From positions 3,162,001 to 3,226,000 of the forward strand of contig NZ_CP019327.1 in assembly GCF_001971705.1 (NCBI RefSeq): a DNA stretch of 64,000 nt. The letters run 5' to 3'. Made by a program: the position numbers and the translations under genes. The stretch's first letter is position 1. Every line of letters begins with the position of its first letter. Positions 1 to 64,000 of this stretch are shown here, piece after piece. The notes under the pieces were generated by a model. The model did no database searches and was not told the DNA's origin. It saw only the letters and a list, made by a program, of their open reading frames with translations. The stretch comes from Natronorubrum daqingense. Lineage in GTDB: Archaea > Halobacteriota > Halobacteria > Halobacteriales > Natrialbaceae.

Positions 1-883
1 ACGCCCCGCGGTCGTTGTGCTCGCGTTTCCGACCGGTTTCCGTGTCGTACAGCGTCACGTGCCCCTCTCGGTAGATCGAACCGTCTTCGGAATCTGCGCT
101 GCCGATTGCGACGACACCGTCCGTCGCCACTGGATAGTTGGGTTGATTGGCTCCCGGTTCGGGGAACCGACTGTACTCGTCGTCTCCTTCCGGTTCGTCG
201 TCGATCCACCGCCTCGAGCCATCGTCGACTTCGAGCGCGTACGCTTTCGATTCACTCGTCGCGAAGACCGCGCCGTCGGCGACGGCGACCGGTTGCTCGT
301 AGAGCGGATCTTCGCTCGGTTCGACGTACCACTCGATTTCGTGATCCTGCACGTCGACGGCGTACAGCGCCCCGTCCGCGACGACGATCACGAGTCCGTC
401 CACGATGGTCGGTGACGGAATTTCCTCGTCGTAGTCGAGGTCGGCCTGACAACAGACCGTGCCGTCGGTCCGATCGACCTTCGTGAGTTGCTCCCCACCG
501 ACGTGGACCGACTCGGGGGTGACTGCAGGTGTTCCGCTCGCGCCCACGTCCTCCGTCTCCCACTCGAGCGATCCGTCGGCCGCGTCGAGCGCGTGGACGC
601 CACCGTTGGCCACCACGAACACGGTTCCGTTGTCGACTGCGACGGGTCCCCCGTGGTCGTACTCCCACACGACGTCGACCGGTTCCTCCGGAGCGCTCGA
701 GGCGGGCACGACGCTGTTGTTGCCCGCGTTTCCGCCGAGTGAGGACCACCCGTCAGCTTCCTCCGACGCTGAGGACTCGGCGGTGGCCACGTCGTTGGCC
801 GCCGTTGCACCAGTGGCGAGCGATCCGAGGGTCAGCGTCACGCCTGCGTACTGCAGGACGCTCCGCCTCGTTTGGTTTGCCAT
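1..883 (-). CDS. Secreted PQQ-like beta-propeller protein (3' end outside window)
   Basis: The frame opens at the ATG at 883 and stays open to the left edge, so the C-terminus is missing. The N-terminus has a twin-arginine signal (RRSVLQ at about residues 6-11, then a short hydrophobic stretch ending near ATGATA), so the protein should be exported folded. The mature part has repeated blades of the type VYAVDVQDHEIEW and VHALDAADGSLEW, the signature of PQQ/BamB-like beta-propellers. Such haloarchaeal proteins sit outside the membrane; their ligands are mostly unknown. Two more propeller genes lie in the window, at 3174 and 53418. Family call is firm, role unknown. Confidence 0.85.
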   Translation of the reverse strand, partial: MANQTRRSVLQYAGVTLTLGSLATGATAANDVATAESSASEEADGWSSLGGNAGNNSVVPASSAPEEPVDVVWEYDHGGPVAVDNGTVFVVANGGVHALDAADGSLEWETEDVGASGTPAVTPESVHVGGEQLTKVDRTDGTVCCQADLDYDEEIPSPTIVDGLVIVVADGALYAVDVQDHEIEWYVEPSEDPLYEQPVAVADGAVFATSESKAYALEVDDGSRRWIDDEPEGDDEYSRFPEPGANQPNYPVATDGVVAIGSADSEDGSIYREGHVTLYDTETGRKREHNDRGA

Positions 884-1269
884 ACAGTAGTGATGAAATT
901 GCTCCGCGTTACCTATCGGTCCGATAGAATCGTTTCTCTGGGCACACACTCTCGTGCAATTGTTCGCTCACTCACAACCATCTCCCATGTGCACCTGCCG
1001 AGTACACCGGTCGAAAAATCGCCGTTTTATCTCGTTTCACGCGTCGATTGTTCACTTCAAAATCACGGGGTTTTACGTCGAGTTGCCGATGCGAAAACGT
1101 CAGACGCACGTCCGACACACCCGATTTTGTCGTTCGTCTCGGTACTCGTGTCCGCGGGTTTCCATGCGAAACGAGGGGGTTCGGTGATTCGCTCGACGGA
1201 ACGACGACTCGAGGCGGGTTCGATTTGTTCAGTTCACGACGGTCACGCCTCGCGACCGAACCGTCAGGG

Positions 1270-1279
1270 TACTTATTGT
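1270..1279 (+). promoter_or_regulatory. TATA box of htpX
   Basis: TACTTATTGTA lies about 25 bases before the htpX ATG at 1302, the spacing of a leaderless archaeal transcript. The rest of the 418-base gap between the divergent propeller gene and htpX (884-1301) shows no coding potential that I can support. Confidence 0.5.
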
Positions 1280-1301
1280 ATCTGAGCCCATTGGTTTCAG
1301 T

Positions 1302-2186
1302 ATGAACTGGCAGGCGGACTGGGGACTTCGGTTTCGGATGTTCTTGACGATGTTCTTGCTCTTTGCGCTGTACATCGTCTTCGCGGGTGCAATCTCCCTC
1401 TACATGGGCGGCAGTATGATCGTCTTCGCGCTCGTCTTCGGCGGATTCTCGCTGGTGCAGTACTTCTACAGTGACACGCTCACGCTCAGAAGTATGGGTG
1501 CACAGACCGTCTCTGCGGAGGAATATCCACAACTTCACGGTTCTATCGAACGCCTCTCACAGCAGGCTGACCTTCCGAAGCCGAAAGTCGCCGTTATCGA
1601 CTCGAACGTCCCGAACGCCTTCGCGACCGGTCGGAACCAGCGAAACGCGGCCGTCGCGGTGACGACGGGGCTGATGCGAACGCTCGACGACGACGAACTC
1701 GACGGCGTCCTCGCACACGAACTCGCGCACGTGAAAAACCGGGATATGATGGTGATGACCATCGCCTCGTTCCTCTCGACCATCGCGTTCATGATCGTTC
1801 GCTGGGGCGCGTTCTTCGGCGGCGGGAATCGCGGCGGCGGGAAAGGCGGGGCCGGGATCATGGTCGCTATCCTCGTCTCCTTGCTCGTCTGGATCATTAG
1901 CTACCTGTTGATCCGCGCGCTCTCGCGCTACCGCGAGTACTCCGCAGACCGCGGGGCCGCCGCCATCACCGGCAACCCCTCCGCGCTCGCCTCCGCACTC
2001 CTCAAAATCTCCGGCGAGATGGACAACGTGCCCAAAAACGACATGCGCGAAGAAGCCGAGATGAACGCCTTCTTCATCATCCCGATCAAGTCGGGTATCG
2101 TCGGGAAACTCTTCAGCACGCACCCCTCGACGGAAAGTCGCGTCGAGGCACTGCGCGACCTCGAGCAGGAAATGCAGGCGTTCTAA
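1302..2186 (+). CDS. htpX: HtpX-type M48 membrane zinc metalloprotease
   Basis: 294 residues, the usual HtpX size. Two hydrophobic segments lie near residues 12-52, then the zinc site HELAH (H139, E140, H143) in VLAHELAHVKNRD, two more membrane segments around a Gly-rich loop, and a further conserved REYSAD segment that supplies the third zinc ligand in the family. HtpX degrades damaged or misassembled membrane proteins from the cytoplasmic side. The ATG at 1302 fits the TATA box 25 bases upstream. The pspAB gene follows after 24 bases, so the two are probably co-transcribed as an envelope-stress unit. Confidence 0.93.
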   Translation: MNWQADWGLRFRMFLTMFLLFALYIVFAGAISLYMGGSMIVFALVFGGFSLVQYFYSDTLTLRSMGAQTVSAEEYPQLHGSIERLSQQADLPKPKVAVIDSNVPNAFATGRNQRNAAVAVTTGLMRTLDDDELDGVLAHELAHVKNRDMMVMTIASFLSTIAFMIVRWGAFFGGGNRGGGKGGAGIMVAILVSLLVWIISYLLIRALSRYREYSADRGAAAITGNPSALASALLKISGEMDNVPKNDMREEAEMNAFFIIPIKSGIVGKLFSTHPSTESRVEALRDLEQEMQAF

Positions 2187-2210
2187 GGCGACACGGTTCT
2201 CACTCGAGAT

Positions 2211-2816
2211 ATGGGACTGCTGGATGGACTTCGTGCCGTACTCGGACTCCGCGCCGAGAGCGATGCGAGACGCGACGCCGACCCCGACGACCTCTTCGGG
2301 ATGAGCACCGCCTACATCACGATGCAGACCGACCTCCGCTACGACTCCGCGGACGTCGGCGCGCTCTGTTTCTCCGGCGTCGACTCGGGCAGCTTTCACG
2401 ATGCCGTCGACGAAGTCGAGGCGATCCTCGAGGCCGGTCGCGAGGAGACCGGCACCGACTTCTCGGTTACGAGCGACGACCACGGCTACCACTGGGTCGT
2501 CCTCGAGGACGACGACCCCGAGGACCTGATCACGAGCATGCACTTCGCCGCGGACACGTTCATCGAACACGGCTACGGCTCCCGCCTGCTCGCTGCCGTA
2601 TTCGCCTACACCCACCGCGACGGACCGGCGTACTGGATCTACTCGTTCCGACGCGGACGCTACTACCCGTTCGCGCCCCGATCCGGCCGCGAACGCGACT
2701 CGAGTGCGGAGTTCAAACTCGAGGCGACACTCGACGGCGAACTCGAGATCGAACGCGAGAAGGAGTACTGGTATCCGCTGTGGCCGAGCGAGCGCGGGAC
2801 ACATCCGTGGGAGTAA
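2211..2816 (+). CDS. pspAB: PspA-associated protein PspAB-like
   Basis: 201 residues, acidic and soluble, with no signal or membrane segment. It begins MGLLDGLRAVLGL and carries a conserved core with YITMQTDLRYDSADVGALCF and the end motif REKEYWYPLWP. I recognise it as the haloarchaeal family annotated PspA-associated protein PspAB, commonly found directly after htpX; that placement is recalled, not computed. The molecular function is not established. The 24-base gap and same strand imply co-expression with HtpX. The reading frame is intact and in the host codon style. Confidence 0.75.
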   Translation: MGLLDGLRAVLGLRAESDARRDADPDDLFGMSTAYITMQTDLRYDSADVGALCFSGVDSGSFHDAVDEVEAILEAGREETGTDFSVTSDDHGYHWVVLEDDDPEDLITSMHFAADTFIEHGYGSRLLAAVFAYTHRDGPAYWIYSFRRGRYYPFAPRSGRERDSSAEFKLEATLDGELEIEREKEYWYPLWPSERGTHPWE

Positions 2817-2951
2817 TTTCCAAATATCACTAAGACATCGTTAAAACTGACCGGCCACCGACAGAACGCACGCATTGTTGGGGTGCTCGCTCGCTTGTAC
2901 CAAATCACATTGGCACCATAGATATCCCGGTGGACGTAGTATGAAGAACTA

Positions 2952-3069
2952 CGGCAGGAAACACTTCCATCTCAGTCACCGGCTGCGTGCCATGCACATC
3001 ACGACAGTCACCGACTGTGTCATGCAGTACTTCAACTGCGCCATACACCAGTTGTTTCGTTTCCTGCCG
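2952..3069. ncRNA. Candidate structured RNA or compound regulatory palindrome
   Basis: An 11-base perfect inverted repeat, CGGCAGGAAAC (2952-2962) and GTTTCCTGCCG (3059-3069), closes a segment with three hairpins. Two are near copies: CAGTC-ACC-GGCTG at 2973-2985 and CAGTC-ACC-GACTG at 3005-3017. Their one difference turns a T-G pair into T-A and so keeps the stem. The third is GCAGT-acttca-ACTGC at 3024-3039. The second extends to a longer irregular stem (2997-3024). It lies in the 357-base gap between pspAB and a propeller gene. Strand is unknown. A 54-codon basic reading frame on the + strand (from 2941) covers it but is unlike haloarchaeal proteins. No known RNA family recognised. Confidence 0.4.
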
Positions 3070-3173
3070 CACCTTTTAGCCCTCGAGTGTCGACGCCGAC
3101 GATAATCGATCTACGCGCCGAACGTCGATCGCTGTCGCATCCATTATATCGGATCGGTCGGTAGCCCCTGACA

Positions 3174-4367
3174 GTGACCAACTGGAACCAGTTCAAAGGC
3201 GACCCGCGACACTCGGGGCGTCGACGCGAACTCGAGGGGCCGAATCGGGTTCGAGAGGCCTGGACGGTCGACCTCGACGGGGACGCCGGGTCTCCAGTCT
3301 ACGATCGCGACACCGTCTACGTCCTGACGAATCGGGCCTGTCACGCGCTCGAGCGAGCGCGCGGACGCGAGCGCTGGACGGTCGAGATTGATGCGGCGGC
3401 CGAGAGTACGCCCGTCGTCACCCGCGACACGCTCTATCTCACCTCCAGCGACGGCACCGTTCGCGCACTCGAGACCACGACGGGCGACCAGCGCTGGGCG
3501 ACGACACTCCCCGGCACGCTCGAGTCGTCGCCCGCACTCGCCGACGGCCTCATCTACGCCGGTCACGAGGCGGGCGTCTCGGCACTCGAGGCCGACACCG
3601 GCGAAATCGTCTGGACGCACGAAACGGACGCCGCAGCCGTCGGCACCCCGGCGGTCGACCGCGTCCGTGACCGAGCACACGGAGACGAGTGGGGAAGCGA
3701 CACGCCGGAAGCGGACGAACTCGACCTCCTCTCGCTCGAGGACGCCCGGATGGACGAGGACGCGTCGCAGGCGGCCGATCGCGACCGCGTCTGCGTTGCC
3801 ACCGCGGACGAACAGGTGCTCGCACTCGAGGCTGACACCGGGGAACCCTGCTGGAACGCGCCGACGAACGGCACGGTCGTCGACGGGCCGACGATCACCG
3901 GCGATCGAGTGTACGTCGCCGACGACAGCGGCACGCTCGTCGCGTTACACGCCGACAGCGGGCAATCGTGGTTCACCTACAAGATCCAGCAGTCGTTCGC
4001 CTCCTCGCCGACCGTCCTTCCCGAGCGCGATACGACGTTCGTCGGCGCGACCGACGGCTACGTCCACGTCACCGACACGACGTTCGGCCGTCGCAAACTC
4101 CGCGGCTGGCTCTTCGCGAAGAAGGGCGTCGCCCTCGACGGGACAATTTCGGCGAGTCCTGCCGTCGCCGGCGAAATCTGCTGTGTTGGCGACTCGACCG
4201 GATCGTTCTATGGGATCGATCTGACCGACGACTGCAACCCCTGCTGGCACGTCGGCCTCGACGGCCCGATCACGGCTCCCCCCGCACTCGGGGAGGACCA
4301 TCTGTTCGTCGTCGGTGGCGACCGACTCTACCGTCTCGAGTGGGACACAGACGAGCGATCGGTCTGA
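3174..4367 (+). CDS. PQQ-like beta-propeller repeat protein, probably cytoplasmic
   Basis: 397 residues with no signal peptide. Propeller blades repeat through the whole length (TVYVLTNRACHALERARGRERW, LYLTSSDGTVRALETTTGDQRW and later variants), each with the Gly-x-x-x-W closing motif of PQQ/BamB-like repeats. A charged insertion of about 40 residues sits near the middle (DELDLLSLEDARMDEDASQ). The start is GTG at 3174, directly before TNWNQFKGDPRHSG, which matches how this family normally begins; no upstream ATG is in frame. The role is unknown. Unlike the propellers at both other loci it should stay inside the cell. Confidence 0.8.
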   Translation: MTNWNQFKGDPRHSGRRRELEGPNRVREAWTVDLDGDAGSPVYDRDTVYVLTNRACHALERARGRERWTVEIDAAAESTPVVTRDTLYLTSSDGTVRALETTTGDQRWATTLPGTLESSPALADGLIYAGHEAGVSALEADTGEIVWTHETDAAAVGTPAVDRVRDRAHGDEWGSDTPEADELDLLSLEDARMDEDASQAADRDRVCVATADEQVLALEADTGEPCWNAPTNGTVVDGPTITGDRVYVADDSGTLVALHADSGQSWFTYKIQQSFASSPTVLPERDTTFVGATDGYVHVTDTTFGRRKLRGWLFAKKGVALDGTISASPAVAGEICCVGDSTGSFYGIDLTDDCNPCWHVGLDGPITAPPALGEDHLFVVGGDRLYRLEWDTDERSV

Positions 4368-4530
4368 ATCGGACGGTTCGACTAGAAATTTACGCCTCGA
4401 TTCTTCGCTCCCAATGACTGCTGGCACTGTTCGATCACCGTCTCGCTTTCACTGGTAAACCTGTTGATTAGTTGGAACGCAACCCCGTCGCAGTCTTGCA
4501 CTTTCACTTTCACCCTCCTGTTAACGAGGG

Positions 4531-4537
4531 TTTATGG
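4531..4537 (+). promoter_or_regulatory. TATA box of radA
   Basis: TTTATGG ends 24 bases before the ATG at 4561. This spacing favours the leaderless start at 4561 over an upstream in-frame ATG at 4534, which lies inside the promoter itself. Confidence 0.55.
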
Positions 4538-4560
4538 GGGGTCCGGCACAAGCAGGGAGT

Positions 4561-5592
4561 ATGCCCGAAGCAGATCTCGAAACACTTCCCGGCGTTGGAC
4601 CGGCAACCGCAGACAAACTCCACGACGCAGGCTTCGAATCCTTCCAGAGCCTGGCCGTTGCCTCGCCGTCGGAACTCTCGAACACGGCCGACGTCGGCGA
4701 GTCGACGGCCTCCGACATCGTCCGTGCCGCTCGTGACGCCGCCGACATCGGCGGCTTCGAGACCGGTACAACCGTGCTCGAGCGACGAAACGAAATCGGC
4801 AAGCTAAGCTGGCACATCGACGAGGTCGACGACCTCCTCGGTGGCGGAATCGAGACCCAGTCGATCACCGAAGTCTACGGCGAGTTCGGATCCGGGAAGT
4901 CCCAGGTCACCCACCAGATGGCCGTCAACGTCCAGCTTCCCAAGGAAGTCGGCGGCCTCCACGGCAGCGCGATTTTCGTAGACAGTGAGGACACGTTCCG
5001 ACCGGAGCGAATCGACGACATGGTTCGTGGACTGCCAGACGAAGCGATCAACGCGACCCTCGAGGACCGCGAAATGGAGGGCTCGGCCGACGACGAGGCC
5101 GCCGTCGACGAACTCATCGAGGACATCCTCGACAAGATCCACGTCGCGAAGGCGTTCAACTCCAACCACCAGATGCTGCTCGCCGAGAAGGCGAAGGAAC
5201 TGGCCAGCGAACACGAGGACTCGGAGTACCCCGTCCGACTGCTCGCAGTCGACTCGCTGACCGCTCACTTCCGTGCTGAGTACGTCGGTCGTGGCCAGCT
5301 CGCAGACCGACAGCAGAAACTCAACAAGCACCTCCACGACCTCGACAAGGTCGGAAACCTCTACAACGCCGCCGTGATCGTGACGAACCAGGTCGCCTCG
5401 AACCCCGACTCGTTCTTCGGCGACCCAACGCAGCCGATCGGTGGCAACATCCTCGGCCACAAGTCCACCTTCCGAATCTACCTCCGCAAATCCAAAGGCG
5501 ACAAACGAATCGTCCGCCTCGTCGACGCGCCAAACCTCGCCGACGGCGAGGGCGTCATGCGCGTCCAAGACGGTGGCCTGAAGCCAGAGTAA
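4561..5592 (+). CDS. radA: DNA repair and recombination protein RadA
   Basis: 343 residues from ATG 4561, the length I know for haloarchaeal RadA. An N-terminal helix-hairpin-helix domain ([12 protein letters not shown], residues about 9-60) precedes the RecA-fold core. Walker A is GEFGSGKS at residues 107-114, and Walker B lies in [15 protein letters not shown]. The C-terminal DNA-binding loop region holds [20 protein letters not shown]. RadA forms the ATP-dependent filament on single-stranded DNA that drives strand exchange in homologous recombination. It is transcribed alone, with its own TATA box and a hairpin pair after the stop. A longer start at 4534 would overlap the promoter. Confidence 0.98.
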
Positions 5593-5628
5593 CAACCACA
5601 CCGTTCGATTTTCGATTTTCGCGTGAAA

Positions 5629-5659
5629 CTCGAGAGGCGTCTCTCGAGCGTCACGCTCG
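5629..5659. terminator. Two adjacent hairpins between convergent radA and sufU
   Basis: CTCGAGA-ggcgtc-TCTCGAG (5629-5648) is followed by CGAGCG-tca-CGCTCG (5645-5659), sharing four bases. They lie in the 126-base gap where radA and sufU converge, so they could end transcription from either side or act as alternative folds. Confidence 0.4.
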
Positions 5660-5718
5660 GTGCTGTGTTTCTCAGACGCAGCGAAAAGCGGCCGGGTGAC
5701 TGGCGTCGAACGGTTCCG

Positions 5719-6138
5719 TTAGTCTTCGGTCGTCGTCTTCTCGACGTCGAGTTCGCCCTGGTAAATCTCCGCGCCGTCCTGGGCGACCTTCTCCGCCAAC
5801 ACGGCACACTTGACTCGCATCGGCGAGATGTCGACGCCGAGCATGTCGATGACGTCGTCGCGATCCATCTCGAGTAGTTCGTCGACCGTCTTGCCTGCGA
5901 GCTCAGTCGAGAGCATGCTCGCCGAGGCTTGACTGATCGCACAGCCATCACCGGAGAAGGCCACGCGTTCGATCGTCTCCTCGTCGTCGGCGAGGACGAC
6001 GTCCATCCGAATCTCGTCACCGCACATCGGGTTCTCGCCGATGTGGGTAAACGTTGGATCCTCGAGTTGCCCGTAGTTACGCGGGTTCTTGTAGTGGTCG
6101 AGAATCTGCTGTCGGTACATATCCGAGCCCAGTCCCAT
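5719..6138 (-). CDS. sufU: SufU/IscU-type iron-sulfur cluster scaffold protein
   Basis: 139 residues. The three ligand cysteines are in their family contexts: C39 in NPMCGDE, C66 in SGDGCAIS, and C111 in RVKCAVL; Asp41 is also present. The spacing between the second and third cysteine is that of the SufU branch. These proteins accept sulfur from a SufS-type cysteine desulfurase and assist Fe-S cluster assembly in the cytoplasm. No other suf gene is nearby. The start ATG at 6138 gives MGLGSDMYRQQILDHYKNPRN, the normal family N-terminus. The gene converges with radA. Confidence 0.93.
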   Translation of the reverse strand: MGLGSDMYRQQILDHYKNPRNYGQLEDPTFTHIGENPMCGDEIRMDVVLADDEETIERVAFSGDGCAISQASASMLSTELAGKTVDELLEMDRDDVIDMLGVDISPMRVKCAVLAEKVAQDGAEIYQGELDVEKTTTED

Positions 6139-6310
6139 CGTTGTATCCGATTAGACGCGAGAGTTGTAAAAGGGTTCCGGGGCGACACACGAGGCTATCT
6201 CGACGGTTCGTCGTCTCGAACACGACCGCCCGCGTGACCACCTCGAGACAGCAGTCGACTCGCTTTTTCTCGGTCGGGTCCGATACACACCGTGAGAATC
6301 TGCTGGGGCC

Positions 6311-6556
6311 CTACGAGCGCGCCTCAGTCGGCGGATTGAGGTAACACGCGTCGGCGATCACGACCACGCCGACGAGTGACGCGACGAGCATCGTCACTAC
6401 GAGTGGAACGCTCGAGAGTCCCGCCACGAGTATCGCGCTCGCGTATGCAACGGGAATAATTCCCAGCAGGACGTCGTATCGCGATGCCGCGGCGAGCGTT
6501 GCAACCACCGTCTCGAGTGGATCCGGAACGGATCCGTCGATTGTCGTCTCTTGCAT
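6311..6556 (-). CDS. Small conserved-looking membrane protein
   Basis: 81 residues from ATG 6556. A soluble N-terminus (MQETTIDGSVPDPLETVVATL) precedes two closely spaced hydrophobic segments (YDVLLGIIPVAYASAILVAGL and VPLVVTMLVASLVGVVVIAD), then a short tail. A longer frame from 6634 exists, but its extra residues (MDSVIATDGTAFFSRS) are unlike a haloarchaeal protein start. It lies between sufU and the HD hydrolase on the same strand, about 240 bases from either. I do not recognise the family. Confidence 0.6.
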   Translation of the reverse strand: MQETTIDGSVPDPLETVVATLAAASRYDVLLGIIPVAYASAILVAGLSSVPLVVTMLVASLVGVVVIADACYLNPPTEARS

Positions 6557-6796
6557 CGGTCTCACCTCGGCACACAATAATACGACAGAGCGACTGAAAA
6601 ACGCCGTGCCGTCTGTCGCAATGACGCTATCCAAAATTGAACTGACTCGCTGCAGTGACTGTCGAGTTCGTGGCCGTCCCTCGTCCGTCTCCCCCTCTCA
6701 CTCGTCTCTTCATGCTGAGCGCTCTCGAGTCGGCCGGTGCCTCGAGTCTTCTCGCTGAACGGTCTCGATTCGAGGTTCCCGCGACCAGATATCCAC

Positions 6797-7435
6797 CTAC
6801 CGCTCACCGGCACGTTCCGCATCGAATTGCTCGAGGAACGTTCGCACGAACTGTGCCCGCTCCGTCGCGAGTTCCCGACCGACGTCGGTGTACATCCGCT
6901 CGGGCAGGTCGAGGATCTTCTTGTGGAGGTGGTTGTACTGCGTCTTCCCCGACACCGTCTCGTCCTCGGCGACCGGGACGGCAGGATCGTGCATCGCCTC
7001 CTCGAGCGTGCCGCCGTGGGCGAACACCCGCGCGACCCCGACGGCACCCAACGCGTCGAGGTTGTCCGCATCGCTGACGATTTCGGCCTCGAGCGTCTCC
7101 GGTTCGATCGCGTTCGAGTATCGGTGAGCGCGAATACACTGCTCTACGTGTTCGACGGTGTCCGACGAGACGTCGTGGGATTCGAGTATCCGTCCCGCTT
7201 CCGTGGCTCCCCAACTCGCGTGATCGTCGATCTCGCCGCGATCCTCCCGTTCCCGGCCGATATCGTGGAGGGCCACGGCGAGTGTGACGACGGTCTCGTC
7301 GATGGAACCTGACTCCGGATGGTCGCTGATCAGTCTCGAGGCCAGCGCGTCGACGCGTTCGACGTGGTGCCAATCGTGTGCTGGTGGGGCCTCCTCGAAA
7401 TAGGTCTGGGCGCGAATTTGGACTGCCTCGAGCAT
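6797..7435 (-). CDS. HD-domain phosphohydrolase
   Basis: 212 residues. The metal-binding HD pattern is complete: HDWHHVERV (H20, D21, H24), LALHDIGRE-type motif VALHDIGRE (H57, D58), a later H in EDHASWGA-like DDHASWGATEA, and a distal D in EIVSDADNLDALGA. HD proteins of this kind hydrolyse phosphate esters, often nucleotides or cyclic nucleotides; the substrate here cannot be read. The start ATG 7435 begins MLEAVQIRAQTYFEEA. It is not in an obvious operon: about 240 bases separate it from the next gene downstream. Confidence 0.88.
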   Translation of the reverse strand: MLEAVQIRAQTYFEEAPPAHDWHHVERVDALASRLISDHPESGSIDETVVTLAVALHDIGREREDRGEIDDHASWGATEAGRILESHDVSSDTVEHVEQCIRAHRYSNAIEPETLEAEIVSDADNLDALGAVGVARVFAHGGTLEEAMHDPAVPVAEDETVSGKTQYNHLHKKILDLPERMYTDVGRELATERAQFVRTFLEQFDAERAGER

Positions 7436-7515
7436 GGTGAGTAGTGGCGTGAAACCGTGGATAAACGCTTCGTCTCCGGTCTCTCCTCGAGTCGACCGTT
7501 TCGCTCCTATCGCCA

Positions 7516-7567
7516 GACGGTGGGCACCGGACCCAGTGGCTGGTTCGGTTCAGGGTTGAGACCGGGT
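7516..7567. repeat. Diverged repeat, copy 1
   Basis: A 52-base stretch including CCAGTGGCTGgTTCGGTT matches 16235-16287 at about 42 of 53 aligned positions (counted by eye). Both copies lie shortly upstream of a minus-strand start codon (7435 here, 16216 at the other). Whether they are remnants of a mobile sequence or a shared promoter region is unclear. Confidence 0.45.
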
Positions 7568-7720
7568 GTTTTCGAAACGATGGATGGGCGTTTCGTCCAG
7601 TTCGAAGCTGAATACCGGACGAATCCATTTCGGATACACTCTAGGTTCGATCTTGCAGCACGTCGTTGGTAAGAACCCTATCAGATGGGTGATATATGTG
7701 TCTCTAGATGGTGATAAATC

Positions 7721-7760
7721 GGTGGACATAACCTACGGATACCCCTACCCGTTGTCCACC
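7721..7760. other. Perfect 8-base inverted repeat in a 617-base gap
   Basis: GGTGGACA (7721-7728) and TGTCCACC (7753-7760) are exact inverse copies 24 bases apart. They lie in the AT-richer gap 7436-8052 between the HD gene and RNase J. Apart from this and the repeat at 7516 I see nothing codable in that gap. It could be an operator for the RNase J gene 290 bases downstream, or chance. Confidence 0.25.
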
Positions 7761-8052
7761 TACCTACAAGATCGGTCACTCGATAGCGGAATATGTTTTG
7801 TGGTTCGATTTCCTCGCTCATCTCTCCGCTCTACACTCTCGTAATCCGGGAGTACTTACGTGTGGAAGGCCGTTATCCACCTAACCGAAAGAGGCGCTGT
7901 CCTTGGCACAGTCGGGACCGAACGTTCGATTTTGGAACCGCCACGGACGTGTTCGACTTGCTCGCTCACGTTACTGACCGTTCGGATTCCCACGAGGCGG
8001 CCAGTCTGGCTGCGAGGCTGTGTCGTACGGACTGCTATGATCGGGTTTACCA

Positions 8053-9390
8053 ATGGAAATTGAAATTGCGACGATTGGCGGCTACGAAGAAGTCGGACGG
8101 CAGATGACTGCCGTCCGCGCCGGTGACGATATCGTGATCTTCGACATGGGACTGAACCTTTCGAAGGTCCTCATTCACGATAATATCCGAACCGAAGGGA
8201 TGCACAGTCTCGATCTGATCGACATGGGTGCGATCCCCGACGACCGGGTCATGAGCGACTTAGAGGGCGACGTTCAGGCGATCGTCCCGACGCACGGCCA
8301 CCTCGATCACATCGGGGCGATCAGCAAACTCGCTCATCGATACGACGCACCCATCGTCGGAACACCGTTCACGATCGAACTCGTAAGCGACGATGCCGAA
8401 GAAGAGCAGAAGTTCGATCTCGACAACGATCTCGTCAAAATGGAGGCCGGCGAAACGATGACGATCGGTGACCACGGCTGTGAACTCGAATTCGTCAACG
8501 TCACCCACTCGATCATCCAGGCGATCAACCCGGTCTTGCACACGCCCGAGGGGGCGATCGTCTACGGACTCGACAAGCGTATGGACCACAACCCTGTCAT
8601 CGGCGACCCGATCGATATGGATCGCTTCCGTGAGATCGGCCGTGAAGGCGTCCTCTGTTACATCGAAGACTGTACGAACGCGAACAAGAAGGGTAGAACT
8701 CCCAGCGAGAACGTCGCGCGAGAACACCTCCGAGACGTCCTATACAGCATGGAGGACTACGACGGTGCAATCCTCGCATCGACGTTCTCGAGCCATATCG
8801 CTCGAGTCAAATCGCTCATCGAATTTGCTCGAGATATCGGACGGACGCCGATCTTGCTCGGCCGATCGATGGAAACGTACTCGGGAACCGCCAAGCAGAT
8901 CGGCGTCGATTTCCCATCGGACGTCGAAATGGTTGGCTACCGTCGCTCCATCGAACAGACCTTAGAGCGGATCATGAACGAGGGCAAAGAGAACTTCCTG
9001 CCGATCGTCACGGGCCACCAAGGCGAACCGCGAGCCCTACTCACGCGAATGGCTCGTGGCGAAACCGAGTTCGAACTCGAGCCCGGCGACAAGGTGGTGT
9101 ACTCCGCACGCGTAATCCCCGAGCCAACCAACGAGGGCCAACGCTATCAAGCGGAGAAATTGCTCGCCATGCAAGGAGCGCGTGTCTACTCCGACATCCA
9201 CGTTTCGGGCCACCTCTGTCAGGAAGGCCACTACACGATGCTCGATGCGCTTCAACCGGAGAACATCATCCCGGCCCACCAGGATCTCAGTGGACTTTCG
9301 GGATACGTCGATCTCGCGACCGATCAAGGCTACACGCTCGGGCGAGATATACACATCACGTCGAACGGAAACGTTATTCAAATAAACTGA
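8053..9390 (+). CDS. rnj: Archaeal RNase J, beta-CASP ribonuclease
   Basis: 445 residues. The metallo-beta-lactamase motif THGHLDHIG (H81, H83, D85, H86) is intact, and the later beta-CASP part includes [14 protein letters not shown] and [14 protein letters not shown]. The length, and the lack of the KH domains of the CPSF-like archaeal proteins, place it in the RNase J branch, a 5'-to-3' exoribonuclease that works on 5'-monophosphate RNA. The start ATG 8053 gives [21 protein letters not shown], the usual N-terminus. It is monocistronic and ends in a hairpin at 9413. Confidence 0.93.
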
Positions 9391-9412
9391 ACCGCACCGT
9401 CTGCCCTATCGC

Positions 9413-9431
9413 TCGCTCCCTGGGGGAGCGA
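9413..9431 (+). terminator. Hairpin after RNase J
   Basis: TCGCTCCC-tgg-GGGAGCGA forms an 8-base perfect stem 23 bases after the rnj stop codon. Confidence 0.45.
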
Positions 9432-9646
9432 CGCAACCGATGAGCGCTGTCGACACCTCTGGAAAAATTGATATATCGGCGCGCGGCGAGCGCGTATGCA
9501 TGGCGCGCGCCAGCGGTTCGGTTCCGAGCACATGCTCGAGAGCCACGGTTCGTGTGGTCGGAACCAGTGACCATCGCGAATGCTGTCCGTTCGCGATGAA
9601 CCGATCGAAACGCGCGACCCACTTCGGCACGATCTGCGAGTAGCGG

Positions 9647-9980
9647 ATGGCCACGAACCGACGGTTCACCCTCGATCTGGCCAGTTGCCACGACGTCACG
9701 TTTCAGAACGGAACGCCAGTCGAAATCGAATCGACGATGCTCGAGCACAGCAACGGCCAGCCGGGGGAACTTCACGGTCTACAAGGCCTACCAGGACAAG
9801 CTGCGACGACACGACGGCTGGTACTCTTTCGTCGTCTACCGACCACACGGGCGCTCTGGCTGCACAGTCGTCAAAGACAAGATATGCAAAGCGTCGAACC
9901 TGCCGCTGCTCAGGTGGTAAGGTGGCGGCGATCACCGCGGGACCGAACAGGCAAAAATAGCGATTGAATCGGTCTTTTAG
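9647..9980 (+). pseudogene. Frameshifted remnant of a small haloarchaeal accessory protein
   Basis: ATG 9647 opens MATNRRFTLDLASCHDVTFQ and runs to about 9766. The sense then continues one frame over as NFTVYKAYQDKLRRHDGWYS, FVVYRPHGRSGCTVVKDK and LPLLRW, hits TAA at 9918, and reads on in the same frame as GGGDHRGTEQAKIAIESVF to TAG at 9978. One frameshift and one nonsense change thus separate it from an intact gene of about 110 codons. I recall similar small proteins in haloarchaeal accessory regions, without known function. A hairpin GGCGCGCG/CGCGCGCC (9478-9511) and a TATA-like ATATAT lie upstream. Confidence 0.6.
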
Positions 9981-9993
9981 CCGGGCCAGAAGA

Positions 9994-10381
9994 TCAGATA
10001 CGATCCTGTGGGAGCACCGCGCCGTGTTCTTGCAACTCCCCGTCGAACGAGACAAGCGTTGCGTCAACAGCGTTCACAGCGGCGAGAACAAGTGCATCCA
10101 TCGGATAGAGCAGCGTATCTTTCTGAAGCTGGTTTGCTTCGACCATATCTCATGCATCTGGGAACGTAACGGTTGTTCGGGAACTGATACGCTGTTCGAT
10201 CCGTTCAACGTGCTCACGTTCAAATTGCTTCTTTTTCGAGAGTACTGATCGAAGTTCCATAAGGTTCAGAACTGACGTATGTGTCTCATCGAACTCGTTG
10301 AGAACACGAACGGCTGTTTCAGACTTGTCGGTATCGTGAGTGACAGCAGCGACAAGAACGTTCGTGTCGAAAAATCTTCAT
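9994..10381 (-). pseudogene. Inactivated VapC-type PIN toxin
   Basis: The ATG at 10381 overlaps the antitoxin stop (ATGA). Removing one T from the run of five after ATGAAGA gives MKIFDTNVLVAAVTHDTDK, a PIN-domain start with its first Asp. MELRSVLSKKKQF supplies the conserved Glu. A TGA at 10150-10152 then breaks PDA*DMVEA, after which PMDALVLAAVNAVDATLVS and a normal C-terminus follow to TGA 9994. So the toxin carries a homopolymer frameshift and a nonsense codon. VapC toxins are Mg-dependent RNases; this copy should be dead unless the T-run is a sequencing error and TGA is read through. Confidence 0.75.
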
Positions 10382-10530
10382 AGTCGTTCGCGAACGTCAC
10401 GGACCTCTTCGACTGCATCAACGTCCACGTCGACGGCTAACTCGGAGAGTGCATCCCCGAGCGGGACCTCTTCGTCATCCTCAGGGTCTCCAGCCATGAA
10501 TTCAGCGAAGTCGTCGGTTGTGAGACTCAT
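10378..10530 (-). CDS. VapB-like antitoxin, intact
   Basis: 50 acidic residues from ATG 10530: MSLTTDDFAEFMAGDPEDDE through VDVDAVEEVRDVRERL. Its TGA overlaps the ATG of the PIN toxin by four bases, the coupling seen in vapBC operons. The toxin downstream is broken, so this is an orphaned antitoxin. It has no recognisable DNA-binding motif; assignment as antitoxin rests on position, size and charge. An upstream in-frame ATG at 10635 would add a non-acidic 35-residue leader and is rejected. Confidence 0.6.
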   Translation of the reverse strand: MSLTTDDFAEFMAGDPEDDEEVPLGDALSELAVDVDVDAVEEVRDVRERL

Positions 10531-10597
10531 ACTGTACGATTGCTGGGCTAATTCCAAAAGCCTACTGGTGGAACTGAATCGAACCAATCCCGTTGAC

Positions 10598-10850
10598 CTA
10601 CTCAGTATCAACGACAATCTCGGAGTCGATTTCAAAGGTGACGGCTCTCGTCGAGAGTGTCTCGGCGATCTCTTGGCGCTGCTCGTGAGTGATCGTCGCG
10701 CCCGAGGACCTGGCGTGTGGCTACACTCAGCTGGGCCACGGCCTCACAGGCGCTACCCACTGCTCGAGTCTTGGTACAGTCATAGAAGCGGGCTGCGCGT
10801 TCAATCGCGTCCATCCGGTGTGCATAATCACCGTCGGTTCGGATTCGCAT
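10598..10850 (-). pseudogene. Frameshifted small haloarchaeal protein (DUF7692-like)
   Basis: ATG 10850 gives MRIRTDGDYAHRMDAIERAA and RFYDCTKTRAVGSACEAVAQ. Near 10695 the sense shifts frame and continues ITHEQRQEIAETLSTRAVTF and EIDSEIVVDTE to TAG 10598. The two halves fit a small haloarchaeal family I associate, from memory, with DUF7692. One indel separates it from an intact gene of about 83 codons. It lies upstream of the antitoxin on the same strand. Confidence 0.55.
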
Positions 10851-10976
10851 ACTCGGACACACGCCCCCTCGAATCCTCGTTGTTTCGACTTACTCAACCG
10901 CGCTCATAGCCCATAATCGGGATCTCTTGTCATTCTCTCCGAGTGGTCGACGGCACCGTCGGGGCGATCGTCGCCT

Positions 10977-11013
10977 AATATGCACACGGCGTTCTCGGTC
11001 TCGTGTGCATATT
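10977..11013. other. 12-base perfect inverted repeat upstream of the ATPase-nuclease gene
   Basis: AATATGCACACG (10977-10988) and CGTGTGCATATT (11002-11013) are exact inverse copies with a 13-base loop. The repeat lies 112 bases before the start of the GHKL-nuclease gene, at the point where GC content falls. It could be an operator for the defence genes, a terminator, or the end of the inserted segment. Confidence 0.4.
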
Positions 11014-11125
11014 CAGGAAACGGGATTTGTCGACCTGCAACCCCAGGGATAAATATCGCTGGTAGCGATTCCGACTCGATATGACTGCCAAAAACATTAA
11101 TTTGTCTGCCTGACTTTTTGCTAAT

Positions 11126-13696
11126 ATGTCCAGACAAGATGAACGGCAAACCCACGAATCATTATATGATACTGCCCAAGAATTTGGTGATACGGAGGAT
11201 TCAATCGATATAGATATCAGTTTCCGTATTATAAGGCAGTTTTCCAAACAATTATACGATAACCCTCGCAGAGCCATTGAAGAACTTGTTTGTAATAGCT
11301 ACGATGCTAATGCCAAAGAGTGTTACATTCATACTCCTAATGATGTAGATGACGGGCTGTATGTCTTGGATGATGGACATTCAATGGACATGGACGGACT
11401 TGAATGGCTTTGGAAAGTAGCTTCTAGTCGAAAATCCCAGGGTGATGATGAGGATCGTGTGAGTGGTGATCGACAACAGATTGGAAAGTTTGGTGTTGGT
11501 AAGTTAGCCTCATTTGCGCTCGGATCTAGGTTAACTTATGTTGCAACTAAGAATGGGAAAACACGTATAGTCTCCGTCCATCAAGACCGATTAAAGGAGG
11601 AAACGGAAGATGATGACTTTGATGTATATGAGTTTCAAGCTAGTGAAGCGCGAGACCATTTGAATCGCTTTTTTACTAACATTCCAGACCCATGGGAAAA
11701 TAATTGGGATAGTTGGACTTTAGCAGTAGTAGAAGACATCCCAGAAAGAAATACTGGTACCGATCTGCAACCTTGGCATCTGAAAAACATGATTCGCACA
11801 GCTATACCAACTTCAACAAACTTCTCTGCATATTTAAACCAAGAAAAAATATCTGAAAGAGAGCCTAACGGCGAAGAGATATTTAATGTTGATGTAACTG
11901 AAGATGTGATGATTGATAGGATTGAGACAACATTAAAGAATTACTGGTCTTCAAGGAAGAGTATCGGCCCTGATGATGTGAGTGAAGAATTATATGAGGT
12001 CACGAGGACAACTTTCAGCGACCCTCAAGACACGAACGAAAGGATTGCTGGAATTGAGGTACCCATACTAGGTCCCGTATCTGGCCAGGGACGCTATTTC
12101 GACAGGTCTCTTACAACAGACAAGCGTCGAGAAAGAGGCTTCCAGGATCACGGTTTTCGTGTCAATGTTCGCGGAAAGCTTATTAATAAATCAGATCCGC
12201 TCTTTGGATTAGAACCATTGAGCTTTTCGACCTGGGCTCAGTTTTTAGCTGAATTTGAAATGCCCGGGCTAGATGAGGTTATTCGAGTTCAAAGGGACCA
12301 GTTAATGGATGAACCGGAGACACATATTGCAAGAAGAATTCTCAAACAAACTTTTCAAGAGGTAAGGCAACAGCAACGTAATCAGGAAGACGAAGATAAC
12401 GCTGGTATAATTAGTAGGTCTAGTTCTAGTTCTAGTTCTGGTGAAACACTACAGCGTACATTCTCTGATAGACTACAAGAGCGATCTAATCATTACGCAT
12501 ATGATGCAGTCAGTGGTCTCCATGACGAAACGGAAAAAAGGAGTTTAGATTTAGATGATATCGATATCGAAGTAAAGCCATTAAAACCTACAGACCGAGC
12601 TGTTGAGTACAATTCTGATGAACTCCAAGTGATCATTAATGAAGGACACCCCCTCATAGATACACTGAGGAGGTCGTCAGATTTCACGAGAAATATCGAA
12701 GATGCCTTTAAAGAAATACTCGCGGCAAGACTTTTGATCTATGGGTATCTGAGGAAAAATGGTGCCGACCGACTTGCTTTAGCAGCTAGTAGACAAATTT
12801 TCGATTCTGTTTTGAGAAGTGCAGCTGGTAATCTTGGAGCTGATGAGTTAGATTACCAGTTGTCTGAGTTAGACGATGCAAGTACAGTTGGTGGGACAAG
12901 ATTTGAAGAAGCTATTGTGAATATCTTTCAAAATATCGGTCTAAGTGCTGCTCAGGATGGTGGTCCAGATACTCATGATGGCGTAATAGAAATACCACAA
13001 GTGGGAGATAACTTTCGAGTGTCAGTGGAGGCAAAAGGGTCACAAGGAATTGTGTCACATTCACAGCTAAGTTTTGATTCTGTAAATCGACACAGGAGTG
13101 AGCAAAATTGCGATCAGGCGATAGTCATCGCAAGAGAGTTCCAAACCGAGGGTAGAAATGAACAAAGAAGTGCACTCTTACGCAATCTAGATCCAGAAAT
13201 TAATGACGAAGCAGTTAGCAACATATCACTGATGACAACCGAAGCTATTGAAACTTTTCTTCGACTTCATGACAGACAGCCTTTCACCTATTCTGAGACG
13301 AAACAAGTTCTTTCTAATGATGTATTACCAGAAAATCTGCCAGACAAAATTATTGATGTTTGGGAGGAGAAGCCAGATGATGAATTAACAAAGTCCATCC
13401 TCATGATTGGACATGAAATGATGGAGACTGATCCAAATAACCCACCATCAGTTGGAGCGGTAGCATACGACGAAAGAATGAGAACGAGGGATGTTACACG
13501 AGAGGAAATTGAGGAGCGGTTAGAATCACTAGATGTTCTTACGAAATCTGTGAAGATGTTGGGTGATGATAAATTTGAAATTGATGCAGATGCAGATACG
13601 ATATTAACAGAAGTCGACGATTCAAGAGAAGCAGTTGATGATGCTCTAAGTAACAATCTAATTGTTGGTGAAAATCAAGAAAGTCAAGAGAATTAA
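11126..13696 (+). CDS. GHKL/MORC-like ATPase fused to a PD-(D/E)XK nuclease domain
   Basis: 856 residues. The N-terminus is a GHKL (Hsp90/MutL/MORC-type) ATPase: N-box IEELVCNSYDANAK (Glu53, Asn57, Asp60), G1 box LDDGHSM (Asp82, Gly84), and glycine lid IGKFGVGKLASFALG (120-133). A linker region follows, including a serine run (residues 432-438). The C-terminal part has a nuclease-like core: FEEAIVNIF (Glu594/595), HDGVIEI (Asp618) and SVEAKGS (Glu635, Lys637), the D...ExK pattern of PD-(D/E)XK enzymes. The ATG 11126 fits a TATA-like CATTAATTTG about 25 bases upstream. The gene is far AT-richer than the core genome and 62 bases ahead of a DNA methyltransferase, so I infer a restriction or defence role. 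No homologue of known function identified. Confidence 0.8.
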   Translation: MSRQDERQTHESLYDTAQEFGDTEDSIDIDISFRIIRQFSKQLYDNPRRAIEELVCNSYDANAKECYIHTPNDVDDGLYVLDDGHSMDMDGLEWLWKVASSRKSQGDDEDRVSGDRQQIGKFGVGKLASFALGSRLTYVATKNGKTRIVSVHQDRLKEETEDDDFDVYEFQASEARDHLNRFFTNIPDPWENNWDSWTLAVVEDIPERNTGTDLQPWHLKNMIRTAIPTSTNFSAYLNQEKISEREPNGEEIFNVDVTEDVMIDRIETTLKNYWSSRKSIGPDDVSEELYEVTRTTFSDPQDTNERIAGIEVPILGPVSGQGRYFDRSLTTDKRRERGFQDHGFRVNVRGKLINKSDPLFGLEPLSFSTWAQFLAEFEMPGLDEVIRVQRDQLMDEPETHIARRILKQTFQEVRQQQRNQEDEDNAGIISRSSSSSSSGETLQRTFSDRLQERSNHYAYDAVSGLHDETEKRSLDLDDIDIEVKPLKPTDRAVEYNSDELQVIINEGHPLIDTLRRSSDFTRNIEDAFKEILAARLLIYGYLRKNGADRLALAASRQIFDSVLRSAAGNLGADELDYQLSELDDASTVGGTRFEEAIVNIFQNIGLSAAQDGGPDTHDGVIEIPQVGDNFRVSVEAKGSQGIVSHSQLSFDSVNRHRSEQNCDQAIVIAREFQTEGRNEQRSALLRNLDPEINDEAVSNISLMTTEAIETFLRLHDRQPFTYSETKQVLSNDVLPENLPDKIIDVWEEKPDDELTKSILMIGHEMMETDPNNPPSVGAVAYDERMRTRDVTREEIEERLESLDVLTKSVKMLGDDKFEIDADADTILTEVDDSREAVDDALSNNLIVGENQESQEN

Positions 13697-13758
13697 TCCA
13701 GGAAGCGTTCGGTTGGTCTTCATCGAAACCTTGACGTCATGGAGTGCGATGTATTAGT

Positions 13759-15084
13759 ATGAGCAGTCATATTGAGGAGGACGAACTTGATCCACTTGAT
13801 CTCTCCGAGAGAAGACAGTACACACATCGAGCACATCGATTTCCTGGAAAGTTCCACCCTCCACTGATTGCCGAAATAATTCAACAACACCCAGAGCACG
13901 AAGTAATTGGAGATCCAATGTGTGGATCTGGTACAACTGGTGTTGAAAGTGTCGTTGCTGGGAAGAACACTCTTTGTATTGATATTGATCCTCTCAGTGC
14001 ACTAATGACTCGTGCAAAGACCAAACCAGTAGATGTGGGAGCCTTTAACGAGGTCTGTGATAGAATTATTGATCAAGTTAGTGGTTTCCCAGAAAAAGGC
14101 AGTTATTCCCAAGAGAGAGCACGTCAGGAAGTTGAGCAGAATATCTCTGTTGGCCAATATGCAATACCATACAACCTTTTCCATTGGTTTGATCCGTATG
14201 TGGCTGTTGGCTATTCTCGACTTCTAAGTGAGTCTCACCACGTTCTGAAACATGAGTCTAATGAAATGAGGGATGCAGTTCATACAGCTCTTGCTGCAAT
14301 GGTGCGACAAATATCGAGAGCAGATCCAGATCCAGTAAGTGGTCTTGAAGTTACAAAGATACGGCGACAAGAACTTAACGATGGAATTACCTTCGACGTG
14401 AGCAGTTCATTTAACAATGTCTCAAATCGCCTTGCTAGGGGGTATGAGCAATTAAATTCCTTAGATGAAATTGGAGAAAGTTCTGTGATTGAAGGAGATG
14501 CGAAAAAATTCTCTGATATATGTTCCAAGGTGGATGAACCACCATCTATGATCATCACATCTCCGCCTTATTGTAACGCAATTGAATATTCCCGACGTCA
14601 TCGATTGGAATACGAATGGTTGGGTCTATTCAACAACCCTGATGTGGAAAATCAACGTAATCAGCGGATTGAAACCTCTCGGGATTTTTTCGGTAGCACA
14701 ACTCCCAAGCAAGGCACACTCCGAAATCTCCCTGAAGTACCTCATACGGATATAAAACGTGTTACAGGTGAGATTGAGGAAATGGGACATGAACGCAAAG
14801 CAAATTTACTCAGAAAATACTTCTTAGACGCCTATGACTGGATTAGCGAGATATACAAGGCACTTCCAAGTGGAGGTCTTTTTTGTATGATTATTGGGCC
14901 GAGTACCTCATACGGAAAAACGATTGATACACCAAATTACTTAAAAGAAATCACGCTTAAAGAAACTGGATTTGAACTTGTTGAAAAACCCCGACGATAT
15001 AAACTAGTGAATAATAAAATGCAATATCCTACAAATGGGGAAACGACTGAATTAGAATGTCTCTTGAAATTCAGAGCTGAATGA
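13759..15084 (+). CDS. DNA methyltransferase of the defence pair
   Basis: 441 residues from ATG 13759. AdoMet motif I is DPMCGSGTTGVE (52-63) with IDIDPLS after it; the catalytic motif IV is TSPPY at 267-271, typical of N4-cytosine or N6-adenine methyltransferases. The N-terminal RAHRFPGKFHPPL resembles the start of many site-specific methylases with the catalytic motif after motif I. The target sequence cannot be read; the middle segment (about 90-260) probably recognises DNA. It follows the ATPase-nuclease gene after 62 bases on the same strand, with the same low GC. A GTG at 13744 is in frame, but adds only MRCIS and is less likely. Confidence 0.85.
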   Translation: MSSHIEEDELDPLDLSERRQYTHRAHRFPGKFHPPLIAEIIQQHPEHEVIGDPMCGSGTTGVESVVAGKNTLCIDIDPLSALMTRAKTKPVDVGAFNEVCDRIIDQVSGFPEKGSYSQERARQEVEQNISVGQYAIPYNLFHWFDPYVAVGYSRLLSESHHVLKHESNEMRDAVHTALAAMVRQISRADPDPVSGLEVTKIRRQELNDGITFDVSSSFNNVSNRLARGYEQLNSLDEIGESSVIEGDAKKFSDICSKVDEPPSMIITSPPYCNAIEYSRRHRLEYEWLGLFNNPDVENQRNQRIETSRDFFGSTTPKQGTLRNLPEVPHTDIKRVTGEIEEMGHERKANLLRKYFLDAYDWISEIYKALPSGGLFCMIIGPSTSYGKTIDTPNYLKEITLKETGFELVEKPRRYKLVNNKMQYPTNGETTELECLLKFRAE

Positions 15085-15195
15085 AACATATGAATATATT
15101 GTATGGTGGTCAAGCACTCGAGACGATCCCATGTCTCCTATATTTTGAACACCGGAACGGAAGAATTAGGCCACTGTCAACAGCATAAGAACCAC

Positions 15196-15470
15196 TTACT
15201 CCTTTTGATGGGGTGACCACAGCCTAATATCGGGCCCATCTGGTTCTTGAAAATAGCTCTCTCGAAATACGTTGTACGGAACTTTCGCTAGGAATCGTTT
15301 GTTATCTGCCGATTCCAATGGAATTTCGTTCGATCCTCGAGTTGGCGAGTAACCTCCAGAGGCGTGAGTCCATGTTGGTCTGTAATCTTGTTTGCGAGAT
15401 CATTTGCGTGCTCTTCAGTCGGAGTTCCTTTGTGCCTACGTGAAAGGTCAGCAAAGCGCGTATACGATCA
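15196..15470 (-). pseudogene. Unidentified frameshifted gene remnant
   Basis: On the minus strand two protein-like stretches lie in different frames: YTRFADLSRRHKGTPTEEHA continuing through HGLTPLEVTRQLED, then SADNKRFLAKVPYNVF and RESYFQEPDGPDIRLWSP ending at TAA 15196. One shift near 15340 joins them. No start is preserved; in-frame stops appear upstream of about 15465. I do not recognise the family. It converges with the methyltransferase and may be a decayed part of the same island. Confidence 0.4.
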
Positions 15471-15579
15471 ACAAGTTGTCTTATGGGTGATGCATTACGA
15501 GAGTCCGGCCGGGCTATCCTACTTAAATGCTCGACCGGGTCAACCCTCGATTCATGTGCTTCACCTGGAGATCTGCGTT

Positions 15580-15705
15580 CGGAGGCGGGGGCGGGGCGGG
15601 GTAATTTTTTGGCGCTGTCCCCTTGGGGACACCCGCCAAGGGGGCGTTCGCGCGCAGCGCGAAACGACCCCGCCAGCGGTGCGGCGCGATCGCGGCGCCG
15701 ACCCC
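15580..15705. other. GC-rich cluster of hairpins
   Basis: Several stems follow each other: TGTCCCC-tt-GGGGACA (15616-15631), TTCGCGC-gca-GCGCGAA (about 15648-15664) and a GCGATCGC palindrome beyond. The stretch is much richer in GC than both neighbours and is not convincingly coding in any frame. It could be a structured RNA, a terminator cluster or the end of a small mobile sequence. Confidence 0.35.
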
Positions 15706-15811
15706 AGCCTCGAGGGATCGAATACAATCGGACTTGTGAAAACCATCTAAAACAAAAAGTTTACTTGCCGAAAAGAAGTAACGGGGTAGCGTTGCCACTC
15801 CGTGGGCCGGT

Positions 15812-16216
15812 TCACCGATCGGCGACAGCCCCGACGAACCCGGTTTCGCTGCCGCCGCCGGGCGTCTTCCAGGTCAACTCAGCGCCACGGAGTACCGTCG
15901 GATCGTTGCCCGACGTCGACCACTTCTCGAGGGCTTCAGCGGCGAGCGTCGCGACGTTCTCGAAGCTATCGTATTTCAGTCGTGAGAGATCGTATCCATC
16001 CGCATCCGCTCGGGTTCGCCGTGCTCGTCGAACTCGAGGTCGGCCCGTTCTCGGCGAGCCACTGCTGGAAAGGGGAGGACTCCGCGACGTGATCGGCCAG
16101 CCCCATCAGGTGTTGCATCCGATCGGCGTAACTCTCGATCGCGTACTCGGCGGACTCGGCGAGCGCCCGCAACTCCTCACGGTACTTCCGTTCGAGGCGG
16201 GTTCAGACACCTCCAT
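15812..16216 (-). pseudogene. Multi-frameshift remnant of an accessory-region protein
   Basis: Starting at ATG 16216 (MEVSEP), the sense passes through three shifts: RLERKYREELRALAESAEYA to FQQWLAENGPT, then DLEFDEHGEPERMRMDTISHD, then DLSRLKYDSFENVATLAAEA to TWKTPGGGSETGFVGAVADR and TGA 15812. Joined, these give about 140 residues of a coherent acidic protein. I recall similar proteins in haloarchaeal proviral regions, but cannot name it. A TATA-like TTAAAAG lies just upstream on the minus strand. Confidence 0.55.
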
Positions 16217-16234
16217 CACCCCACTGACTTTTAA

Positions 16235-16287
16235 GACGGCGGACTCCCGAAACCAGTGGCTGATTCGGTTCCGGTTTGAAACCCGGT
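16235..16287. repeat. Diverged repeat, copy 2
   Basis: Partner of 7516-7567 (about 42 of 53 positions agree, with one gap). Here it lies 19 bases upstream of the pseudogene start at 16216. The two copies roughly bracket the RNase J gene and the island. Confidence 0.45.
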
Positions 16288-16319
16288 ATAGTACTGATAG
16301 AATAGTCAACGCGTAACGT

Positions 16320-16454
16320 CTACTTGGGCAATCTCGTATTATATTCCTTCAGTAGTTGAACGAGTGGTTCCATCCCGGAAAACCTCGGCCCTTTGGAGAA
16401 ATTTCCGAATATCTGATATGTTCGGTTAGGAATTATTACACCCTCAATCGAGAG
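16320..16454 (-). pseudogene. C-terminal gene fragment
   Basis: A 44-residue open stretch without a start codon reads LSIEGVIIPNRTYQIFGN and then SGMEPLVQLLKEYNTRLPK before TAG 16320. Its composition looks like a genuine protein end. I do not recognise the family. It is the last recognisable debris of the island before the Usp gene. Confidence 0.3.
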
Positions 16455-16552
16455 CTATCGTTGCGATTGTAAACTAATGTGCGAGTGCAGTAGTGGCGAA
16501 TTCAGCAAAGGTACTTAGTATTTGACTGTCGTGGTTGTAACCTAGACTACAT

Positions 16553-17005
16553 ATGTACGATCGACTGCTGTTGCCGACAGACATGAGCCCAGGTGTTGAT
16601 CAAGCAATCGACCATGCGATTGATGCCGCACAACGATATGATGCTGAGTTACACGTCCTCTATGTTGTTGATGCTGAAGCATATAGCTCGTATCCCGGAG
16701 ACGAATATGTCCACGAATTCGAAGGGTTAGAGAGCGCACTCGAACAGGCAGGTCGAGACGCAGTCGAAGATATCACGGGCCGTGCAGAATCATCGAATGT
16801 GGAAACGAACTCCATTATTCGACACGGCGTTCCTCACGAAGAGATTCTAGAGTACATGGATGAAGCGGACATCGAACTCACAGTCGTTGGGTCAAAAAAT
16901 CGATCCGGTGAATACAGACGATTACTTGGCAGTGTTGCTGAGCGTGTTGCCAATATGGCAGAACGTCCAGTTACTATCGTGAAAACGCCAGTCGAGGAGG
17001 AATAA
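16553..17005 (+). CDS. Universal stress protein, UspA family
   Basis: 150 residues, one Usp domain. The N-terminal MYDRLLLPTDMSPGVDQAI strand and the C-terminal ATP-binding motif (VVGSKNRSGEYRRLLGSVAE, then RPVTIVK) are complete. Such proteins bind ATP and act in stress adaptation; haloarchaea have many. ATG 16553 follows an AT-rich promoter stretch with a TATA-like ACTTAGTATTT. It opens the metal/stress module that continues to 22420. Confidence 0.92.
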   Translation: MYDRLLLPTDMSPGVDQAIDHAIDAAQRYDAELHVLYVVDAEAYSSYPGDEYVHEFEGLESALEQAGRDAVEDITGRAESSNVETNSIIRHGVPHEEILEYMDEADIELTVVGSKNRSGEYRRLLGSVAERVANMAERPVTIVKTPVEEE

Positions 17006-17249
17006 CCGACCAATTTGGGCCCGATGATCCTGTGAAATCGGTACGAGGAACAAGTTAGACAGGCATACGTTCTCTTGACTGAGAGAGGGAGTCTGGTTTC
17101 CACCGCAGGTTGCGTATTCCGGTCATCTTTTTATACAGCTATTGGGTGGAGTCGCCCCTGATGGCATTAATCGAGAACGATCACGTAAACGAGGAGGGTT
17201 GGATGGGTGATTGTATCGATAACCGCTTTGATTTTAGGTGAGACAGACT

Positions 17250-18002
17250 ATGGTTAATCAAACACGACGTCAGGTCCTCTACGCAATTGGAGCGTCAAGT
17301 ACAGTTGGAGTTGCGGGATACACAACCACCGAAACACAAGACCACGAGAACGAAAATAACGATACTGGCTCTGATGAGGATTCGGAGTTCAACGAAGTGG
17401 ACATCATGTTCGTACGGATGATGATTCCGCATCATGAAGGTGCGATTCAAATGGCTGAACTCATCCCCGAGAGAACCGACCGGGAGGAATTACTCGATCT
17501 CCGGACAGAGATCATCGAGGAACAAGAAGCAGAGATCGATCTCATGTGTGAATTGATCGACGATGCCGGCGTCGCCGGTTGTGACGAGGTCGGAAGCATG
17601 ATGCCCCACGAGATGGGGGAGATGATGTACGGCGACGGAATGGGGGATGGAATGCACGATGGCGACGATGACGAGATGCACGACGACATGGATGATGGAA
17701 TGCACGATGACGATGAGATGGGCGACGGAATGGGTCCCGACGAGATGGAGGAGATGATGCCACGAGAACACATGATGACCCACGACGACAGGCGGGAACT
17801 CCGCCGTGCTGAAAACGAGGAGTTCGATTGCCTGTTCGCCGAACACATGATCCGCCACCACGAAGGTGCCGTCGCAATGTCCGAACACGTCTTGGATGAA
17901 GGTGAATCAGAGCGCGTTGCCGACCTCGCAGATGACATTATTGACGCCCAGCAAGAAGAGATTGAACTGATGGATGAGTGGCAAGACGACTGGGGTTGTT
18001 GA
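17250..18002 (+). CDS. TAT-exported DUF305 protein with Met/His/Asp-rich core
   Basis: 250 residues from ATG 17250. A twin-arginine signal (QTRRQVLYAIGASS) is followed by two DUF305 halves, each with a histidine pair in the family motif: MIPHHEGAIQMAEL and MIRHHEGAVAMSEH. Between them lies a low-complexity stretch of Met, His and Asp (for example GDGMHDGDDDEMHDD, around residues 130-165), suited to binding copper or another soft metal outside the cell. A GTG at 17238 is in frame but would put four residues ahead of the normal TAT start. Neighbouring genes also point to metal handling. Confidence 0.85.
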   Translation: MVNQTRRQVLYAIGASSTVGVAGYTTTETQDHENENNDTGSDEDSEFNEVDIMFVRMMIPHHEGAIQMAELIPERTDREELLDLRTEIIEEQEAEIDLMCELIDDAGVAGCDEVGSMMPHEMGEMMYGDGMGDGMHDGDDDEMHDDMDDGMHDDDEMGDGMGPDEMEEMMPREHMMTHDDRRELRRAENEEFDCLFAEHMIRHHEGAVAMSEHVLDEGESERVADLADDIIDAQQEEIELMDEWQDDWGC

Positions 18003-18125
18003 TTTACGAACCCCCAAACTTGGTCTCGTTTGGGAATGTAGGTCTTTCTGTACCAAGTGTGGGCGAATTCGAAGCCCTTGAAGGCCGCGGGGTCCGCGCG
18101 ACCGTTGAAGTCGAAGCCTTCCACT

Positions 18126-18611
18126 ATGCAGGTACCTATCACGACAGAACTGGAGTATACGCCAGAACGAACCTGGATTGAAGTGCTCAGACTCGAGTTG
18201 CTGCTGTTTATCTCGTAGCCGCTGATGACGTTCACTCCGCTCGATCCGGAGTCGTTTCCGACGATCTGGAATGATGGGCGATACCTGGTTTCGTTACGTG
18301 CGCTGGGAATCCTTCCGCTCGGAAAACAGTGGATAGACGTCTCCAAGCCGACGGTCAAGACGACTCCCGGAGAGCAGCGATACCAAATTCGAGACGAGGG
18401 TGAGGGAATACTCGTCTCTCAGTGGGATCACACCATTACAATCGCCGATACCGAAGAAGGTCACACGCAGTACATCGATGAAATAACGGTGGACGCCGGA
18501 ATACTTACCCTGTTCGTCTGGGTGTACGCGAACGTGTTTTGTCGATACCGACAATTTCGACTACGGCTCCTCGTTAACCGAGGGTTCGAGTCGTTCCGAT
18601 CCTCGTTCTGA
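18126..18611 (+). pseudogene. Conserved haloarchaeal protein interrupted by an in-frame TAG
   Basis: From ATG 18126 the frame reads MQVPITTELEYTPERTWIEV and LRLELLLFIS, meets TAG at 18216-18218, and continues without a shift as PLMTFTPLDPESFPTIWNDG to GFESFRSSF at 18611. The part before the stop is protein-like and joins smoothly to the part after it, so I read one gene of about 160 codons with a nonsense mutation. Alternatively the 128-codon frame from ATG 18225 is used alone. The function is unknown. The 123 bases between the DUF305 gene and this start show no other gene that I can support. Confidence 0.5.
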
Positions 18612-18670
18612 TCGGTGGTCACAAGGGATAATGATGATGTTGAAAGCATTGCTGACAGAATAGATGGAAT

Positions 18671-18937
18671 ATGGGAGAGAAATATAAAATCGAGCTGTTA
18701 CCAGATTCGAAGACGTGCTACCGGTATCTTCAAGCCGGATTCAGCATCATCGTCCTGACCTTCCTCGTCGGACTGTTGGCGCTCGCGGTTCCGAACCTGA
18801 TTCCGATATACGATGTAATGGTGATGCCCGCGCTATTCGTCGGACTCGGTTTGCTTCTCTACGGCGTCGGGACGCACCTGCACATTATGCACTTAAATAT
18901 GCTTGAAATGAGGGAGGAAGACGGAAGTCACAAATAA
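18671..18937 (+). CDS. Small two-helix membrane protein
   Basis: 88 residues: a short charged N-terminus (MGEKYKIELLPDSKT), two hydrophobic helices (FSIIVLTFLVGLLALAV and VMVMPALFVGLGLLLYGVGT), and a His/Met-containing tail HLHIMHLNMLEM. The tail might bind metal, in line with the neighbours, but this is inference. I do not recognise the family. It precedes the potassium channel by 63 bases on the same strand and may share its transcript. Confidence 0.65.
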   Translation: MGEKYKIELLPDSKTCYRYLQAGFSIIVLTFLVGLLALAVPNLIPIYDVMVMPALFVGLGLLLYGVGTHLHIMHLNMLEMREEDGSHK

Positions 18938-19000
18938 CACTCGTGTAACGGCTAATCCCTATGAACGACTCAAATTCGTCGAGAAGACGAGAGTAGAGAC

Positions 19001-20350
19001 ATGCGAATGAAACTCAGCCAGTGGCCATTGAAGATGACAAGTCGGCTCCGGAAGTTGAGTATCGGACAACGCATCGCACTGTACGTCGTCATCGTGGCCG
19101 TAATCGTGAGCGTCTACACAGCCGCTTACTGGTACGGAATGGCCGCGTACGAGGATCGGAATCTGTCTCTCGGTGGTGCCCTCCAGACTGTCGTCCAGTC
19201 GTTGACGACGACAGGATACGGGCAAGACGCACCGTGGGAGACGGCAATCATGAACCTGTTTACGATAGTGATGCAGTTTACTGGCATTCTGCTTCTATTT
19301 CTTCTGCTCCCACTGATCATCGTCCCTTGGTTTCGAGAGTTGATTCAGCAAAGACGGTTTGACGAAATTGAGCCGCTCGAAGATCACATCGTCATCTCAG
19401 GACACACTCCACACGTCCACGCTTTTCTAACACAGATCGAGTCCCATGACCATCCACATCCGTACGTGATTATCGAACCCGACGCTGATCGAGCGGCAAC
19501 CCTTCACGACCTCGGCCATACGGTATACCATGGCGACCCTGAATCAGAGTCCGATCTCCGAAACGCCTCCGTTGAAAGTGCCCAGGCTGCGATCGTGGCA
19601 GGTAACGACCAAATGACAGTAAACGTCGCGCTTGCGATCCGCGACGTAGCCCCGACGGTTCCCATAACCGCAACGCTCGCCGACGAGATGCACCGGCCGT
19701 ATCTCCGCTCGGCTGGAGTCGATCGCATTGTGCAACCACAACGGGTCATCGGACAATCGCTTGCCACACGATATCCGATACCGACTGGAAAAACGTCAGA
19801 CCGGATCGTTATCCTCGGTCATGGAACGGTGGGAGAAACAGTTCGATCTGCACTGGACACGTGGGGGTCGGATCCAACTGTCGTGGATACCGATGAAGGC
19901 GACCACGTCGACATCGTTGGTGATGCAACTGAGAAAGACACATTGCTAGATGCGGGCGTAGAGAACTCCGACGCCGTTATCGTTTCACTCCCTGAGGATC
20001 GACAGGCGGTATATTCGACGTTGCTTATTCGAGATCTCAACGCTACTGCTGAAATTTTTGTTAGAGTAGCGGAGAGTGACGCTCTTAGTCGGGTTGACCG
20101 AGCCGGTGCTGATTACGTCCTTGAACTCCCGGATATTACCGGTCGGATGCTCGCTGCTACTGTGCTTGCCGAACCGATTCACGGCGGCGAAAACGTCCTG
20201 ATTACACGCGTGAACGGATCAGAGGTTGATCCCTGTTCGGTGGAACCCACTCGTGTCATCGGCATCGCTCGGGAAGACGAGCTATATCTCGATCCAGACT
20301 CGGAATTTGAGTTGCGAGAAGGCGATATTCTCATCTACCACGAAAAATAG
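19001..20350 (+). CDS. Two-TM potassium channel with tandem RCK/TrkA-N domains
   Basis: 449 residues. Two membrane helices (about 24-46 and 82-108) flank the pore loop SLTTTGYGQDAP, whose TTGYG (70-74) is a potassium selectivity filter. Two Rossmann-type TrkA-N domains follow: the first (about 128-245) has a worn nucleotide motif (VISGHTPHVHAF), the second (from about 266) an intact one (VILGHGTVGETV). A TrkA-C-like domain closes the chain (to 449). RCK domains gate such channels in response to ligands. The alternative starts at residues 3 and 12 change little. The surrounding genes suggest ion or metal stress. Confidence 0.9.
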   Translation: MRMKLSQWPLKMTSRLRKLSIGQRIALYVVIVAVIVSVYTAAYWYGMAAYEDRNLSLGGALQTVVQSLTTTGYGQDAPWETAIMNLFTIVMQFTGILLLFLLLPLIIVPWFRELIQQRRFDEIEPLEDHIVISGHTPHVHAFLTQIESHDHPHPYVIIEPDADRAATLHDLGHTVYHGDPESESDLRNASVESAQAAIVAGNDQMTVNVALAIRDVAPTVPITATLADEMHRPYLRSAGVDRIVQPQRVIGQSLATRYPIPTGKTSDRIVILGHGTVGETVRSALDTWGSDPTVVDTDEGDHVDIVGDATEKDTLLDAGVENSDAVIVSLPEDRQAVYSTLLIRDLNATAEIFVRVAESDALSRVDRAGADYVLELPDITGRMLAATVLAEPIHGGENVLITRVNGSEVDPCSVEPTRVIGIAREDELYLDPDSEFELREGDILIYHEK

Positions 20351-20485
20351 TCTTTCACATCTGATGCCTTCAGATGTATTTTTCAGACAGTAGACGTCAC
20401 CAAAACATACCTTAATTCCGGATCGGCGATTGTTTCCGGGAGACGTTGATGCTCTAGGGCTGAAATCGATGGTGTTCTGGTATAG

Positions 20486-21853
20486 TTAGAGATATGACTC
20501 TGGAGATTGCAAAAATTGTTCCCGTGAGTTGTCGCTCTCGAAGTAGTAGATCGACTCGTCATATACGGTACAGTAATCGGCGTTCTTTACCGTGAGTTCT
20601 GTCCCCGTAACTGGATCTTCGACGTCTTGATCACCAGGTGCTGCTTTGCGACCTCGAAGGACCAGACCGACGAATCCGAGTCCGATGAGAATGAAAAGTA
20701 CATTCATGATGAAAATCGGATCCACACCGAACACTGTAATACCGGCACCGGGGTCAGCAACTGCTGCCTCTGGTATCAGATCGAGCGTTGCGAACAGGTA
20801 GTACACCGTGAATCCGGCCGTCGCCATCGATATGTATAGGATGAGGGTCAGTCGATTGCCGATTTTCGCCCCAAATATTTGTCGGTAGATGTGGATGAGC
20901 TGTGGGACGATCAGATCTGCGTAAATATATGCGATGACACCAGCGAAGAGGAATCCTGACCCCCACAGTACTGCTGCGAGCGGGATGTTACCCATTGAGC
21001 CGACGAACGCTACGAGCGATACCAGCGGTCCGACCGCACTACTGTAGAGCACTTCCGTAAAACCCTCACCACCTGCTCCAAAGAAGGCCGCCCACGCCCA
21101 ATCAGGAATTACTGTCGCAGCAAACCCAGCGATGAAAAATCCTGCTAAGAGGGGCTTTCCGAGCATCTTAACGTCCCTCCGGGTTTGATTCGCGGCTTCC
21201 ACCCAGCCGTTCAGCGACGAGATTTTCTCCCTCCAAGACGTCGTGTGCGTGTCTGGATTCTGTTCGAAGAGCGATTTACATTGATCCGAACAGAAGTGGA
21301 CGGCTTCGTTTTTAAATTCAACAGCGAGGGCATTCTCACGGTTCATTCGCATCTTGCAAACGGGATCAGTGACGACGGGTTGCTCCTCTCTCACGAGGCG
21401 GTCTCTCACTTCGGCGGCCTTATCGTACGGAATCAGGAAATGCGTGAGTATCACCGCAGTTACGATCATGATCGGCGCACCGACTGCTTGTGCGAGTGCG
21501 AACTCCCAACCGAGGAGCGCCCAAATGAGGAACGTGAGTGCGATCACAAAATTTGTCGAGGCAATTAAAAAGGCGACAGCAGGAATGATGTGCGCACCTT
21601 TCTTGAAGAGGGTTTTTGTCGCTGCGATATCCCCGAACGAACAAGATGTCGAAGCAAATCCGAACGCCGATGCGTAGAAAATCGATCTTGGACTCCCATC
21701 GCCCATGTAGTTGACCATCCCTTCCTTGGAGACAAACGCCTGTATCGCCCCGGATAGCATGAACCCGAATAGAAGGGCCCACAGCGACTGCCAGAGGAAG
21801 TAACCAGTCGTCCAGAGTGCGTCCCCCACGGTCGAGAGGATGGATGAAGTCAT
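20486..21853 (-). CDS. ArsP/DUF318-type permease with internal YHS metal-binding domain
   Basis: 455 residues, about ten membrane helices in two halves around a soluble insert. The insert holds a YHS domain: TDPVCKMRMNRENA with Cys166 and, after it, HFCSDQCKSLF with Cys188 and Cys192. A second, cysteine-poor YHS-like segment ends the protein (DPVTGTELTVKNADYC). The first membrane half has the conserved SFGFASTSCSFG-like ASAFGFASTSCSFGD. Permeases of this family (PF03773) move organoarsenicals or metals; YHS insertions are associated with copper and other heavy metals. Substrate remains inferred. A 14-base palindrome lies 22 bases before the start codon. Confidence 0.87.
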   Translation of the reverse strand: MTSSILSTVGDALWTTGYFLWQSLWALLFGFMLSGAIQAFVSKEGMVNYMGDGSPRSIFYASAFGFASTSCSFGDIAATKTLFKKGAHIIPAVAFLIASTNFVIALTFLIWALLGWEFALAQAVGAPIMIVTAVILTHFLIPYDKAAEVRDRLVREEQPVVTDPVCKMRMNRENALAVEFKNEAVHFCSDQCKSLFEQNPDTHTTSWREKISSLNGWVEAANQTRRDVKMLGKPLLAGFFIAGFAATVIPDWAWAAFFGAGGEGFTEVLYSSAVGPLVSLVAFVGSMGNIPLAAVLWGSGFLFAGVIAYIYADLIVPQLIHIYRQIFGAKIGNRLTLILYISMATAGFTVYYLFATLDLIPEAAVADPGAGITVFGVDPIFIMNVLFILIGLGFVGLVLRGRKAAPGDQDVEDPVTGTELTVKNADYCTVYDESIYYFESDNSREQFLQSPESYL

Positions 21854-21874
21854 TCTTTAGACCCTTCTTGGCTA

Positions 21875-21888
21875 ATAGACATGTCTAT
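21875..21888. promoter_or_regulatory. 14-base palindrome, candidate metal-repressor operator
   Basis: ATAGACATGTCTAT is a perfect palindrome between a TATA-like AATAAG on the minus strand and the permease start at 21853. A repressor bound there would block permease transcription. The divergent SHOCT gene starts 176 bases away on the other side. Confidence 0.55.
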
Positions 21889-22063
21889 CGAACTTATTGA
21901 TATTGGCTCAACATTCAGTTGCAATCTCTTTCGTTTCACTTGTGTCAGTTCCTCAAGCATCATTTCAGTGGCAATAGACCTCCTTGTCACCTGAATCAAA
22001 CCACATGTTCCCACGACATGGGATTTGCGGTGAATAAACACGTCCGAGGTTGTACTAGTCGAT

Positions 22064-22420
22064 ATGGCAACTGAAGACTCTCTCGTTCGAACCATCGTGA
22101 TCGTCGTCGCTGCAATCGTACTCGTCCCCATCCTAATGATGGCACTCATGATGCCGATGATGGGCCTATGGGGTGGGGGACATATGTGGAATGGCAGGAT
22201 GTGGGACGGGACGGGAGCCACGTGGATGTGGCTGCTCATGTTGCTGGTACCATTACTTGTCCTTCTTGGTATAGTGTATCTTCTGTACAGTGTGATCCGC
22301 CAGCCCAGCACGCAACAGCAAGATACTGCGATTGAGGAACTGCGGGCTGCCTATGTCCGAGGCGACATTTCGGATGAAGAGTTCGCGGAACGCCGCGAGC
22401 GACTTCAAAGCAAGGTGTAG
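22064..22420 (+). CDS. Met-rich membrane protein with C-terminal SHOCT domain
   Basis: 118 residues. Two membrane helices (residues about 8-35 and 54-78) enclose a Met/Trp/Gly-rich loop (WGGGHMWNGRMWDGT), and the C-terminus is a SHOCT domain (IEELRAAYVRGDISDEEFAE). SHOCT domains are short oligomerisation modules found at the ends of many membrane proteins. The Met/His loop on the membrane surface could bind copper. It is divergent from the YHS permease and shares its intergenic region, so the two may be controlled together. Confidence 0.85.
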   Translation: MATEDSLVRTIVIVVAAIVLVPILMMALMMPMMGLWGGGHMWNGRMWDGTGATWMWLLMLLVPLLVLLGIVYLLYSVIRQPSTQQQDTAIEELRAAYVRGDISDEEFAERRERLQSKV

Positions 22421-22468
22421 TCTCTACACAAACAAGCAACTCAGAAGCCTCATTGATTCTTGAAAGTG

Positions 22469-22487
22469 GATCCAGTTTCTCTGGATC
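22469..22487. terminator. Hairpin after the SHOCT gene
   Basis: GATCCAG-tttct-CTGGATC is a 7-base perfect stem 48 bases after the SHOCT stop. The remaining stretch up to tRNA-Met (22488-22641) shows nothing else. Confidence 0.4.
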
Positions 22488-22641
22488 GAAGTCAGTAAAT
22501 CATACACGCGTCACCGTCCCGAATTCGGCTAGCTCAGAACCCCGCACATTTTGGATGGTCCCGTCAGATCGAAGTGTTCTATAATCGAATAAGCACCGTT
22601 TTTGTCCCCTTGAGTTCCTCTTACGCCAATCTCCTGAGCCA

Positions 22642-22748
22642 TGGGCCCTGACGGATTCGAACCATCGACCACTCGGTATCCCACACAACCGAACCAGGTT
22701 CGATCGCGTTATGAGCCGAGCGCTCTAACCAGACTGAGCTAAGGGCCC
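22642..22748 (-). tRNA. tRNA-Met(CAT), elongator, with intron
   Basis: Acceptor halves GGGCCCT and AGGGCCC pair fully with discriminator A. D-arm TAGCTCAGTCTGGTTAGAGC, anticodon stem CTCGG/CCGAG around loop CTCATAA, and T-arm GATGG-TTCGAAT-CCGTC are all present. About 32 bases are inserted one position after the anticodon, the canonical archaeal intron site; the elongator tRNA-Met of haloarchaea is known to carry an intron. CCA is not encoded. Its 3' end faces the accessory region to the left, but I found no second copy of the 3' end there. Confidence 0.93.
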
Positions 22749-22783
22749 GTACACGAGACGAAACCGCGGAACCTAGTTAACCC

Positions 22784-23581
22784 TTACTCTCCGTCTCGCT
22801 CGAGTGCCCTCTCACTGCCAAAGAACGCGGCCATCTCGTCCTCGGCTCGTTCCTTTCGTCGTCGTCGCTCGGCCACGGAGATTTCCTCGACGCCCTCGGG
22901 GACCGCCATATCGTGCGATTCGTAGTAGCCGTCAGGGACGACCCAGTCGTTGTAGTAGTCGGGGTGTACGTCCCGGATGACCGTCAGCGCGACAGCAGCG
23001 CCGTCGCCGGCGTTGACGATCGCCTGATGGTGCTGGCTCGTGATTCGGCCTGCCGCGTACAGCCCGTCACAGTCGGTTCGCCCATCTTCATCGGTTGGGA
23101 CGACCATTACCGGTCCCGGATCTTCGGGCTCGCGCGTAACCTCGAGGTCCTCGAGGAACCCCGTCCGTGCCCAGGAGGCGACGATCACGCGTTCGGCTTG
23201 CACGGTTCGGGATTCTGTCTCGAGGACGAATCCGGCTCCGTTACCTGATTCTGATCGTCGAACCGTCGTGACTCCCTTTCGGTGGGCTGTGCAGCCGACT
23301 TCGTGGACGTGCTCGCGTGCCAACTCGAGAAACTGCGTGGGCTGGATGCCGACGGGAAAGCCGAGGTAGTTCTCGAGGTGGGCCGACTTCAGCAGGGACG
23401 CGCGGCCGTGTTCGAACAGGACCGTCTCGAGGTCTGCGCGGGCGGTAAAGACCGCAGCGGAGCAGCCGGCGGGGCCGCCGCCGACGACGGCGACGTCGTA
23501 GGTCGGATGCGTCGGCGTCGTTGCCGATTCGGTCGTGGTCGATGCTACTGGCGTCGTCGAAGGTGTCTCGTCTGCGGTCAT
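22784..23581 (-). CDS. Thioredoxin-reductase-like FAD oxidoreductase without CxxC
   Basis: 265 residues. After a low-complexity Thr/Ser N-terminus of about 27 residues comes the FAD-binding motif VAVVGGGPAGCSAAVF. The FAD-end motif near GLYAAGRITSQHHQAI (a GD-type segment NAGDGAAVAL follows) is also present. The sequence resembles thioredoxin reductase, but the redox-active CxxC is absent, so it cannot reduce thioredoxin by the usual route. Its start overlaps the stop of the ABC ATPase gene by four bases (ATGA), so it is translationally coupled to the importer operon. The substrate is unknown. Confidence 0.8.
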   Translation of the reverse strand: MTADETPSTTPVASTTTESATTPTHPTYDVAVVGGGPAGCSAAVFTARADLETVLFEHGRASLLKSAHLENYLGFPVGIQPTQFLELAREHVHEVGCTAHRKGVTTVRRSESGNGAGFVLETESRTVQAERVIVASWARTGFLEDLEVTREPEDPGPVMVVPTDEDGRTDCDGLYAAGRITSQHHQAIVNAGDGAAVALTVIRDVHPDYYNDWVVPDGYYESHDMAVPEGVEEISVAERRRRKERAEDEMAAFFGSERALERDGE

Positions 23582-25584
23582 CGGTGGCGTTGGAATGTGG
23601 TGTAGTCGTCGCTCGATACGTTACCGAGTCCGCTCGCGGCCGCGAGCAACTCGTCGGTGTAGGTGGACTCCGGCTCGGCACAGACTCGCGACGCGGGGCC
23701 ACACTCGAGGAGTTGCCCGTCTCGCATGACGGCGATACGATCTGCGAGGTGACGAACGACGCCGAGGTCGTGGCTCACGAGCACGAACGCACAGTCCAGT
23801 CGGTCTCGAAGCTCGAGAAACAGGTTACACACCTGTGCGCGAACGGAGACGTCGAGTGCGGCCGTCGGCTCGTCGAGGACGACTAGCGACGGTTCGAGGG
23901 CGATTGCCCGTGCGAGCGCGACTCGCTGGCACTGCCCGCCGGAGAGTTCGCGCGGGCGACGATCGGCGTGGCGGTCGTCCAGTCCGACCAGCGAGAGCAG
24001 TTCCGAGACGCGCTCGCGTCGTCGGTCGCGATGCCAGCCGGCCTCGAGTAGCGGCTCGGCAATCGCTCGATAGACCCGCTGTCGGGGGTCGAGACTCGAT
24101 CGCGGGTGTTGAAACAGCCGGCCGACGGCCGCGAGTTGGTCGCGCGAGCGGTTCGCAATCGGGCCGACGGTGTCGCCGTCGAACACGACCTCCCCCGCCG
24201 TGGGCGACTCGAGGCCGGTGGCGAGGTCGATCACGGTCGACTTTCCAGCCCCGCTCTCGCCGACGATGCCGAGGGTCTCGCCGCGACGAACGGTGAGCGA
24301 GAGGTCATCGACGGCGCTCGCGTATCGATCCCGTCCGCGCACCCGCGAGAGCCACGAGTCGTCGATCGGATAGCGCTTCGAGACGCCGCGTAACTCGAGG
24401 ACCGGCTCGTCGGCCGATACGCCGCCGTCGAAGCTCACGCTCGTCCTCGCTCGCGTCGCTGTCTCGGTTTCTTCCACCGAACCGGAGCGGGCTCCGTCGG
24501 TCGAACCTGACGGTGGGGCGTGCGTTCCGTTGGTATCCGGACCTGCTTCGCGCTCACCGACAGACTCGAGTTCACCACAGCGGACCCGGCCGCGCTCGTC
24601 GTCGATCGTCGGCGGCGCGCTCTGCCGGCAGGTTGCCGTCGCGTGGGCACAGCGCGAGGCGAACGGACAGCCCGCTCGCTCGACGGTCGGATCCGGCACC
24701 GATCCGTCGATCGTCGGTAGTCGCTCGCCGGGCGTCGTCCCCTCGAGTCGACAGTCGAGGAGGGCCCGCGTGTAGGGGTGGCGTGGCGCCTCGAGCACTC
24801 CGTCGGCGGGCCCGGATTCCATCAACTCGCCGGCGTAGGCTACCGCGACGCGGTCACAGCGCTCGCCGACGAGCCCCAGATTGTGGCTGACGAGCAACAG
24901 CGCCAGATCCCGTTCGGCGACGAGGGACTCGAGCAGGTCGAGGATGTCGCTACGAGTCGTCGCGTCGAGTGCCGTCGTCGGTTCGTCGGCGAGCAACAGC
25001 TCCGGCTCGGAGGCGAGGGCAACGGCGATCGAGACTCGTTGAGCCTCGCCGCCGCTCAGTTCGTGGGGATAGCGCTCGAGATAGTCGCCGTCTGCCAGTC
25101 CGACGCGCTCGAGGAGATCGAGCGCTCGCGCTCGACGCTCACGACTTCCACTACCGCTCTCCAAATCGCGCGGATCGAGCGTGATCCCGAGCGCGGACCG
25201 GAGCGAGCGATCGTCCGGACGGTCGGCGAGCCACAACGCCTCTTTGAGGTGAAATCCCACCGTTCGCGTCGGCGTCAGCGTCGCCGCGGGATCCTGAAAG
25301 ACCGTCGAGAGCCGGGTCGCGCGGATCCGACGCTGGCGCTCCTCGGAGCGTGTGCGCAGGTCTGTGCCGTCGAAGGAGACGGTCCCCTCGACGTGTGCGT
25401 CGTCGCCGTGGAGACCGGCGATCGCGCGGACGGCCGCGGACTTCCCACAGCCGCTCTCGCCGACGAGGCCGACGACTTCGCCGGAGTCGACCGACAGCGA
25501 GAGGCCGTCGACCGCGTGGACCGTCCGCCCACCCGTTTCGAAGCGCACGCGGAGGTCAGAGACCGCGAGCAGCGACTCACTCAC
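23578..25584 (-). CDS. ABC importer, fused double ATPase (DppD-DppF type)
   Basis: 668 residues, two complete ATPase halves. Half 1: Walker A GESGCGKSAAV, signature LSGGEAQRV, Walker B LLLADEPTTALD, followed by the cysteine-bearing oligopeptide-type extension (GCPFASRCAHATATC). A charged linker (about residues 335-395) joins half 2: GESGAGKSTV, LSGGQCQRV, LVVLDEPTAALD. In bacteria DppD and DppF or NikD and NikE are separate; here they are one chain. It powers the importer made by the next genes. The start at 25584 overlaps the upstream permease end by eight bases. Confidence 0.92.
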   Translation of the reverse strand: MSESLLAVSDLRVRFETGGRTVHAVDGLSLSVDSGEVVGLVGESGCGKSAAVRAIAGLHGDDAHVEGTVSFDGTDLRTRSEERQRRIRATRLSTVFQDPAATLTPTRTVGFHLKEALWLADRPDDRSLRSALGITLDPRDLESGSGSRERRARALDLLERVGLADGDYLERYPHELSGGEAQRVSIAVALASEPELLLADEPTTALDATTRSDILDLLESLVAERDLALLLVSHNLGLVGERCDRVAVAYAGELMESGPADGVLEAPRHPYTRALLDCRLEGTTPGERLPTIDGSVPDPTVERAGCPFASRCAHATATCRQSAPPTIDDERGRVRCGELESVGEREAGPDTNGTHAPPSGSTDGARSGSVEETETATRARTSVSFDGGVSADEPVLELRGVSKRYPIDDSWLSRVRGRDRYASAVDDLSLTVRRGETLGIVGESGAGKSTVIDLATGLESPTAGEVVFDGDTVGPIANRSRDQLAAVGRLFQHPRSSLDPRQRVYRAIAEPLLEAGWHRDRRRERVSELLSLVGLDDRHADRRPRELSGGQCQRVALARAIALEPSLVVLDEPTAALDVSVRAQVCNLFLELRDRLDCAFVLVSHDLGVVRHLADRIAVMRDGQLLECGPASRVCAEPESTYTDELLAAASGLGNVSSDDYTTFQRHR

Positions 25585-26488
25585 GACGACTCACCTCCGT
25601 TCGACCGCTTTGCTCGGCTCGGTCGTTCGGATCGAGCGCGTCTCGCAGGCCGTCGCCGAGCAGGTTCGTTCCGAGAACCGCGAGGACGATCGCTATCCCG
25701 GGTGCGTTGACTAACCACGAGGCCTCCTGGAGGTGGTGGCGACCCGTCGAGAGCATCGTTCCCCACTCGGGTGCAGGTGGCTGTGCACCGAGTCCGAGAA
25801 AGGAGAGTCCGGCAGCGCCGAGAATCACACCGCCGAGATCGAGCGTCGCCAGGACGACCACGGGGCCGGCGACGTTCGGGAGGACGTGTCGGCGCAATAC
25901 GCGTCGTCGCGGCGCACCGGTCAGCCGTGAGGCGGCGACGAACGGCCGTTCGCGCAACTCGAGGACGCTCGAGCGGACGACCCGCGCGTATCGGGTCCAG
26001 CCGACGACGGCGAGCGCGAGGACGAGGTTAGTGAGACTCGGCCCGAGGATGCCGGCGACGACGAGCGCGAGGATGATGCCGGGGAACGCGAGCAGGATGT
26101 CGACGACGCGCATGAGTGCCTCGTCGATCCAGCCGCCGCAGTAGCCCGCGACGAGGCCGACGACGACGCCGATCGTGAGGCGGACGACGGTGACGAGGAC
26201 GGCGATGCCGAGCGTGATTCGGGTGCCGTAGACGATTCTGGTCGCGACGTCGCGTCCGAGCTGATCGGTTCCGAGGGGATGGGCGAGCGACGGACCCTGC
26301 AGCCGCGCCTCGAGGTGCTGGCCGTTCGGGTCGTACGGCGTGAGAAACGGGCCGACGATCGCGAGGAGGGTGAGTGCGGCGACGACGAGTGCGCCCGCGG
26401 CGGCCGACGGATTTCGCCGAAGGCCCCGCACAGTCGGGTGCTCGAGCCACGCCGAGACGCTCGAGTCTCGACGCTCGAGGACGCTCAT
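25577..26488 (-). CDS. ABC importer permease, DppC/NikC type
   Basis: 303 residues from ATG 26488. Six hydrophobic helices and the binding-protein-dependent transport motif near LTGAPRRRVLRRHVLPNVAG, where the EAA loop docks on the ATPase. The N-terminal part has the family's RRNPSAAAGALVVAALTLLA and GTDQLGRDVATRIVYGTRIT stretches. The start overlaps the stop of the DppB-type gene by four bases (ATGA). A much longer in-frame extension upstream overlaps that gene and is an artefact. Confidence 0.92.
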   Translation of the reverse strand: MSVLERRDSSVSAWLEHPTVRGLRRNPSAAAGALVVAALTLLAIVGPFLTPYDPNGQHLEARLQGPSLAHPLGTDQLGRDVATRIVYGTRITLGIAVLVTVVRLTIGVVVGLVAGYCGGWIDEALMRVVDILLAFPGIILALVVAGILGPSLTNLVLALAVVGWTRYARVVRSSVLELRERPFVAASRLTGAPRRRVLRRHVLPNVAGPVVVLATLDLGGVILGAAGLSFLGLGAQPPAPEWGTMLSTGRHHLQEASWLVNAPGIAIVLAVLGTNLLGDGLRDALDPNDRAEQSGRTEVSRRE

Positions 26489-27462
26489 GCCCGCCCACCT
26501 CCGAGCGAGACGCGCGGGTCGAGCCGACGGTAGGCCAGGTCGGTGAGCAGGTTGACGACGACGAACGTCACGCCGACGAGCAGGGTGACGCCCTGAATAA
26601 CGGGGAAGTCCCGCGCGAAGACGGCGTCGACCAGCAACGTGCCGACTCCCGGCCGTTGGAAGACGACTTCGACGACGACCGCTCCGCCGAGGACGGCCCC
26701 CAGTTGGAGGCCGATGATCGTTACCACCGGTAACAGCGCCGTTCGGAGCGCGTGAGCGACGACGACGCCGCGTTCCGCGAGTCCGCGAGAGCGAGCCGCG
26801 TCGACGTAGGGCTCTTCGAGCGTCTCGAGCAGCGACGAGCGGACGAGCCGGGTGAGGACGGCGGCCATGCCGGTTCCGAGGGTGATCGCCGGAAGCACGA
26901 GGTGTGCGGGCGTTCCGGCACCGTAGACGGGGAAGACGCCCAACCTGAGCGCGCCGCCGATGATGAGCAGGTAGCCGAGCCAGAAGTTCGGCATTGAGAG
27001 GCCGAGCAGAGAGACGACCTGGCTGGCGTAATCGACCCACGTGCCGCGGTAAACGGCGCTGATCACGCCGGCGGGGAGCGCGATCGCGACCGCGATGAGG
27101 ACCGATGCACCCGCAAGTTCGATCGTGTTCGGGAGGTGTGCGAGCAGCAACTCGAGGACGTCGCCGTCGCCGTAGTACGAGCGGCCGAGGTCGCCGCCCA
27201 AGACGTCACCGAGCCAGTTGCCGTACTGGATCGGGATCGGGTCGTCGAGCCCCTCTTCCGCCCGAAATTCGTTGACCGCGTCGTCGTCCGGCTGACGGCC
27301 CTGTTGCTCAGCGAGTACCGTTCGCGCAGGGTCTCCCGGCGTCAGGTGGATTAGGCCGTACGTGAGGACGGTGACGCCGAACAGGACGACGGTCGAACTC
27401 GCGAAGCGACGGAGCAGGTAGCTCACGGCGTTCTCCTCGCTGGCGATCGCGGCGTCCGGCAC
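26485..27462 (-). CDS. ABC importer permease, DppB/NikB type
   Basis: 325 residues, six membrane helices. The family's N-terminal RRFASSTVVLFGVTVLTYGL and LTPGDPARTVL stretch is followed by GNWLGDVLGGDLGRSY and a C-terminal PGVGTLLVDAVFARDFP. It forms the channel together with the DppC-type partner. The preceding gene is the binding protein (gap 10 bases), and the following permease overlaps by four bases, so the genes are tightly coupled. Confidence 0.92.
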   Translation of the reverse strand: MPDAAIASEENAVSYLLRRFASSTVVLFGVTVLTYGLIHLTPGDPARTVLAEQQGRQPDDDAVNEFRAEEGLDDPIPIQYGNWLGDVLGGDLGRSYYGDGDVLELLLAHLPNTIELAGASVLIAVAIALPAGVISAVYRGTWVDYASQVVSLLGLSMPNFWLGYLLIIGGALRLGVFPVYGAGTPAHLVLPAITLGTGMAAVLTRLVRSSLLETLEEPYVDAARSRGLAERGVVVAHALRTALLPVVTIIGLQLGAVLGGAVVVEVVFQRPGVGTLLVDAVFARDFPVIQGVTLLVGVTFVVVNLLTDLAYRRLDPRVSLGGGRA

Positions 27463-27472
27463 GCTCGAGTCA

Positions 27473-28999
27473 TTACTCGTCGGTGTGTTCGAGTTCGGTG
27501 AAGTCGGTCATCGCACTAACCGGGTGCAGCGTCGGGGGCGAGAGGTCGCTCTCGTAGCCGACGACGTACTCGAGGTAGTACAGCGGGAGGACGACGCCTC
27601 CCTCGACCACCCGTTCTTGTACCTCGCCGTAGATCTCGCGTTTTTCCTCGAGTCCGTCGGTCTGATACCCGTCTTCGATGAGCGCGTCGACGTCCGAACC
27701 GAGGTTCATGACGCCGGTCCCCTCCTCCTCGTAGAGCTGCTGGTTGTCGCTTCCCTCCGAGTGGAACATCGCCCGAACGAGGTAGTCCGCTGCGGCGCTG
27801 TTCGACCCCAGGGTAACGATCGAGACGTGGGCCTCACCGTCGGTAAACGTCTCCATGAACGCCGCCGACTCGACGCTGGTGATCTCGCTGTCGACGCCGA
27901 TCTCGTCGAAGCGATCCTGCAGAATTTCGGCGACGTTCCGATCGTCGGGCTCCGCGCCGTCGATCAGAATCGAGAGCGTTTCGCCGTCGTATTCCGAGTC
28001 CTCGACGAGGTCGCGAGCGTGCTCGAGGTCGGGGCCGAACGCCGGCAAGTCGTCGTGGATCGCGAACGGAATCTCGGGCGAGATCGGTCCACGAGCTGGC
28101 TCGCCGACTCCTTCGAGGACGCTTTCGACGAGTTCGTCTTGATCGATCGCGTACGCTAACGCCCGCCTGAGGGACTCGTCGTCGGTGGGCTCCTCGTAGA
28201 TGTTGACCGCGCCGAAACACGTCCGCGGCGTAAGCTGGCGTTCGGTGGCCGTCTCTTCGGCGTCCTCGAGCCCCGAGACGGCGCTCCGTGGTGGCTCGAG
28301 TGCGACGTTGGCATCCGTCCCCTCGAGTGCCTGTACGCGCGTCGTCGGGTCGTCGACGACCTCGAGGTGAAGTTCGTCACCGGCCGGGACAACGTCCCAG
28401 TGATCCTCGTAGGGGACGAGCGTGACGTCGTCGCCGGCGCGCTCCTCGAGTCGAAACGGACCGGTCCCGACTGCAGTGTCGCCGTCCGCGTCGGTCTCCG
28501 AGTGAACGACCCCGAAGTAGTTGTGCGAAATCGTGCCGGGGAGCGTCGGGAACGGTTCGACCGTCTCGAACTCGACGGTGTACTCGTCGACGGCGCTGAC
28601 GCCGTCGGGTTCGACGTTGATCCAGCCGGTCGCGTCGTGGTAGTCGATGGTCTCCTCGAACGAAGCGACCACGTCCTCGGCCGAAAGCTCCGCGCCGTTG
28701 TGGAACGTGACTCCCTCGCGAATGTCGAAGCGCCAGGTCGTCTCGTCGGTCTGTTCCCACTCTGTCGCGAGCAACGGCTCGGGCTCCATTTCGTCGCTCG
28801 TGCCGACGAGCGGCTCGAAAACGCGCGTATAGTAGGGAATCACGCCCCCGTAGACGCTCCACTCGCCGTCCTGTGAGGAGCGAGGACGAGCGACCGTAAT
28901 CGACTCGTCGTCCATCGAATCGCTCAGACAGCCTGCGAGCGTACTAAGGCCAACGCCGACCCCCGCGAGGACGTGTCGTCGTGAGTATCTCCCGGTCAT
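27473..28999 (-). CDS. ABC importer substrate-binding lipoprotein (SBP family 5)
   Basis: 508 residues. The N-terminus combines a twin-arginine-like SRRHVLAGV with the lipobox LAGC (Cys25 region), so it is exported and lipid-anchored. The mature protein has the family-5 fold marks: FDIREGVTFHNGAELSAEDV, GTGPFRLEE and ALAYAIDQDELV. The family binds peptides, opines, or nickel chelates. A TATA-like TTTATATTAA (29024-29033) lies 25 bases before ATG 28999, so the operon is probably leaderless from here to 22784. The nearby NikR and CobW genes make a nickel complex a fair guess, not a proof. Confidence 0.9.
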   Translation of the reverse strand: MTGRYSRRHVLAGVGVGLSTLAGCLSDSMDDESITVARPRSSQDGEWSVYGGVIPYYTRVFEPLVGTSDEMEPEPLLATEWEQTDETTWRFDIREGVTFHNGAELSAEDVVASFEETIDYHDATGWINVEPDGVSAVDEYTVEFETVEPFPTLPGTISHNYFGVVHSETDADGDTAVGTGPFRLEERAGDDVTLVPYEDHWDVVPAGDELHLEVVDDPTTRVQALEGTDANVALEPPRSAVSGLEDAEETATERQLTPRTCFGAVNIYEEPTDDESLRRALAYAIDQDELVESVLEGVGEPARGPISPEIPFAIHDDLPAFGPDLEHARDLVEDSEYDGETLSILIDGAEPDDRNVAEILQDRFDEIGVDSEITSVESAAFMETFTDGEAHVSIVTLGSNSAAADYLVRAMFHSEGSDNQQLYEEEGTGVMNLGSDVDALIEDGYQTDGLEEKREIYGEVQERVVEGGVVLPLYYLEYVVGYESDLSPPTLHPVSAMTDFTELEHTDE

Positions 29000-29023
29000 C
29001 TCTTGCTAGAAGAACTCCCTCTG

Positions 29024-29158
29024 TTAATATAAATTACTAAAGTATATCTTAGAACTATTAAACCAATCAGTAACCGTTCGGTGATCCGAGCGGTCGTCCG
29101 AATACGACTCGAGCGCTGCCCCGTCCCGAATGCGGTCATACAGGTCGTTCACACGCAT
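29024..29158 (-). CDS. Possible small protein or gene fragment, 44 residues
   Basis: ATG 29158 gives MRVNDLYDRIRDGAALESYS then DDRSDHRTVTDWFNSSKIYF and ends at TAA 29024, inside the promoter of the binding-protein gene. The composition is acidic and plausible, and a CAAATATATTTG palindrome stands immediately upstream (29161-29172). It could instead be the front of a lost gene. I do not recognise it. The rest of the gap to moaB is featureless. Confidence 0.3.
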   Translation of the reverse strand: MRVNDLYDRIRDGAALESYSDDRSDHRTVTDWFNSSKIYFSNLY

Positions 29159-29269
29159 AGCAAATATATTTGTCTAAGTGAAATCCTACTTTAGTTGTTG
29201 GGTGCTGCAGGCTGATTACAGTCGCTACGGAGAGAAAACCGGAACAGACGGCGAAGATCGTGGTTGGAG

Positions 29270-29863
29270 TCAGTTCTCGTCCTGGTACGCCGAGAGCGAC
29301 TGGTCGGTCGCCTCGGTTCGGTGACGCGTCGCCAACCCGGCCAGGTGCGGCGTTTCTGGAACGATCAGTTTCTCACAGGCGGTCTGACAGGCGCCCGTAC
29401 TCCCGGGCAGGCAAAACACCGGCGTGTCGACGGCGATGCCCGCCGTCGCGCGAGACGCCATCGCTCGCGTTCCGATCTCGTCCCACGAGAGCGACCGAAA
29501 CAGTTCGCCAAAGCCCGGCAGTTCGCGTTCGAACAGCGACGACGTCGCTTCAGGGGAGACGTCGTCGGCAGTGACTCCCGTCCCGCCGGTCGTCACGACG
29601 ACGTCGATGTCGCGACGCGCGACCAACCCGCGAACCGCCGTCCGGATCGACGAGTAGTCGTCTCGGACCAGCAGCCGTTCCTGGACTTCGTGACCTTCTG
29701 CCTCGAAACACTCCTGAATCGTATCGCCGCCCGGATCGTCGGGCTCCGCTTCGTCGGCCTGTGCGCGCGAACTCGAGACCGTCACGATGCCGACGTACAG
29801 CGGATCGATGATGTCGTGGCCGTGATCGTCCGTGCCTCGTCGATCGTCTCTATCTGTCGTCAT
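29270..29863 (-). CDS. moaB: MoaB/MogA-type molybdopterin biosynthesis protein
   Basis: 197 residues from ATG 29863. The MPT-binding fold is shown by VGIVTVSSSRA, VVTTGGTGVTADDVSPEA and FCLPGSTGACQTACEKLI. The family adenylates molybdopterin ahead of metal insertion to make the molybdenum or tungsten cofactor. The first 12 residues of a longer frame (from 29899) lack family features, so the internal ATG is chosen. It is 81 bases downstream of a CobW-type GTPase on the same strand, and may share the metal cluster's transcript. Confidence 0.88.
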   Translation of the reverse strand: MTTDRDDRRGTDDHGHDIIDPLYVGIVTVSSSRAQADEAEPDDPGGDTIQECFEAEGHEVQERLLVRDDYSSIRTAVRGLVARRDIDVVVTTGGTGVTADDVSPEATSSLFERELPGFGELFRSLSWDEIGTRAMASRATAGIAVDTPVFCLPGSTGACQTACEKLIVPETPHLAGLATRHRTEATDQSLSAYQDEN

Positions 29864-29944
29864 ACGTTGGTATCGTTGCTGCGGGGCGATTAATCCCACC
29901 CTCTCGCGCAGCGTCTCGAGTGCGATTCACGTCACCCCTCACCG

Positions 29945-31249
29945 CTATTCGCCGTCGCTCGAGACCGTCGTCGTTTCGTCCATTCCTGTCGGCGTCGGGT
30001 TCTCGAACGTCGACCACTCCACGTCGAGTTCGTCGTCGCTGAGCAGGCAGTCGTCGAGGCGAGATTTCACGGCCGCCATGTTGACGTCACGTCCGATAAG
30101 TGCGAGTCGCGTCTCCCGATCACCCCACCGTTCGTCCCACGAGAGGTCGGGTTGTTGTTCCCGATACTGCTCCTGGCGCTCCTCGGAGAGGCTGGCGATC
30201 CAGCGGCCAGTGACCTCGAGACTCGTCTCCGTCCCGGCGAGGCTCATCGTGATCGCCTGGCGCTCGCGGCCCGCGATCCAGCACAGTCCTTTGGCTCGGA
30301 TCAAACCCTCGGGCGCGTCGGCGAGGAAGGCCAGGAATCGCTTCGGGTGGAGCGGTCGTCGCCGATGGTACGTGTCTACCTCGATCCCGTAGCGTTCGGG
30401 TGGGTGAACGTGCTCGTGTTCGTGTTCGTCACCATGACTGTGACCATGTCCGGGGTCGGCAGTGCCGTGTTCGTTCGTCTCACCGGTGCCGTGCTCGTCG
30501 GCGTCGGTCTCGATCACGCGCTTCCAGCCCGCAGACTTGGCCGCGGCCTCGAGATCGAACCGACCGCTGTCGAGGATCGTTTCAGGCTCGAGCGCGCCGT
30601 ACTCGCTGGTCACGACGTCGGCTCGCGGCTGCAACGTCTCGAGCAGCGAAACGACGCGCTCGCGTTCCTCGTCGCTCACGAGGTCGCACTTGTTCACGAC
30701 GAGGAGGTCACAGAACTCGACTTGCTCGAGTAAGAGGTTCTCGAGCGGTTGACTCCCGGTTTCGTCGGGACCCTGCGGTCGTAGTGTCTCTGCTGGACTC
30801 GTCGCCTCGGACGAATTCGCCACGTCGTGTTCGCCTGCTGTGAATCGGTCGTGAAACCGTCGCGCGTCGACGACGGTGACGACCGCGTCGAGGTCGTAGG
30901 GGCCCCCAGCAGGACCGCGGACGAACTGCCGCGCGATCGGCTCGGGCTCGCCAACGCCGGACGCTTCGACGACCAGGTACTCGAAGTCGTGTTCTTTCCA
31001 GAGTTGGATCACCGACCGCGACAGCTCGCCACCGAGGCTACAGCAAATACAGCCGTTCTCGAGTGCGAGGACCTCCTCCCCGGTCGATAGGTCGGTTCGC
31101 GCTTCGACGAGGTCGGCGTCGACGTTGACCGCGCCGACGTCGTTGACTAACACTGCGATCTCTCGGTCCGCCTCCTCGAGGAGCCTCGAGAGCAGCGTCG
31201 TCTTGCCCGCGCCGAGTTCGCCACAGAGGATGGTGACGGGAACACTCAT
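29945..31249 (-). CDS. CobW/COG0523 metal-chaperone GTPase with His-rich loop
   Basis: 434 residues. G1 motif GELGAGKTTL near residue 10; the COG0523 metal site GCICCSLG (CxCC) near residue 86; guanine-specificity motif NKCDLV in the middle. A loop of His, Glu and Gly (PGHGHSHGDEHEHEHVH, around residues 265-285) suits storage or delivery of zinc, nickel or cobalt. The CobW C-terminal domain follows. Its start directly abuts the stop of the second copy (31250), so they form one operon under the promoter facing NikR. Confidence 0.9.
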   Translation of the reverse strand: MSVPVTILCGELGAGKTTLLSRLLEEADREIAVLVNDVGAVNVDADLVEARTDLSTGEEVLALENGCICCSLGGELSRSVIQLWKEHDFEYLVVEASGVGEPEPIARQFVRGPAGGPYDLDAVVTVVDARRFHDRFTAGEHDVANSSEATSPAETLRPQGPDETGSQPLENLLLEQVEFCDLLVVNKCDLVSDEERERVVSLLETLQPRADVVTSEYGALEPETILDSGRFDLEAAAKSAGWKRVIETDADEHGTGETNEHGTADPGHGHSHGDEHEHEHVHPPERYGIEVDTYHRRRPLHPKRFLAFLADAPEGLIRAKGLCWIAGRERQAITMSLAGTETSLEVTGRWIASLSEERQEQYREQQPDLSWDERWGDRETRLALIGRDVNMAAVKSRLDDCLLSDDELDVEWSTFENPTPTGMDETTTVSSDGE

Positions 31250-32455
31250 TTACTCATTCGCGAGCGCGAGTTCACGTCGGTCTTCCGGTCCGAAGGGATC
31301 GGCGTAGGCGTTCCAGTCGTCGTCCATCTCCCTCTCCGTCAGCACGCAGTCGTCGAGTCGGTCGATCAGGGTCTCGTCGTCGAACTCGCGTCCGATGAAG
31401 ACGAGTCGGGTCATCCGATCGCCCCACTCGTCGTCCCAGTCGTCTTCCAGTCCCGGCCGTGCGGCGAAGAACTGCTCGCGCTTTGCTTTCGGAAGCGTCG
31501 CGAGCCACTGGCCCGCCGGTCCGGCACGGACGGACGTTCCGGCTTTGTCGATGCCCATCGCGACATCCTCGCGGCCGGCGCTCCAGAAGAATCCTTTCGC
31601 ACGGATAAGTTCGTCTGGGAGCTCGGAAAGTAGGGCTGCGATGCGTTCGGGATGGAACGGACGGTCACGCTGATAGACGAACGACGTGACGCCGTGTTCT
31701 TCCTGTGGATCGTGGTGGTGATCGTGCTGGAGTTCGTGTTTCCAGCCGGCACCCGCCTTGGCTCGCTCGAAATCGAACCGGGCGCTCCCGAGGATGGCAG
31801 TGGGATCGACGCCACCAAACTCGGTTCGAACGATATCGGCTCGAGGCTGTAGGCGCTCGAGAACGGCTTCGATCTCCTCGAGTGCGTCGTCGGGAACGAG
31901 ATCACACTTGTTCAAGAGGAGCACGTCACAGAATTCGATCTGATCCAGCAGAACTTCTTCCGGTACGCGGCCCGCTTCGTCCTGTAGTTGCTGGTTCGTC
32001 AGCGTACTTCCGGTATCGAACGATTCCCAGATACTGTGGGCGTTGACCACCGTCACCATCGTATCGAGTTCGTACGTGTCTGTTGGATCGTAGTCCGCGT
32101 CCTCGAATCCCATCGCGAACGTCTGGGCGACCGGAATCGGCTCCGAGATCCCTGACGATTCGACCAGGAGGTAATCGAAGTCACGGCGCTCAGCTAGCCG
32201 ACCGACTTCGTCCAACATGTCGCCACGGAGGCGACAGCAGATACAGCCGTTGGATAGTTCGATGATCTCTTGGTTGCCACCCAGGTCGGTCTGCTGAGCC
32301 ACGTGTTCGGCGTCGACGTTGACGTCGCCCATGTCGTTGACGACGACGGCCACCTCGAGGCCGTGATCGGCGGTCAGGACGTGATTGAGGACGGTCGTCT
32401 TTCCGGCTCCGAGTGGGCCACTGAGGACAGTTACGGGAATACGGTTGGAACTCAT
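31250..32455 (-). CDS. CobW/COG0523 metal-chaperone GTPase, second copy
   Basis: 401 residues. GPLGAGKTTVL (G1), GCICCRLRGDM (metal site) and NKCDLV are all intact, with a short His patch (LQHDHHHDPQEEHG) instead of the long loop in the neighbouring copy. Such GTPases hand a divalent metal to target enzymes, or serve under zinc, cobalt or nickel shortage. It is the first gene of the operon and lies divergent from the NikR-like gene, with 109 bases and a palindrome between them. Confidence 0.9.
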   Translation of the reverse strand: MSSNRIPVTVLSGPLGAGKTTVLNHVLTADHGLEVAVVVNDMGDVNVDAEHVAQQTDLGGNQEIIELSNGCICCRLRGDMLDEVGRLAERRDFDYLLVESSGISEPIPVAQTFAMGFEDADYDPTDTYELDTMVTVVNAHSIWESFDTGSTLTNQQLQDEAGRVPEEVLLDQIEFCDVLLLNKCDLVPDDALEEIEAVLERLQPRADIVRTEFGGVDPTAILGSARFDFERAKAGAGWKHELQHDHHHDPQEEHGVTSFVYQRDRPFHPERIAALLSELPDELIRAKGFFWSAGREDVAMGIDKAGTSVRAGPAGQWLATLPKAKREQFFAARPGLEDDWDDEWGDRMTRLVFIGREFDDETLIDRLDDCVLTEREMDDDWNAYADPFGPEDRRELALANE

Positions 32456-32500
32456 AGCGTAGTTGTGAATAAGGGGTGGAGTATTGTTAATGTTAGTTGT

Positions 32501-32517
32501 TACGCAACGGCTGCGTA
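32501..32517. promoter_or_regulatory. Palindrome between cobW and nikR, candidate operator
   Basis: TACGCA-acggc-TGCGTA is a perfect 6-base inverted repeat centred in the divergent intergenic region. It is nested inside a wider pair ATTGTTA (32483-32489) and TAACAAT (32523-32529). A NikR-type ribbon-helix-helix tetramer binding here could control both directions; that is inference from position. Confidence 0.5.
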
Positions 32518-32564
32518 CTGAATAACAATTGCTATTATTCTATGGTGAGATCTTCATATAACCG

Positions 32565-32987
32565 ATGTCTGTCGTTAGCGTCTCGATGCCGACCGGTCTG
32601 ATCGAGCGACTGGATACCCACGCGGCGAACCACGAGTACACCGGCCGCAGCGAGGTCATCCGTGAGAGTGCACGTGCCTTTCTGACCGAGTTCGACAATG
32701 ACACCCTTGCTGCTGAACCGCTCGCCGGTGTCGTCACGGTCTTCTACGACTTCGACACCCACCCTGTCGAGCGGCAGGTAACCGAGTTGCGCCACGAGTA
32801 CGACGCTCACATCGCCTCGAACGACCACAGCCACGTCGCGGACTACTGCGTCGATCTGTTCGTTCTCGAGTCCGACCTCGAGGTGATCGCTGCGTTCGTC
32901 GGTAAACTCCGGGCAATCGGGGACGTCGAGACCGTCGACTATTCGCTCGTTCCGCTGGACTCGATCGGACAGTTACAAAACGACTGA
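32565..32987 (+). CDS. nikR: NikR-like nickel-responsive regulator
   Basis: 140 residues: an N-terminal ribbon-helix-helix (MSVVSVSMPTGLIERLDTHA, then SEVIRESARAFL), and a C-terminal ACT-like domain. Candidate nickel ligands H77, H88, H90 and C95 fall at nearly the spacing of bacterial NikR (H76, H87, H89, C95). NikR binds DNA when loaded with nickel and usually represses uptake genes. It is transcribed divergently from the two CobW genes, and the ABC importer lies 4 kb away, so the cluster probably answers to nickel or a related metal. Confidence 0.88.
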   Translation: MSVVSVSMPTGLIERLDTHAANHEYTGRSEVIRESARAFLTEFDNDTLAAEPLAGVVTVFYDFDTHPVERQVTELRHEYDAHIASNDHSHVADYCVDLFVLESDLEVIAAFVGKLRAIGDVETVDYSLVPLDSIGQLQND

Positions 32988-33229
32988 AGGGTGGAACACA
33001 GCGGCGGAGAACGGAGTTCCTGCGGTGGCGCGTGCTGTGAGACGGTGAGGCGCACCGTCGCCGAACCGTCGAGCGATTTCACGCGAGGGATGAGTGAGGG
33101 AACGTCGTGACCGAACGAATCGGCTGGGGAGGACGAGGAATCCCTTGTTTCCATGTGAGCAGAACGTGGGGCTGAACTGACTGTTCGATCGCTCCTGTAC
33201 CCTGCTTCTTGTCGGGGTCTCCTCGGGCT

Positions 33230-33743
33230 ATCGTTCCTCGAGAGTCAGTGGGTTCCGAAAAACGCGACCAGAACACGCTGTGATCTGGGTTGCCCGAAAA
33301 CCGCTCCGAAATGTATCGGACGCCGAAGCCAGGACTCGAACAGGTGCGAGACGGTCGGCTTCACTTCGTTCGGCCGCGTGCGACTCGCGTGTTCGAGTCT
33401 GGCTCGTTTCGCGTTTACGAAACCCGAATTCACTCGGAGCTATCACTCCTCGTGAGTCCTTCGTTTCGTAAAAGCGCGACCGGACACTCCGTGATCCGGT
33501 CAGCCCGAGAATTTCTCCGAAATTTGTCGGACGCCAAAGCCAGGACTCGAACAGGTGCGAGACGGTCGGCCTCACTTCGTTCGGCCGCGTGCGACTCGCG
33601 TGCTCGAGTCTGGCTCGTTTCGCGTTTACGAAACCCGAATTCACTCGGAGCTATCGCTCCTCGTGAGTCCTTCGTTTCGTAAAAGCGCGACCAGAACGCT
33701 ACGCGTTCTGGTTAGCCCGAAAATTTCTCCGAAATTTGTCGGA
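33230..33743. repeat. Tandem 211/212-base repeats carrying tRNA-Asn 3' ends
   Basis: Two full units and one partial unit precede the intact tRNA-Asn. Each has the tRNA 3' end and its flank (GCCAAAGCCAGGACTCGAAC and neighbours) at 33317-33341, 33528-33552 and, in the real gene, 33740-33764, giving periods of 211 and 212. Within a unit, TTTACGAAA and TTTCGTAAA bound a stem-loop, and each unit ends in a hairpin, for example CCAGAACGC-tac-GCGTTCTGG. This arises if the 3' end and trailer of tRNA-Asn were duplicated repeatedly, as by recombination at an integration site. No gene is seen from 32988 to 33743. Confidence 0.85.
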
Positions 33744-33816
33744 CGCCAAAGCCAGGACTCGAACCTGGGACAACCTCGTTAACAGCGAGGTGCTCTACCA
33801 TCTGAGCTACTTCGGC
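33744..33816 (-). tRNA. tRNA-Asn(GTT)
   Basis: Acceptor halves GCCGAAG and CTTTGGC pair, with one G-T pair and discriminator G. D-arm TAGCTCAGATGGTAGAGC, anticodon arm CCTCGCTGTTAACGAGG with GTT, and T-arm CCAGG-TTCGAGT-CCTGG are complete. CCA is not encoded. Its 3' trailer passes straight into the tandem array of its own 3' end. Confidence 0.96.
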
Positions 33817-33911
33817 TCATCTTCAGATAACAGGGTGTATTTGATAGGGCTTTCGTTTTGCCGGCTCCGTGTTCGATACCCTTTCACGCACCGCTCGAGT
33901 ACACCCTCCCA

Positions 33912-35312
33912 ATGAGCGAGGAGGACGCTGCCGACGAGGGGCCAGACCCAGCCAGCGGTGACCCCACCGTCGAGTCGGTCACGGCCGACGTTCACGACCA
34001 AATCGACCCCGACGCGGACGAACGCGCTCGCCTCCGCGAGATCGCCGACCGGCTCGTCGAGCGAGCCGAAACGGCGGCGACCGACTGCTGTGAGGGGGTC
34101 GACGTTCTGCAGGTCGGCTCGACCGCTCGAAACACCTGGGTCAGCGGCGACCGCGACATCGACATCTTCGTTCGGTTCCCGCCCGACCTCGAGCGCGAGA
34201 CGCTCGAGCGTTACGGGCTCAAAGTCGGCCACGAGACCCTGCCCGACGGCCACGAGGAGTACGCCGAGCACCCCTACGTCAAGGGCACCGTCGAGGGGTT
34301 CGACGTCGACGTCGTCCCCTGCTTTCGCCTCGAGTCGGCGACCGAGATTCGATCGGCCGTCGACCGGACGCCGTTTCACACGACGTACCTCCAGGCGCGA
34401 CTCGACGACGAACTCGCCGACGACGTTCGGCTTACCAAGCAGTTCCTGAAGGGGATCGGTGCCTACGGCAGCGACCTCCGAACGCGGGGGTTCAGTGGCT
34501 ACCTGACCGAACTGCTCGTCCTCGAGTACGGCGGCTTTCGGCCGTTACTCGAGGCCGCGGCGGCGTGGCACCCCCAAGTCGAACTCGACCCCGAAGGACA
34601 CGGCCGGACGACCTTCACCGACCCGCTCGTCGTCATCGATCCGACCGATCCCGAGCGTAACGTCGCCGCCGTCTGCTCGCCGACGAACGTCGCTCGCTTC
34701 CAACACTACGCGCGGTCGTTCCTCGACGCGCCTCGAACCGACGTGTTCGAACCCGACGAGCCAGCGCCACTGACCGAATCCGACCTCCAAACACATCTCG
34801 AGCGTCGCGGCACGACTCCGGTCGCCATCCAAACCGATGCCCCCGACCTCGTCGACGATCAGCTCTATCCCCAGCTTCAGAAGTCACTCGACGGCGTTAC
34901 GACGGGCCTCGACGATCGCGGCTTCGACGTCTTCCGTGCAACTGCAATCGCGGACGAAACCGCAGTCATCCTCGTCGAACTCGCGGTCAGCGAACGGCCG
35001 GCGATCGAACGCCACGACGGTCCACCAGTCCACGTCCGCTCACACGCCGACGGTTTCTACGAGGCGTACGTCGACGCACCCGACACCTACGGTCCCTACA
35101 TCGACGGCGACCGCTACGTCACCGAACGACCCCGAGAGTTCACGACCGCCCGCGACTTCCTCGAGAGCGACCGCCTCTTCGACGTCGGCCTCGGCGCACA
35201 CGTTCAGACGGCACTCGAGGACGAATACACGGTGCTCGCCGGCGAGGAACTCACGCGTCTCTGTGAAGAATTCGGTCGAGAACTGTCGGCGTACTTCGAT
35301 CCGTCGCCCTAA
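33912..35312 (+). CDS. cca: CCA-adding tRNA nucleotidyltransferase, class I
   Basis: 466 residues from ATG 33912. The class I nucleotidyltransferase motif QVGSTARNTWVSGDRDIDIF (GS...DxD) lies near residue 75, with the third carboxylate in GFDVDVVPCF. The tRNA-binding archaeal domains follow (KQFLKGIGAYGSDLRTRGFS and the C-terminal region). The enzyme builds or repairs the 3' CCA of tRNAs without a nucleic-acid template; none of the tRNA genes here encodes CCA. A longer frame from 33858 lacks family sequence and is rejected. The gene is divergent from tRNA-Asn. Confidence 0.95.
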   Translation: MSEEDAADEGPDPASGDPTVESVTADVHDQIDPDADERARLREIADRLVERAETAATDCCEGVDVLQVGSTARNTWVSGDRDIDIFVRFPPDLERETLERYGLKVGHETLPDGHEEYAEHPYVKGTVEGFDVDVVPCFRLESATEIRSAVDRTPFHTTYLQARLDDELADDVRLTKQFLKGIGAYGSDLRTRGFSGYLTELLVLEYGGFRPLLEAAAAWHPQVELDPEGHGRTTFTDPLVVIDPTDPERNVAAVCSPTNVARFQHYARSFLDAPRTDVFEPDEPAPLTESDLQTHLERRGTTPVAIQTDAPDLVDDQLYPQLQKSLDGVTTGLDDRGFDVFRATAIADETAVILVELAVSERPAIERHDGPPVHVRSHADGFYEAYVDAPDTYGPYIDGDRYVTERPREFTTARDFLESDRLFDVGLGAHVQTALEDEYTVLAGEELTRLCEEFGRELSAYFDPSP

Positions 35313-35395
35313 CCCCGCCGTCGCTACACGCCGCTCGCGATACTCGTTTATTCCCACCTCGTTTTATACCCCACTCGCACGATTCGTCCGCCTAC

Positions 35396-36430
<1,035 letters not shown>

Positions 36431-36431
36431 C

Positions 36432-36863
36432 TCACTCGAACAGCGAGAAGTACGTCTCGATGTCGTCTTCAGTGATCGTTCGTCGGTCGGCGTGGTGAGC
36501 GAGGATCGTGGCTGCTCGTGCCACGTTGTCCGCGTAGTCTTCGAGAATATCCGCGAGGGCGACGCGGGCGTCCATCGAAACGCGATACCGATCGTCGATG
36601 TCGATTCTGGCGATTCGGTCGACGGGAGCGACTGGCAACTCGAGGTCGGTCTTGTCGATGACCCGCTCGACGCCGAAATCCTCCGCCATCAGCGTCTTGC
36701 GCCCGTCACGGGTCGCGTGCTCGGCAGCGTCGATCGCGAGTTCGCTGCCGTGCTCTTGGATCCGCGTTGCAAGTTCCCTCGACGCGTCGGCACTCACCCG
36801 AAGTTCGCCCGCATTCCGCCGGATGATGGTATCAACCGGGGCGAACGGGAGTTCGACGTTCAT
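36432..36863 (-). CDS. hstA: Archaeal histone, two fused histone folds
   Basis: 143 residues. Two histone folds follow each other: MNVELPFAPVDTIIRRNAGE to about residue 67, and PVAPVDRIARIDIDDRYRVS to the end, both with the helix-strand-helix pattern and conserved D/R pair (RKTLMAEDF, RRTITEDDI). Halophilic archaea carry such tandem fusions; they are acidic and may not wrap DNA like other histones. Upstream by 66 bases is the RPA-type gene, and downstream by one base the deacetylase. Confidence 0.95.
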   Translation of the reverse strand: MNVELPFAPVDTIIRRNAGELRVSADASRELATRIQEHGSELAIDAAEHATRDGRKTLMAEDFGVERVIDKTDLELPVAPVDRIARIDIDDRYRVSMDARVALADILEDYADNVARAATILAHHADRRTITEDDIETYFSLFE

Positions 36864-36929
36864 ATCATGATAGGCGAAGCAAACGCCCTTAACGCTTTTC
36901 CTCAGTGCTCGAGGAGGTTCCTCGGGACA

Positions 36930-38375
36930 TCAGAACACGTCGTTTGCGTCGAGCGTTCCGTCTCGGACGACGCCTCTGGCGGTTATCTCCTCGCCGAGGC
37001 CCACGTCGGTGTCGGTCTCGACGCTCATCGTCGTCTCGCCGTCGTCGAGGACGACCGGACTTCCAGCCTGGACGACGACGCCGGTGAACTCGATTTCCTC
37101 ACCCGCGTCCGGTTCGTCGCTCCCAGCGGAATCGTCACTCGAGCCATCGGTATCTGAACCCGCATCGGTCACATTGGCCCCCTCGGTGTCGTCGTCACCG
37201 GCGAACGACGACAGCCCTGCGTTCTCGTCTCGACCGTCGTCTTCGCTCTCTGCGGACGTCGTCTCCGAATCGGACTCGAGCACCGTGATCGTCGACTGCC
37301 AACCAGCGGAGGCCTCGAGATCGTCCTGCCAGCCGTCCTGAATCTCCACGTCGCCGAGGGCGACCTCGTCGCCCGGACCGATATCGATATCGGCCTTCTC
37401 GCCCCACATCGCCACGCGGATGTCGCCGGTCGCGTCCTGCACGCGAATGTTTCGAACCTGTCCTTCGGAGCCGTCGTCACGGTCGAAGGTTCGTTTTGGG
37501 TCGGCCGAGCGGACGACGCCGGCGATGTCCACCGTCTGGTCGATTTCGATCTCCTCGATTGGCGTACTCTCTGGAACGTACTCCACTTCTTCGTCGACTT
37601 CTTCGACCGCGCCGCGGTTGCCGACGTGGAGTTCGAGGTTCCCGTCCCGATCCTTGACGTAGCCGTCGACGACCTCGACGGTGGTACTGGGGTCGATCTC
37701 CGTCGCCGTCTCGGCCTGTTCGTCCCACAACGTCACGCGCACCCGCCCGGTCGAATCGCCGAGGACGAGATTCGAGACCTTCCCCTCGGAGCCGTCGTCG
37801 CGGTCGAACGTGCGAACGCTGCCGGTGTCGAGGACGATGCCGACGAGATTGACGTTCGAGAGGCCAAGCGAGAGCGCCTCGACGGTGTGGGTATCGGCGA
37901 CTTGTACGTCACCGATTTCGGTGTCCGGATCGGGTTCGACATCGTCGACGCTGACCTCGACGCCGCTGTAGCCTTCCTTCGGTCGCCCCTTGATTCGAAG
38001 TACCTGTCCTTCCTCGAGTTCTCCGATGGCGGCCTCGGCGTGCTCGTCCCAGAACGCGGCTCGCACGGAGCCGGTCTCGTCCGCGACTTCGACGTTGACG
38101 ACGCGACCGTCCTCGTCCTCGCCGTCGCGTTCGAACGTCCGAACCTCGCCGATGCTGATGACTTTGGCGACGAACTTCGCTTCCTCCATCCCGGGTTCGA
38201 TGTCGGCGATGCCGCCGACCTCGCTCTCGCCGACTTCGTGAGCGACGAGCATCGCCGCCGTCTCCTCGTCCGCGAGTCCCCCCATCTGCTCGACTTTCGC
38301 CTCGACGGCCTCGCGAAACTCCTCGAGGGAGACGTCGGCCTCGAGGTCTTCGTACACGCCCTCGATGTCGCTCAT
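36930..38375 (-). CDS. rpa2: RPA-type single-stranded DNA-binding protein, three OB folds
   Basis: 481 residues from ATG 38375. Three OB folds are marked by near-identical segments: RTFERDGEDEDGRVVNVEVA with FWDEHA, RTFDRDDGSEGKVSNLVLG with LWDEQA, and RTFDRDDGSEGQVRNIRVQ with MWGEKA. An Asp/Ser-rich linker (about residues 365-420) and a small C-terminal OB-like segment end it. The role is binding single-stranded DNA in replication and repair. Two further in-frame ATGs upstream would put the start at the promoter; the ATG at 38375 sits about 28 bases after a TATA box. I recall the same gene order in Haloferax volcanii (rpa2, hstA, deacetylase). Confidence 0.9.
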   Translation of the reverse strand: MSDIEGVYEDLEADVSLEEFREAVEAKVEQMGGLADEETAAMLVAHEVGESEVGGIADIEPGMEEAKFVAKVISIGEVRTFERDGEDEDGRVVNVEVADETGSVRAAFWDEHAEAAIGELEEGQVLRIKGRPKEGYSGVEVSVDDVEPDPDTEIGDVQVADTHTVEALSLGLSNVNLVGIVLDTGSVRTFDRDDGSEGKVSNLVLGDSTGRVRVTLWDEQAETATEIDPSTTVEVVDGYVKDRDGNLELHVGNRGAVEEVDEEVEYVPESTPIEEIEIDQTVDIAGVVRSADPKRTFDRDDGSEGQVRNIRVQDATGDIRVAMWGEKADIDIGPGDEVALGDVEIQDGWQDDLEASAGWQSTITVLESDSETTSAESEDDGRDENAGLSSFAGDDDTEGANVTDAGSDTDGSSDDSAGSDEPDAGEEIEFTGVVVQAGSPVVLDDGETTMSVETDTDVGLGEEITARGVVRDGTLDANDVF

Positions 38376-38401
38376 TCTATGTTCGTGCATGAGTAGGCCG
38401 C

Positions 38402-38409
38402 GCATAAGC
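38402..38409 (-). promoter_or_regulatory. TATA box of the rpa2-histone-deacetylase unit
   Basis: Read on the minus strand, GCTTATGC lies about 28 bases before ATG 38375, as expected for a nearly leaderless transcript. Confidence 0.45.
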
Positions 38410-38612
38410 GTTGTTCATTCGTCGTATCGGGCCGCCACTACTGAGCGCGCTGACGTGGCTGTCAGCACCCGTCTGTCGAAACATCGGCCGCTCGAGTGAA
38501 CTAACTGCGATCGGTCTCTCGAGTGACCTCGAGCGAGACTGCATACTATCGTTGGTCGCGTAATCGTATATAAACCTCAGCGCATACCAACTCCAAACGA
38601 AAGAAGGAGTCG

Positions 38613-40334
38613 TCAGAAGTACAGCGATTCGATTCGCTCCGCCGTTCGGAGTGCCAGCGCCTGTCCCGTGTTCGTCGGATTCGGACCACCGAGGCCGTTG
38701 GCCATGGCGCTGTGATCGCCGACGAAGAGTCGGTCGACGTCGTACGCCTCGCAGTTCTCGTCGACGACTTCGCCCATCCGCATCGAACTCTGTAAGTGGA
38801 GCAAGAGCGGCGGTGCGTCTGCCCGGTGAACGTGACTCGCGCCGGCGGATTGCAGGAGGTCCGCCGCGGTTTCTGCGAGTTGGTCCCGTTTCTCGTCGTC
38901 ATCCGGATGTGGCTCCCACGTCACGTCGGCGACCGGGCCGTGCTCGTCGGCCGCATCCTCGTCGACGCTGACGCCGTTGTCTTCGCGCGGCAAATCGTCC
39001 GTGATAATTAGGATCGACAGCGACCGCCGATAGTCGGCCATCCGCGCTTTGAGGTCTTCGCCGGTGACCCAGCCGCGGCTATCCCACGGCGCGTCTGTAT
39101 CCACGTCGATGTCGAACGCGTACCCCGCCTGACTGAACCCGTAGTTCTGGAAGCTCGCGATACCCGGCGTCCCGCCGACCATCTCGAAACAGCCGACACC
39201 CGGTTCGTCGTAGCGCGCGGCTGCGTTGTGGCCGACGAAGGGATCGATCGTTTGCTGGCCGGTGACCTCCTCGATCGTCTCCTCGTCGAAAACGCCGGTG
39301 ACGAAGTCGAACCAGTGAGTCGTCAGTCCCGTCCCAACCGTCCCGTTATCCGGCAGGTCGGAGTTGAGCCACAGACGCGGCGTCTCGATACAGCCTGCTG
39401 CCATCACGACCACGTCGGCTTCGATCTCGCCGGTTTCGCCCGTCCACGTATCCCGGTACTCGACGCCGGTCGCCTCGGGGTCGCCAGCCCACCCCGCTGA
39501 ATCGGTCGTGACGTTCGTGACGAACGTGTTGGGCCGAATCGTTACGTTGCCGGTCTCGAGCGCCCGCGGGACGTAACTCACGTTGCTCGATTTTCGAGAC
39601 TTTTCCGAGACGGGGGCCTCGAGTGGCGTCGGCGCACCCTGGTAGTGGTCGCCCGCGAGGGTGTCACCCTCGACGTCTGGATAGGTGAACGGGCCGTCGT
39701 AGCCGTCGTCCTGTATGGTTTCGTCCGGCGGCGTGACCGCGTTCGGTTGTGGTCGGTAACCCGCGTCGACGACGTTCAACTGGTCGATCAACTCGATGCC
39801 GGCGTTTGCTGCCCCCTCGTAGAAGACCTCCTCTTTGGCCGTGGTCGGTGCCGGATGCACGTCGCAGATGTCCTCGTTTTGCTGGTAGTACGGCACCAAC
39901 TCCTCGTAGTCGATCGGCCAGTGATCTTGCTCCTCGAAGGCGTAGGGATACGCTCGCGGGTGATTACCGAAGTAGTGCAGCGTCGTCCCGCCGACGCCCG
40001 CGATCTGGGAGATGTACATCGGGTCCGCTGTCGAGCGATCCCACTCCGGCCGGTCGCGATCCGCGGGACCGAATCGGAACCGCCCGCCGTTGGAGTCGTT
40101 CGTCGCGTTTTCGCGCAAATCGAACTGCTCGTCTAACAACTCGCCGCTCAGGTCGTTCGGATCGCTGCTCTCGGTCCCGCCCGCTGTTTCGTGTGGGTCC
40201 TCCCACTGTTCGTTGCCGTGCCACGGCCCCGCCTCGAGCACGAGCGTGTCGATACCGAGGTCGCCGAGTCGCCACGCGAGGGCCGGTCCGTCGCCGCCTG
40301 CGCCGATCACGATCACGTCTGGATGTTCTGTCAT
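38613..40334 (-). CDS. GMC-type FAD dehydrogenase, large subunit
   Basis: 573 residues from ATG 40334. FAD-binding VIVIGAGGDGPALAWRL at the N-terminus; the later GCIETPRLWLNS motif and the C-terminal HLQSSMRMG...NPTNTGQALA region are those of the GMC oxidoreductase/gluconate 2-dehydrogenase flavoprotein. It would oxidise a sugar, sugar acid or alcohol and pass electrons to a membrane partner. It follows the small-subunit-like gene after 14 bases. No signal of its own is visible; TAT export would be with the partner. Frame extension upstream of 40334 overlaps that partner and is rejected. Confidence 0.87.
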   Translation of the reverse strand: MTEHPDVIVIGAGGDGPALAWRLGDLGIDTLVLEAGPWHGNEQWEDPHETAGGTESSDPNDLSGELLDEQFDLRENATNDSNGGRFRFGPADRDRPEWDRSTADPMYISQIAGVGGTTLHYFGNHPRAYPYAFEEQDHWPIDYEELVPYYQQNEDICDVHPAPTTAKEEVFYEGAANAGIELIDQLNVVDAGYRPQPNAVTPPDETIQDDGYDGPFTYPDVEGDTLAGDHYQGAPTPLEAPVSEKSRKSSNVSYVPRALETGNVTIRPNTFVTNVTTDSAGWAGDPEATGVEYRDTWTGETGEIEADVVVMAAGCIETPRLWLNSDLPDNGTVGTGLTTHWFDFVTGVFDEETIEEVTGQQTIDPFVGHNAAARYDEPGVGCFEMVGGTPGIASFQNYGFSQAGYAFDIDVDTDAPWDSRGWVTGEDLKARMADYRRSLSILIITDDLPREDNGVSVDEDAADEHGPVADVTWEPHPDDDEKRDQLAETAADLLQSAGASHVHRADAPPLLLHLQSSMRMGEVVDENCEAYDVDRLFVGDHSAMANGLGGPNPTNTGQALALRTAERIESLYF

Positions 40335-40348
40335 GAGTGTCGTGTCTG

Positions 40349-41377
40349 TTAGTAGTCGTTCTCCTGGAATTCGCTTACTTCGACGCCCCGGTACGCCGCG
40401 TATCCCGGCTCGAGCCCGGGGTAGTCCGTCTGCTGACGGCTCTGGACCTCGTCGATCGGTGTCTCGAGGTCGCGTTCCGTCGGCGGATCCGTCTTCGTCT
40501 CGCCGTAGCCGGCCCACTCGCTGTAGTAGCCCATCACCGCGAGAATTTGCAGCGTCATGACCACGTCCGGCATCGTTTCGGGCGCGGCGATGAGTTCGGA
40601 CAGTTCGTCCTCGAGGATCTCGACCGGCTCGCCGCCGAACAGCCACTCGAGACAGCGCAGTCGATCTCGTGGGGAGAGCCGGACGAGCGCACCGCCACCG
40701 TCGAACGCCGAGCGCGCTTCGACGTCGTCTTCGGGCTCGCCGCGGGCCACGAACTCGAGTGCGACGAGGTCGAAAATTGCTGCAAATACTGGTGCGTAGG
40801 GGTAGGTCACCGACTCGCCGTCGACGGTCTCCTCGGTCGTCGTAATCGCGTACTCCACGTCGACCCTCCCTTCGTCGCCCGGTCGGTCGACGCCGATCTC
40901 GAGGCCGCGGAGCGAACCGAATACCGTGTCGACGTCCGTCAACCCGGCCCGTCGGACTCGATATCCCTCGATCGTCGAGTGATCGTCACGAACGTCCTCG
41001 AGAATTTCCTCGAGGTCGCTCTCCCCGACGTCGATACTCAATGCCGACGCGACGAGCCACGAGAGTCCCTCAGCCCGCAACTCCTCCGAATTGTTGTAGT
41101 TCCAGATGAGGAACTCCCCGAGATCGACGTCGAGTCCCCCTGGTTCGTGTTCGGACCCGAGTTCGTCGGCGAGACTCGGCGTTTCGGGCACGATTGCGTC
41201 GACGATCGACCGAAACGTATCCCGGGTGTGGGTGCTCGTCTCGAGGGTCGTCGGCCCGTCGCCAGCACCTGCCGTAACTGCCGGTAGCCCCGCCAGCGAG
41301 GCGATTCCGGTCCCGCCGATGCCGCCGAGCACCGTTCGACGGGACAGTCCATTACCGTGTTTGTCATTTGGTCCCAT
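40349..41377 (-). CDS. TAT-exported gluconate 2-dehydrogenase subunit 3-like protein
   Basis: 342 residues. A twin-arginine signal (LSRRTVLGGIGGTG) is followed by TFRSIVDAIVPETPSL, the start of the gluconate 2-dehydrogenase subunit 3 domain. This non-catalytic subunit accompanies the GMC flavoprotein and, via its signal, may carry it folded across the membrane. The substrate of the pair cannot be told from sequence. ATG 41377 is the first gene of the two-gene operon. Confidence 0.83.
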   Translation of the reverse strand: MGPNDKHGNGLSRRTVLGGIGGTGIASLAGLPAVTAGAGDGPTTLETSTHTRDTFRSIVDAIVPETPSLADELGSEHEPGGLDVDLGEFLIWNYNNSEELRAEGLSWLVASALSIDVGESDLEEILEDVRDDHSTIEGYRVRRAGLTDVDTVFGSLRGLEIGVDRPGDEGRVDVEYAITTTEETVDGESVTYPYAPVFAAIFDLVALEFVARGEPEDDVEARSAFDGGGALVRLSPRDRLRCLEWLFGGEPVEILEDELSELIAAPETMPDVVMTLQILAVMGYYSEWAGYGETKTDPPTERDLETPIDEVQSRQQTDYPGLEPGYAAYRGVEVSEFQENDY

Positions 41378-41551
41378 TCCACTTCCTCCGAGTACCCCAG
41401 GATACTAAATCTAATGGTATAATTAATTAAATTCTGTGACTGTGGCGGGGTACGATATATGTGGTGCCCGTTCGAGGCAGAGTGCACGCTTCGTTTCTCC
41501 GCGAGTCAGCCCAGAGTGAACCTCCGATACTGGCAGTTTCGAGTGCTCCCC

Positions 41552-41571
41552 AGGGGGTTTACGAACCCCCT
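41552..41571. other. Hairpin upstream of tRNA-Arg
   Basis: AGGGGGTT-tacg-AACCCCCT is an 8-base perfect stem with a tetraloop in the 294-base gap before tRNA-Arg. It is 100 bases upstream of the tRNA and 175 from the divergent dehydrogenase start. A TATA-like TTTAATG (41641-41647) serves the tRNA. Nothing else is seen in the gap. Confidence 0.35.
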
Positions 41572-41671
41572 CGAGAAACCCCGTTTGCGCGGCGTCTGTG
41601 CACGAGAGTGCCAGCCGGCGACCGGTCCCTTTCGAAAGGGCTTTAATGTGCACGCGGTTACGAAGAGATGA

Positions 41672-41744
41672 GTCCTGGTAGGGTAGTGGACTATCCTCTT
41701 GGCTTGCGGAGCCAGGGACCGGAGTTCAAATCTCCGTCAGGACG
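41672..41744 (+). tRNA. tRNA-Arg(GCG)
   Basis: Acceptor halves GTCCTGG and TCAGGAC pair (one G-T) with discriminator G. The anticodon stem TTGGC/GCCAG holds loop TTGCGGA (anticodon GCG), and the T-arm is CGGAG-TTCAAAT-CTCCG. CCA is not encoded. Its 3' 49 bases recur at 43066-43114, the mark of an element inserted at the tRNA 3' end. Confidence 0.95.
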
Positions 41745-41844
41745 CTCACTTATCGCGAGTGCTTCACGTTGTTCAGCACTCGCTCTGCGTTCGGTCCTGA
41801 CGTGCCTCACGCTCACTCCGTTCGCGTGAGACTCCGTCAGGACG
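41745..41844. repeat. Left copy of the tRNA-Arg trailer repeat
   Basis: One 67-base unit (41745-41811) and a 33-base tail (41812-41844, ending GTCAGGACG). The same sequences follow the partial tRNA at 43115, where the unit is present three times. Together with the 49 tRNA bases this makes a direct repeat of about 149 bases bounding the inserted segment. Confidence 0.85.
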
Positions 41845-41869
41845 TAACGGGCTACGCCCGTCCTGCAGT

Positions 41870-42151
41870 CTTGATGCTGGACTTCGCCCGGTGGAAGTCA
41901 AGCGAGCAAAGACAACGTGGATTGATATTGATAACGCAGGGCTACGAATTCCCAAAGAAGAGAGTTCAGAAAATGAGGGCCATTGGACTGTTGGACTACA
42001 GGACAGAACAGCAAAGGCTCTTGATCGATGGTTGGAAGAGCGGAAGCAGTACGACTTGTATGAAGGGACAGATTAGCTATGGCTCACACGCTTTGGGAAC
42101 CCTTATCAGACAAGTTCTCTCCGGCAAGTGTTAGAAACACTGTTGAAATAG
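41870..42151 (+). pseudogene. Tyrosine integrase remnant
   Basis: One frame reads LDAGLRPVEVKRAKTTWIDI, then IPKEESSENEGHWTVGLQDR and YEGTD, hits TAG at 42074-42076, and continues LWLTRFGNPYQTSSLRQVLE to TAG 42149. This is the middle of a haloarchaeal XerC/D-type integrase, with the first catalytic Arg (GLRPVE) but without the N-terminal DNA-binding part, the HxxR box or the nucleophilic Tyr. The gene is truncated at both ends, and broken in the middle. It lies just inside the left tRNA-Arg repeat, so it is very likely the integrase that made the insertion. Confidence 0.8.
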
Positions 42152-42348
42152 TGGAAATCTCAACCCAATTCGGTTCAGGTTCTATCACTTATCCATATTC
42201 CATTTTCATTAACAATGATTCAATTACTATCCTTCTATAAATAGACATCTATTGAATTATGTCAATTAGAGTGGGTTATCCCAGATAATACCCACATGGC
42301 GATAACACTTATAATTCTCAAAACTAATCATGAAAATGAAATACAATA

Positions 42349-42891
42349 ATGGAAAGTGACTTCGTAAATCCATACTTCAAAAACTTCCTATCTGGGTCGG
42401 TTGCAATTTGGTTTCTCGGCTCTATTATTTCATTGGTTTTATTCTCAATTAATGTTATATTAGGATTTCTATCATCGATTATCGTTGGTTTGGGAATATC
42501 GTATTTCCTGTTCTTTACAATAGCAACTATGTGTGAAGATCTCATAGATAAGAAAGCTAATCATGATGAAATCGTAGGAAACCATGACGAGATACTCAGT
42601 GATAGCCGAGAGGATGAATTAGACAGTACGGAAGGAGCAGATAAGCCGGAAGTAGTAGGAGAATTGAACCACAGTGTTGTTGAAAACTCGAATATCATTA
42701 GTATACCTGACGAAGATGTCTCAATCTTTGAAGTCACGGATGAAGAACGGAGTGGGGAATTCATTCTACAAAACGGAAGTATAAGGGTCGCATCACCGAT
42801 GTATCAGAGAAAGTTCGGTGAAGAATGGGTGGCAGAAGCGAAAGAATATTTGGCCTCTGAAATCTCAGATAAGAATAACGGTACATTCTGA
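42349..42891 (+). CDS. Orphan membrane protein of the tRNA-Arg element
   Basis: 180 residues, AT-rich codons unlike the surrounding core. Two hydrophobic helices (about residues 14-60: VAIWFLGSIISLVLFS, ILGFLSSIIVGLGISYFLFF), then an acidic soluble part of about 120 residues ending in VASPMYQRKFGEEWVAEAKE. This is the only intact gene between the tRNA-Arg repeats. I do not recognise it. As a sole cargo gene it may protect the element or host (for example exclusion of related elements), but this is speculation. The gap 42152-42348 is AT-rich without other genes. Confidence 0.7.
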   Translation: MESDFVNPYFKNFLSGSVAIWFLGSIISLVLFSINVILGFLSSIIVGLGISYFLFFTIATMCEDLIDKKANHDEIVGNHDEILSDSREDELDSTEGADKPEVVGELNHSVVENSNIISIPDEDVSIFEVTDEERSGEFILQNGSIRVASPMYQRKFGEEWVAEAKEYLASEISDKNNGTF

Positions 42892-43065
42892 CTTACTATA
42901 CCGCTTCCAGTTGGTAGCAGCTAATATGGTACGTTGGTCCCACTCCAATACAATGGGATTTATGTACCACTGCCCGATTTATGAACTGTCACGGACGAAA
43001 ACAACCTGGTAAATAGTCAAATGCCTTTGATACGGCCATTTAGTGTGGTTGTATCCATAACGAGG

Positions 43066-43114
43066 CTCTTGGCTTGCGGAGCCAAGGACCGAAGTTCAAA
43101 TCTCCGTCAGGACG
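43066..43114 (+). repeat. Duplicated 3' end of tRNA-Arg (right attachment site)
   Basis: The 49 bases from the anticodon arm to the discriminator repeat those of tRNA-Arg at 41696-41744, with two G-to-A changes. One of them breaks a T-stem pair, so the copy cannot be a working tRNA. It marks the right end of an insertion whose repeat spacing is 1370 bases. 42892-43065 holds no gene. Confidence 0.9.
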
Positions 43115-43348
43115 CTCACTTATCGCGAGTGCTTCACGTTGTTCAGCACTCGCTCTGCGTTCGGTCCTGACGTGCCTCACGCTCACTTATCGCGAGTGCT
43201 TCACGTTGTTCAGCACTCGCTCTGCGTTCGGTCCTGACGTGCCTCACGCTCACTTATCGCGAGTGCTTCACGTTGTTCAGCACTCGCTCTGCGTTCGGTC
43301 CTGACGTGCCTCACGCTCACTTCGTTCGCGTGAGACTCCGTCAGGACG
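43115..43348. repeat. Three tandem 67-base repeats and a 33-base tail
   Basis: Units at 43115-43181, 43182-43248 and 43249-43315 are identical as far as I can read, then a 33-base tail to 43348. Each unit holds GAGTGC/GCACTC and GGTCCTGACG; the latter pairs with the tRNA 3' end CGTCAGGAC. The junction CTCACGC/GCGTGAG forms another stem. The left end of the element has only one unit, so the array grew after insertion. 43349-43495 shows no other feature. Confidence 0.9.
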
Positions 43349-43495
43349 CTTTCAATTGAATACTTCGCTGTGTCCCATCTCGAGTGAGTAGCAGGTGCTT
43401 TCTCGAGTTCCCACCTCCACAAGCAACCGGAATGTGCCTGCAGGGAGCGGACCTGTCTGCGACACTGAGGTAGGCTCGACACTCCTGTCCAACCT

Positions 43496-44398
43496 ATGAG
43501 AGACACTGACGGGAAGCAGACCACTGCGGGGAGAAATTCACACGAAACCGACGCCAACTCGAGTGGCGTGAGTCGACGGCGAGTCCTCCGAACGACGGCA
43601 GTGACGGCCGTCGCCGGGGCCGGAGTTGCCGGTGTGACGGGGACCGCTTCGGCGGGGGTCTTTTCGGGCTGTGACGACTGGCTCGAGGCTCCCGCGGAGT
43701 ACCCCGAGATCGATCTGACGAGTTCGAATCCGACGGCGTCGAATCTCGAGGATGAGGACGACCTCGTCATTTACGTCCACGGCTGGCTCGGACTCGAGAC
43801 CAGCACCGATCAGGCGTACACGCTCGAGGAGGCGTTCGCGGAGAACGACTACGACGTCCCCGTCGTCGCGGCGTCCTGGGAGGCGGACACGCTGAACTAC
43901 TGGAGTGCCGAAAGCGAGTCCGAGACGGCCGGCCGGCGATTGGCGTCGTGGCTCGAGTCCGATCGGATCGACCTCGAGGACGGGACGGTTCGACTGGTCG
44001 GCCACTCCCTGGGCGGCCGAGTTTGCCTCGAGACGCTGGCGGCGCTCGGCGAGGAGGCGAGCGTCGACGACGTCGCGCTGGTCGGGGCTGCAGTCGACGA
44101 CGATTCGGTCTGTACGGACGGCGAGTACGCCTACGGCATCGCCACCAGTGCCGACGCGGTGTCTAACTACCACTCCGAAAACGACGATAGCGTCTGCTAC
44201 GGCTACGATATCCAGTCGCTCTCGAGCGGCCTGGGCTGTGGCGGTGCCGACTGCGAGGGTGGGCTGGTCACCGGAGACAGCGGCTCGACGCCGGAGAACT
44301 ACACCGACGTCGACGTCACCGACGCGGTCGACGACCACTGTGACTACACGAAACCCGACGTCGGCTGTGTACCCGAACTCGTCGACGACTTCGAGTGA
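43496..44398 (+). CDS. TAT-exported lipase-like alpha/beta hydrolase
   Basis: 300 residues. Twin-arginine signal VSRRRVLRTTAVTAVAG with a cut near TASAG. The hydrolase fold shows an oxyanion segment YVHGWLG and nucleophile elbow VGHSLGGRV (Ser), with candidate Asp and His later (AVDDDSVC, DAVDDHCDY). Several cysteines in the C-terminal third may form disulfides, fitting an extracellular enzyme. Substrate is probably an ester or lipid. ATG 43496 is the only good start. Confidence 0.83.
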   Translation: MRDTDGKQTTAGRNSHETDANSSGVSRRRVLRTTAVTAVAGAGVAGVTGTASAGVFSGCDDWLEAPAEYPEIDLTSSNPTASNLEDEDDLVIYVHGWLGLETSTDQAYTLEEAFAENDYDVPVVAASWEADTLNYWSAESESETAGRRLASWLESDRIDLEDGTVRLVGHSLGGRVCLETLAALGEEASVDDVALVGAAVDDDSVCTDGEYAYGIATSADAVSNYHSENDDSVCYGYDIQSLSSGLGCGGADCEGGLVTGDSGSTPENYTDVDVTDAVDDHCDYTKPDVGCVPELVDDFE

Positions 44399-44482
44399 GC
44401 GAAGACAGACATCCGCGGCGATAGTAACGATCTCCGCCTCGCTCGAGTGACGCAAAGCGTCGTCACTCGAGGGTCAAAGGTA

Positions 44483-45035
44483 GGTGAGAGGAGTAAGCCC
44501 CCTTCTGTTCGTCCCGGCATTCGGCTGAGCGTCCGCGCCGTCCGCGGCGAGGCCGCGGGGCGTTCGGGCTACCACGGCACGGACTTGCACCGGTGAGGGT
44601 TCGCCGTTCCATCGATCCTCGACCGTCTGAGTGTGGTCGATCGCGTCGAACGCGATCCACGGGTTCGAACCGTGTAACGAAGCGACCACACGCGGTTCGC
44701 GGCTATGGCCGCGCACCTGTCGGCGACGCTCGCGTCAAAGACGCGCGAATCGCCCTTCCTCTGCGGGTCAACTCCCCTTCCTCTCGGTCGGGTTCGCACG
44801 CATCATCGGTCGGGTCGAGACGTGTCGTTTCTGTTCCAGAGCCAGCGGTCTCCCGCTCCGGATTTGCATCCGGTCACCTGCCCGAACAGGTGGGGGGACT
44901 TTCCTCGCGCGCGTTACGCGGCTCTACGAGCCGGGCAACGGTGTGTGCGGTATGCGACTCGAGGAGTCACATCACGTTGGACAACTGGATCGTTGCCGAC
45001 CCAGTCGCCGCGGCAGCCAGGCTCTCTCTCCCACC
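44483..45035 (-). ncRNA. rnpB: RNase P RNA
   Basis: Read on the minus strand, the conserved GAGGAAAGTCCCCCCAC (about 44892-44906) and the distal ACAGAAGGGGGCTTAC (44493-44508) pair to form P4 with its bulged U (AAG-U-CCCCC with GGGGG-CUU). Between them are specificity-domain elements such as GGATGCAAATCCGG. The ends are inferred: 5' GGTGGGAG (45028-45035) pairs with 3' CTCTCACC (44483-44490) as P1, and TTATTC (45055-45060) is about 24 bases upstream. If the P1 choice is right, the RNA is about 553 bases, longer than usual, with an extended P2/P3 region. The RNA is the catalytic part of the enzyme that trims tRNA 5' ends. Confidence 0.9.
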
Positions 45036-45138
45036 GTTTGTAGGACCGTCGGCCGAATAAGTCCCTCGGTCGATTCGCCCGCAGTTCACCGGCGTCGAAT
45101 GGAAGCGCTTTAGGAGCACAATTCCCATGTATATCTGT

Positions 45139-45738
45139 ATGTCCCAGCGACAGGGCGTCGACCTCTCCTACGAAGACGGGGCGCGTGCAGTCGAACTCGC
45201 ACGCGAGTCTGTCGAATCTTTCGTACAACACGGGCAACGAGAACAACCGGGCAGCATGCGCGAGGCGTTTTACGAACGAACTGGTGCGTTCGTTCGCCTC
45301 GAGTCCACACGCGGGCGGGGGAGCCTGCGCGGCTGTGCTGGTGGGTATCGTTCGGGCGAACAACTCGGCCACGTCATCGTCGACGCGGCGATCGAAGCCG
45401 CGAGCGAGGATTCCTGTGGCTCCGAAGTAACCCCCTCCGAACTACCGAATCTCACCGTTTCGGTCTGTGCCGTTCGAAACGTCGTCCTGACCGATGACCC
45501 GCTCGCAGACCTCGAACTCGGCACCCACGGCGTCGCCATCGACGGCGGGGAGGGCGGGTGGCTCTACCCGACCGTGCCGGTCGAAAACGGCTGGAGCGCA
45601 CGCGAGTACCTCGATCGAACGTGTCGCAAAGCCAAACTCGCACCGAGTGCCTGGCAGGACGACGACGTCGTCGTCACGCTCTTCGAAGGTCAGGTCTTCC
45701 GCGAGCGAGACGCCGACGGCAGCATCGAGGAGCTCTAA
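45139..45738 (+). CDS. AMMECR1/TIGR00296 family protein
   Basis: 199 residues from ATG 45139. The AMMECR1 signature is LRGCAGGYRSGEQLG; the fold continues with DLELGTHGVAIDGGEGGWLY and the C-terminal CRKAKLAPSAWQ. The family is found from archaea to humans and has no established biochemical role. A TATA-like TTTAGG (about 45108) lies roughly 30 bases before this ATG; another in-frame ATG (45127) is less well spaced. It is divergent from rnpB. Confidence 0.9.
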   Translation: MSQRQGVDLSYEDGARAVELARESVESFVQHGQREQPGSMREAFYERTGAFVRLESTRGRGSLRGCAGGYRSGEQLGHVIVDAAIEAASEDSCGSEVTPSELPNLTVSVCAVRNVVLTDDPLADLELGTHGVAIDGGEGGWLYPTVPVENGWSAREYLDRTCRKAKLAPSAWQDDDVVVTLFEGQVFRERDADGSIEEL

Positions 45739-45952
45739 GGCCGACTCGTTCGGCTTCGCGACGCACTCGAGTGCGGGCACCTTCGAAGACTTCGAATGAC
45801 CACGCTGGTCTATTCCGCCCGCGGTCTCATTCGCACTCGCGAGTACCTCGTTTGTCGCCTCTCTAGTCGTTATCCCTCGTTGTCCCCCTTCACCCAGGTC
45901 GTCCGTTCGCCCTTTCGTCACGTTTATCGGAACCGACTGAGCGCGTTCTGAC

Positions 45953-46711
45953 GTGAGCGACGGAACAGAACCCGACAGACCGAACACGTTCACTCGAGCG
46001 GTGCTGGCGACAGCGCTGAGCCCGTTTCGTCGCCAGACGTACGCCAATCTCTGTTACCTCCTGTTCGCGATTCCGCTGGGGGCGTTCTACATCACCTTCC
46101 TGATCGCAGGGTTGTCGATCGGACTCACACTCGCACTCTTCGTCGTCGGCGTTCCGATTTTGCTGTTCGTGTTGGGAACGAGCCACGTCTTCGCGATCGT
46201 CGAACGCGTGATCGCACGGCGACTCCTCGGCGTGCACATCGACTCGCCGAACTATCCGTTTCTCGAGGCGGACGACGAACTCGAGCGAATTCGCTCGCTC
46301 GTGTTCAATCTCGGCACGTACATGGCGATGTGCTTTCTCGCAACGAAGGCTGCAATCGGCCTCGTCTCGCTCGTCGTGGTGACGGCGGTACTCCTTCCAG
46401 CGATCGCCGTCGTGTTGACGCCGCTTTACTACGCGAGGCCGGACACGCTCGCAGGCTTCGACACCGGCGGCGAGGCGATCACGGTCGCGTCGGTAGAACT
46501 CCCCGTCCACGAGTTGCTCTTCGGCGTCGAGTTCGTCCGGTCGTTCGTAGAGTGGGGCGTAACGAGCCTTCCGCAGGCGCTCGTCGTCTCGAGTGTCGGG
46601 ATCGTTTGCTTCCTCCTCGCGCTCTCGATGGTGAACCTGTTCGCGCGGCTGGTGGGTCAGTTTAGTCGCGTCTTCTTGGGGTCGTTCGGCCACTCGAGTC
46701 TCGACCGGTAG
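45953..46711 (+). CDS. Membrane protein with putative sensor domain
   Basis: 252 residues from GTG 45953. Four to five membrane helices in two clusters (about 35-85 and 125-165, and near the C-terminus), with FRRQTYANLCYLLFAIPLGA typical of the putative sensor domain (PF13796) of bacterial kinases and haloarchaeal membrane proteins. Here no kinase or output domain follows. The function is unknown. About 200 bases separate it from the AMMECR1 gene. Confidence 0.75.
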   Translation: MSDGTEPDRPNTFTRAVLATALSPFRRQTYANLCYLLFAIPLGAFYITFLIAGLSIGLTLALFVVGVPILLFVLGTSHVFAIVERVIARRLLGVHIDSPNYPFLEADDELERIRSLVFNLGTYMAMCFLATKAAIGLVSLVVVTAVLLPAIAVVLTPLYYARPDTLAGFDTGGEAITVASVELPVHELLFGVEFVRSFVEWGVTSLPQALVVSSVGIVCFLLALSMVNLFARLVGQFSRVFLGSFGHSSLDR

Positions 46712-46791
46712 CGCGAGTTCGTTCGCTGGTCGCCCAGTATCTGCGCGAGACGAAGGAAAAACGACGCGCTCGCTCGAGTACCCCGGGGCCT

Positions 46792-47169
46792 TCAGCGCGT
46801 CTCGAGGACGTACCGACCGACGCCGACGACGAGGACGAGACAGAACACGATCATCGCGCCCTGAGAGACGGTCGCGACGACGGAGTCGACCGACTCGCCC
46901 GAGACGAGCGCGATGATATCGGGAACGGCCCGCGCTGAACCGACCGCGCCGAGAACCGCGAGGGCACCGATGCCGTAGAGTGCGCCTCGCTCTCGACTTT
47001 CGTCTCGTCCGATCGCTCCTAGTGCAGCGATGAGGACGCCGAAGAAAGTCGGAATGAGCGCCGTCACGCTGGCGAAATCCGTGAGCACGTACGCGCCGAT
47101 ACCGAGGACGACGAGCACAGCACCGACGATGGCTCCGAGCGTTGCCGTTCGTTCACCTACGTCAGACAT
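46792..47169 (-). CDS. Four-helix membrane protein, unknown
   Basis: 125 residues with four hydrophobic helices (from ATLGAIVGAVLVVLGIGAYV to the C-terminal MIVFCLVLVVGVGRYVL) and short loops. Codon use is that of the host. I do not recognise the family. It converges with the sensor-domain gene and lies 80 bases upstream of... the next gene (47250) on the same strand begins further on; no operon is evident. Confidence 0.65.
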   Translation of the reverse strand: MSDVGERTATLGAIVGAVLVVLGIGAYVLTDFASVTALIPTFFGVLIAALGAIGRDESRERGALYGIGALAVLGAVGSARAVPDIIALVSGESVDSVVATVSQGAMIVFCLVLVVGVGRYVLETR

Positions 47170-47249
47170 ACACGGTGGTTGGTACTCGTCGAATATGACT
47201 CTTCTCGTACACCTCTCGAACGCGACCGCGAGGTGCGCTCGCCGTCCAA

Positions 47250-48416
47250 CTACACCGACTCGTCGACCTCGCCGAACCCGACTGTCTCGGCGGCCTCGAG
47301 ACAGCGCTCGCTCGCCTCGTCGAGGTCGAACTCGCGAACGATTTCGCCGTCGCGGACGAGCGGTTCGAACAGCGACTCGCCGCCTTCGGGCCCCTCGCGC
47401 TCAGCCAGCGCGACGTGGTGGCCGCCCTCGGACGTTCGGTAGACGTCTTTCACGCCGGAGAGCTTGCCGCGCTTGGAAATCGGTTCGCCCTCGAGCGAGA
47501 CGATGTCGAGGCTGAAATCGACCGAATCAGCGCCGGTAATGTGGCTGCCGACGCCGAAACCGTCGGCGACGTCTCGGAGGGGTCGAATCGTCTCGGGCTC
47601 GAGGCCGCCGCTACAGAAGATATCGACGTCGTCGTAGCCCCGTGCGTCGAGTTCCCAGCGAACCTCTCGGATAATGTGTTGGAAGTCGCCCCGACGCGAA
47701 CTCGTCGTGTCGATTCGAACGCCGTCTAAGTCGTCGCCGAGGGTCTCCGCGGCGAGCAGACTCTCGCTCTTTTCGTCCCAGAAGGTGTCGGCCAGCGCGA
47801 TTCGTGGCACGTCCTCGGAGACGGCTTCGTCGAACGCCTCCCAGGCGTCGGCCTGGTTGCCCTCGCCGAAGCAGAACATGAGCGCGTGGGGCATCGTTCC
47901 GCCCGCCTCACGGCCGAGCACGTCACCGGCGGCGACGTGGGAGAAGCCATCCAGACCGGCGAGTAACGCGGCGCGTTCGACCGACGCGGCGATGGCGGGG
48001 TGGACGTGGCGGGCACCGAAGGAGAGGACCTGCGAGTCGGGCGCTGCCCGTCGAACTTCGAGGGCGGCTGTCGCGAACCCGCTGGGTTGAGAGAGAAAGC
48101 CCAGCAGGGAGGTTTCGAGTTCGGCAAACTCGAGGTAGGGACCTTCGATTCGCATGACCGGGCCGCCGTCGAATAGCTCGCCGTCGGGGAGGGCGTCGAT
48201 ATCGACGTCGCGGCCCTCGAAGAGCGTGGCCACGTCCGCGACGCCGGTGAACACGTCGAAGGAACCGGTCGGGAACTGGTCTGCGGTCACTTCGGCGACG
48301 ACGCGGGGGTTCTTCCCCGCGTGCTCGAGGGTCGTCCGGGTGCGCTCGAAGTAGGCGTCGGTCGCGGAGCCCTCGAGAATCGCCTCCGCTGAGATGGTTC
48401 CGAACGGTGTTGACAT
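47250..48416 (-). CDS. pncB: Nicotinate phosphoribosyltransferase
   Basis: 388 residues. Family marks include SFGARHVHPAIAASVERAAL, GREAGGTMPHALM, the phosphoribosyl-binding region IDTTSSRRGDFQHIIREVRW, and the C-terminal ISKRGKLSGVKDVYR. It makes nicotinate mononucleotide from nicotinate and PRPP, the committed step of NAD salvage. The nicotinamidase that would supply nicotinate lies 2 kb away (50322). Start ATG 48416 (MSTPFGTISAEAILEG) is that of the archaeal/Thermoplasma-type branch. Confidence 0.93.
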   Translation of the reverse strand: MSTPFGTISAEAILEGSATDAYFERTRTTLEHAGKNPRVVAEVTADQFPTGSFDVFTGVADVATLFEGRDVDIDALPDGELFDGGPVMRIEGPYLEFAELETSLLGFLSQPSGFATAALEVRRAAPDSQVLSFGARHVHPAIAASVERAALLAGLDGFSHVAAGDVLGREAGGTMPHALMFCFGEGNQADAWEAFDEAVSEDVPRIALADTFWDEKSESLLAAETLGDDLDGVRIDTTSSRRGDFQHIIREVRWELDARGYDDVDIFCSGGLEPETIRPLRDVADGFGVGSHITGADSVDFSLDIVSLEGEPISKRGKLSGVKDVYRTSEGGHHVALAEREGPEGGESLFEPLVRDGEIVREFDLDEASERCLEAAETVGFGEVDESV

Positions 48417-48498
48417 ACCGACGACTTCCCGTGGGACACAAAAAAGCTACTCGTCTGGCGACGAACGCCGTCACTTCGAAGCGAGCACCGCGGAGTCG

Positions 48499-50175
48499 CT
48501 ATCGTCGCAGTCGGGTCAGGAAGACGGCAACCGCGAGCGCGACGACGGCACTCGAGGCCGCGAAACCGGGAATCGAGTCGTTGTCCGCGTCAGTGGCTTC
48601 GCTCGCATCATCTGCGTCGTCTGCGTCACCGCTCTCCTCGTCGTCGGAGCCGGTGTCGTCGGTCCCAGCATCGCCGTCCGTCGGTTCGTCGGGGTCGTCG
48701 CTGACCTCGAGATCCTCGGCGACGACGCCGTCTTCGATGGCGTTCAGTTCGTCGACCGAGGGGCCGCGAACGATCGTCACGGACTCGCCGTCGACGTCGA
48801 GTGCGTACGCCCCCTCGTAGCCGTCGTCGATCGAGTAGACGCCCTCGCTCTCGTTGAGAGTCTGCGCGTCGTTGAGCTCGAGTAACTGAGTGTAACCGTC
48901 GACGAACTCCTCCGCGTCTTCCTCGGAGGTCCACTCGCTCTCCCAGACGTAGCCGGCGTCCTCGCTCGTGGATACGGCGTCGGTATCCGTGGCGTTCGAA
49001 TCGACGTAGGTGACGAGTTCGTCACCGGCCCAACCGTCCGTGTAGGGCTGGTCGTAATCGACGCCCTGCAGATCGGCCGTGAGGAGGTCGGTTTCTTCGA
49101 TCACGGACGACCGGAGGGGGTCCATCGCGTCGCCGCCGAGCATGGAGACCATCCCCGCCTCGCCGACCGTTTCGTTCGCGAGTCCGTCGTCCGTCTCGAA
49201 TTGCTCCCACGAGTCGCTCGAGTCGTCGTCGACCGTGACGTCGCCCGATTCGCGGTCCTCGTCGGTGTGAATCACGTCCGAGGAACTCGCGGGCGCGTCG
49301 TCGTAGGCGTCGTCGACTGCAGACCAGTCGTCTCCCTCGAGCAGCGAATCGACGTACTCTGGCCCGGCTTCGTAGGGGTGCATGAGCAGCAGGTAGATGC
49401 CCCAGTTGAGGTCGCCAACTTGACCTTCCGGCGGTTGAGCGCTCGGTAGGCACTCCCACTCGGTGTCGCAGTGTTGGTCGTACGTTTGCTCGACGGTGAC
49501 GGCGTCGCCCTCGATGAGACCGTTTTTGGCGGCGTCTTGGTCGATCGTCTCTCGATCGTAACTCGCTAGATCGAAGTGTTGATCCTGCAACGCGTGCAGG
49601 AGTTCGTGGCCGAGGATCACTTCGTCGACCTCGGGTTCGTCCGGACTGTCCGAAACGAGGACGATTTCGTTCGTCGCCGGATCGTAGTAGCCGCCGACGC
49701 TATCGCCGTACATCGCCTCGAACTCGTCTTCGGCGTCGGTTTCGCTGTCGACCATGAACAGCGCCTCGTAGGTGACGTTCTGTTGGAGTTCCTCGTCCTC
49801 ACCCGTCTCGACGAACATCTCGTCGTGGTCCTCCTGGAACTCCTCGCGGGAGATCACGTCGACCGGAACCTCCTCCTCGAAGGTCAGTCCCCGGATCTCT
49901 TCGACGCGCGCCATCGAGCGGTAGATCACTTCCTCGAGGTCGCCTTCGTCGTCGACGACGGCGTCCTCACCGTCGTCCGCGTCGAGTTCGTCGTCGTACC
50001 AGTAGCCCTCGACGTAGCCGACCGTCTCCTCGGTCGACGGATCATCGGGGCGGTCGGTCGAATCGCCGCTCGCAAAGAGGGGGACTGCACCCGCGGCCGC
50101 CGCGATTCCGATTGCGAGCATCACAGCCACAACTGTCGCGACGAGAACCCGCGAACGCGTCACTTTCTCCATCAT
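48499..50175 (-). CDS. Hvo_1808-family surface protein with zinc-protease-like motif
   Basis: 558 residues. N-terminal signal-like helix (VLVATVVAVMLAIGIAAAAGA), a large acidic outer domain with the metalloprotease-like HELLHALQDQHF, and a long Asp/Ser/Thr-rich stalk ending in PGFAASSAVVALAVAVFLTRLRR-type anchor (PGF-CTERM). In haloarchaea, archaeosortase removes such tails and replaces them with a lipid anchor. I recognise it as the family named after Hvo_1808; whether it is a working protease is unproven, but HExxH is intact. Confidence 0.85.
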   Translation of the reverse strand: MMEKVTRSRVLVATVVAVMLAIGIAAAAGAVPLFASGDSTDRPDDPSTEETVGYVEGYWYDDELDADDGEDAVVDDEGDLEEVIYRSMARVEEIRGLTFEEEVPVDVISREEFQEDHDEMFVETGEDEELQQNVTYEALFMVDSETDAEDEFEAMYGDSVGGYYDPATNEIVLVSDSPDEPEVDEVILGHELLHALQDQHFDLASYDRETIDQDAAKNGLIEGDAVTVEQTYDQHCDTEWECLPSAQPPEGQVGDLNWGIYLLLMHPYEAGPEYVDSLLEGDDWSAVDDAYDDAPASSSDVIHTDEDRESGDVTVDDDSSDSWEQFETDDGLANETVGEAGMVSMLGGDAMDPLRSSVIEETDLLTADLQGVDYDQPYTDGWAGDELVTYVDSNATDTDAVSTSEDAGYVWESEWTSEEDAEEFVDGYTQLLELNDAQTLNESEGVYSIDDGYEGAYALDVDGESVTIVRGPSVDELNAIEDGVVAEDLEVSDDPDEPTDGDAGTDDTGSDDEESGDADDADDASEATDADNDSIPGFAASSAVVALAVAVFLTRLRR

Positions 50176-50321
50176 TTGGAAACGATGACACCGACTACGA
50201 ACGGGCTTGTAAAAAGACCGCCGGTTGACGTGATCGAAACGGAGTCGTCCGCCTCGCCGCCGGAGACCGACTGCGTCGCGCCCACGAACGTTTTCATGCG
50301 TCCCTTCGTAGCACCTCCCAT

Positions 50322-50900
50322 ATGCACCTCGAGCCAGCGAACACGGCAGTGGTGGTCGTCGACATGCAAAACGGATTCTGTCACCCCGAGGGCTCGCTGT
50401 ACGCGCCGGGCAGCGAGTCGGTGATCGAACCGATCGCGACGCTCGTCGATCGGGCCCGAGAGGCCGACACGCAGGTCATCTTCACGCGAGACGTTCACCC
50501 GCCCGAACAGTTCGAGGACACCCACTACTACGACGAGTTCGAGCAGTGGGGTGAGCACGTCCTCGAGGGATCGTGGGAGGCCGAGATCGTCGACGGACTC
50601 TCCGTCGAGGACGACGATTACGTCCTCGAGAAACACACCTACGACGCCTTCTACAACACCGAACTCGAGGGCTGGCTGAACGCTCGCGGGATCCACGATT
50701 TGGTCATCTGTGGCACCCTCGCGAACGTCTGCGTACTCCACACTGGCGGCAGCGCCGGCCTGCGTGACTTCCGACCGATCATGGTCGAAGACTGTATCGG
50801 GTCGATCGAAGACGACCACAAGGAGTACGCCCTCGAGCACGCCGACTGGCTCTTCGGTGAGGTCGTCGAAAGTGAGGATCTCGAGTTCGAGGGCGAGTAA
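50322..50900 (+). CDS. pncA: Nicotinamidase, isochorismatase family
   Basis: 192 residues. Catalytic triad: Asp in VVVDMQNGF, Lys in VLEKHTYDAFYNT, Cys in ICGTLANVCVLHT. The metal-site segment TRDVHPPEQFEDTHYY supplies Asp and His ligands. It converts nicotinamide to nicotinate for the NAD salvage route. It faces away from the surface-protein gene; the phosphoribosyltransferase using its product is two genes away on the other strand. Confidence 0.9.
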   Translation: MHLEPANTAVVVVDMQNGFCHPEGSLYAPGSESVIEPIATLVDRAREADTQVIFTRDVHPPEQFEDTHYYDEFEQWGEHVLEGSWEAEIVDGLSVEDDDYVLEKHTYDAFYNTELEGWLNARGIHDLVICGTLANVCVLHTGGSAGLRDFRPIMVEDCIGSIEDDHKEYALEHADWLFGEVVESEDLEFEGE

Positions 50901-51120
50901 CGGTCGTCGCGGAGCGAATACGTCGTCGTGGTCTCCGTCGGCGGTCGACCGTCGACAGGGTTCTATTCGACCGTCGTCCAGATCGACGCCTCCGACGCGA
51001 AATGCGAGCGTTTTCAACGGCCCCGCCGAAACGATTCGATATGGACAGTTCCCGGCGTGCTCGGTTGGGTTGCCTCGAGCGTTCGGCCGCACTCCTCGGT
51101 TCACTCGGAGGTGCGCCAGC

Positions 51121-51282
51121 GTGAACAATCGCCGTTTGAAATCGATGTACATCATCGGCATTGTGTTGAACGCCGGCGCGTTGGTCTACGCGGTCACCGA
51201 CGATTCGCCGCTGTTCGCCGTCACGTTCGGCCTCGTCATGGTCTACCTCGGCGTTCGCTACTGGATGGTCTCGAATCAGTAA
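51121..51282 (+). CDS. Small two-helix membrane protein, 53 residues
   Basis: GTG 51121 gives MNNRRLKSMYIIGIVLNAGA then LVYAVTDDSPLFAVTFGLVM and ends VRYWMVSNQ. Two hydrophobic helices with a DDS turn are clear. An internal ATG at 51145 is an alternative start. The product is short but composed like a real protein, and GC-rich wobble positions support coding. Confidence 0.55.
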   Translation: MNNRRLKSMYIIGIVLNAGALVYAVTDDSPLFAVTFGLVMVYLGVRYWMVSNQ

Positions 51283-51388
51283 CGCTCGAGTCCCCAGCGG
51301 TGGGTCGGTGTCGCGATAGCCACCACTATACGAAGCGTGACCCAGTGCAGGTCATCGCGTATCAGGGACTCGTGCGTAGCCACCGCCG

Positions 51389-51559
51389 ATGCTCGAGTCC
51401 TCAATCTACGTCGAGCTGGCTATCTACGGCTACTTCGCGCTCGTCGCGACGATTGGCTGGTACCTCCACGGTCGTCTCTGGCTCGCCTCGCGCTCGCAGT
51501 CTGGCACGCAACAACGGCCCGATGGTGCCGAGGACGACGGGTCGCGGTTGAACGGGTGA
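51389..51559 (+). CDS. Small single-helix membrane protein, 56 residues
   Basis: ATG 51389 gives MLESSIYVELAIYGYFALVA then TIGWYLHGRLWLASRS, followed by a polar acidic tail (GAEDDGSRLNG). One membrane helix near residues 8-28. It follows the 53-residue protein after 106 bases on the same strand; both could be one small unit. No family recognised. Confidence 0.5.
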   Translation: MLESSIYVELAIYGYFALVATIGWYLHGRLWLASRSQSGTQQRPDGAEDDGSRLNG

Positions 51560-51751
51560 CATGGGCTTATTTATACAGGGATTTGTAACGTGTATGGATG
51601 CTGCAAACCCTCCGAATTAAATTCCACAGCGTCAATCAACAACCCATTATATCGGAAATACTTAAGTGAACAAAAATAGCCGAAACAATTATTATGGTTG
51701 GCTAATATGTAATAAACGAAGATAATTAATAACAGAAATAAAGATAGTATA

Positions 51752-52594
51752 ATGAATAGACGAAAGGTCCTTAGTGCTGTTGCGACTACTGGAATGCTCT
51801 CGGCCGTACCGGCTACTGCATCATCTAACGAAGATGGATTAATAGATAAAATCAAAACTGCAAACGAAGTCAGGAAAGAGACTGGCTCATTCAATGCATG
51901 GAAAGAATATCTTAAAGACAAGGGGCTTGTTGTGTCGAGTGATAGCAGTAAATTAGTGCATCCGAATGATGAAGAGGAGGTTGGTATTCAGCAAATTGAT
52001 GAAGATGGAATAGATATGGAAATAAATCTTGTACAGCAATGTGATGAGGAACTTCATTATGTTGAAGTTGCTTGGGAGTATGATTGGGAATGGCTCAACA
52101 TAGACGATTGTGAATCTCCTATCGGTCAGTTTGGTGAACCACCAAATGACTATATTGGATTTGAATTGGAATCATACACGCTTATGGATTCTAGTCCAAC
52201 GCTTACAACGGACTCAAGCGAATATGTTGAAGTTGACACGAACGAAACTGAACCTCTTAGTGGTGTTTTATTTGAAGTCGCTGATCATAGTTGGACAGTT
52301 GACTATCAGGAAGATTGTATAAATGGCGACCCAATGCCAGATAATTTACATCATGCTGGTGTCTATCTTAACACAAATGATGATCATAATGACCAAAGTC
52401 ATGAAATTGCTGCAGCCTACACCCATCACTGGAGAGATATAACTATTGAATCTGTTGACTTTGCATATCCTCCATCCAGCGGAATATCGGTTAGTAACGA
52501 ATCTTATCAGATTGATTATCAAACAGAGGATGGTGGTGATGGTGACTTTTTGTTAGTGAACGCAGAAGATGATACAGAAGATGGTTGCCCATAG
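51752..52594 (+). CDS. AT-rich secreted orphan protein
   Basis: 280 residues. The N-terminus RRKVLSAVATTGMLSAVPAT looks like a TAT or Sec signal (cut near ATASS). The mature part is acidic with scattered aromatic residues (YVEVAWEYDWEWLNI, HHWRDITIESVDFAY) and no motif that I recognise. GC is far below the genome norm and the gene lies directly beside an IS6 element, both signs of recent gain. The 190 bases before it are AT-rich promoter-like DNA. Confidence 0.65.
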   Translation: MNRRKVLSAVATTGMLSAVPATASSNEDGLIDKIKTANEVRKETGSFNAWKEYLKDKGLVVSSDSSKLVHPNDEEEVGIQQIDEDGIDMEINLVQQCDEELHYVEVAWEYDWEWLNIDDCESPIGQFGEPPNDYIGFELESYTLMDSSPTLTTDSSEYVEVDTNETEPLSGVLFEVADHSWTVDYQEDCINGDPMPDNLHHAGVYLNTNDDHNDQSHEIAAAYTHHWRDITIESVDFAYPPSSGISVSNESYQIDYQTEDGGDGDFLLVNAEDDTEDGCP

Positions 52595-52663
52595 TATTAA
52601 TCGATATCTCCACTAAGACATTCTCTACACCACAATGTGTGGGGGATTTGCCATAATGAACAC

Positions 52664-53412
52664 TTGGCAGTGTCTAGTTAGCCCAGTTTGAGAAGCGAGC
52701 AGGCCGTAGAGTTACTTTGGCATGAAGCTCGCAGACCTGCTCAGCGAGTCCTACGCGGCGGAATTTGATGAAGCTTGGGAGCGTGAGCGGACGGCGAACA
52801 CCCTGACGGGCGTCGCCGTCCGGCTCCACGCGACCGGTTGTTCGCTTCGAGAAACACAAGCAATTCTTCGCTTGATCGGCGTTGAACGCTCTCATCAAGC
52901 AATCTGGAACTGGGTACATCAGCTGGCTGACAGCGTACCAGACCCGCCGATGGCGAAGCCATCGCGGGTCGCGGTTGACGAGACCGCTGTCAAAATAAAC
53001 GGCGAATGGTCTTGGCTGTACGCTGCAATAGACCTCGATACAAAGTTGATTCTCGATGCTCAGTTGTTCGGTCGCCACGGCACCGATCCGGCGGCTGCGT
53101 TCCTGCATAGACTCCGCGAGAAACATGATCTCTCCGAGGCGGTGTTTCTCGTCGATCAGTTTGGCTATCGGACTGCCCTTGCGCGGTTAGGATTGAACGG
53201 TCGGGTTGACTACATCGACCGAAACCTCATCGAAAAGTGGTTTCACACATTCAAAATGCGCGTCGACTGTTTCCATAACTCGTGGGTGGGCAGTCGGCGG
53301 AGCGCTCGCAAATGGATTGAACAATTCGTGCATTATTACAACCGCCAGAGACCGCATCAATCGCTTGATGGACGAACACCGGTTGAGGAGGTTCTAAACT
53401 AGACAGTGCCAA
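52664..53412 (+). mobile_element. IS6-family insertion sequence, complete
   Basis: 749 bases bounded by 16-base terminal repeats with one mismatch: TTGGCAGTGTCTAGTT (52664-52679) and the inverse of TTGGCACTGTCTAGTT (53397-53412). It holds one intact transposase whose stop codon lies inside the right repeat. I see no 8-base target duplication (left flank ATGAACAC, right flank CACTTCTA), so a rearrangement may have followed insertion. The right end is five bases from the stop codon of the propeller gene. Confidence 0.9.
52722..53402 (+). CDS. IS6-family DDE transposase
   Basis: 226 residues. An N-terminal helix-turn-helix-like part (GCSLRETQAILRLIGVERSH) precedes the catalytic DDE: Asp in RVAVDETAVKI, Asp in FLVDQFGYRTAL, Glu in NLIEKWFHTFKMR, then the IS6 C-terminal HYYNRQRPHQSLDGRTP. 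All three carboxylates are present, so the enzyme should be active. ATG 52722 is 58 bases inside the left end. Confidence 0.93.
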   Translation: MKLADLLSESYAAEFDEAWERERTANTLTGVAVRLHATGCSLRETQAILRLIGVERSHQAIWNWVHQLADSVPDPPMAKPSRVAVDETAVKINGEWSWLYAAIDLDTKLILDAQLFGRHGTDPAAAFLHRLREKHDLSEAVFLVDQFGYRTALARLGLNGRVDYIDRNLIEKWFHTFKMRVDCFHNSWVGSRRSARKWIEQFVHYYNRQRPHQSLDGRTPVEEVLN

Positions 53413-53417
53413 CACTT

Positions 53418-54644
53418 CTATTTATCATATATTCTCAATTGATACCCAGAATCTCCGTTGCGGCAAAAGTGATACACTCGGCCGTCCGCAATTGTTTGAT
53501 GCCACCTTGTCGCCTCACTCTTGAGTTCCCATCGTTGGTCCCCGTCACTTCGTGTGAGGCCGACAATCGTCGAAGGCGAACTGGCGACGATCGTTTCACC
53601 GACGATTGACGGGGAGAAGACTGCTGACCCTTGTAGTATGTTGTCGGTCTGCCAGTGAGTGCTCCCGTCTCCTGGATCGAGGGCGAGTACGCGGTTTCCA
53701 TCAGAAACGACGACTTCGTCGTCGCCGACTGCTGGACCGATCGACCGGACGTTTTCTTCAGTCCATTCACTACGTCCACCGACTGCGTCCAGCGCGTACA
53801 ACTCGTTGCCGGCACAAATATAGATCATACCGTGGTCTACCGCTGGCCCACCTTCTACGTCGGTTAGTTCGATACCCCACTGGTGAGCACCATTGTGATC
53901 GTACACTGTCAGTTCTCCCCCGCCGGAGACGTAGACTCGACCTTCGTCGACGGCCGGGGCAAAGTGTTCGGTGTGCGTATGATGCTGCCATGGATGTTCG
54001 ATGGTAGATGCGTCGTCGCGCCACTCGCGATCACCTGTTTCGATGTCAACCGCAATGACTCCCGTCGCTGTGCGCATGTAGGCGATTCCATTTTTTGCCG
54101 TCGGTGTGAGTGCGGGTCCGTCCTCGAGAGGATACGACCACAGCGTCTCTCCGTCGGACATCGAGAGCGCGACAAGGCCTGCGTCTGTGTCTGGTTCGAT
54201 TCCAGACTCGTTGCTGACTGTAACGAGAACGAGGTCGTCGACAATTGTTGCAGCGCCGTCAGGAAATGCGTGCTCGAGTTCTCGCTGCCAGGTAACGTCT
54301 AGCCAGTCGTGTCCGTCAGGTTCGAAACACGTGACGAGACAACCATCGTCGTCGCTTTCTCCCGGTGCTACCAAAATAACCGCTTCATCGTCGACGACCG
54401 GTGCTCGAGCGTTTGAGCCGTTGATTCCCACCTCGTCTGCCGGATATGTAGTCTGCGGATCGGGTTGTAGCTCATCCAGCCGCCCATTAGGTATGGTGCG
54501 GGTATTTTCCGGCGTAGCGTTCACGGACGGCCACGAGAACGTTCTCGTACCGCTCGAGTCGGGTGAGGTCCCACCTCTATCGAGAACAGTGCATCCTGCG
54601 AGGGTCGTTGGAAGGAGCGAAAGGAGAGCCCGCCTTGTAGTCAT
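53418..54644 (-). CDS. PQQ-like beta-propeller lipoprotein
   Basis: 408 residues. A twin-arginine start (MTTRRALLSLLPTTLAGC) leads into a lipobox with Cys18, so the protein is exported and lipid-anchored. Blades such as GLVALSMSDGETLW, VIAVDIETGDREW, LYALDAVGGRSEW and VLALDPGDGSTHW fill the chain. The stop codon TAG is only five bases from the IS6 right end, so the last residues could be altered by the insertion, though the end (GYQLRIYDK) looks normal. Confidence 0.87.
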   Translation of the reverse strand: MTTRRALLSLLPTTLAGCTVLDRGGTSPDSSGTRTFSWPSVNATPENTRTIPNGRLDELQPDPQTTYPADEVGINGSNARAPVVDDEAVILVAPGESDDDGCLVTCFEPDGHDWLDVTWQRELEHAFPDGAATIVDDLVLVTVSNESGIEPDTDAGLVALSMSDGETLWSYPLEDGPALTPTAKNGIAYMRTATGVIAVDIETGDREWRDDASTIEHPWQHHTHTEHFAPAVDEGRVYVSGGGELTVYDHNGAHQWGIELTDVEGGPAVDHGMIYICAGNELYALDAVGGRSEWTEENVRSIGPAVGDDEVVVSDGNRVLALDPGDGSTHWQTDNILQGSAVFSPSIVGETIVASSPSTIVGLTRSDGDQRWELKSEATRWHQTIADGRVYHFCRNGDSGYQLRIYDK

Positions 54645-54685
54645 AGTTCACATCGAACATGATGGTTAATAAACCTTATTCTCGT

Positions 54686-55165
54686 TTACCGGAAAATTCG
54701 GTAGGCTCCCTGCCCGGTCGCGACTTCCTTCGTCTCACCGTCGGGGGTCGTGCTCTCGACGGTGATCTCGCTGACGCCGACGCTGCCGCCGACGCGGATC
54801 ACGTCGGCCGTCGCCGAGAGGTCGCCCGTCGCGGGCCGCAGGTAGTTGACGTTCAGGTTGATCGTCGCGACGCTGATGTCGAAGGGTTCGTCCACCTTCG
54901 TCCGAAGGACGAGCCCGCCAGCCGTGTCGATCAGGGTCGCCGCGACGCCGCCGTGGAGGTCCGCCCGCTCGGTTTCCGGCGCGTTGGGGCGGGTGTTGCT
55001 CAGCTTCTCGTCGTAGGGAATCTCGAGCGTCATCGTGCCCTCGCCGACGTGTTCGACGGTCGTGCCGATCCACGAGAGAAACTCCTGATGTTCGTCGATG
55101 AAATACTGCAGTAACTCGCCGACGTCGTCGAACTCCGCCAGCATCGTCTGCACGTCTTCGGTCAT
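54686..55165 (-). CDS. PaaI-type hotdog thioesterase
   Basis: 159 residues from ATG 55165. The hotdog-fold motif LHGGVAATLIDTAGGLVLRT and the conserved N...L and YLRPATGDLSATADV strands are those of the PaaI/YbgC-related 4HBT family, which hydrolyses acyl-CoA thioesters. The frame is open far upstream (to 55756), but that part is a mirror of the gene on the other strand. Substrate unknown. Confidence 0.88.
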   Translation of the reverse strand: MTEDVQTMLAEFDDVGELLQYFIDEHQEFLSWIGTTVEHVGEGTMTLEIPYDEKLSNTRPNAPETERADLHGGVAATLIDTAGGLVLRTKVDEPFDISVATINLNVNYLRPATGDLSATADVIRVGGSVGVSEITVESTTPDGETKEVATGQGAYRIFR

Positions 55166-55273
55166 AGCTGCTGGTCGCGGTCCGACGCTCTTTACGGCTC
55201 CGCTTCCGAACTTTCCCGTTGTCGATCGTTCATCGAGGCCCAGATTCATCCCGCTCGAGCGCGTGGCACGCCC

Positions 55274-55768
55274 ATGCCCGATCCGACCGACGACAGCGCG
55301 GGTGACGGCGACGCGACCGATCAGGGGGGCGACGACGGCCCCGAGTACGACATCGACTTTCGCGAGGAACCCGAGCGATACGAGATCGGTCGCGGCGAGG
55401 AAGGCGTCTTCAAAGTCGAACCCTACAAGAGCGAACTCCTGCCGCATTGGTCCTACGCCGACGAGGCCGCCGCTCGAGAGTCCGCGGAGGCGATATACGA
55501 ACGGTACGAACGCTACCGAGCGAACGACGACTTCCCGGGAATGGACATGGCTCGGAAGTACCTCCAGATGGGGTACACGCGAGCGATGCGGTACGCGAAG
55601 TACCCCGGCGGGAAGAAGTACGACGAGAGCGACGGCGGGGAACGCGAGCCACAGCAGTGGGCCGACCCCGACAAGCGGGCTGGGGCCCTCGTCTTCGAAT
55701 CCTACTGGGAACGCGTTCGCGAGGACGAGCGCTACCAGCGAGCGAAAGACGAACACCGGAACCCGTGA
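55274..55768 (+). CDS. DUF4385 family protein
   Basis: 164 residues. After an acidic tail-like N-terminus comes the conserved core YDIDFREEPERYEIGRGEEG, EPYKSELLPHWSYADE and FPGMDMARKYLQMGYTRAMR, which I recognise as DUF4385. The family occurs in bacteria, some viruses and haloarchaea, and has no known function. It is divergent from the thioesterase with 108 bases between the starts. Confidence 0.85.
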   Translation: MPDPTDDSAGDGDATDQGGDDGPEYDIDFREEPERYEIGRGEEGVFKVEPYKSELLPHWSYADEAAARESAEAIYERYERYRANDDFPGMDMARKYLQMGYTRAMRYAKYPGGKKYDESDGGEREPQQWADPDKRAGALVFESYWERVREDERYQRAKDEHRNP

Positions 55769-55822
55769 CCGGCGGTCGCTCCTCGAGTTTCCCGTCCGGG
55801 ACGAGTGGCTGCCACCCTGTTC

Positions 55823-56710
55823 TCACTCGGCGGTTTCCCGTACCCGCACCCGAACTCGAACCGAGTCACCGACCGAAAACGCCGTCTCTGGGCAGATCAG
55901 CTTCGCGCCGAATGCATCGTCTCGAGCGCAAAACAGCGAGAGCCCGGTAATCGCCTCGCCGTCGGCCGTGACGACCACGTCGTCCCACTCGATCGTTCGC
56001 CCAGCCACAGCGCCGAGTCGGTCGTCGTTCAGCGACACCGGTTGCTCGAGCGAGCGAGCCCCGCTGTCCCGTCCGTAGATCCCGCCACCGTCGTAGTGGG
56101 GCAACCCACCGTCGAGCACGCCGCCTCCGTCGGCTCGGATGCCGACGAACGTCTCGCCCGGATCGGGATGGGCTGGAGCGTCGAGGACGGCGTACGTCTC
56201 CCCCGTCGAGACGACCGTCCCGGTTCCGTCCCACTCGAGTCCCGCGACGTCGACGCCGGCCTCGAGTGACAGGGAGCCTGAGGCCCGTCGGGGGTTCTGG
56301 TCGGGGCGTCGAAAGCCGACGTGGAGGTGGTTGTCGACCCACGGGGCGAAGAAGCCCGCGCGGACGAGTTCGCCCAGAGAGTCGCCCCGTTCGACGCGCT
56401 GTCCGGCTTCGACCGACGGCTCGACGTGCAAGATTCTGGCCGTCAGCCCCGCGAGGTCGCCGGGGCCGTCGCACTCGAGGAGGATCAGGTAGTCGTGCTC
56501 GGGGGCGTACGGTTTCGGCGGCGCGCGAACGGCCGTGGTCTCGAGGACGGTTCCAGAGACCGGACTGGGAGCGGTCGTCGTGCGCCCGTCTCGAAGGGTG
56601 CCGGGATACAGATCGATCGCACAGCCCTCGTCGTGGGCCGGATACGGTGAGTTGTAGAGCGAAAATCGCCGATACTGAGCCAACACCGTCTCGGGGAGCC
56701 TCACGACCAT
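55823..56710 (-). CDS. Haloarchaeal protein with M23/LytM-like fold
   Basis: 295 residues from ATG 56710. The first half resembles a duplicated hybrid motif/M23 domain: AIDLYPG, SPVSGTVLETTAV, DYLILLECDGPGDLAGLTA, VEAGQRVERGDSLGELV, then DNHLHVGFRR with an HxH. True M23 peptidases cut peptidoglycan, which haloarchaea lack; zinc ligands may be incomplete, so a binding or other role is likely. The second half is unassigned. A longer frame upstream (56851) lacks family features. It converges with DUF4385. Confidence 0.65.
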   Translation of the reverse strand: MVVRLPETVLAQYRRFSLYNSPYPAHDEGCAIDLYPGTLRDGRTTTAPSPVSGTVLETTAVRAPPKPYAPEHDYLILLECDGPGDLAGLTARILHVEPSVEAGQRVERGDSLGELVRAGFFAPWVDNHLHVGFRRPDQNPRRASGSLSLEAGVDVAGLEWDGTGTVVSTGETYAVLDAPAHPDPGETFVGIRADGGGVLDGGLPHYDGGGIYGRDSGARSLEQPVSLNDDRLGAVAGRTIEWDDVVVTADGEAITGLSLFCARDDAFGAKLICPETAFSVGDSVRVRVRVRETAE

Positions 56711-56906
56711 CGGTTGTCTGTGCCATTTTTCGAGCGCCCTCAATTTAACTCGCGCGAGACGACCCTCCCGAATCGGGCGCGGCCAGTGAGGCCACTCGAG
56801 CGCTCCGCTGTTTCGGCCTTTTTTGCCTACTTCTGTCGCCGATTGCGGCAATCGCGAACCGGTGGGAAACCCTTATGCGCGACGCGTCGGAACTAGCGAT
56901 GAACCG

Positions 56907-57176
56907 ATGACTGTCACACTCAAGGATTTCTACGCTGACTGGTGTGGCCCCTGCAAGACCCAAGATCCGATCCTCGAGGAACTCGAGGACGACTGGGAGG
57001 GCCGATTTGAAGTCGAGAAAGTAAACGTCGACGAGAAACAAGACGTCGCCAACGAGTATCAAGTTCGATCGCTGCCGACGCTCGTCATCGAGAACGACGA
57101 CGGCATCGTCGAGCGCTTCGTCGGCGTCACCCAGCGCGACGATATCGAAGACGCCCTCGAATCCGCCGGCGCGTAA
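56907..57176 (+). CDS. trxA: Thioredoxin
   Basis: 89 residues from ATG 56907, a minimal thioredoxin fold. The active site WCGPCK has Cys13 and Cys16; cis-proline segment VRSLPTLVIENDDG follows. It would reduce protein disulfides in the cytoplasm. A longer in-frame reading upstream lacks similarity. The flavoprotein at 22784 lacks a CxxC and so is not its obvious reductase. Confidence 0.93.
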   Translation: MTVTLKDFYADWCGPCKTQDPILEELEDDWEGRFEVEKVNVDEKQDVANEYQVRSLPTLVIENDDGIVERFVGVTQRDDIEDALESAGA

Positions 57177-57259
57177 GCGACGGACTCGAGCGGTTTTCTG
57201 CAGCGGTTCGATTCACGGTTAGCAGCGGCTCTTTCCGACCGCAGCGCCTCGAACGCACC

Positions 57260-57838
57260 TCAGGGCTCGTCCGGATCGATATCGTCGACGCTCGGGTCGT
57301 CGTCGGTCTCGAACTCCTCTCCGGGGGCTTCTTCGGTGGCGCCGAAGGCACCGGCGTCGGTCTCCGTCTCAGCATCTCGTCCCGTCCCTGCTTCGCTACC
57401 CTCCTCGAGGTCGAACTCGTCGGTTTCGAGTGCCTCGCCGTCGACGCTGACGCTGCCGTCCTCGATGTCGATCACGACGCCGGCCGTCTGTTCGGGTCGG
57501 CCGATCAGCTGGTTGGTCGTCGACTCGAGTTCCTGATTGACCGACCAGACGAAGCGGAGGACGGACTCGAGTTCGGTGCCGGCCTGACGCATGCCGCGTT
57601 CGGGCGAGAGTTCGCCGAGGCTCTGGGCGCTCTCGGGGTGGAGGTACTGAATCGGGTGGTCGTTCGGAACTTCGTGCAGGTCGACGTTGAACGACCAGAG
57701 GTAGGGCAGCAACTGGATGGCGTACCCCTTCGGTTTCGGTGCTTTGCGGCCGAGTGCGGTCGTCGCGACGCCGATGGCCGTCGTGCCGGAGTCGGTGTCG
57801 TAGTAGACGCCGGGGAGGCCTGGGATCGAGAGGCGCAT
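57260..57838 (-). CDS. Conserved haloarchaeal hypothetical protein
   Basis: 192 residues. The N-terminal 115 are ordered-looking (MRLSIPGLPGVYYDTDSGTT, YAIQLLPYLWSFNVDLHEVP, MRQAGTELESVLRFVWSVNQ), the rest is an acidic low-complexity tail. I do not recognise a domain. It converges with thioredoxin. The annotated codon style and intact frame support a real gene. Confidence 0.65.
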   Translation of the reverse strand: MRLSIPGLPGVYYDTDSGTTAIGVATTALGRKAPKPKGYAIQLLPYLWSFNVDLHEVPNDHPIQYLHPESAQSLGELSPERGMRQAGTELESVLRFVWSVNQELESTTNQLIGRPEQTAGVVIDIEDGSVSVDGEALETDEFDLEEGSEAGTGRDAETETDAGAFGATEEAPGEEFETDDDPSVDDIDPDEP

Positions 57839-57922
57839 ACGGACGAAAGGAGTCCGTCGCGGGTGAGTCTACACCCGGCACGTGCAACCGGTCTTTTAAG
57901 AGTACGTGACCGTTCGCCTCGC

Positions 57923-58666
57923 TTAGAACCCGTCGGCGAACTTGTCCCGTCGATTGACGTCGATCTCGCTGATACTCGAGCCCTCGCGGCTGGCCGCGAA
58001 TCGAATCGCTTCGGCGACTTCCGCGGGTTCGCTGACCTCGCCCTCCTCGAAGTGCTCCGCGAACGTCTTGCCGTCGGCCGCTTCGAACTCCGAGCGGACC
58101 TCGGCGGGGTTGACGACGGTGACGCCGACGCCGTCGTCGCCGACCTGTGCGGCGATGCTCTTGGCGAAGCCCCGCGTCCACCACTTCGTCGCGGCGTAGA
58201 CGGGATTGAACGACCGCGGGTACTGGCCGGCGAAACTGCCGACGAAGACGATGTGCCCCGTTCGCTCGCGAACATGGGGAATCGCGGCTCGCGTCGCGTA
58301 GAAGAGGCCGTCGACGTTCGTTTCCTGCATCGTCTCGTAATCCTCGGTCGACATGGACTCAACGTCGCTGCCTCGAGAGAGCCCGGCGTTGTTCACCAGC
58401 ACGTCGATTCCGCCGAAGGCGTCGATGGTTTCCTCGATCAGCGCGTCGACAGCCTCCTCCTCGCGGACGTTGGTTGGAACGACGAGCGTTTCGACGCCCT
58501 GTTCGTCCTCGAGGTCGTCCGCAATGGCGTCCAACTTGTCCTCGCTTCGGGCAGCGAGAACCACGTTCGCTCCCGCGGCCGCGAACTCGTGACAGGTCGC
58601 TGCGCCGATGCCCGCGCTCGCTCCCGTGACGACCGCCGTCTTCGACTCGAGTGACGTTTCGACCAT
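57923..58666 (-). CDS. Short-chain dehydrogenase/reductase
   Basis: 247 residues from ATG 58666. NAD(P) motif TGASAGIGAAT, the NNAG segment VLVNNAGLSRG, catalytic Ser in FVGSFAGQYPRS and YxxxK in VYAATKWW. The C-terminus (SSISEIDVNRRDKFADGF) is like that of the classical serine 3-dehydrogenase-type SDRs of haloarchaea. Substrate unknown. A frame from 58717 adds residues without similarity. Confidence 0.9.
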   Translation of the reverse strand: MVETSLESKTAVVTGASAGIGAATCHEFAAAGANVVLAARSEDKLDAIADDLEDEQGVETLVVPTNVREEEAVDALIEETIDAFGGIDVLVNNAGLSRGSDVESMSTEDYETMQETNVDGLFYATRAAIPHVRERTGHIVFVGSFAGQYPRSFNPVYAATKWWTRGFAKSIAAQVGDDGVGVTVVNPAEVRSEFEAADGKTFAEHFEEGEVSEPAEVAEAIRFAASREGSSISEIDVNRRDKFADGF

Positions 58667-58790
58667 ATCCGTACAGTGTGTGGGCCGAGATGTTAAGTGA
58701 TGTTCTAAAATCGCCATAACTCGGCCAATCCTCTGCTATACAGTCACCATTCCATAGGGAACTACTAAAATTTATCAAGCTGCGTAATGT

Positions 58791-59156
58791 ATGGCTCAAC
58801 CACTATCTACGATGATCTATTTCCAGCAGATACTCCTTTCAGCGGAGTTACTCACAAATACGATCTTCATTTCTGTAGGCGTTCTATTCATTCTCGACGT
58901 ATATTTTTATAAACAGAATCGAACTGAGACGCCAGTGATTCCGATTACAGCGATGGTCATCGGTGGGATATTACTCGTTCTCATGGGCCTCAGTGGGGCT
59001 ATTGCGCTATTCAGTAGCCAAAGTGCTATCCCTCACAACATTCTCATCGGAGTATTGAGTATCGTATTCGTTATTTTACCATCACAGTGGTCTCTCGATA
59101 TCGGTACAAGCCCGTCTCTCCGAATATTTCTCACTCGAATTCTCGGTAACCGATAG
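58791..59156 (+). CDS. Small membrane protein, lower GC
   Basis: 121 residues. Three to four hydrophobic helices (near LLTNTIFISVGVLFILDVYF, TAMVIGGILLVLMGLSGAIA, and ILIGVLSIVFVILPSQW), with GC well below its neighbours. An internal ATG (58812) is an alternative start. No family recognised. It may be a recent arrival between the SDR and the M32 peptidase. Confidence 0.6.
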   Translation: MAQPLSTMIYFQQILLSAELLTNTIFISVGVLFILDVYFYKQNRTETPVIPITAMVIGGILLVLMGLSGAIALFSSQSAIPHNILIGVLSIVFVILPSQWSLDIGTSPSLRIFLTRILGNR

Positions 59157-59166
59157 CGCACCGGAT

Positions 59167-60687
59167 TTACAAATCGTACAACTCGCCGTATTTCTCGGTG
59201 ACGTACTCGAGGAAGTAGTCGGCCGTGAACGCTTCACCGCTCGCCTCCTTGATCAGGTCGGGCGTGGTGTAGCGACAGCCGTGTCGGTGGACGTTCTCGC
59301 GGAGCCAGCCGTTTAGCTCCGCGAACTCGCCGGCCCGAACGTCGTCCTCGAAGTCGCCGAGATCGTCTTCCGCGGCCGCGTACAACTGCGCGGCGAGCAC
59401 GGAGCCGAGCGAGTACGTCGGGAAGTAGCCGAAGGAGCCGTGAGACCAGTGGATGTCCTGCAGACAGCCCTCCGCGTCGGTCTCGGGGCGAACGCCGAGG
59501 TACTCCTCGTACTTGTCGTTCCAGACTTCGGGCACTTCGCTGACCTCGAGGTCGCCCGAGATCAGGGCGCGCTCGACCTCGAAGCGGATGACGATGTGGA
59601 GGTGGTAGGTGAGTTCGTCCGCCTCGACCCGGATGAGATTGTCGTCGTAGACCTGGTTCGCCGCCTCGTAGGCCGCTTCGGGGGAGACGTCCTCGAGGCT
59701 CGGAAATCGCTCGCGGGCGATGGGGAGGAAGTGCTCCCAGAAGGGGCGGGAGCGGCCGACGTGGTTCTCCCAGAGTCGCGACTGGGATTCGTGGACCGAG
59801 AGGTCGCGGGACTCGCCGAGTGGCGTTCCGTACCCCTCGTCGGGGAGTCCCTGCGTGTAGTTCGCGTGGCCGAACTCGTGGATCGTGGACGTGATCGAGC
59901 CGAGCAGGTCGTCCTCCTCGAAGCGGGTCGTCACCCGGGCGTCGAACTGCGTGCCCGTCGAGAACGGGTGGGGTGCCGTATCCAGTCGGCCGCGATCCCA
60001 GTCGTAGTTCAGCGAGTCGAGGACGTCCCGCGCGAGGGCCTCCTGATCGTCGTCCTCGAACGTGCCCGCGAACGCGTCGGTCTCGACGTCGGCCTCGCTC
60101 TCGTCGATCGCGTCGATCAGGGGAACGAGTTCGTCGCGCAGACGTTCGAGGACGCGTTCTGCCGTCTCGAGGTCGAGGTACGGCTCGTACTCCGCGAAGA
60201 GCACCTCGTAGGGGTCGGCGTCGGGGTCGATGTGGGCCGCGTACTCGCGGTTGAGTTCGACCAGTTTCTCGAGCGTCGGCGCGAAGGCCTCGAAGTCGTC
60301 GGTCTCTTTGGCTTCCTTCCACGTCGGGTGGGCGTTAGCCGTCGTCTCCGAAATCTCCTCGACGAGTTCCTGGGGGACGCTCGTCTCGCGGTCGTAGCGT
60401 CGCCGGACCTCGCGGACGACGGCGGCCTGTTCGTCCTCGAGTTCCTCAGACTCGAGGGCCTCGAGCAACTCGCCGGTTTCGTCGGCCGTCAGTAACTCGT
60501 GACCGATCGACGAGAGCGTCGAGAGCTGTTGTGCTCGAGCGGGCGTGCCGTCTTCGGGCATGACGACTTCCTGGTCCCAGCGGAGGACGCCGCCCGCGTG
60601 AGAGATGTTCGAAATGCGGCGAATTCGCGACTCGAGTTCGGTGTACGTTTCGGCCGCAGTCGATTGGGTGTCCTGTTCGGTCGACAT
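59167..60687 (-). CDS. M32 carboxypeptidase (Taq carboxypeptidase family)
   Basis: 506 residues, the usual size. The zinc site HEFGH lies in STIHEFGHANYTQGLPDEGY; other family stretches are SRLWENHVGRSRPFW, DIHWSHGSFGYFPTYSLGSV and the Glu ligand region after HESQ. It removes C-terminal amino acids from peptides in the cytoplasm and is metal-dependent. Start ATG 60687 (MSTEQDTQSTAAETYTELES). Long open frames on the other strand here are mirrors of GC-rich codons. Confidence 0.95.
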   Translation of the reverse strand: MSTEQDTQSTAAETYTELESRIRRISNISHAGGVLRWDQEVVMPEDGTPARAQQLSTLSSIGHELLTADETGELLEALESEELEDEQAAVVREVRRRYDRETSVPQELVEEISETTANAHPTWKEAKETDDFEAFAPTLEKLVELNREYAAHIDPDADPYEVLFAEYEPYLDLETAERVLERLRDELVPLIDAIDESEADVETDAFAGTFEDDDQEALARDVLDSLNYDWDRGRLDTAPHPFSTGTQFDARVTTRFEEDDLLGSITSTIHEFGHANYTQGLPDEGYGTPLGESRDLSVHESQSRLWENHVGRSRPFWEHFLPIARERFPSLEDVSPEAAYEAANQVYDDNLIRVEADELTYHLHIVIRFEVERALISGDLEVSEVPEVWNDKYEEYLGVRPETDAEGCLQDIHWSHGSFGYFPTYSLGSVLAAQLYAAAEDDLGDFEDDVRAGEFAELNGWLRENVHRHGCRYTTPDLIKEASGEAFTADYFLEYVTEKYGELYDL

Positions 60688-60961
60688 ATGTCCCTCGTTT
60701 GGGAGAACGCGATATCAACGTCGTGGTTCCGGAGGTGCGGTGGGGCTATCGATTCCGTCCAGTACGGGCGAGGAGGGCGTGACAGCGTTCTTACTCGAGC
60801 ACAGTGTTCATAAGATATGGTATAATCACCTCGAGTGCCGTCTTCGTGCTGTTACTGTAATGTGATCGTATGGGTTGTGACGCCGTTCTCCGACCGGTGA
60901 TAGTTGTGTGGAACGTGCAAGCAGAGAACTGTTCTACTGAGTTGACGTGTCTCTCCATCGT

Positions 60962-61318
60962 ATGGTAGTCGCGTCAGCCATCGTCTTCGTCACGAGTCTG
61001 TTGATCGGTGCACTGGGTATCTACATCGGCGCACGCGTCATCGTCGGCGCTGGCGACTACGATCACGCCATCGTCACGGCGTTGATCGGGGCGGTCGTCT
61101 GGGCAGTCGTCGGCTACCTCGTGGGCTGGGTTCCACTCCTGGGGCCGCTGCTCGCCCTCCTCGCGTACATCGCCGTGATCAAGTTCCGCTACCCCGGCGA
61201 CTGGACCGCGGCGGCGATGATCGGCCTCCTCGCCTGGGTGGTCGTGCTGGCCGTCCTCTACGCACTCGCGGCCGTCGGCATCACCGGCTTCGAAGCGGTC
61301 GGCGTGCCGGGCGTATAA
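60962..61318 (+). CDS. Four-helix membrane protein, unknown
   Basis: 118 residues from ATG 60962 (MVVASAIVFVTSLLIGALGI), with four hydrophobic helices and Gly-rich turns (VGWVPLLGPLLALLAYIAVI). Host-like codon use. An earlier in-frame ATG adds five residues. The 274 bases before it hold promoter-like DNA but no other gene. I recall similar proteins in many haloarchaea, without function. Confidence 0.65.
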   Translation: MVVASAIVFVTSLLIGALGIYIGARVIVGAGDYDHAIVTALIGAVVWAVVGYLVGWVPLLGPLLALLAYIAVIKFRYPGDWTAAAMIGLLAWVVVLAVLYALAAVGITGFEAVGVPGV

Positions 61319-61384
61319 CGACTCGGCGCGGAGAGGCCCGTCGGGACCCGACTCGACGTGTTGTTTCTCGAGTTACCCACGGGT

Positions 61385-62497
61385 CTACGACAGCCACGAC
61401 TCGGCGACTCGCTGGTACGTCCGCTGGCACCGCTCGAGCACGTCGATCGAGACGCTCTCGTCTTCGGTGTGAGCCTCGCCGGGTTCTGCCGCGCCGTAGA
61501 TCACGCACTCGGTTCCCGCTGCGGAGAGCCAGCCAGCATCGGTCGCGTGGGGTTTTGTCACCAGTTCCGGCGAGCCCGGCTGGACGCTCGCGGCCGCCTC
61601 GAGGACGCGCTCGGCGAAGGCCCCATCCTCACAGCGCATCGGCGGCAGGTCCTGATCGACGGTCCACTCGACGCCCTCGAGTTCTGCCACTCGCTCGAGG
61701 GCGGCGCGCTCGCCCGGAACCGTTCGCTCGTCGATCGTGAGTTCACACCGGTCGGGAACGACGTTCATCGCCGTTCCGCCGTCGATTTCCGTGACGACGA
61801 GGCTTCCCGCGAGCGTTTCGCCCGCTACGGTGACAGCGGGTTCCTCGAGCCCCCGAATCCGGTCGACGGCGTCGGTCGCCCGGTAGATCGCATTCTCGCC
61901 GGCTCCGACTTCGCTGGCGTGGGCGGCTTCGCCGGAAGCCGTGATCGTGCTTCCGCGGCGACCTTTGTGTGCGACGGCCACGTCGGTGACGCCCGGACTC
62001 GAGTAGCCCGTCGAGCCCTCGCCGACGATAGCGTACTCGGGTGCGAATCCGTGGTCGATCGCGTGGCGGGCACCGACGCCGCCGACCTCTTCGCCGACGA
62101 AACTCGCGAAGACGAGTTCGCCCGTCGCCGTCTCCGCGTCGACCGCCGCCGTCGCGTCACGAAAGGCGAGCATGGCGGCCGCGACGGCCCCCTTCATATC
62201 GGCGGTGCCGCGCCCGTAGAGTCGGCCGTCTCGTGCTTCGACGACGTACTCGCCGCCGTCGACCTGTGTCTCGTCTGGCTCGACCACGTCGTGGTGGCCG
62301 ACGAGCGCCAGCGAATCGACGGACTCGCGCTTCGACCCGGTCGGTCCCGCTCGAGCGATCACGTTCCCCGCCTCGTCCCGGCGAACCGTCGCGGTGGTTT
62401 CCTCCCGGAGCCACGACTCGATGAAATCGCCCGCGGCCGTTTCGTCCTCGTGACTGGGGATGGAAACGAGCTCGCGGGTGAGTTCGACGACGCTCAT
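61385..62497 (-). CDS. M20-family amidohydrolase/peptidase (ArgE/DapE type)
   Basis: 370 residues. Metal-site motifs: LVGHHDVVEP (His), RGTADMKGAVAA (bridging Asp), FVGEEVGGVGARHAIDHG (Glu pair), and a C-terminal His region. A dimerisation insert (SGEAAHASEVGAGENAIY) sits between. It would deacylate an N-acyl amino acid or cleave a dipeptide; the closest members are annotated succinyl-diaminopimelate or acetyl-lysine deacylases, and the exact substrate cannot be told. Start ATG 62497. Confidence 0.88.
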   Translation of the reverse strand: MSVVELTRELVSIPSHEDETAAGDFIESWLREETTATVRRDEAGNVIARAGPTGSKRESVDSLALVGHHDVVEPDETQVDGGEYVVEARDGRLYGRGTADMKGAVAAAMLAFRDATAAVDAETATGELVFASFVGEEVGGVGARHAIDHGFAPEYAIVGEGSTGYSSPGVTDVAVAHKGRRGSTITASGEAAHASEVGAGENAIYRATDAVDRIRGLEEPAVTVAGETLAGSLVVTEIDGGTAMNVVPDRCELTIDERTVPGERAALERVAELEGVEWTVDQDLPPMRCEDGAFAERVLEAAASVQPGSPELVTKPHATDAGWLSAAGTECVIYGAAEPGEAHTEDESVSIDVLERCQRTYQRVAESWLS

Positions 62498-62541
62498 AGG
62501 CGTGTCTTACTCGTCGACGGGGTTGATTGCACCGGTTACTC

Positions 62542-64000
62542 TCACTCGAGTCGCTCGTACACCGGCGCGTCGGTTCCCGTCTCGACCGTCGTGAGGCGAG
62601 CGACCGTTTCGCTCACCGACTCGAGGCTGGCCGTCTGTTCCTGGCTCGCGGCCGCGACGGACTGCGCCGCTCCGGAGACGTCGCCGGCCGTCTCGGCGAT
62701 CGATTCGACGGTCGCCGCGGCCGATTGGACGTTGTGCGCCTGCTGGTCCGTCGCCGCCGCAACGTCGTCCATCCGGGCCGCCGTCGTCTGGGCCGCCTCG
62801 TGGATCTCGTCGAACGACTCCATCGTGGCCCGTATTTGGGTCGTCCCGTCGTCGATTCGCTCGACGGTCGCGTCGGTCGCGTCGACCGTGTCGGCGGCCG
62901 CCTCGCGGACGCCTTCCAGCGCGCCTTCGACCCGCTCGAGGTCGCGTCTGGTCTGTTCGGCGAAGGAGTCGACTTCCTCCGCGATGACGCTCATCGTTTG
63001 CGCGTTGTCGCTTCCCGTGCGCGTCGCTTCGATCTTCGCGTTCTTCGCGAGCACGCTCGTTCGGTCGGCGACGTCCTCGAGTCGCTCGAGCACCGTCTCG
63101 ATCTCGTCGGTGCGGGCTGCGAGTTCGTCGACCGATCGGGAGACCGTCCCGGCGGCCTCGTCGATCTTCTCGAGATCGTCGATCGCGTCGGTGGCCGCCG
63201 ACGCACCGTCAGCAGCGAGGCGTTCGGTTCGCGTGCTCTCCTCGCTGACGGTGTCGGTGACGCTGGCGACCTCCTCGATTGCGGCGCTCAGTTCGCCGAG
63301 TTCGGCGGCCGCGTCGGTTGCTTCGTCGGCCTGTCGGTCGGTGTGCGTACTGATCGCTTCGGCGCGCGCCGCGATTTCCTCGCCGGCGTCGTGGAGTTCC
63401 TCGATCGGGGCCTGCACGTCCGTCTCGACCTCTCGAGCCAGTCGCCGCCGGCGGGCGATCGACTCCTCGAGGTCCTGGGCGGCCGAGTCGACGTACGTCT
63501 CGGTCGCGATCTGCACGTCGAGATTGATGATGCGCAACAGCGAGAGCACGTCGTGCATGCCGTCGTCGATCGCGTCTCTGACGGTCTCCTCGAAACTCGC
63601 CTCGAGGCCGTCCGCGTCGGAGTCGTCGCCACGAAAGCCGAGCGCACCGGCGAATCCACCGAGCGCTCCGCCGTCGTCGTCTCGCTCTGCCGCCCACGTT
63701 TCGATTTCCTCGATCACCTGTCGCTGGATTCGTTCGTTCAGTCGCTCGAGTAAGAGATCGTAGTAGACGCCGTACTGGCCGATGTAGTGTTTGAGCGGCA
63801 TGTCGAGTAGCTCGTGAAGCTTGCCAATGCGCGCCCGATTCGCGAAGAACTGCTGATCGTAGTCGCCGGTCGACAGCGAGACGAGGTACGCTCGCTGGGT
63901 CTGCTTGAGCGCTTCTACCCCCTTTGGGGACCGTTCGATGACGTTTCGAGTCCCTTCGTAGCCGAGCAAATTTTCGTAGAAATCGTCGGCGATCGCGTCC
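62542..64000 (-). CDS. HemAT-type globin-coupled methyl-accepting transducer (5' end outside window)
   Basis: The frame is open to the right edge, so the N-terminus is missing. The visible front is a sensor globin: DDFYENLLGYEGTRNVIER, then RIGKLHELLDMPLKHYIGQY, where the first His is the expected heme ligand. The remainder is a long coiled-coil methyl-accepting domain with the hairpin near SVIAEEVDSFAEQTRRDLER and the repeated Thr/Ala/Glu heptads. It should sense oxygen and steer the flagellar motor through CheA/CheW. The C-terminus ends in GTDAPVYERLE at 62542. Confidence 0.93.
   Translation of the reverse strand, partial: DAIADDFYENLLGYEGTRNVIERSPKGVEALKQTQRAYLVSLSTGDYDQQFFANRARIGKLHELLDMPLKHYIGQYGVYYDLLLERLNERIQRQVIEEIETWAAERDDDGGALGGFAGALGFRGDDSDADGLEASFEETVRDAIDDGMHDVLSLLRIINLDVQIATETYVDSAAQDLEESIARRRRLAREVETDVQAPIEELHDAGEEIAARAEAISTHTDRQADEATDAAAELGELSAAIEEVASVTDTVSEESTRTERLAADGASAATDAIDDLEKIDEAAGTVSRSVDELAARTDEIETVLERLEDVADRTSVLAKNAKIEATRTGSDNAQTMSVIAEEVDSFAEQTRRDLERVEGALEGVREAAADTVDATDATVERIDDGTTQIRATMESFDEIHEAAQTTAARMDDVAAATDQQAHNVQSAAATVESIAETAGDVSGAAQSVAAASQEQTASLESVSETVARLTTVETGTDAPVYERLE

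Follow-up and report, generated by a model that had tools for sequence, protein, structure and literature searches.

The 64,000-nt stretch of haloarchaeal DNA analyzed here (the window) probably encodes a small folded RNA in the interval between pspAB and a PQQ-type propeller gene, and this RNA may shut off a target gene elsewhere in the genome. We consider it likely that it is a stand-alone trans-acting antisense sRNA with an operator-controlled promoter of its own, which would cover an mRNA with almost no leader at its 5' end. Comparison of related genomes revealed an RNA family with covarying pairs, an operator-like site at a fixed distance from the RNA stem, and conserved complementarity to the start codon region of one gene. 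The RNA would be transcribed from the promoter downstream of pspAB, its closing stem would join the two RNA ends, and its inner hairpin would present the 13-mer CTGCGCCATACAC, which would pair in trans with one mRNA from -4 to +9 around the AUG. Since the target appears to be nearly leaderless, this pairing would cover the whole 5' end of the mRNA and block initiation. The parts of the locus are listed in Table 1.

Table 1. Parts of the RNA locus and its neighbors, in window positions
Feature	Position	Strand	Basis or remark
pspAB (PspA associated protein B), conserved upstream neighbor	2211..2816	+	Pfam PF22742, E=4.9e-73
Operator-like palindrome CCAAATCACATTGG	2900..2913	+	1 mismatch to consensus CCAAA-N4-KTTGG
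TATA-like box ATAGATAT	2918..2925	+	TAT at operator +23..25 in relatives
Closing stem, 5' arm CGGCAGGAAAC	2952..2962	+	Inverted repeat and alignment
Spacer between stem arm and inner hairpin	2963..3032	+	Carries the insert
Inner hairpin CAACTG-CGCCATACAC-CAGTTG, 6 pairs	3033..3054	+	
Antisense 13-mer CTGCGCCATACAC	3036..3048	+	Antisense to the target mRNA around its start codon
Closing stem, 3' arm GTTTCCTGCCG	3059..3069	+	Inverted repeat and alignment
Short pyrimidine/T tract CACCTTTT after the stem	3070..3077	+	Possible 3' end; putative termination
PQQ-type propeller gene, downstream neighbor	3174..4367	+	PF13360

Fold and distribution of the RNA

The initial annotation had proposed an undescribed structured RNA at this place, with an 11-base closing stem around three hairpins, two of which were paralogous and were credited with a compensatory difference. 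The structured RNA was borne out by our analysis; the compensation in these two hairpins was not. The closing stem is a perfect 11-bp inverted repeat whose arms lie 96 nt apart; it starts 136 nt from the last base of pspAB and ends 105 nt from the first base of the propeller gene. The 118-nt interval, which is bounded by its own stem, folded better than 200 of 200 dinucleotide shuffles on both strands, with z values of -5.31 (plus strand) and -4.10 (minus strand). When flanks were included (141 nt), the z values were -3.50 (plus) and -3.16 (minus), and 2/200 and 1/200 shuffles, respectively, folded as well.

DNA searches of 10 Natronorubrum genomes and 125 Natrialbaceae genomes returned the same place with conserved blocks, plus weak chance-like matches, and 31 loci were aligned. 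The near-invariant blocks are CGGCAGG (in which G3 may be A), CTGCGCCATACACCAGTTG, and CCTG[CT]CG. Both sides of the stem have changed in L037 and L043 (CGACAGG with CCTGTCG) and in L055 (CGGCAGGG with CCCTGCCG), and breakage is confined to the innermost pair, in 4 rows. A plain MAFFT alignment of these 31 close relatives gave thin covariation: two-sided changes were found at 2 pairs and in 3 cells (shuffles 0.2 each), there were 3 pair types versus 3.1 in shuffles, and three slid controls scored above the real arms (0.032–0.047 versus 0.030). In an alignment of 65 family members, which was fitted to the covariance model R1 and hence favors structure, 8 of the 15 pairs displayed two-sided changes. 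The number of such cells was 46, as compared with 10.5 in shuffles (0/500 as high) and at most 19 with slid arms. In the inner hairpin of these 65 members, 98.3% of the lettered cells were paired and two-sided changes occurred at 3 pairs, with 12–20 of the 64 distinct rows gapped at each pair. The compensatory changes are thus located in the closing stem and the third hairpin. Rfam release 15 gave no match at E<=5 to window positions 1–8000, nor at E<=0.5 to 8 loci of relatives and paralogues. A structured RNA without an Rfam match is well supported at this interval; its length would be about 120 nt in the window and about 60–100 nt in relatives.

The two paralogous copies, CAGTC-ACC-GGCTG and CAGTC-ACC-GACTG, do exist as sequence. 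They belong to a 16-nt repeat (2973–2988 and 3005–3020) in an insert that, among the 31 aligned loci, is found only in the window genome (G000) and G005, and they are therefore a lineage-specific addition rather than a conserved part of the RNA. The minimum-energy fold forms neither of them, and the first copy in G005 also reads GACTG, which makes the difference a one-sided U-A/U-G change. In the same fold of the window RNA, part of the 3033–3054 hairpin pairs with the insert instead. Of 30 members folded, 28 left the loop core CCATACA unpaired with a probability of 0.98–0.99; for the window RNA and G005, where the insert competes with the loop, this probability was 0.59. The spacer of most aligned relatives contains 1–3 copies of CCACATCATCA, some imperfect, in place of which the window has the insert. 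A pattern for the second conserved element, TGATGATGTGGC, was found in at least 95 of the 125 genomes, at RNA loci as well as other places, and its reversed control was frequent too. A 54-codon ORF (ATG 2941 to 3105), which the initial annotation had weighed as a possible protein, is not conserved in frame: its start is ACG in G005, its interior is mostly the lineage-specific insert, and locus lengths among relatives differ by amounts indivisible by 3.

A search of relatives with a covariance model, as had been suggested, recovered the family within the Natrialbaceae. Under stricter filters and at E<=1, matches were found in 62 of 392 sampled genomes of the order, 60 of them in Natrialbaceae, and there was no convincing member outside this family among the genomes sampled. 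The two outside matches (G306 and G340) had no operator at the expected place and were left out of all counts. Loci with lower scores turned out to be either variant forms at the pspAB place or paralogues next to different genes, and almost all of them shared the upstream region. In the window genome, the model found this place alone, on both strands, with no second whole copy (next best E=1), and phage and plasmid records contained no DNA match to 2890–3090 at E<=0.1. A 17-base loop pattern had 68 exact matches in the named genome collection. By title, 19 of them come from Natrialbaceae genera; the remaining 49 were bacterial and at about chance level (approximately 60 estimated over 257 Gb).

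pspAB lies upstream in 30 of the 31 loci, in L045 as a 3' fragment, and just 479 nt of upstream sequence was covered at the remaining locus, L048. CCCTTTC-like tracts follow the stem in many relatives. Two RNA copies lie 2.5 kb apart in G071 (L103:1981-2070 and 4534-4607), the second after the 3' fragment of pspAB, and in G098 the RNA (L098:2045-2125) contains two copies of the antisense 13-mer at a distance of 28 nt. Further along the window, the ORF at 5719–6138 (minus strand) encodes what we take, from its look, to be a SufU/IscU-type Fe-S scaffold protein.

Promoter and antisense match

Palindromic protein sites had been considered as an explanation for the hairpins. This did not hold for the stem-loop itself, and an operator-like palindrome was instead found just upstream of it. 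Allowing at most one mismatch, we found the operator CCAAA-N4-KTTGG in 63 of the 68 family loci. Among 1360 stretches of 80 nt picked at random from the same loci, 22 reached this level, and some of these may coincide in part with real operator sites; the consensus itself was derived from these loci. The distance from the operator to the stem is 52 nt in 43 loci, 54 nt in 23, and 53 or 51 nt in one each, and TAT occupies operator positions +23..25 in 59 of the 68 loci. On the usual archaeal TATA spacing, transcription would start at about 2948–2952, at the stem, and the RNA gene thus appears, by sequence, to have its own promoter. We presumed a resemblance of the operator to Bat/NarO-type operators. 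This candidate was rejected, as the motif CGAAYATDKTYG in the available part of PMC10062603 differs in sequence.

The 13-mer CTGCGCCATACAC is exactly antisense to GTGTATGGCGCAG, the start codon region of one orthologous gene. In the window genome this target is located at G000:C2:113930-114862 on the minus strand and encodes an exported protein of about 315 residues, which begins with MAQ[NK]PR[TS]SE[TS]D. When GTGTATGGCGCAG was searched with at most 1 mismatch in the 10 genus genomes, all exact matches other than the RNA itself fell on the start codon of one orthologue. G001 and G006 have the target start with one mismatch, and the other one-mismatch matches were at unrelated places and no commoner than those of the reversed control. 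In the 125 family genomes the exact 13-mer occurred at 132 sites, versus 7 for the reversed control: 86 were RNA genes, 45 were target start codons, and 1 was neither (in G039, with no operator seen). Hence 45 of the 46 non-RNA sites are on the start codon of one gene, and in all the cases read the mRNA had the sense and the RNA the antisense form of the 13-mer. The results showed that complementarity to a translation start encoded elsewhere is conserved in this RNA family.

The orthologue was found in 114 of the 125 genomes at E<=1e-30, a count that includes distant homologues. Target starts were read in 98 genomes, the other 27 having no match, more distant homologues only, or unread starts. 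At least 12 contiguous pairs (G-U counted) were seen in 75 of 75 loop-bearing and 7 of 23 loop-less genomes (Fisher p 2.6e-13, relatedness ignored). G021, whose loops are one base short of, or off, the 13-mer, was counted as loop-bearing, and of the 23 loop-less genomes all but one, G045 (55% complete), were covered by a model search as well. In a target protein tree with the site codons omitted, 2–3 of 5 supported pairs differed in the same way and none in the opposite way (p 0.25–0.5), so that the association depends on a small number of independent changes and does not reach significance there. The base before the AUG was T in 75 of 75 loop-bearing and 9 of 23 loop-less genomes; here, 1–2 of 5 independent pairs went the same way and none the opposite way. 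Running counter to the pairing model, no loop RNA was found in G043, G045, and G046, although their target is exact, nor in G025, G060, G063, and G073, where 12 pairs are kept. Conversely, in G103 and G104 the loop RNA is present and the target is represented by distant homologues only.

The window hairpin formed a 13-nt run with the target at -26.1 kcal/mol, whereas among the starts of 31 window ORFs chosen by a simple rule the highest-ranking one gave 7 nt and -17.6 kcal/mol, so that the target outranked all 31; the energy of the 13-mer duplex was -23.6 kcal/mol. The annotated CDS in H. turkmenica starts at the same ATG, and a TATA-like element, TTTATG, lies 27–32 nt before it. This spacing suggests that the target mRNA is nearly leaderless, starting a few bases before the AUG.

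A further stretch after the target start codon, CCCGTACGTCCGA with near variants (L289:733-770), is conserved at the DNA level in many genomes. As it extends beyond the pairing site, not all of the constraint on the target comes from the RNA. The exported protein had no match in Pfam (E<=1) or NCBIfam. We call it Tat-like on the strength of its RR motif, and a beta-helix fold is a guess based on the weak Beta_helix match of a neighboring gene, which is below the family cut-off, and on the name of one 35%-identical homologue.

Alternative explanations

It is conceivable, though unlikely, that the RNA binds a protein or acts as a sponge, in which case the repeated CCACATCATCA would be bound by the protein and the start codon match would be secondary or a shared protein site. 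The repetition of CCACATCATCA in several members is in keeping with this, as is its retention in members of genus g9 (L105, L108, and L117) that have lost the loop. Neither the concentration of the non-RNA 13-mer sites on a single start codon nor the constant sense and antisense orientation is readily explained in this way, and the window RNA and G005 have kept the loop without any intact CCACATCATCA. The position of the RNA between two genes could instead point to a cis-acting element (5' leader, attenuator, or terminator) that belongs to the propeller gene or to pspAB. The propeller gene was indeed present in the downstream DNA examined at 23 of the 31 loci; yet it was not found at the other 8 and was displaced by 500–1400 nt in some others, family members elsewhere adjoin unrelated genes, and the propeller gene has, as read from its sequence, a TATA-like element of its own at about 3145, a leaderless distance. 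We therefore regard a cis-acting role as quite improbable.

Least probable of all, and in our view hardly credible, is that the feature acts as DNA, either as a group of palindromic sites for proteins or as a miniature mobile element with the inverted repeats at its termini. Such an element would fit the perfect 11-bp repeats and their spacing of 96 nt, and with one mismatch allowed the stem arm had 97 scattered matches in the genome, versus 40 for the reversed pattern. Against this stand the lack of a second whole copy in the genome, the place after pspAB in 30 of the 31 loci, the conserved internal loop, and the operator-like site and TATA element at fixed spacing. The single copy and the lack of dispersed copies speak against a miniature inverted-repeat element.

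Operator-sharing RNAs and known systems

A pattern of operator plus TATA that had been derived from the RNA loci, with at most 1 mismatch allowed, matched in all of 20 genomes, with 70 matches in total versus 2 for the reversed control. Twenty of these places were read, along with 7 loci that were returned with matches (2 of which repeat among the 20). At 10 of the 20 places, a similar RNA-like stem with a different loop lies ahead of a cysteine-desulfurase-like gene (named from its sequence), and L452, L454, L461, and L465 have the stem with other loops and other neighbors. Among the ten is a second scaffold stem of the window genome itself, with the same operator and another loop, at G000:C1:2648492 (L448, from base 193); desulfurase-linked stems were likewise seen in L450, L451, L453, L455, L458, L459, L460, L462, and L464. 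Six relatives have a desulfurase-linked RNA with the operator at roughly 6–14 kb from the pspAB RNA. The g9 members have kept the stem and operator with a different loop, and the start of the old target also differs in this genus. At L404, L405, L406, and L412, which come from genomes devoid of the CTGCGCCATACAC loop, the same operator is followed by scaffold RNAs whose loops differ. Nine other scaffold RNAs were compared with 5 start codons on the plasmid of one relative, and no run longer than 9 nt was found.

A nearly leaderless DUF7344 gene (PF24035, E=1e-25) follows the operator at G000:C1:2241420 (L449, from base 221); its start codon is 52 nt from the first base of the operator, as is likewise the case in several relatives. 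The Pfam scan covered the DUF7344 protein of the window genome, and similar genes in L438, L440, and L446 were recognized by eye. The site reads CCAAATCGTTTTGGAAACGGGCTTAT, apart from one base in G000, and is found again in G003, G007, G019, G021, G024, G077, and G090. An operator-like site is thus common to a regulator-like gene and the RNA genes, which makes the DUF7344 gene the best candidate for the regulator; we infer its binding from the shared site. We put forward tentatively, and with some doubt, that Natrialbaceae possess co-regulated sRNAs with one scaffold and interchangeable loops under an autoregulated DUF7344 factor, each silencing leaderless mRNAs. The scaffold would consist of the operator, TATA element, and closing stem, and silencing would occur by covering the 5' AUG.

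The bacterial multicopy sRNA families Qrr and OmrA/OmrB also comprise several related sRNAs with one regulator; unlike them, the RNAs described here are archaeal and have an archaeal TATA-type promoter. According to the available parts of the reports, the trans-encoded archaeal sRNA162 of Methanosarcina mazei masks a ribosome binding site (PMC3510493), and loop 2 of sRNA154 from the same organism masks that of glnA2 (PMC5867862). The likeness, which is one of description and not of sequence, is that an intergenic archaeal sRNA uses a loop or linker to pair where translation of a distant mRNA begins. Our RNA differs in that it comes from another lineage, that it would cover the AUG together with the 5' end of a haloarchaeal mRNA that seems to have no leader, and that several RNAs with a shared scaffold and different loops lie behind one operator. 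sRNA132 of Haloferax volcanii is described in the accessible part of PMC6560208 as a haloarchaeal intergenic sRNA acting on an mRNA; by description rather than sequence, it and other haloarchaeal intergenic sRNAs share these two attributes with the present RNA, whose family had no convincing member outside Natrialbaceae in the order genomes sampled. The known kind is the trans-acting antisense sRNA; the haloarchaeal setting, the seemingly leaderless target, and the modular loops behind one operator would be new.

Among the literature matches listed, no paper named the RNA or the target, and there was nothing on DUF7344 or on pspAB with haloarchaea. The evidence that the RNA and its target are new to the literature is nevertheless weak, because the 22 conserved intergenic Halobacteria RNAs without assigned function in a metatranscriptome study, as far as its available part tells (PMC7002113), could include the window RNA.

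In the part of PMC5867862 at hand, the characterization of archaeal sRNAs is described as being at a very early stage, and the share of leaderless transcripts in haloarchaea is put at 72%. This raises the question of how an sRNA works on mRNAs that offer no ribosome binding site for masking. Here, genome sequences show the RNA together with its promoter, a candidate for its regulator, and a target site under conservation, so that this question can be tested directly. It is rare for the target of an archaeal small RNA to be visible from evolution alone. If true, the proposed action would be an antisense control mode suited to archaea with leaderless mRNAs.

What the first reader, a model, noticed from the sequence alone, without database searches (positions are those of the whole stretch)
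11126..15084. MORC-like ATPase fused to a PD-(D/E)XK nuclease, paired with a DNA methyltransferase: candidate new restriction/defence system
Two intact AT-rich genes stand 62 bases apart within a graveyard of broken accessory genes. The first joins a full GHKL ATPase (N-box Glu53/Asn57, DDG, GKFGVGK lid) to a nuclease core (Glu594, Asp618, Glu635-x-Lys637); the second is a TSPPY methyltransferase. MutL/MORC-type ATPases are known to occur in some bacterial restriction-modification loci (survey of Iyer, Abhiman and Aravind), but I know of no characterised haloarchaeal system with this two-protein layout. A GHKL clamp could carry the nuclease on DNA the way an SF2 helicase does in type I/III systems. 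That the operon is intact while its neighbours have decayed suggests selection.
Basis: partly seen in the sequence, partly recalled or inferred. Interest (0 to 1): 0.85.

Follow-up and report, generated by a model that had tools for sequence, protein, structure and literature searches.

The report
ATP-clamp restriction pair on proviral remnant
A salt-loving archaeon carries an intact two-gene DNA-restriction system, a Hsp90/MORC-type ATPase fused to a DNA-cutting enzyme plus a protective DNA methyltransferase; the same pair recurs in distant bacteria, and here it survives as cargo inside the remains of an archaeal virus, so it is probably a little-studied, testable variant of restriction-modification and not a wholly new kind of defence.

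Summary
Window 11126-13696 encodes an intact 856-aa GHKL ATPase + S5 protein with a C-terminal PD-(D/E)XK nuclease and winged helix (R). 62 bp later, 13759-15084 encodes a 441-aa TSPPY methyltransferase (M). ATPase residues are invariant in 16 homologues and the E-D-(E/D)xK nuclease core is kept in 15. All 16 lie near a DNA methyltransferase. The exact pair (R + alpha-order TSPPY M) recurs in Natronomonas, Kribbella, a gammaproteobacterium, two genomes from the Actinomycetota search and a viral contig. In 391 Halobacteria genomes the M subfamily occurs only twice, both times beside R. Best reading: a Type II-like restriction-modification system whose nuclease is gated by an ATP-driven MORC/Hsp90-like clamp (mechanism inferred). 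GHKL-nuclease fusions are not new: paraMORC3 (2008), HgiDII/BbrUII, and VcSduA (2025, both active sites required). This family has neither the HgiDII C-terminus nor a recognisable Shedu DUF4263 domain; its nuclease models closest to FokI, HindIII and BspD6I. R and M phylogenies disagree, so R changes modification partners, including methylase-linked Pbe loci. The 'graveyard' is largely a decayed betapleolipovirus provirus; sister islands carry SIR2, OLD or protease-like genes in the same slot.

The parts
11126..13696 (+). R: 856-aa GHKL ATPase + S5/transducer + helical linker + PD-(D/E)XK nuclease + C-terminal winged helix
11183..11845 (+). R aa ~20-240: GHKL ATP-binding domain (E53, N57, D82-G84, G120-K126), invariant in 16 homologues
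   Evidence: Pfam HATPase_c_3 aa 48-162
11846..12385 (+). R aa ~241-420: S5/transducer-like part, completes Morc3/Hsp90-like module (model aa 30-423, Z 19.9)
12839..13360 (+). R aa ~572-745: PD-(D/E)XK nuclease (E594, D618, E635, K637), FokI/HindIII/BspD6I-like
13367..13645 (+). R aa ~748-840: predicted winged-helix domain
   Evidence: fold match only, weak in specificity
13759..15084 (+). M: 441-aa DNA methyltransferase, motif I at aa 52, TSPPY at aa 267 (alpha order), predicted N4-cytosine (or N6-adenine)
13697..13758 (+). 62-bp gap between R stop and M ATG (alternative GTG start at 13744)
9570..16250 (.). Putative inserted element, bracketed by 8-bp direct repeat AACCAGTG (9562-9569, 16251-16258); not found at the matching place of the closest congener
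   Evidence: boundary tentative
9597..9965 (.). Left remnant shared with betapleolipovirus-like islands of the genus (76-81% identity in the islands that keep it)
10626..11048 (.). Second left remnant shared with the same islands (68-84%)
15815..16190 (-). Remnant of provirus transcription regulator (DUF7845/phrog_3288, aa 414-539, 80-90% identity)

Best explanation
A two-gene restriction-modification system. M methylates a specific site (probably N4-methylcytosine) in host DNA. R is an ATP-dependent endonuclease: its GHKL-S5 module dimerises on ATP binding and closes as a clamp around DNA, the winged helix and helical linker contact DNA, and the closed clamp brings two FokI/HindIII-like nuclease domains together to cut DNA lacking M's mark. 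Shown here: intact genes, domain make-up, conserved catalytic residues, conserved R-M linkage across two domains of life, residence in a decayed betapleolipoviral provirus. Inferred: m4C chemistry, shared recognition site, ATP gating, cleavage, antiviral benefit.
For: ATPase residues invariant in 16/16 and nuclease residues kept in 15/16. Exact R + alpha-TSPPY M pair in the window, Natronomonas, Kribbella, a gammaproteobacterium, two genomes from the Actinomycetota search and one viral contig, with gaps of -4 to 62 bp in the co-directional pairs and a divergent pair in Kribbella. An HMM from three M proteins recovers the held-out M partners at E ~1e-31 to 1e-32. M subfamily found in 2 of 391 Halobacteria genomes, both beside R. 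Fold matches Morc3 (Z 19.9) and FokI/HindIII/BspD6I (Z 14-15). Codon positions differ 0.32/0.17/0.65 between window and Natronomonas M, a purifying pattern. Precedent: VcSduA needs both ATPase and nuclease residues.
Against: No activity, motif or cleavage data. R and M trees disagree: window R groups with a Halorubrum R beside a different methyltransferase and Natronomonas R with Pbe-linked Rs, though their M proteins are 63% identical. One homologue (Halorubrum lipolyticum) lost the nuclease residues while keeping the ATPase. The region between ATPase and nuclease is weakly conserved. Models are AlphaFold2 monomers from a shallow alignment (16 rows or fewer).
Confidence: 0.62

Rival explanations
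1. R has little or no site specificity of its own: it is a general clamp nuclease that takes its target from interchangeable modification partners (alpha MTase here, C5 MTase, or Pbe-MTase loci elsewhere), through protein contact or by reading the mark.
For: R tree and partner type do not track each other; near-identical M type sits with distant R. Related Rs sit beside alpha-TSPPY, beta-TSPPY, C5, NPPY methyltransferases and PbeA/PbeC.
Against: Partner swapping also fits ordinary Type II evolution in which R changes site; in the bacterial pairs and viral contigs the pairing is mostly of one type.
Confidence: 0.2
2. Shedu-like defence: R senses phage DNA structure or ends as VcSduA may do, and M is an accessory or bystander.
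For: VcSduA has the same GHKL + PD-(D/E)XK layout and works without a methyltransferase.
Against: No DUF4263 match in any of 16 members at E<=1; every R lies near an MTase gene.
Confidence: 0.1
3. Cargo of a dead provirus kept by chance or by addiction (post-segregational killing), without current antiviral benefit.
For: Provirus around it is decayed; present in 1 of 10 genomes of the genus.
Against: Both frames intact with a purifying codon pattern in M; cargo in sister islands includes known defence families.
Confidence: 0.08

Closest known systems
paraMORC3 (Iyer, Abhiman, Aravind 2008, PMC2292703)
   Same: GHKL + S5 with C-terminal restriction-fold nuclease carrying E-D-ExK, in or near RM loci, laterally mobile
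   Different: Described mainly in proteobacteria and Bacteroidetes, nuclease said to be nearest RecB family; a subset has no conserved neighbours. No paraMORC3 sequence was held here, so kinship was not tested. Later equated with Shedu type I-D, whose DUF4263 is not recognised here
VcSduA, Shedu type I-D (PMC12137116, 2025)
   Same: N-terminal GHKL ATPase plus PD-(D/E)XK nuclease; both sites needed for anti-phage activity
   Different: Reported as a single-gene defence; DUF4263 nuclease; our family shows no DUF4263 match and has a methyltransferase partner
BbrUII/HgiDII restriction enzymes (NCBIfam NF050001)
   Same: GHKL + S5 N-terminal half is homologous (profile comparison E=2.4e-23); named restriction enzymes; genuine members occur in haloarchaea
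   Different: C-terminal half not alignable (probability ~0); HgiDII-type partner is a 5mC methyltransferase for GTCGAC; R scores 58.8 against a cut-off of 550
PbeABCD / CxC-DndE systems (PMC6459918, PMC10853773)
   Same: In five haloarchaeal genomes an R homologue stands beside an MTase locus of this kind; PbeA and PbeC confirmed by profile in one, matching genes seen in three more, MTase but no confirmed PbeA/C in Salarchaeum
   Different: The window itself has neither PbeA nor PbeC; a GHKL nuclease is not one of PbeA-D
FokI / HindIII / Nt.BspD6I nuclease domains
   Same: Best structural matches of the C-terminal nuclease (Z 14-15)
   Different: Those enzymes have no GHKL ATPase and are not ATP-dependent

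Membership tests
Restriction-modification system (Type II-like) | Endonuclease gene linked to a DNA methyltransferase gene | tested here: met
   Window pair 62 bp apart; all 16 homologue loci near an MTase
Restriction-modification system (Type II-like) | Methyltransferase protects the site that the nuclease attacks | not testable with these tools
   Needs modification-aware sequencing and cleavage assays
MORC family | GHKL + S5 ATPase module | tested here: met
   Pfam HATPase_c_3; Morc3 best fold match Z 19.9, within about 1.5 of Hsp90
MORC family | GhXhhpXXRhl motif in the S5 domain | tested here: not met
   0 of 16 members match the motif
paraMORC3 | GHKL + S5 + C-terminal RE-fold nuclease with E-D-ExK | tested here: met
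   E594, D618, (E/D)635, K637 in 15/16; fold match to restriction nucleases
paraMORC3 | Sequence kinship to the named paraMORC3 proteins | not tested
   No paraMORC3 reference sequence was at hand
Shedu type I-D (VcSduA) | DUF4263 nuclease domain | tested here: not met
   No DUF4263 match at E<=1 in any of 16 members; a remote relation is not excluded
Shedu type I-D (VcSduA) | N-terminal GHKL ATPase fused to PD-(D/E)XK nuclease | tested here: met
BbrUII/HgiDII (NF050001) | Whole-protein score at least 550 bits | tested here: not met
   58.8 bits, aa 29-166 only
BbrUII/HgiDII (NF050001) | Homologous C-terminal half | tested here: not met
   Profile comparison probability 0.04%, whereas the ATPase halves align at E=2.4e-23
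PbeABCD | PbeA and PbeC genes in the locus | tested here: not met
   No such ORF between 9.4 and 17 kb of the window; present only beside some homologues
Betapleolipovirus provirus (surroundings) | Virus regulator gene (DUF7845/phrog_3288) and NTPase gene (phrog_1979) | tested here: inconclusive
   Regulator remnant present at 15815-16190; NTPase and phrog_3526 genes absent from the window but present in sister islands

The most novel reading that the evidence does not exclude
R is a portable ATP-clamp nuclease module that plugs into different modification systems (m4C, 5mC, methylase-linked Pbe) across archaea and bacteria and is spread as defence cargo of betapleolipoviral proviruses, with target choice set by the partner and not by R itself.
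Probability: 0.18. Interest if true: 0.8.

Novelty: new variant of a known kind. Interest (0 to 1): 0.56.

Why it matters
If the pair restricts, it would be a compact system in which an Hsp90/MORC-type ATP clamp gates a FokI/HindIII-like nuclease. That would give a direct experimental handle on how prokaryotic MORC-like ATPases act on DNA, a question open since 2008, with haloarchaeal genetic hosts available. It would also show archaeal pleolipoviral proviruses as carriers of restriction-modification cargo.

Tried and rejected
First genome-contig scan with the single protein found no relative; the alignment query did. Viral contigs gave no relative of the haloarchaeal set but four of the wider set. 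Plasmid and phage collections hold almost no close relatives of R. Sequence search of solved structures with R or its C-terminal profile gave only Hsp90 ATPase or chance matches. The Priestia plasmid hit is a nuclease-only restriction gene match without GHKL in the matched stretch. Rejected: membership in HgiDII/BbrUII, in MORC proper, in Shedu by DUF4263. The 8-bp direct repeat alone is weak (a second 8-mer repeat occurs in the same intervals); it is used only together with the congener junction.

Full report
Observation. R (11126-13696) has 856 aa, M (13759-15084) 441 aa, 62 bp apart. Both are AT-rich (41% GC in a 59% GC window).

R domain make-up. Pfam finds HATPase_c_3 at aa 48-162 (1.5e-18). 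An AlphaFold2 model of the whole protein (pLDDT 74.7, pTM 0.49) matches Morc3 best (Z 19.9, 302 residues, rmsd 3.9), followed by Hsp90, over aa 30-423 (Foldseek). A separate model of aa 492-856 (pLDDT 83.7) matches FokI, HindIII and Nt.BspD6I (Z 13.7-14.8, about 155-160 residues), clearly above the rest, over the nuclease, and winged-helix proteins over the C-terminal part. So R is GHKL ATPase, S5-like transducer, helical linker, PD-(D/E)XK nuclease, winged helix. Pfam Mrr_cat supports the nuclease in 5 of 16 members, best 6.7e-06.

Family. Full-length homologues were found in 9 of 391 Halobacteria genomes (the window's own among them), then in a halobacterial MAG, Kribbella, a gammaproteobacterium, further bacterial genomes and IMG/VR contigs. 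In an alignment of 16, E53, N57, D82, G84, G120, G123, G125, K126 are invariant. E594, D618 (one E), E/D635 and K637 are kept in 15; Halorubrum lipolyticum has lost all four nuclease residues. A gammaproteobacterial genome has an R ORF that ends just before the ExK.

Partners. Every one of the 16 lies near a DNA methyltransferase. The layout of the window (R then alpha-order TSPPY M) recurs in Natronomonas sp. LN261 (57-bp gap), the gammaproteobacterial MAG (4-bp overlap), two genomes from the search of Kribbella's class (1-bp overlap, 1-bp gap) and a viral contig (4-bp overlap); in Kribbella the two genes are divergent. An HMM built from three M proteins recovers five held-out M proteins at 1e-31 to 1e-32. 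M relatives at E<1e-30 occur in 2 of 391 Halobacteria genomes, both beside R. Other Rs sit with a C5 methyltransferase and a second REase-like gene, with Vsr + C5, with an NPPY methyltransferase, or with a beta-order TSPPY methyltransferase. Next to the Halogranum R, neighbours score as PbeA (5.6e-235) and PbeC (E=0) in PADLOC; look-alike genes stand beside the Halovivax and two Halorubrum Rs. Solitary PbeAC near methyltransferases was noted by its discoverers (PMC6459918).

Discordance. Window M and Natronomonas M are 63% identical, but their Rs are 35% identical and not sisters: window R groups with the Halorubrum lipolyticum R (support 98/93), Natronomonas R with Pbe-type Rs (100/99). R and M therefore reassort. 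This is compatible with ordinary Type II evolution but also with a partner-specified nuclease.

Known relatives. Iyer et al. 2008 described MORC and paraMORC ATPases in RM loci; paraMORC3 carries a C-terminal RE-fold nuclease with E-D-ExK, and they proposed DNA looping. VcSduA is a GHKL + DUF4263 protein whose ATPase (E27A) and nuclease (K557A) mutants lose defence. HgiDII/BbrUII restriction enzymes share the GHKL-S5 half (E=2.4e-23) but not the C-terminal half; true members exist in haloarchaea (790.8 bits against a cut-off of 550). The MORC S5 motif is absent. No DUF4263 match was found. The family is thus a sister variant within a known architectural class.

Surroundings. The DNA left of 9569 is 95% identical to a congener that lacks the insert there. 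Window 9597-9965, 10626-11048 and 15548-16190 match islands in most other genomes of the genus. Those islands carry phrog_3526, phrog_1979 and phrog_3288/DUF7845 genes; the phrog_1979 protein is 52% identical to HRPV-3 ORF5 and the regulator matches HRPV-3 ORF9, in the gene order of that betapleolipovirus. Window 15815-16190 is the tail of the regulator. Between the shared flanks each island holds a different, mostly AT-rich cargo: SIR2 (PDC-S25, 5.8e-86), an OLD-like ATPase (2.4e-25), a PDC-S45 protein (3e-29), or unknowns. The pair is best seen as cargo retained after its provirus decayed; presence in 1 of 10 genomes of the genus fits recent gain.

Mechanism. Inferred: ATP-dependent dimerisation of the GHKL module closes a clamp on DNA and licenses a nuclease dimer; M's mark blocks it. 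No step of this was shown here. m4C is predicted from TSPPY, not shown.

Verdict. Observation confirmed, interpretation partly supported, new variant of a known kind.

Noticed in passing
window 9570-16258; L098, L099, L100, L102, L103, L105, L106: Betapleolipovirus-like proviral islands of the genus share a variable, mostly AT-rich cargo slot between left-hand virus genes and the DUF7845 regulator, holding SIR2, OLD-like, PDC-S45 or unknown genes.
   Followed up: partly
L032 10911-17725, L033, L037, L038; L064 7373-14511: R homologues beside methylase-linked Pbe-type loci (PbeA, PbeC, TSPPY MTase, ~200-aa protein, deaminase-like protein); in the Salarchaeum plasmid the MTase and two small genes are present but PbeA/C were not confirmed.
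   Followed up: partly
L034 7693-10167: Halorubrum lipolyticum R homologue keeps all ATPase residues but has lost all nuclease residues, next to a 776-aa NPPY methyltransferase.
   Followed up: no
L060 1645-3600: Gammaproteobacterial R ORF ends just before the ExK, with its M gene downstream; decay or assembly error.
   Followed up: no
window 7533-7650: About 118-bp insertion absent from the congener (L104) with a repeat containing CCAGTGGCTGGTTCGGTTC; related copies near 16234-16287 and in L104, L098.
   Followed up: partly
window 41672-43000: tRNA-Arg gene followed by an AT-rich stretch (39% GC) with a 180-aa ORF, a possible integration site.
   Followed up: no
window 52722-53402: 226-aa ORF that looks like an IS6-type transposase, within a lower-GC stretch.
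   Followed up: no
L013 1468-3426: Genuine BbrUII/HgiDII-family GHKL restriction enzyme in a haloarchaeon (790.8 bits).
   Followed up: yes
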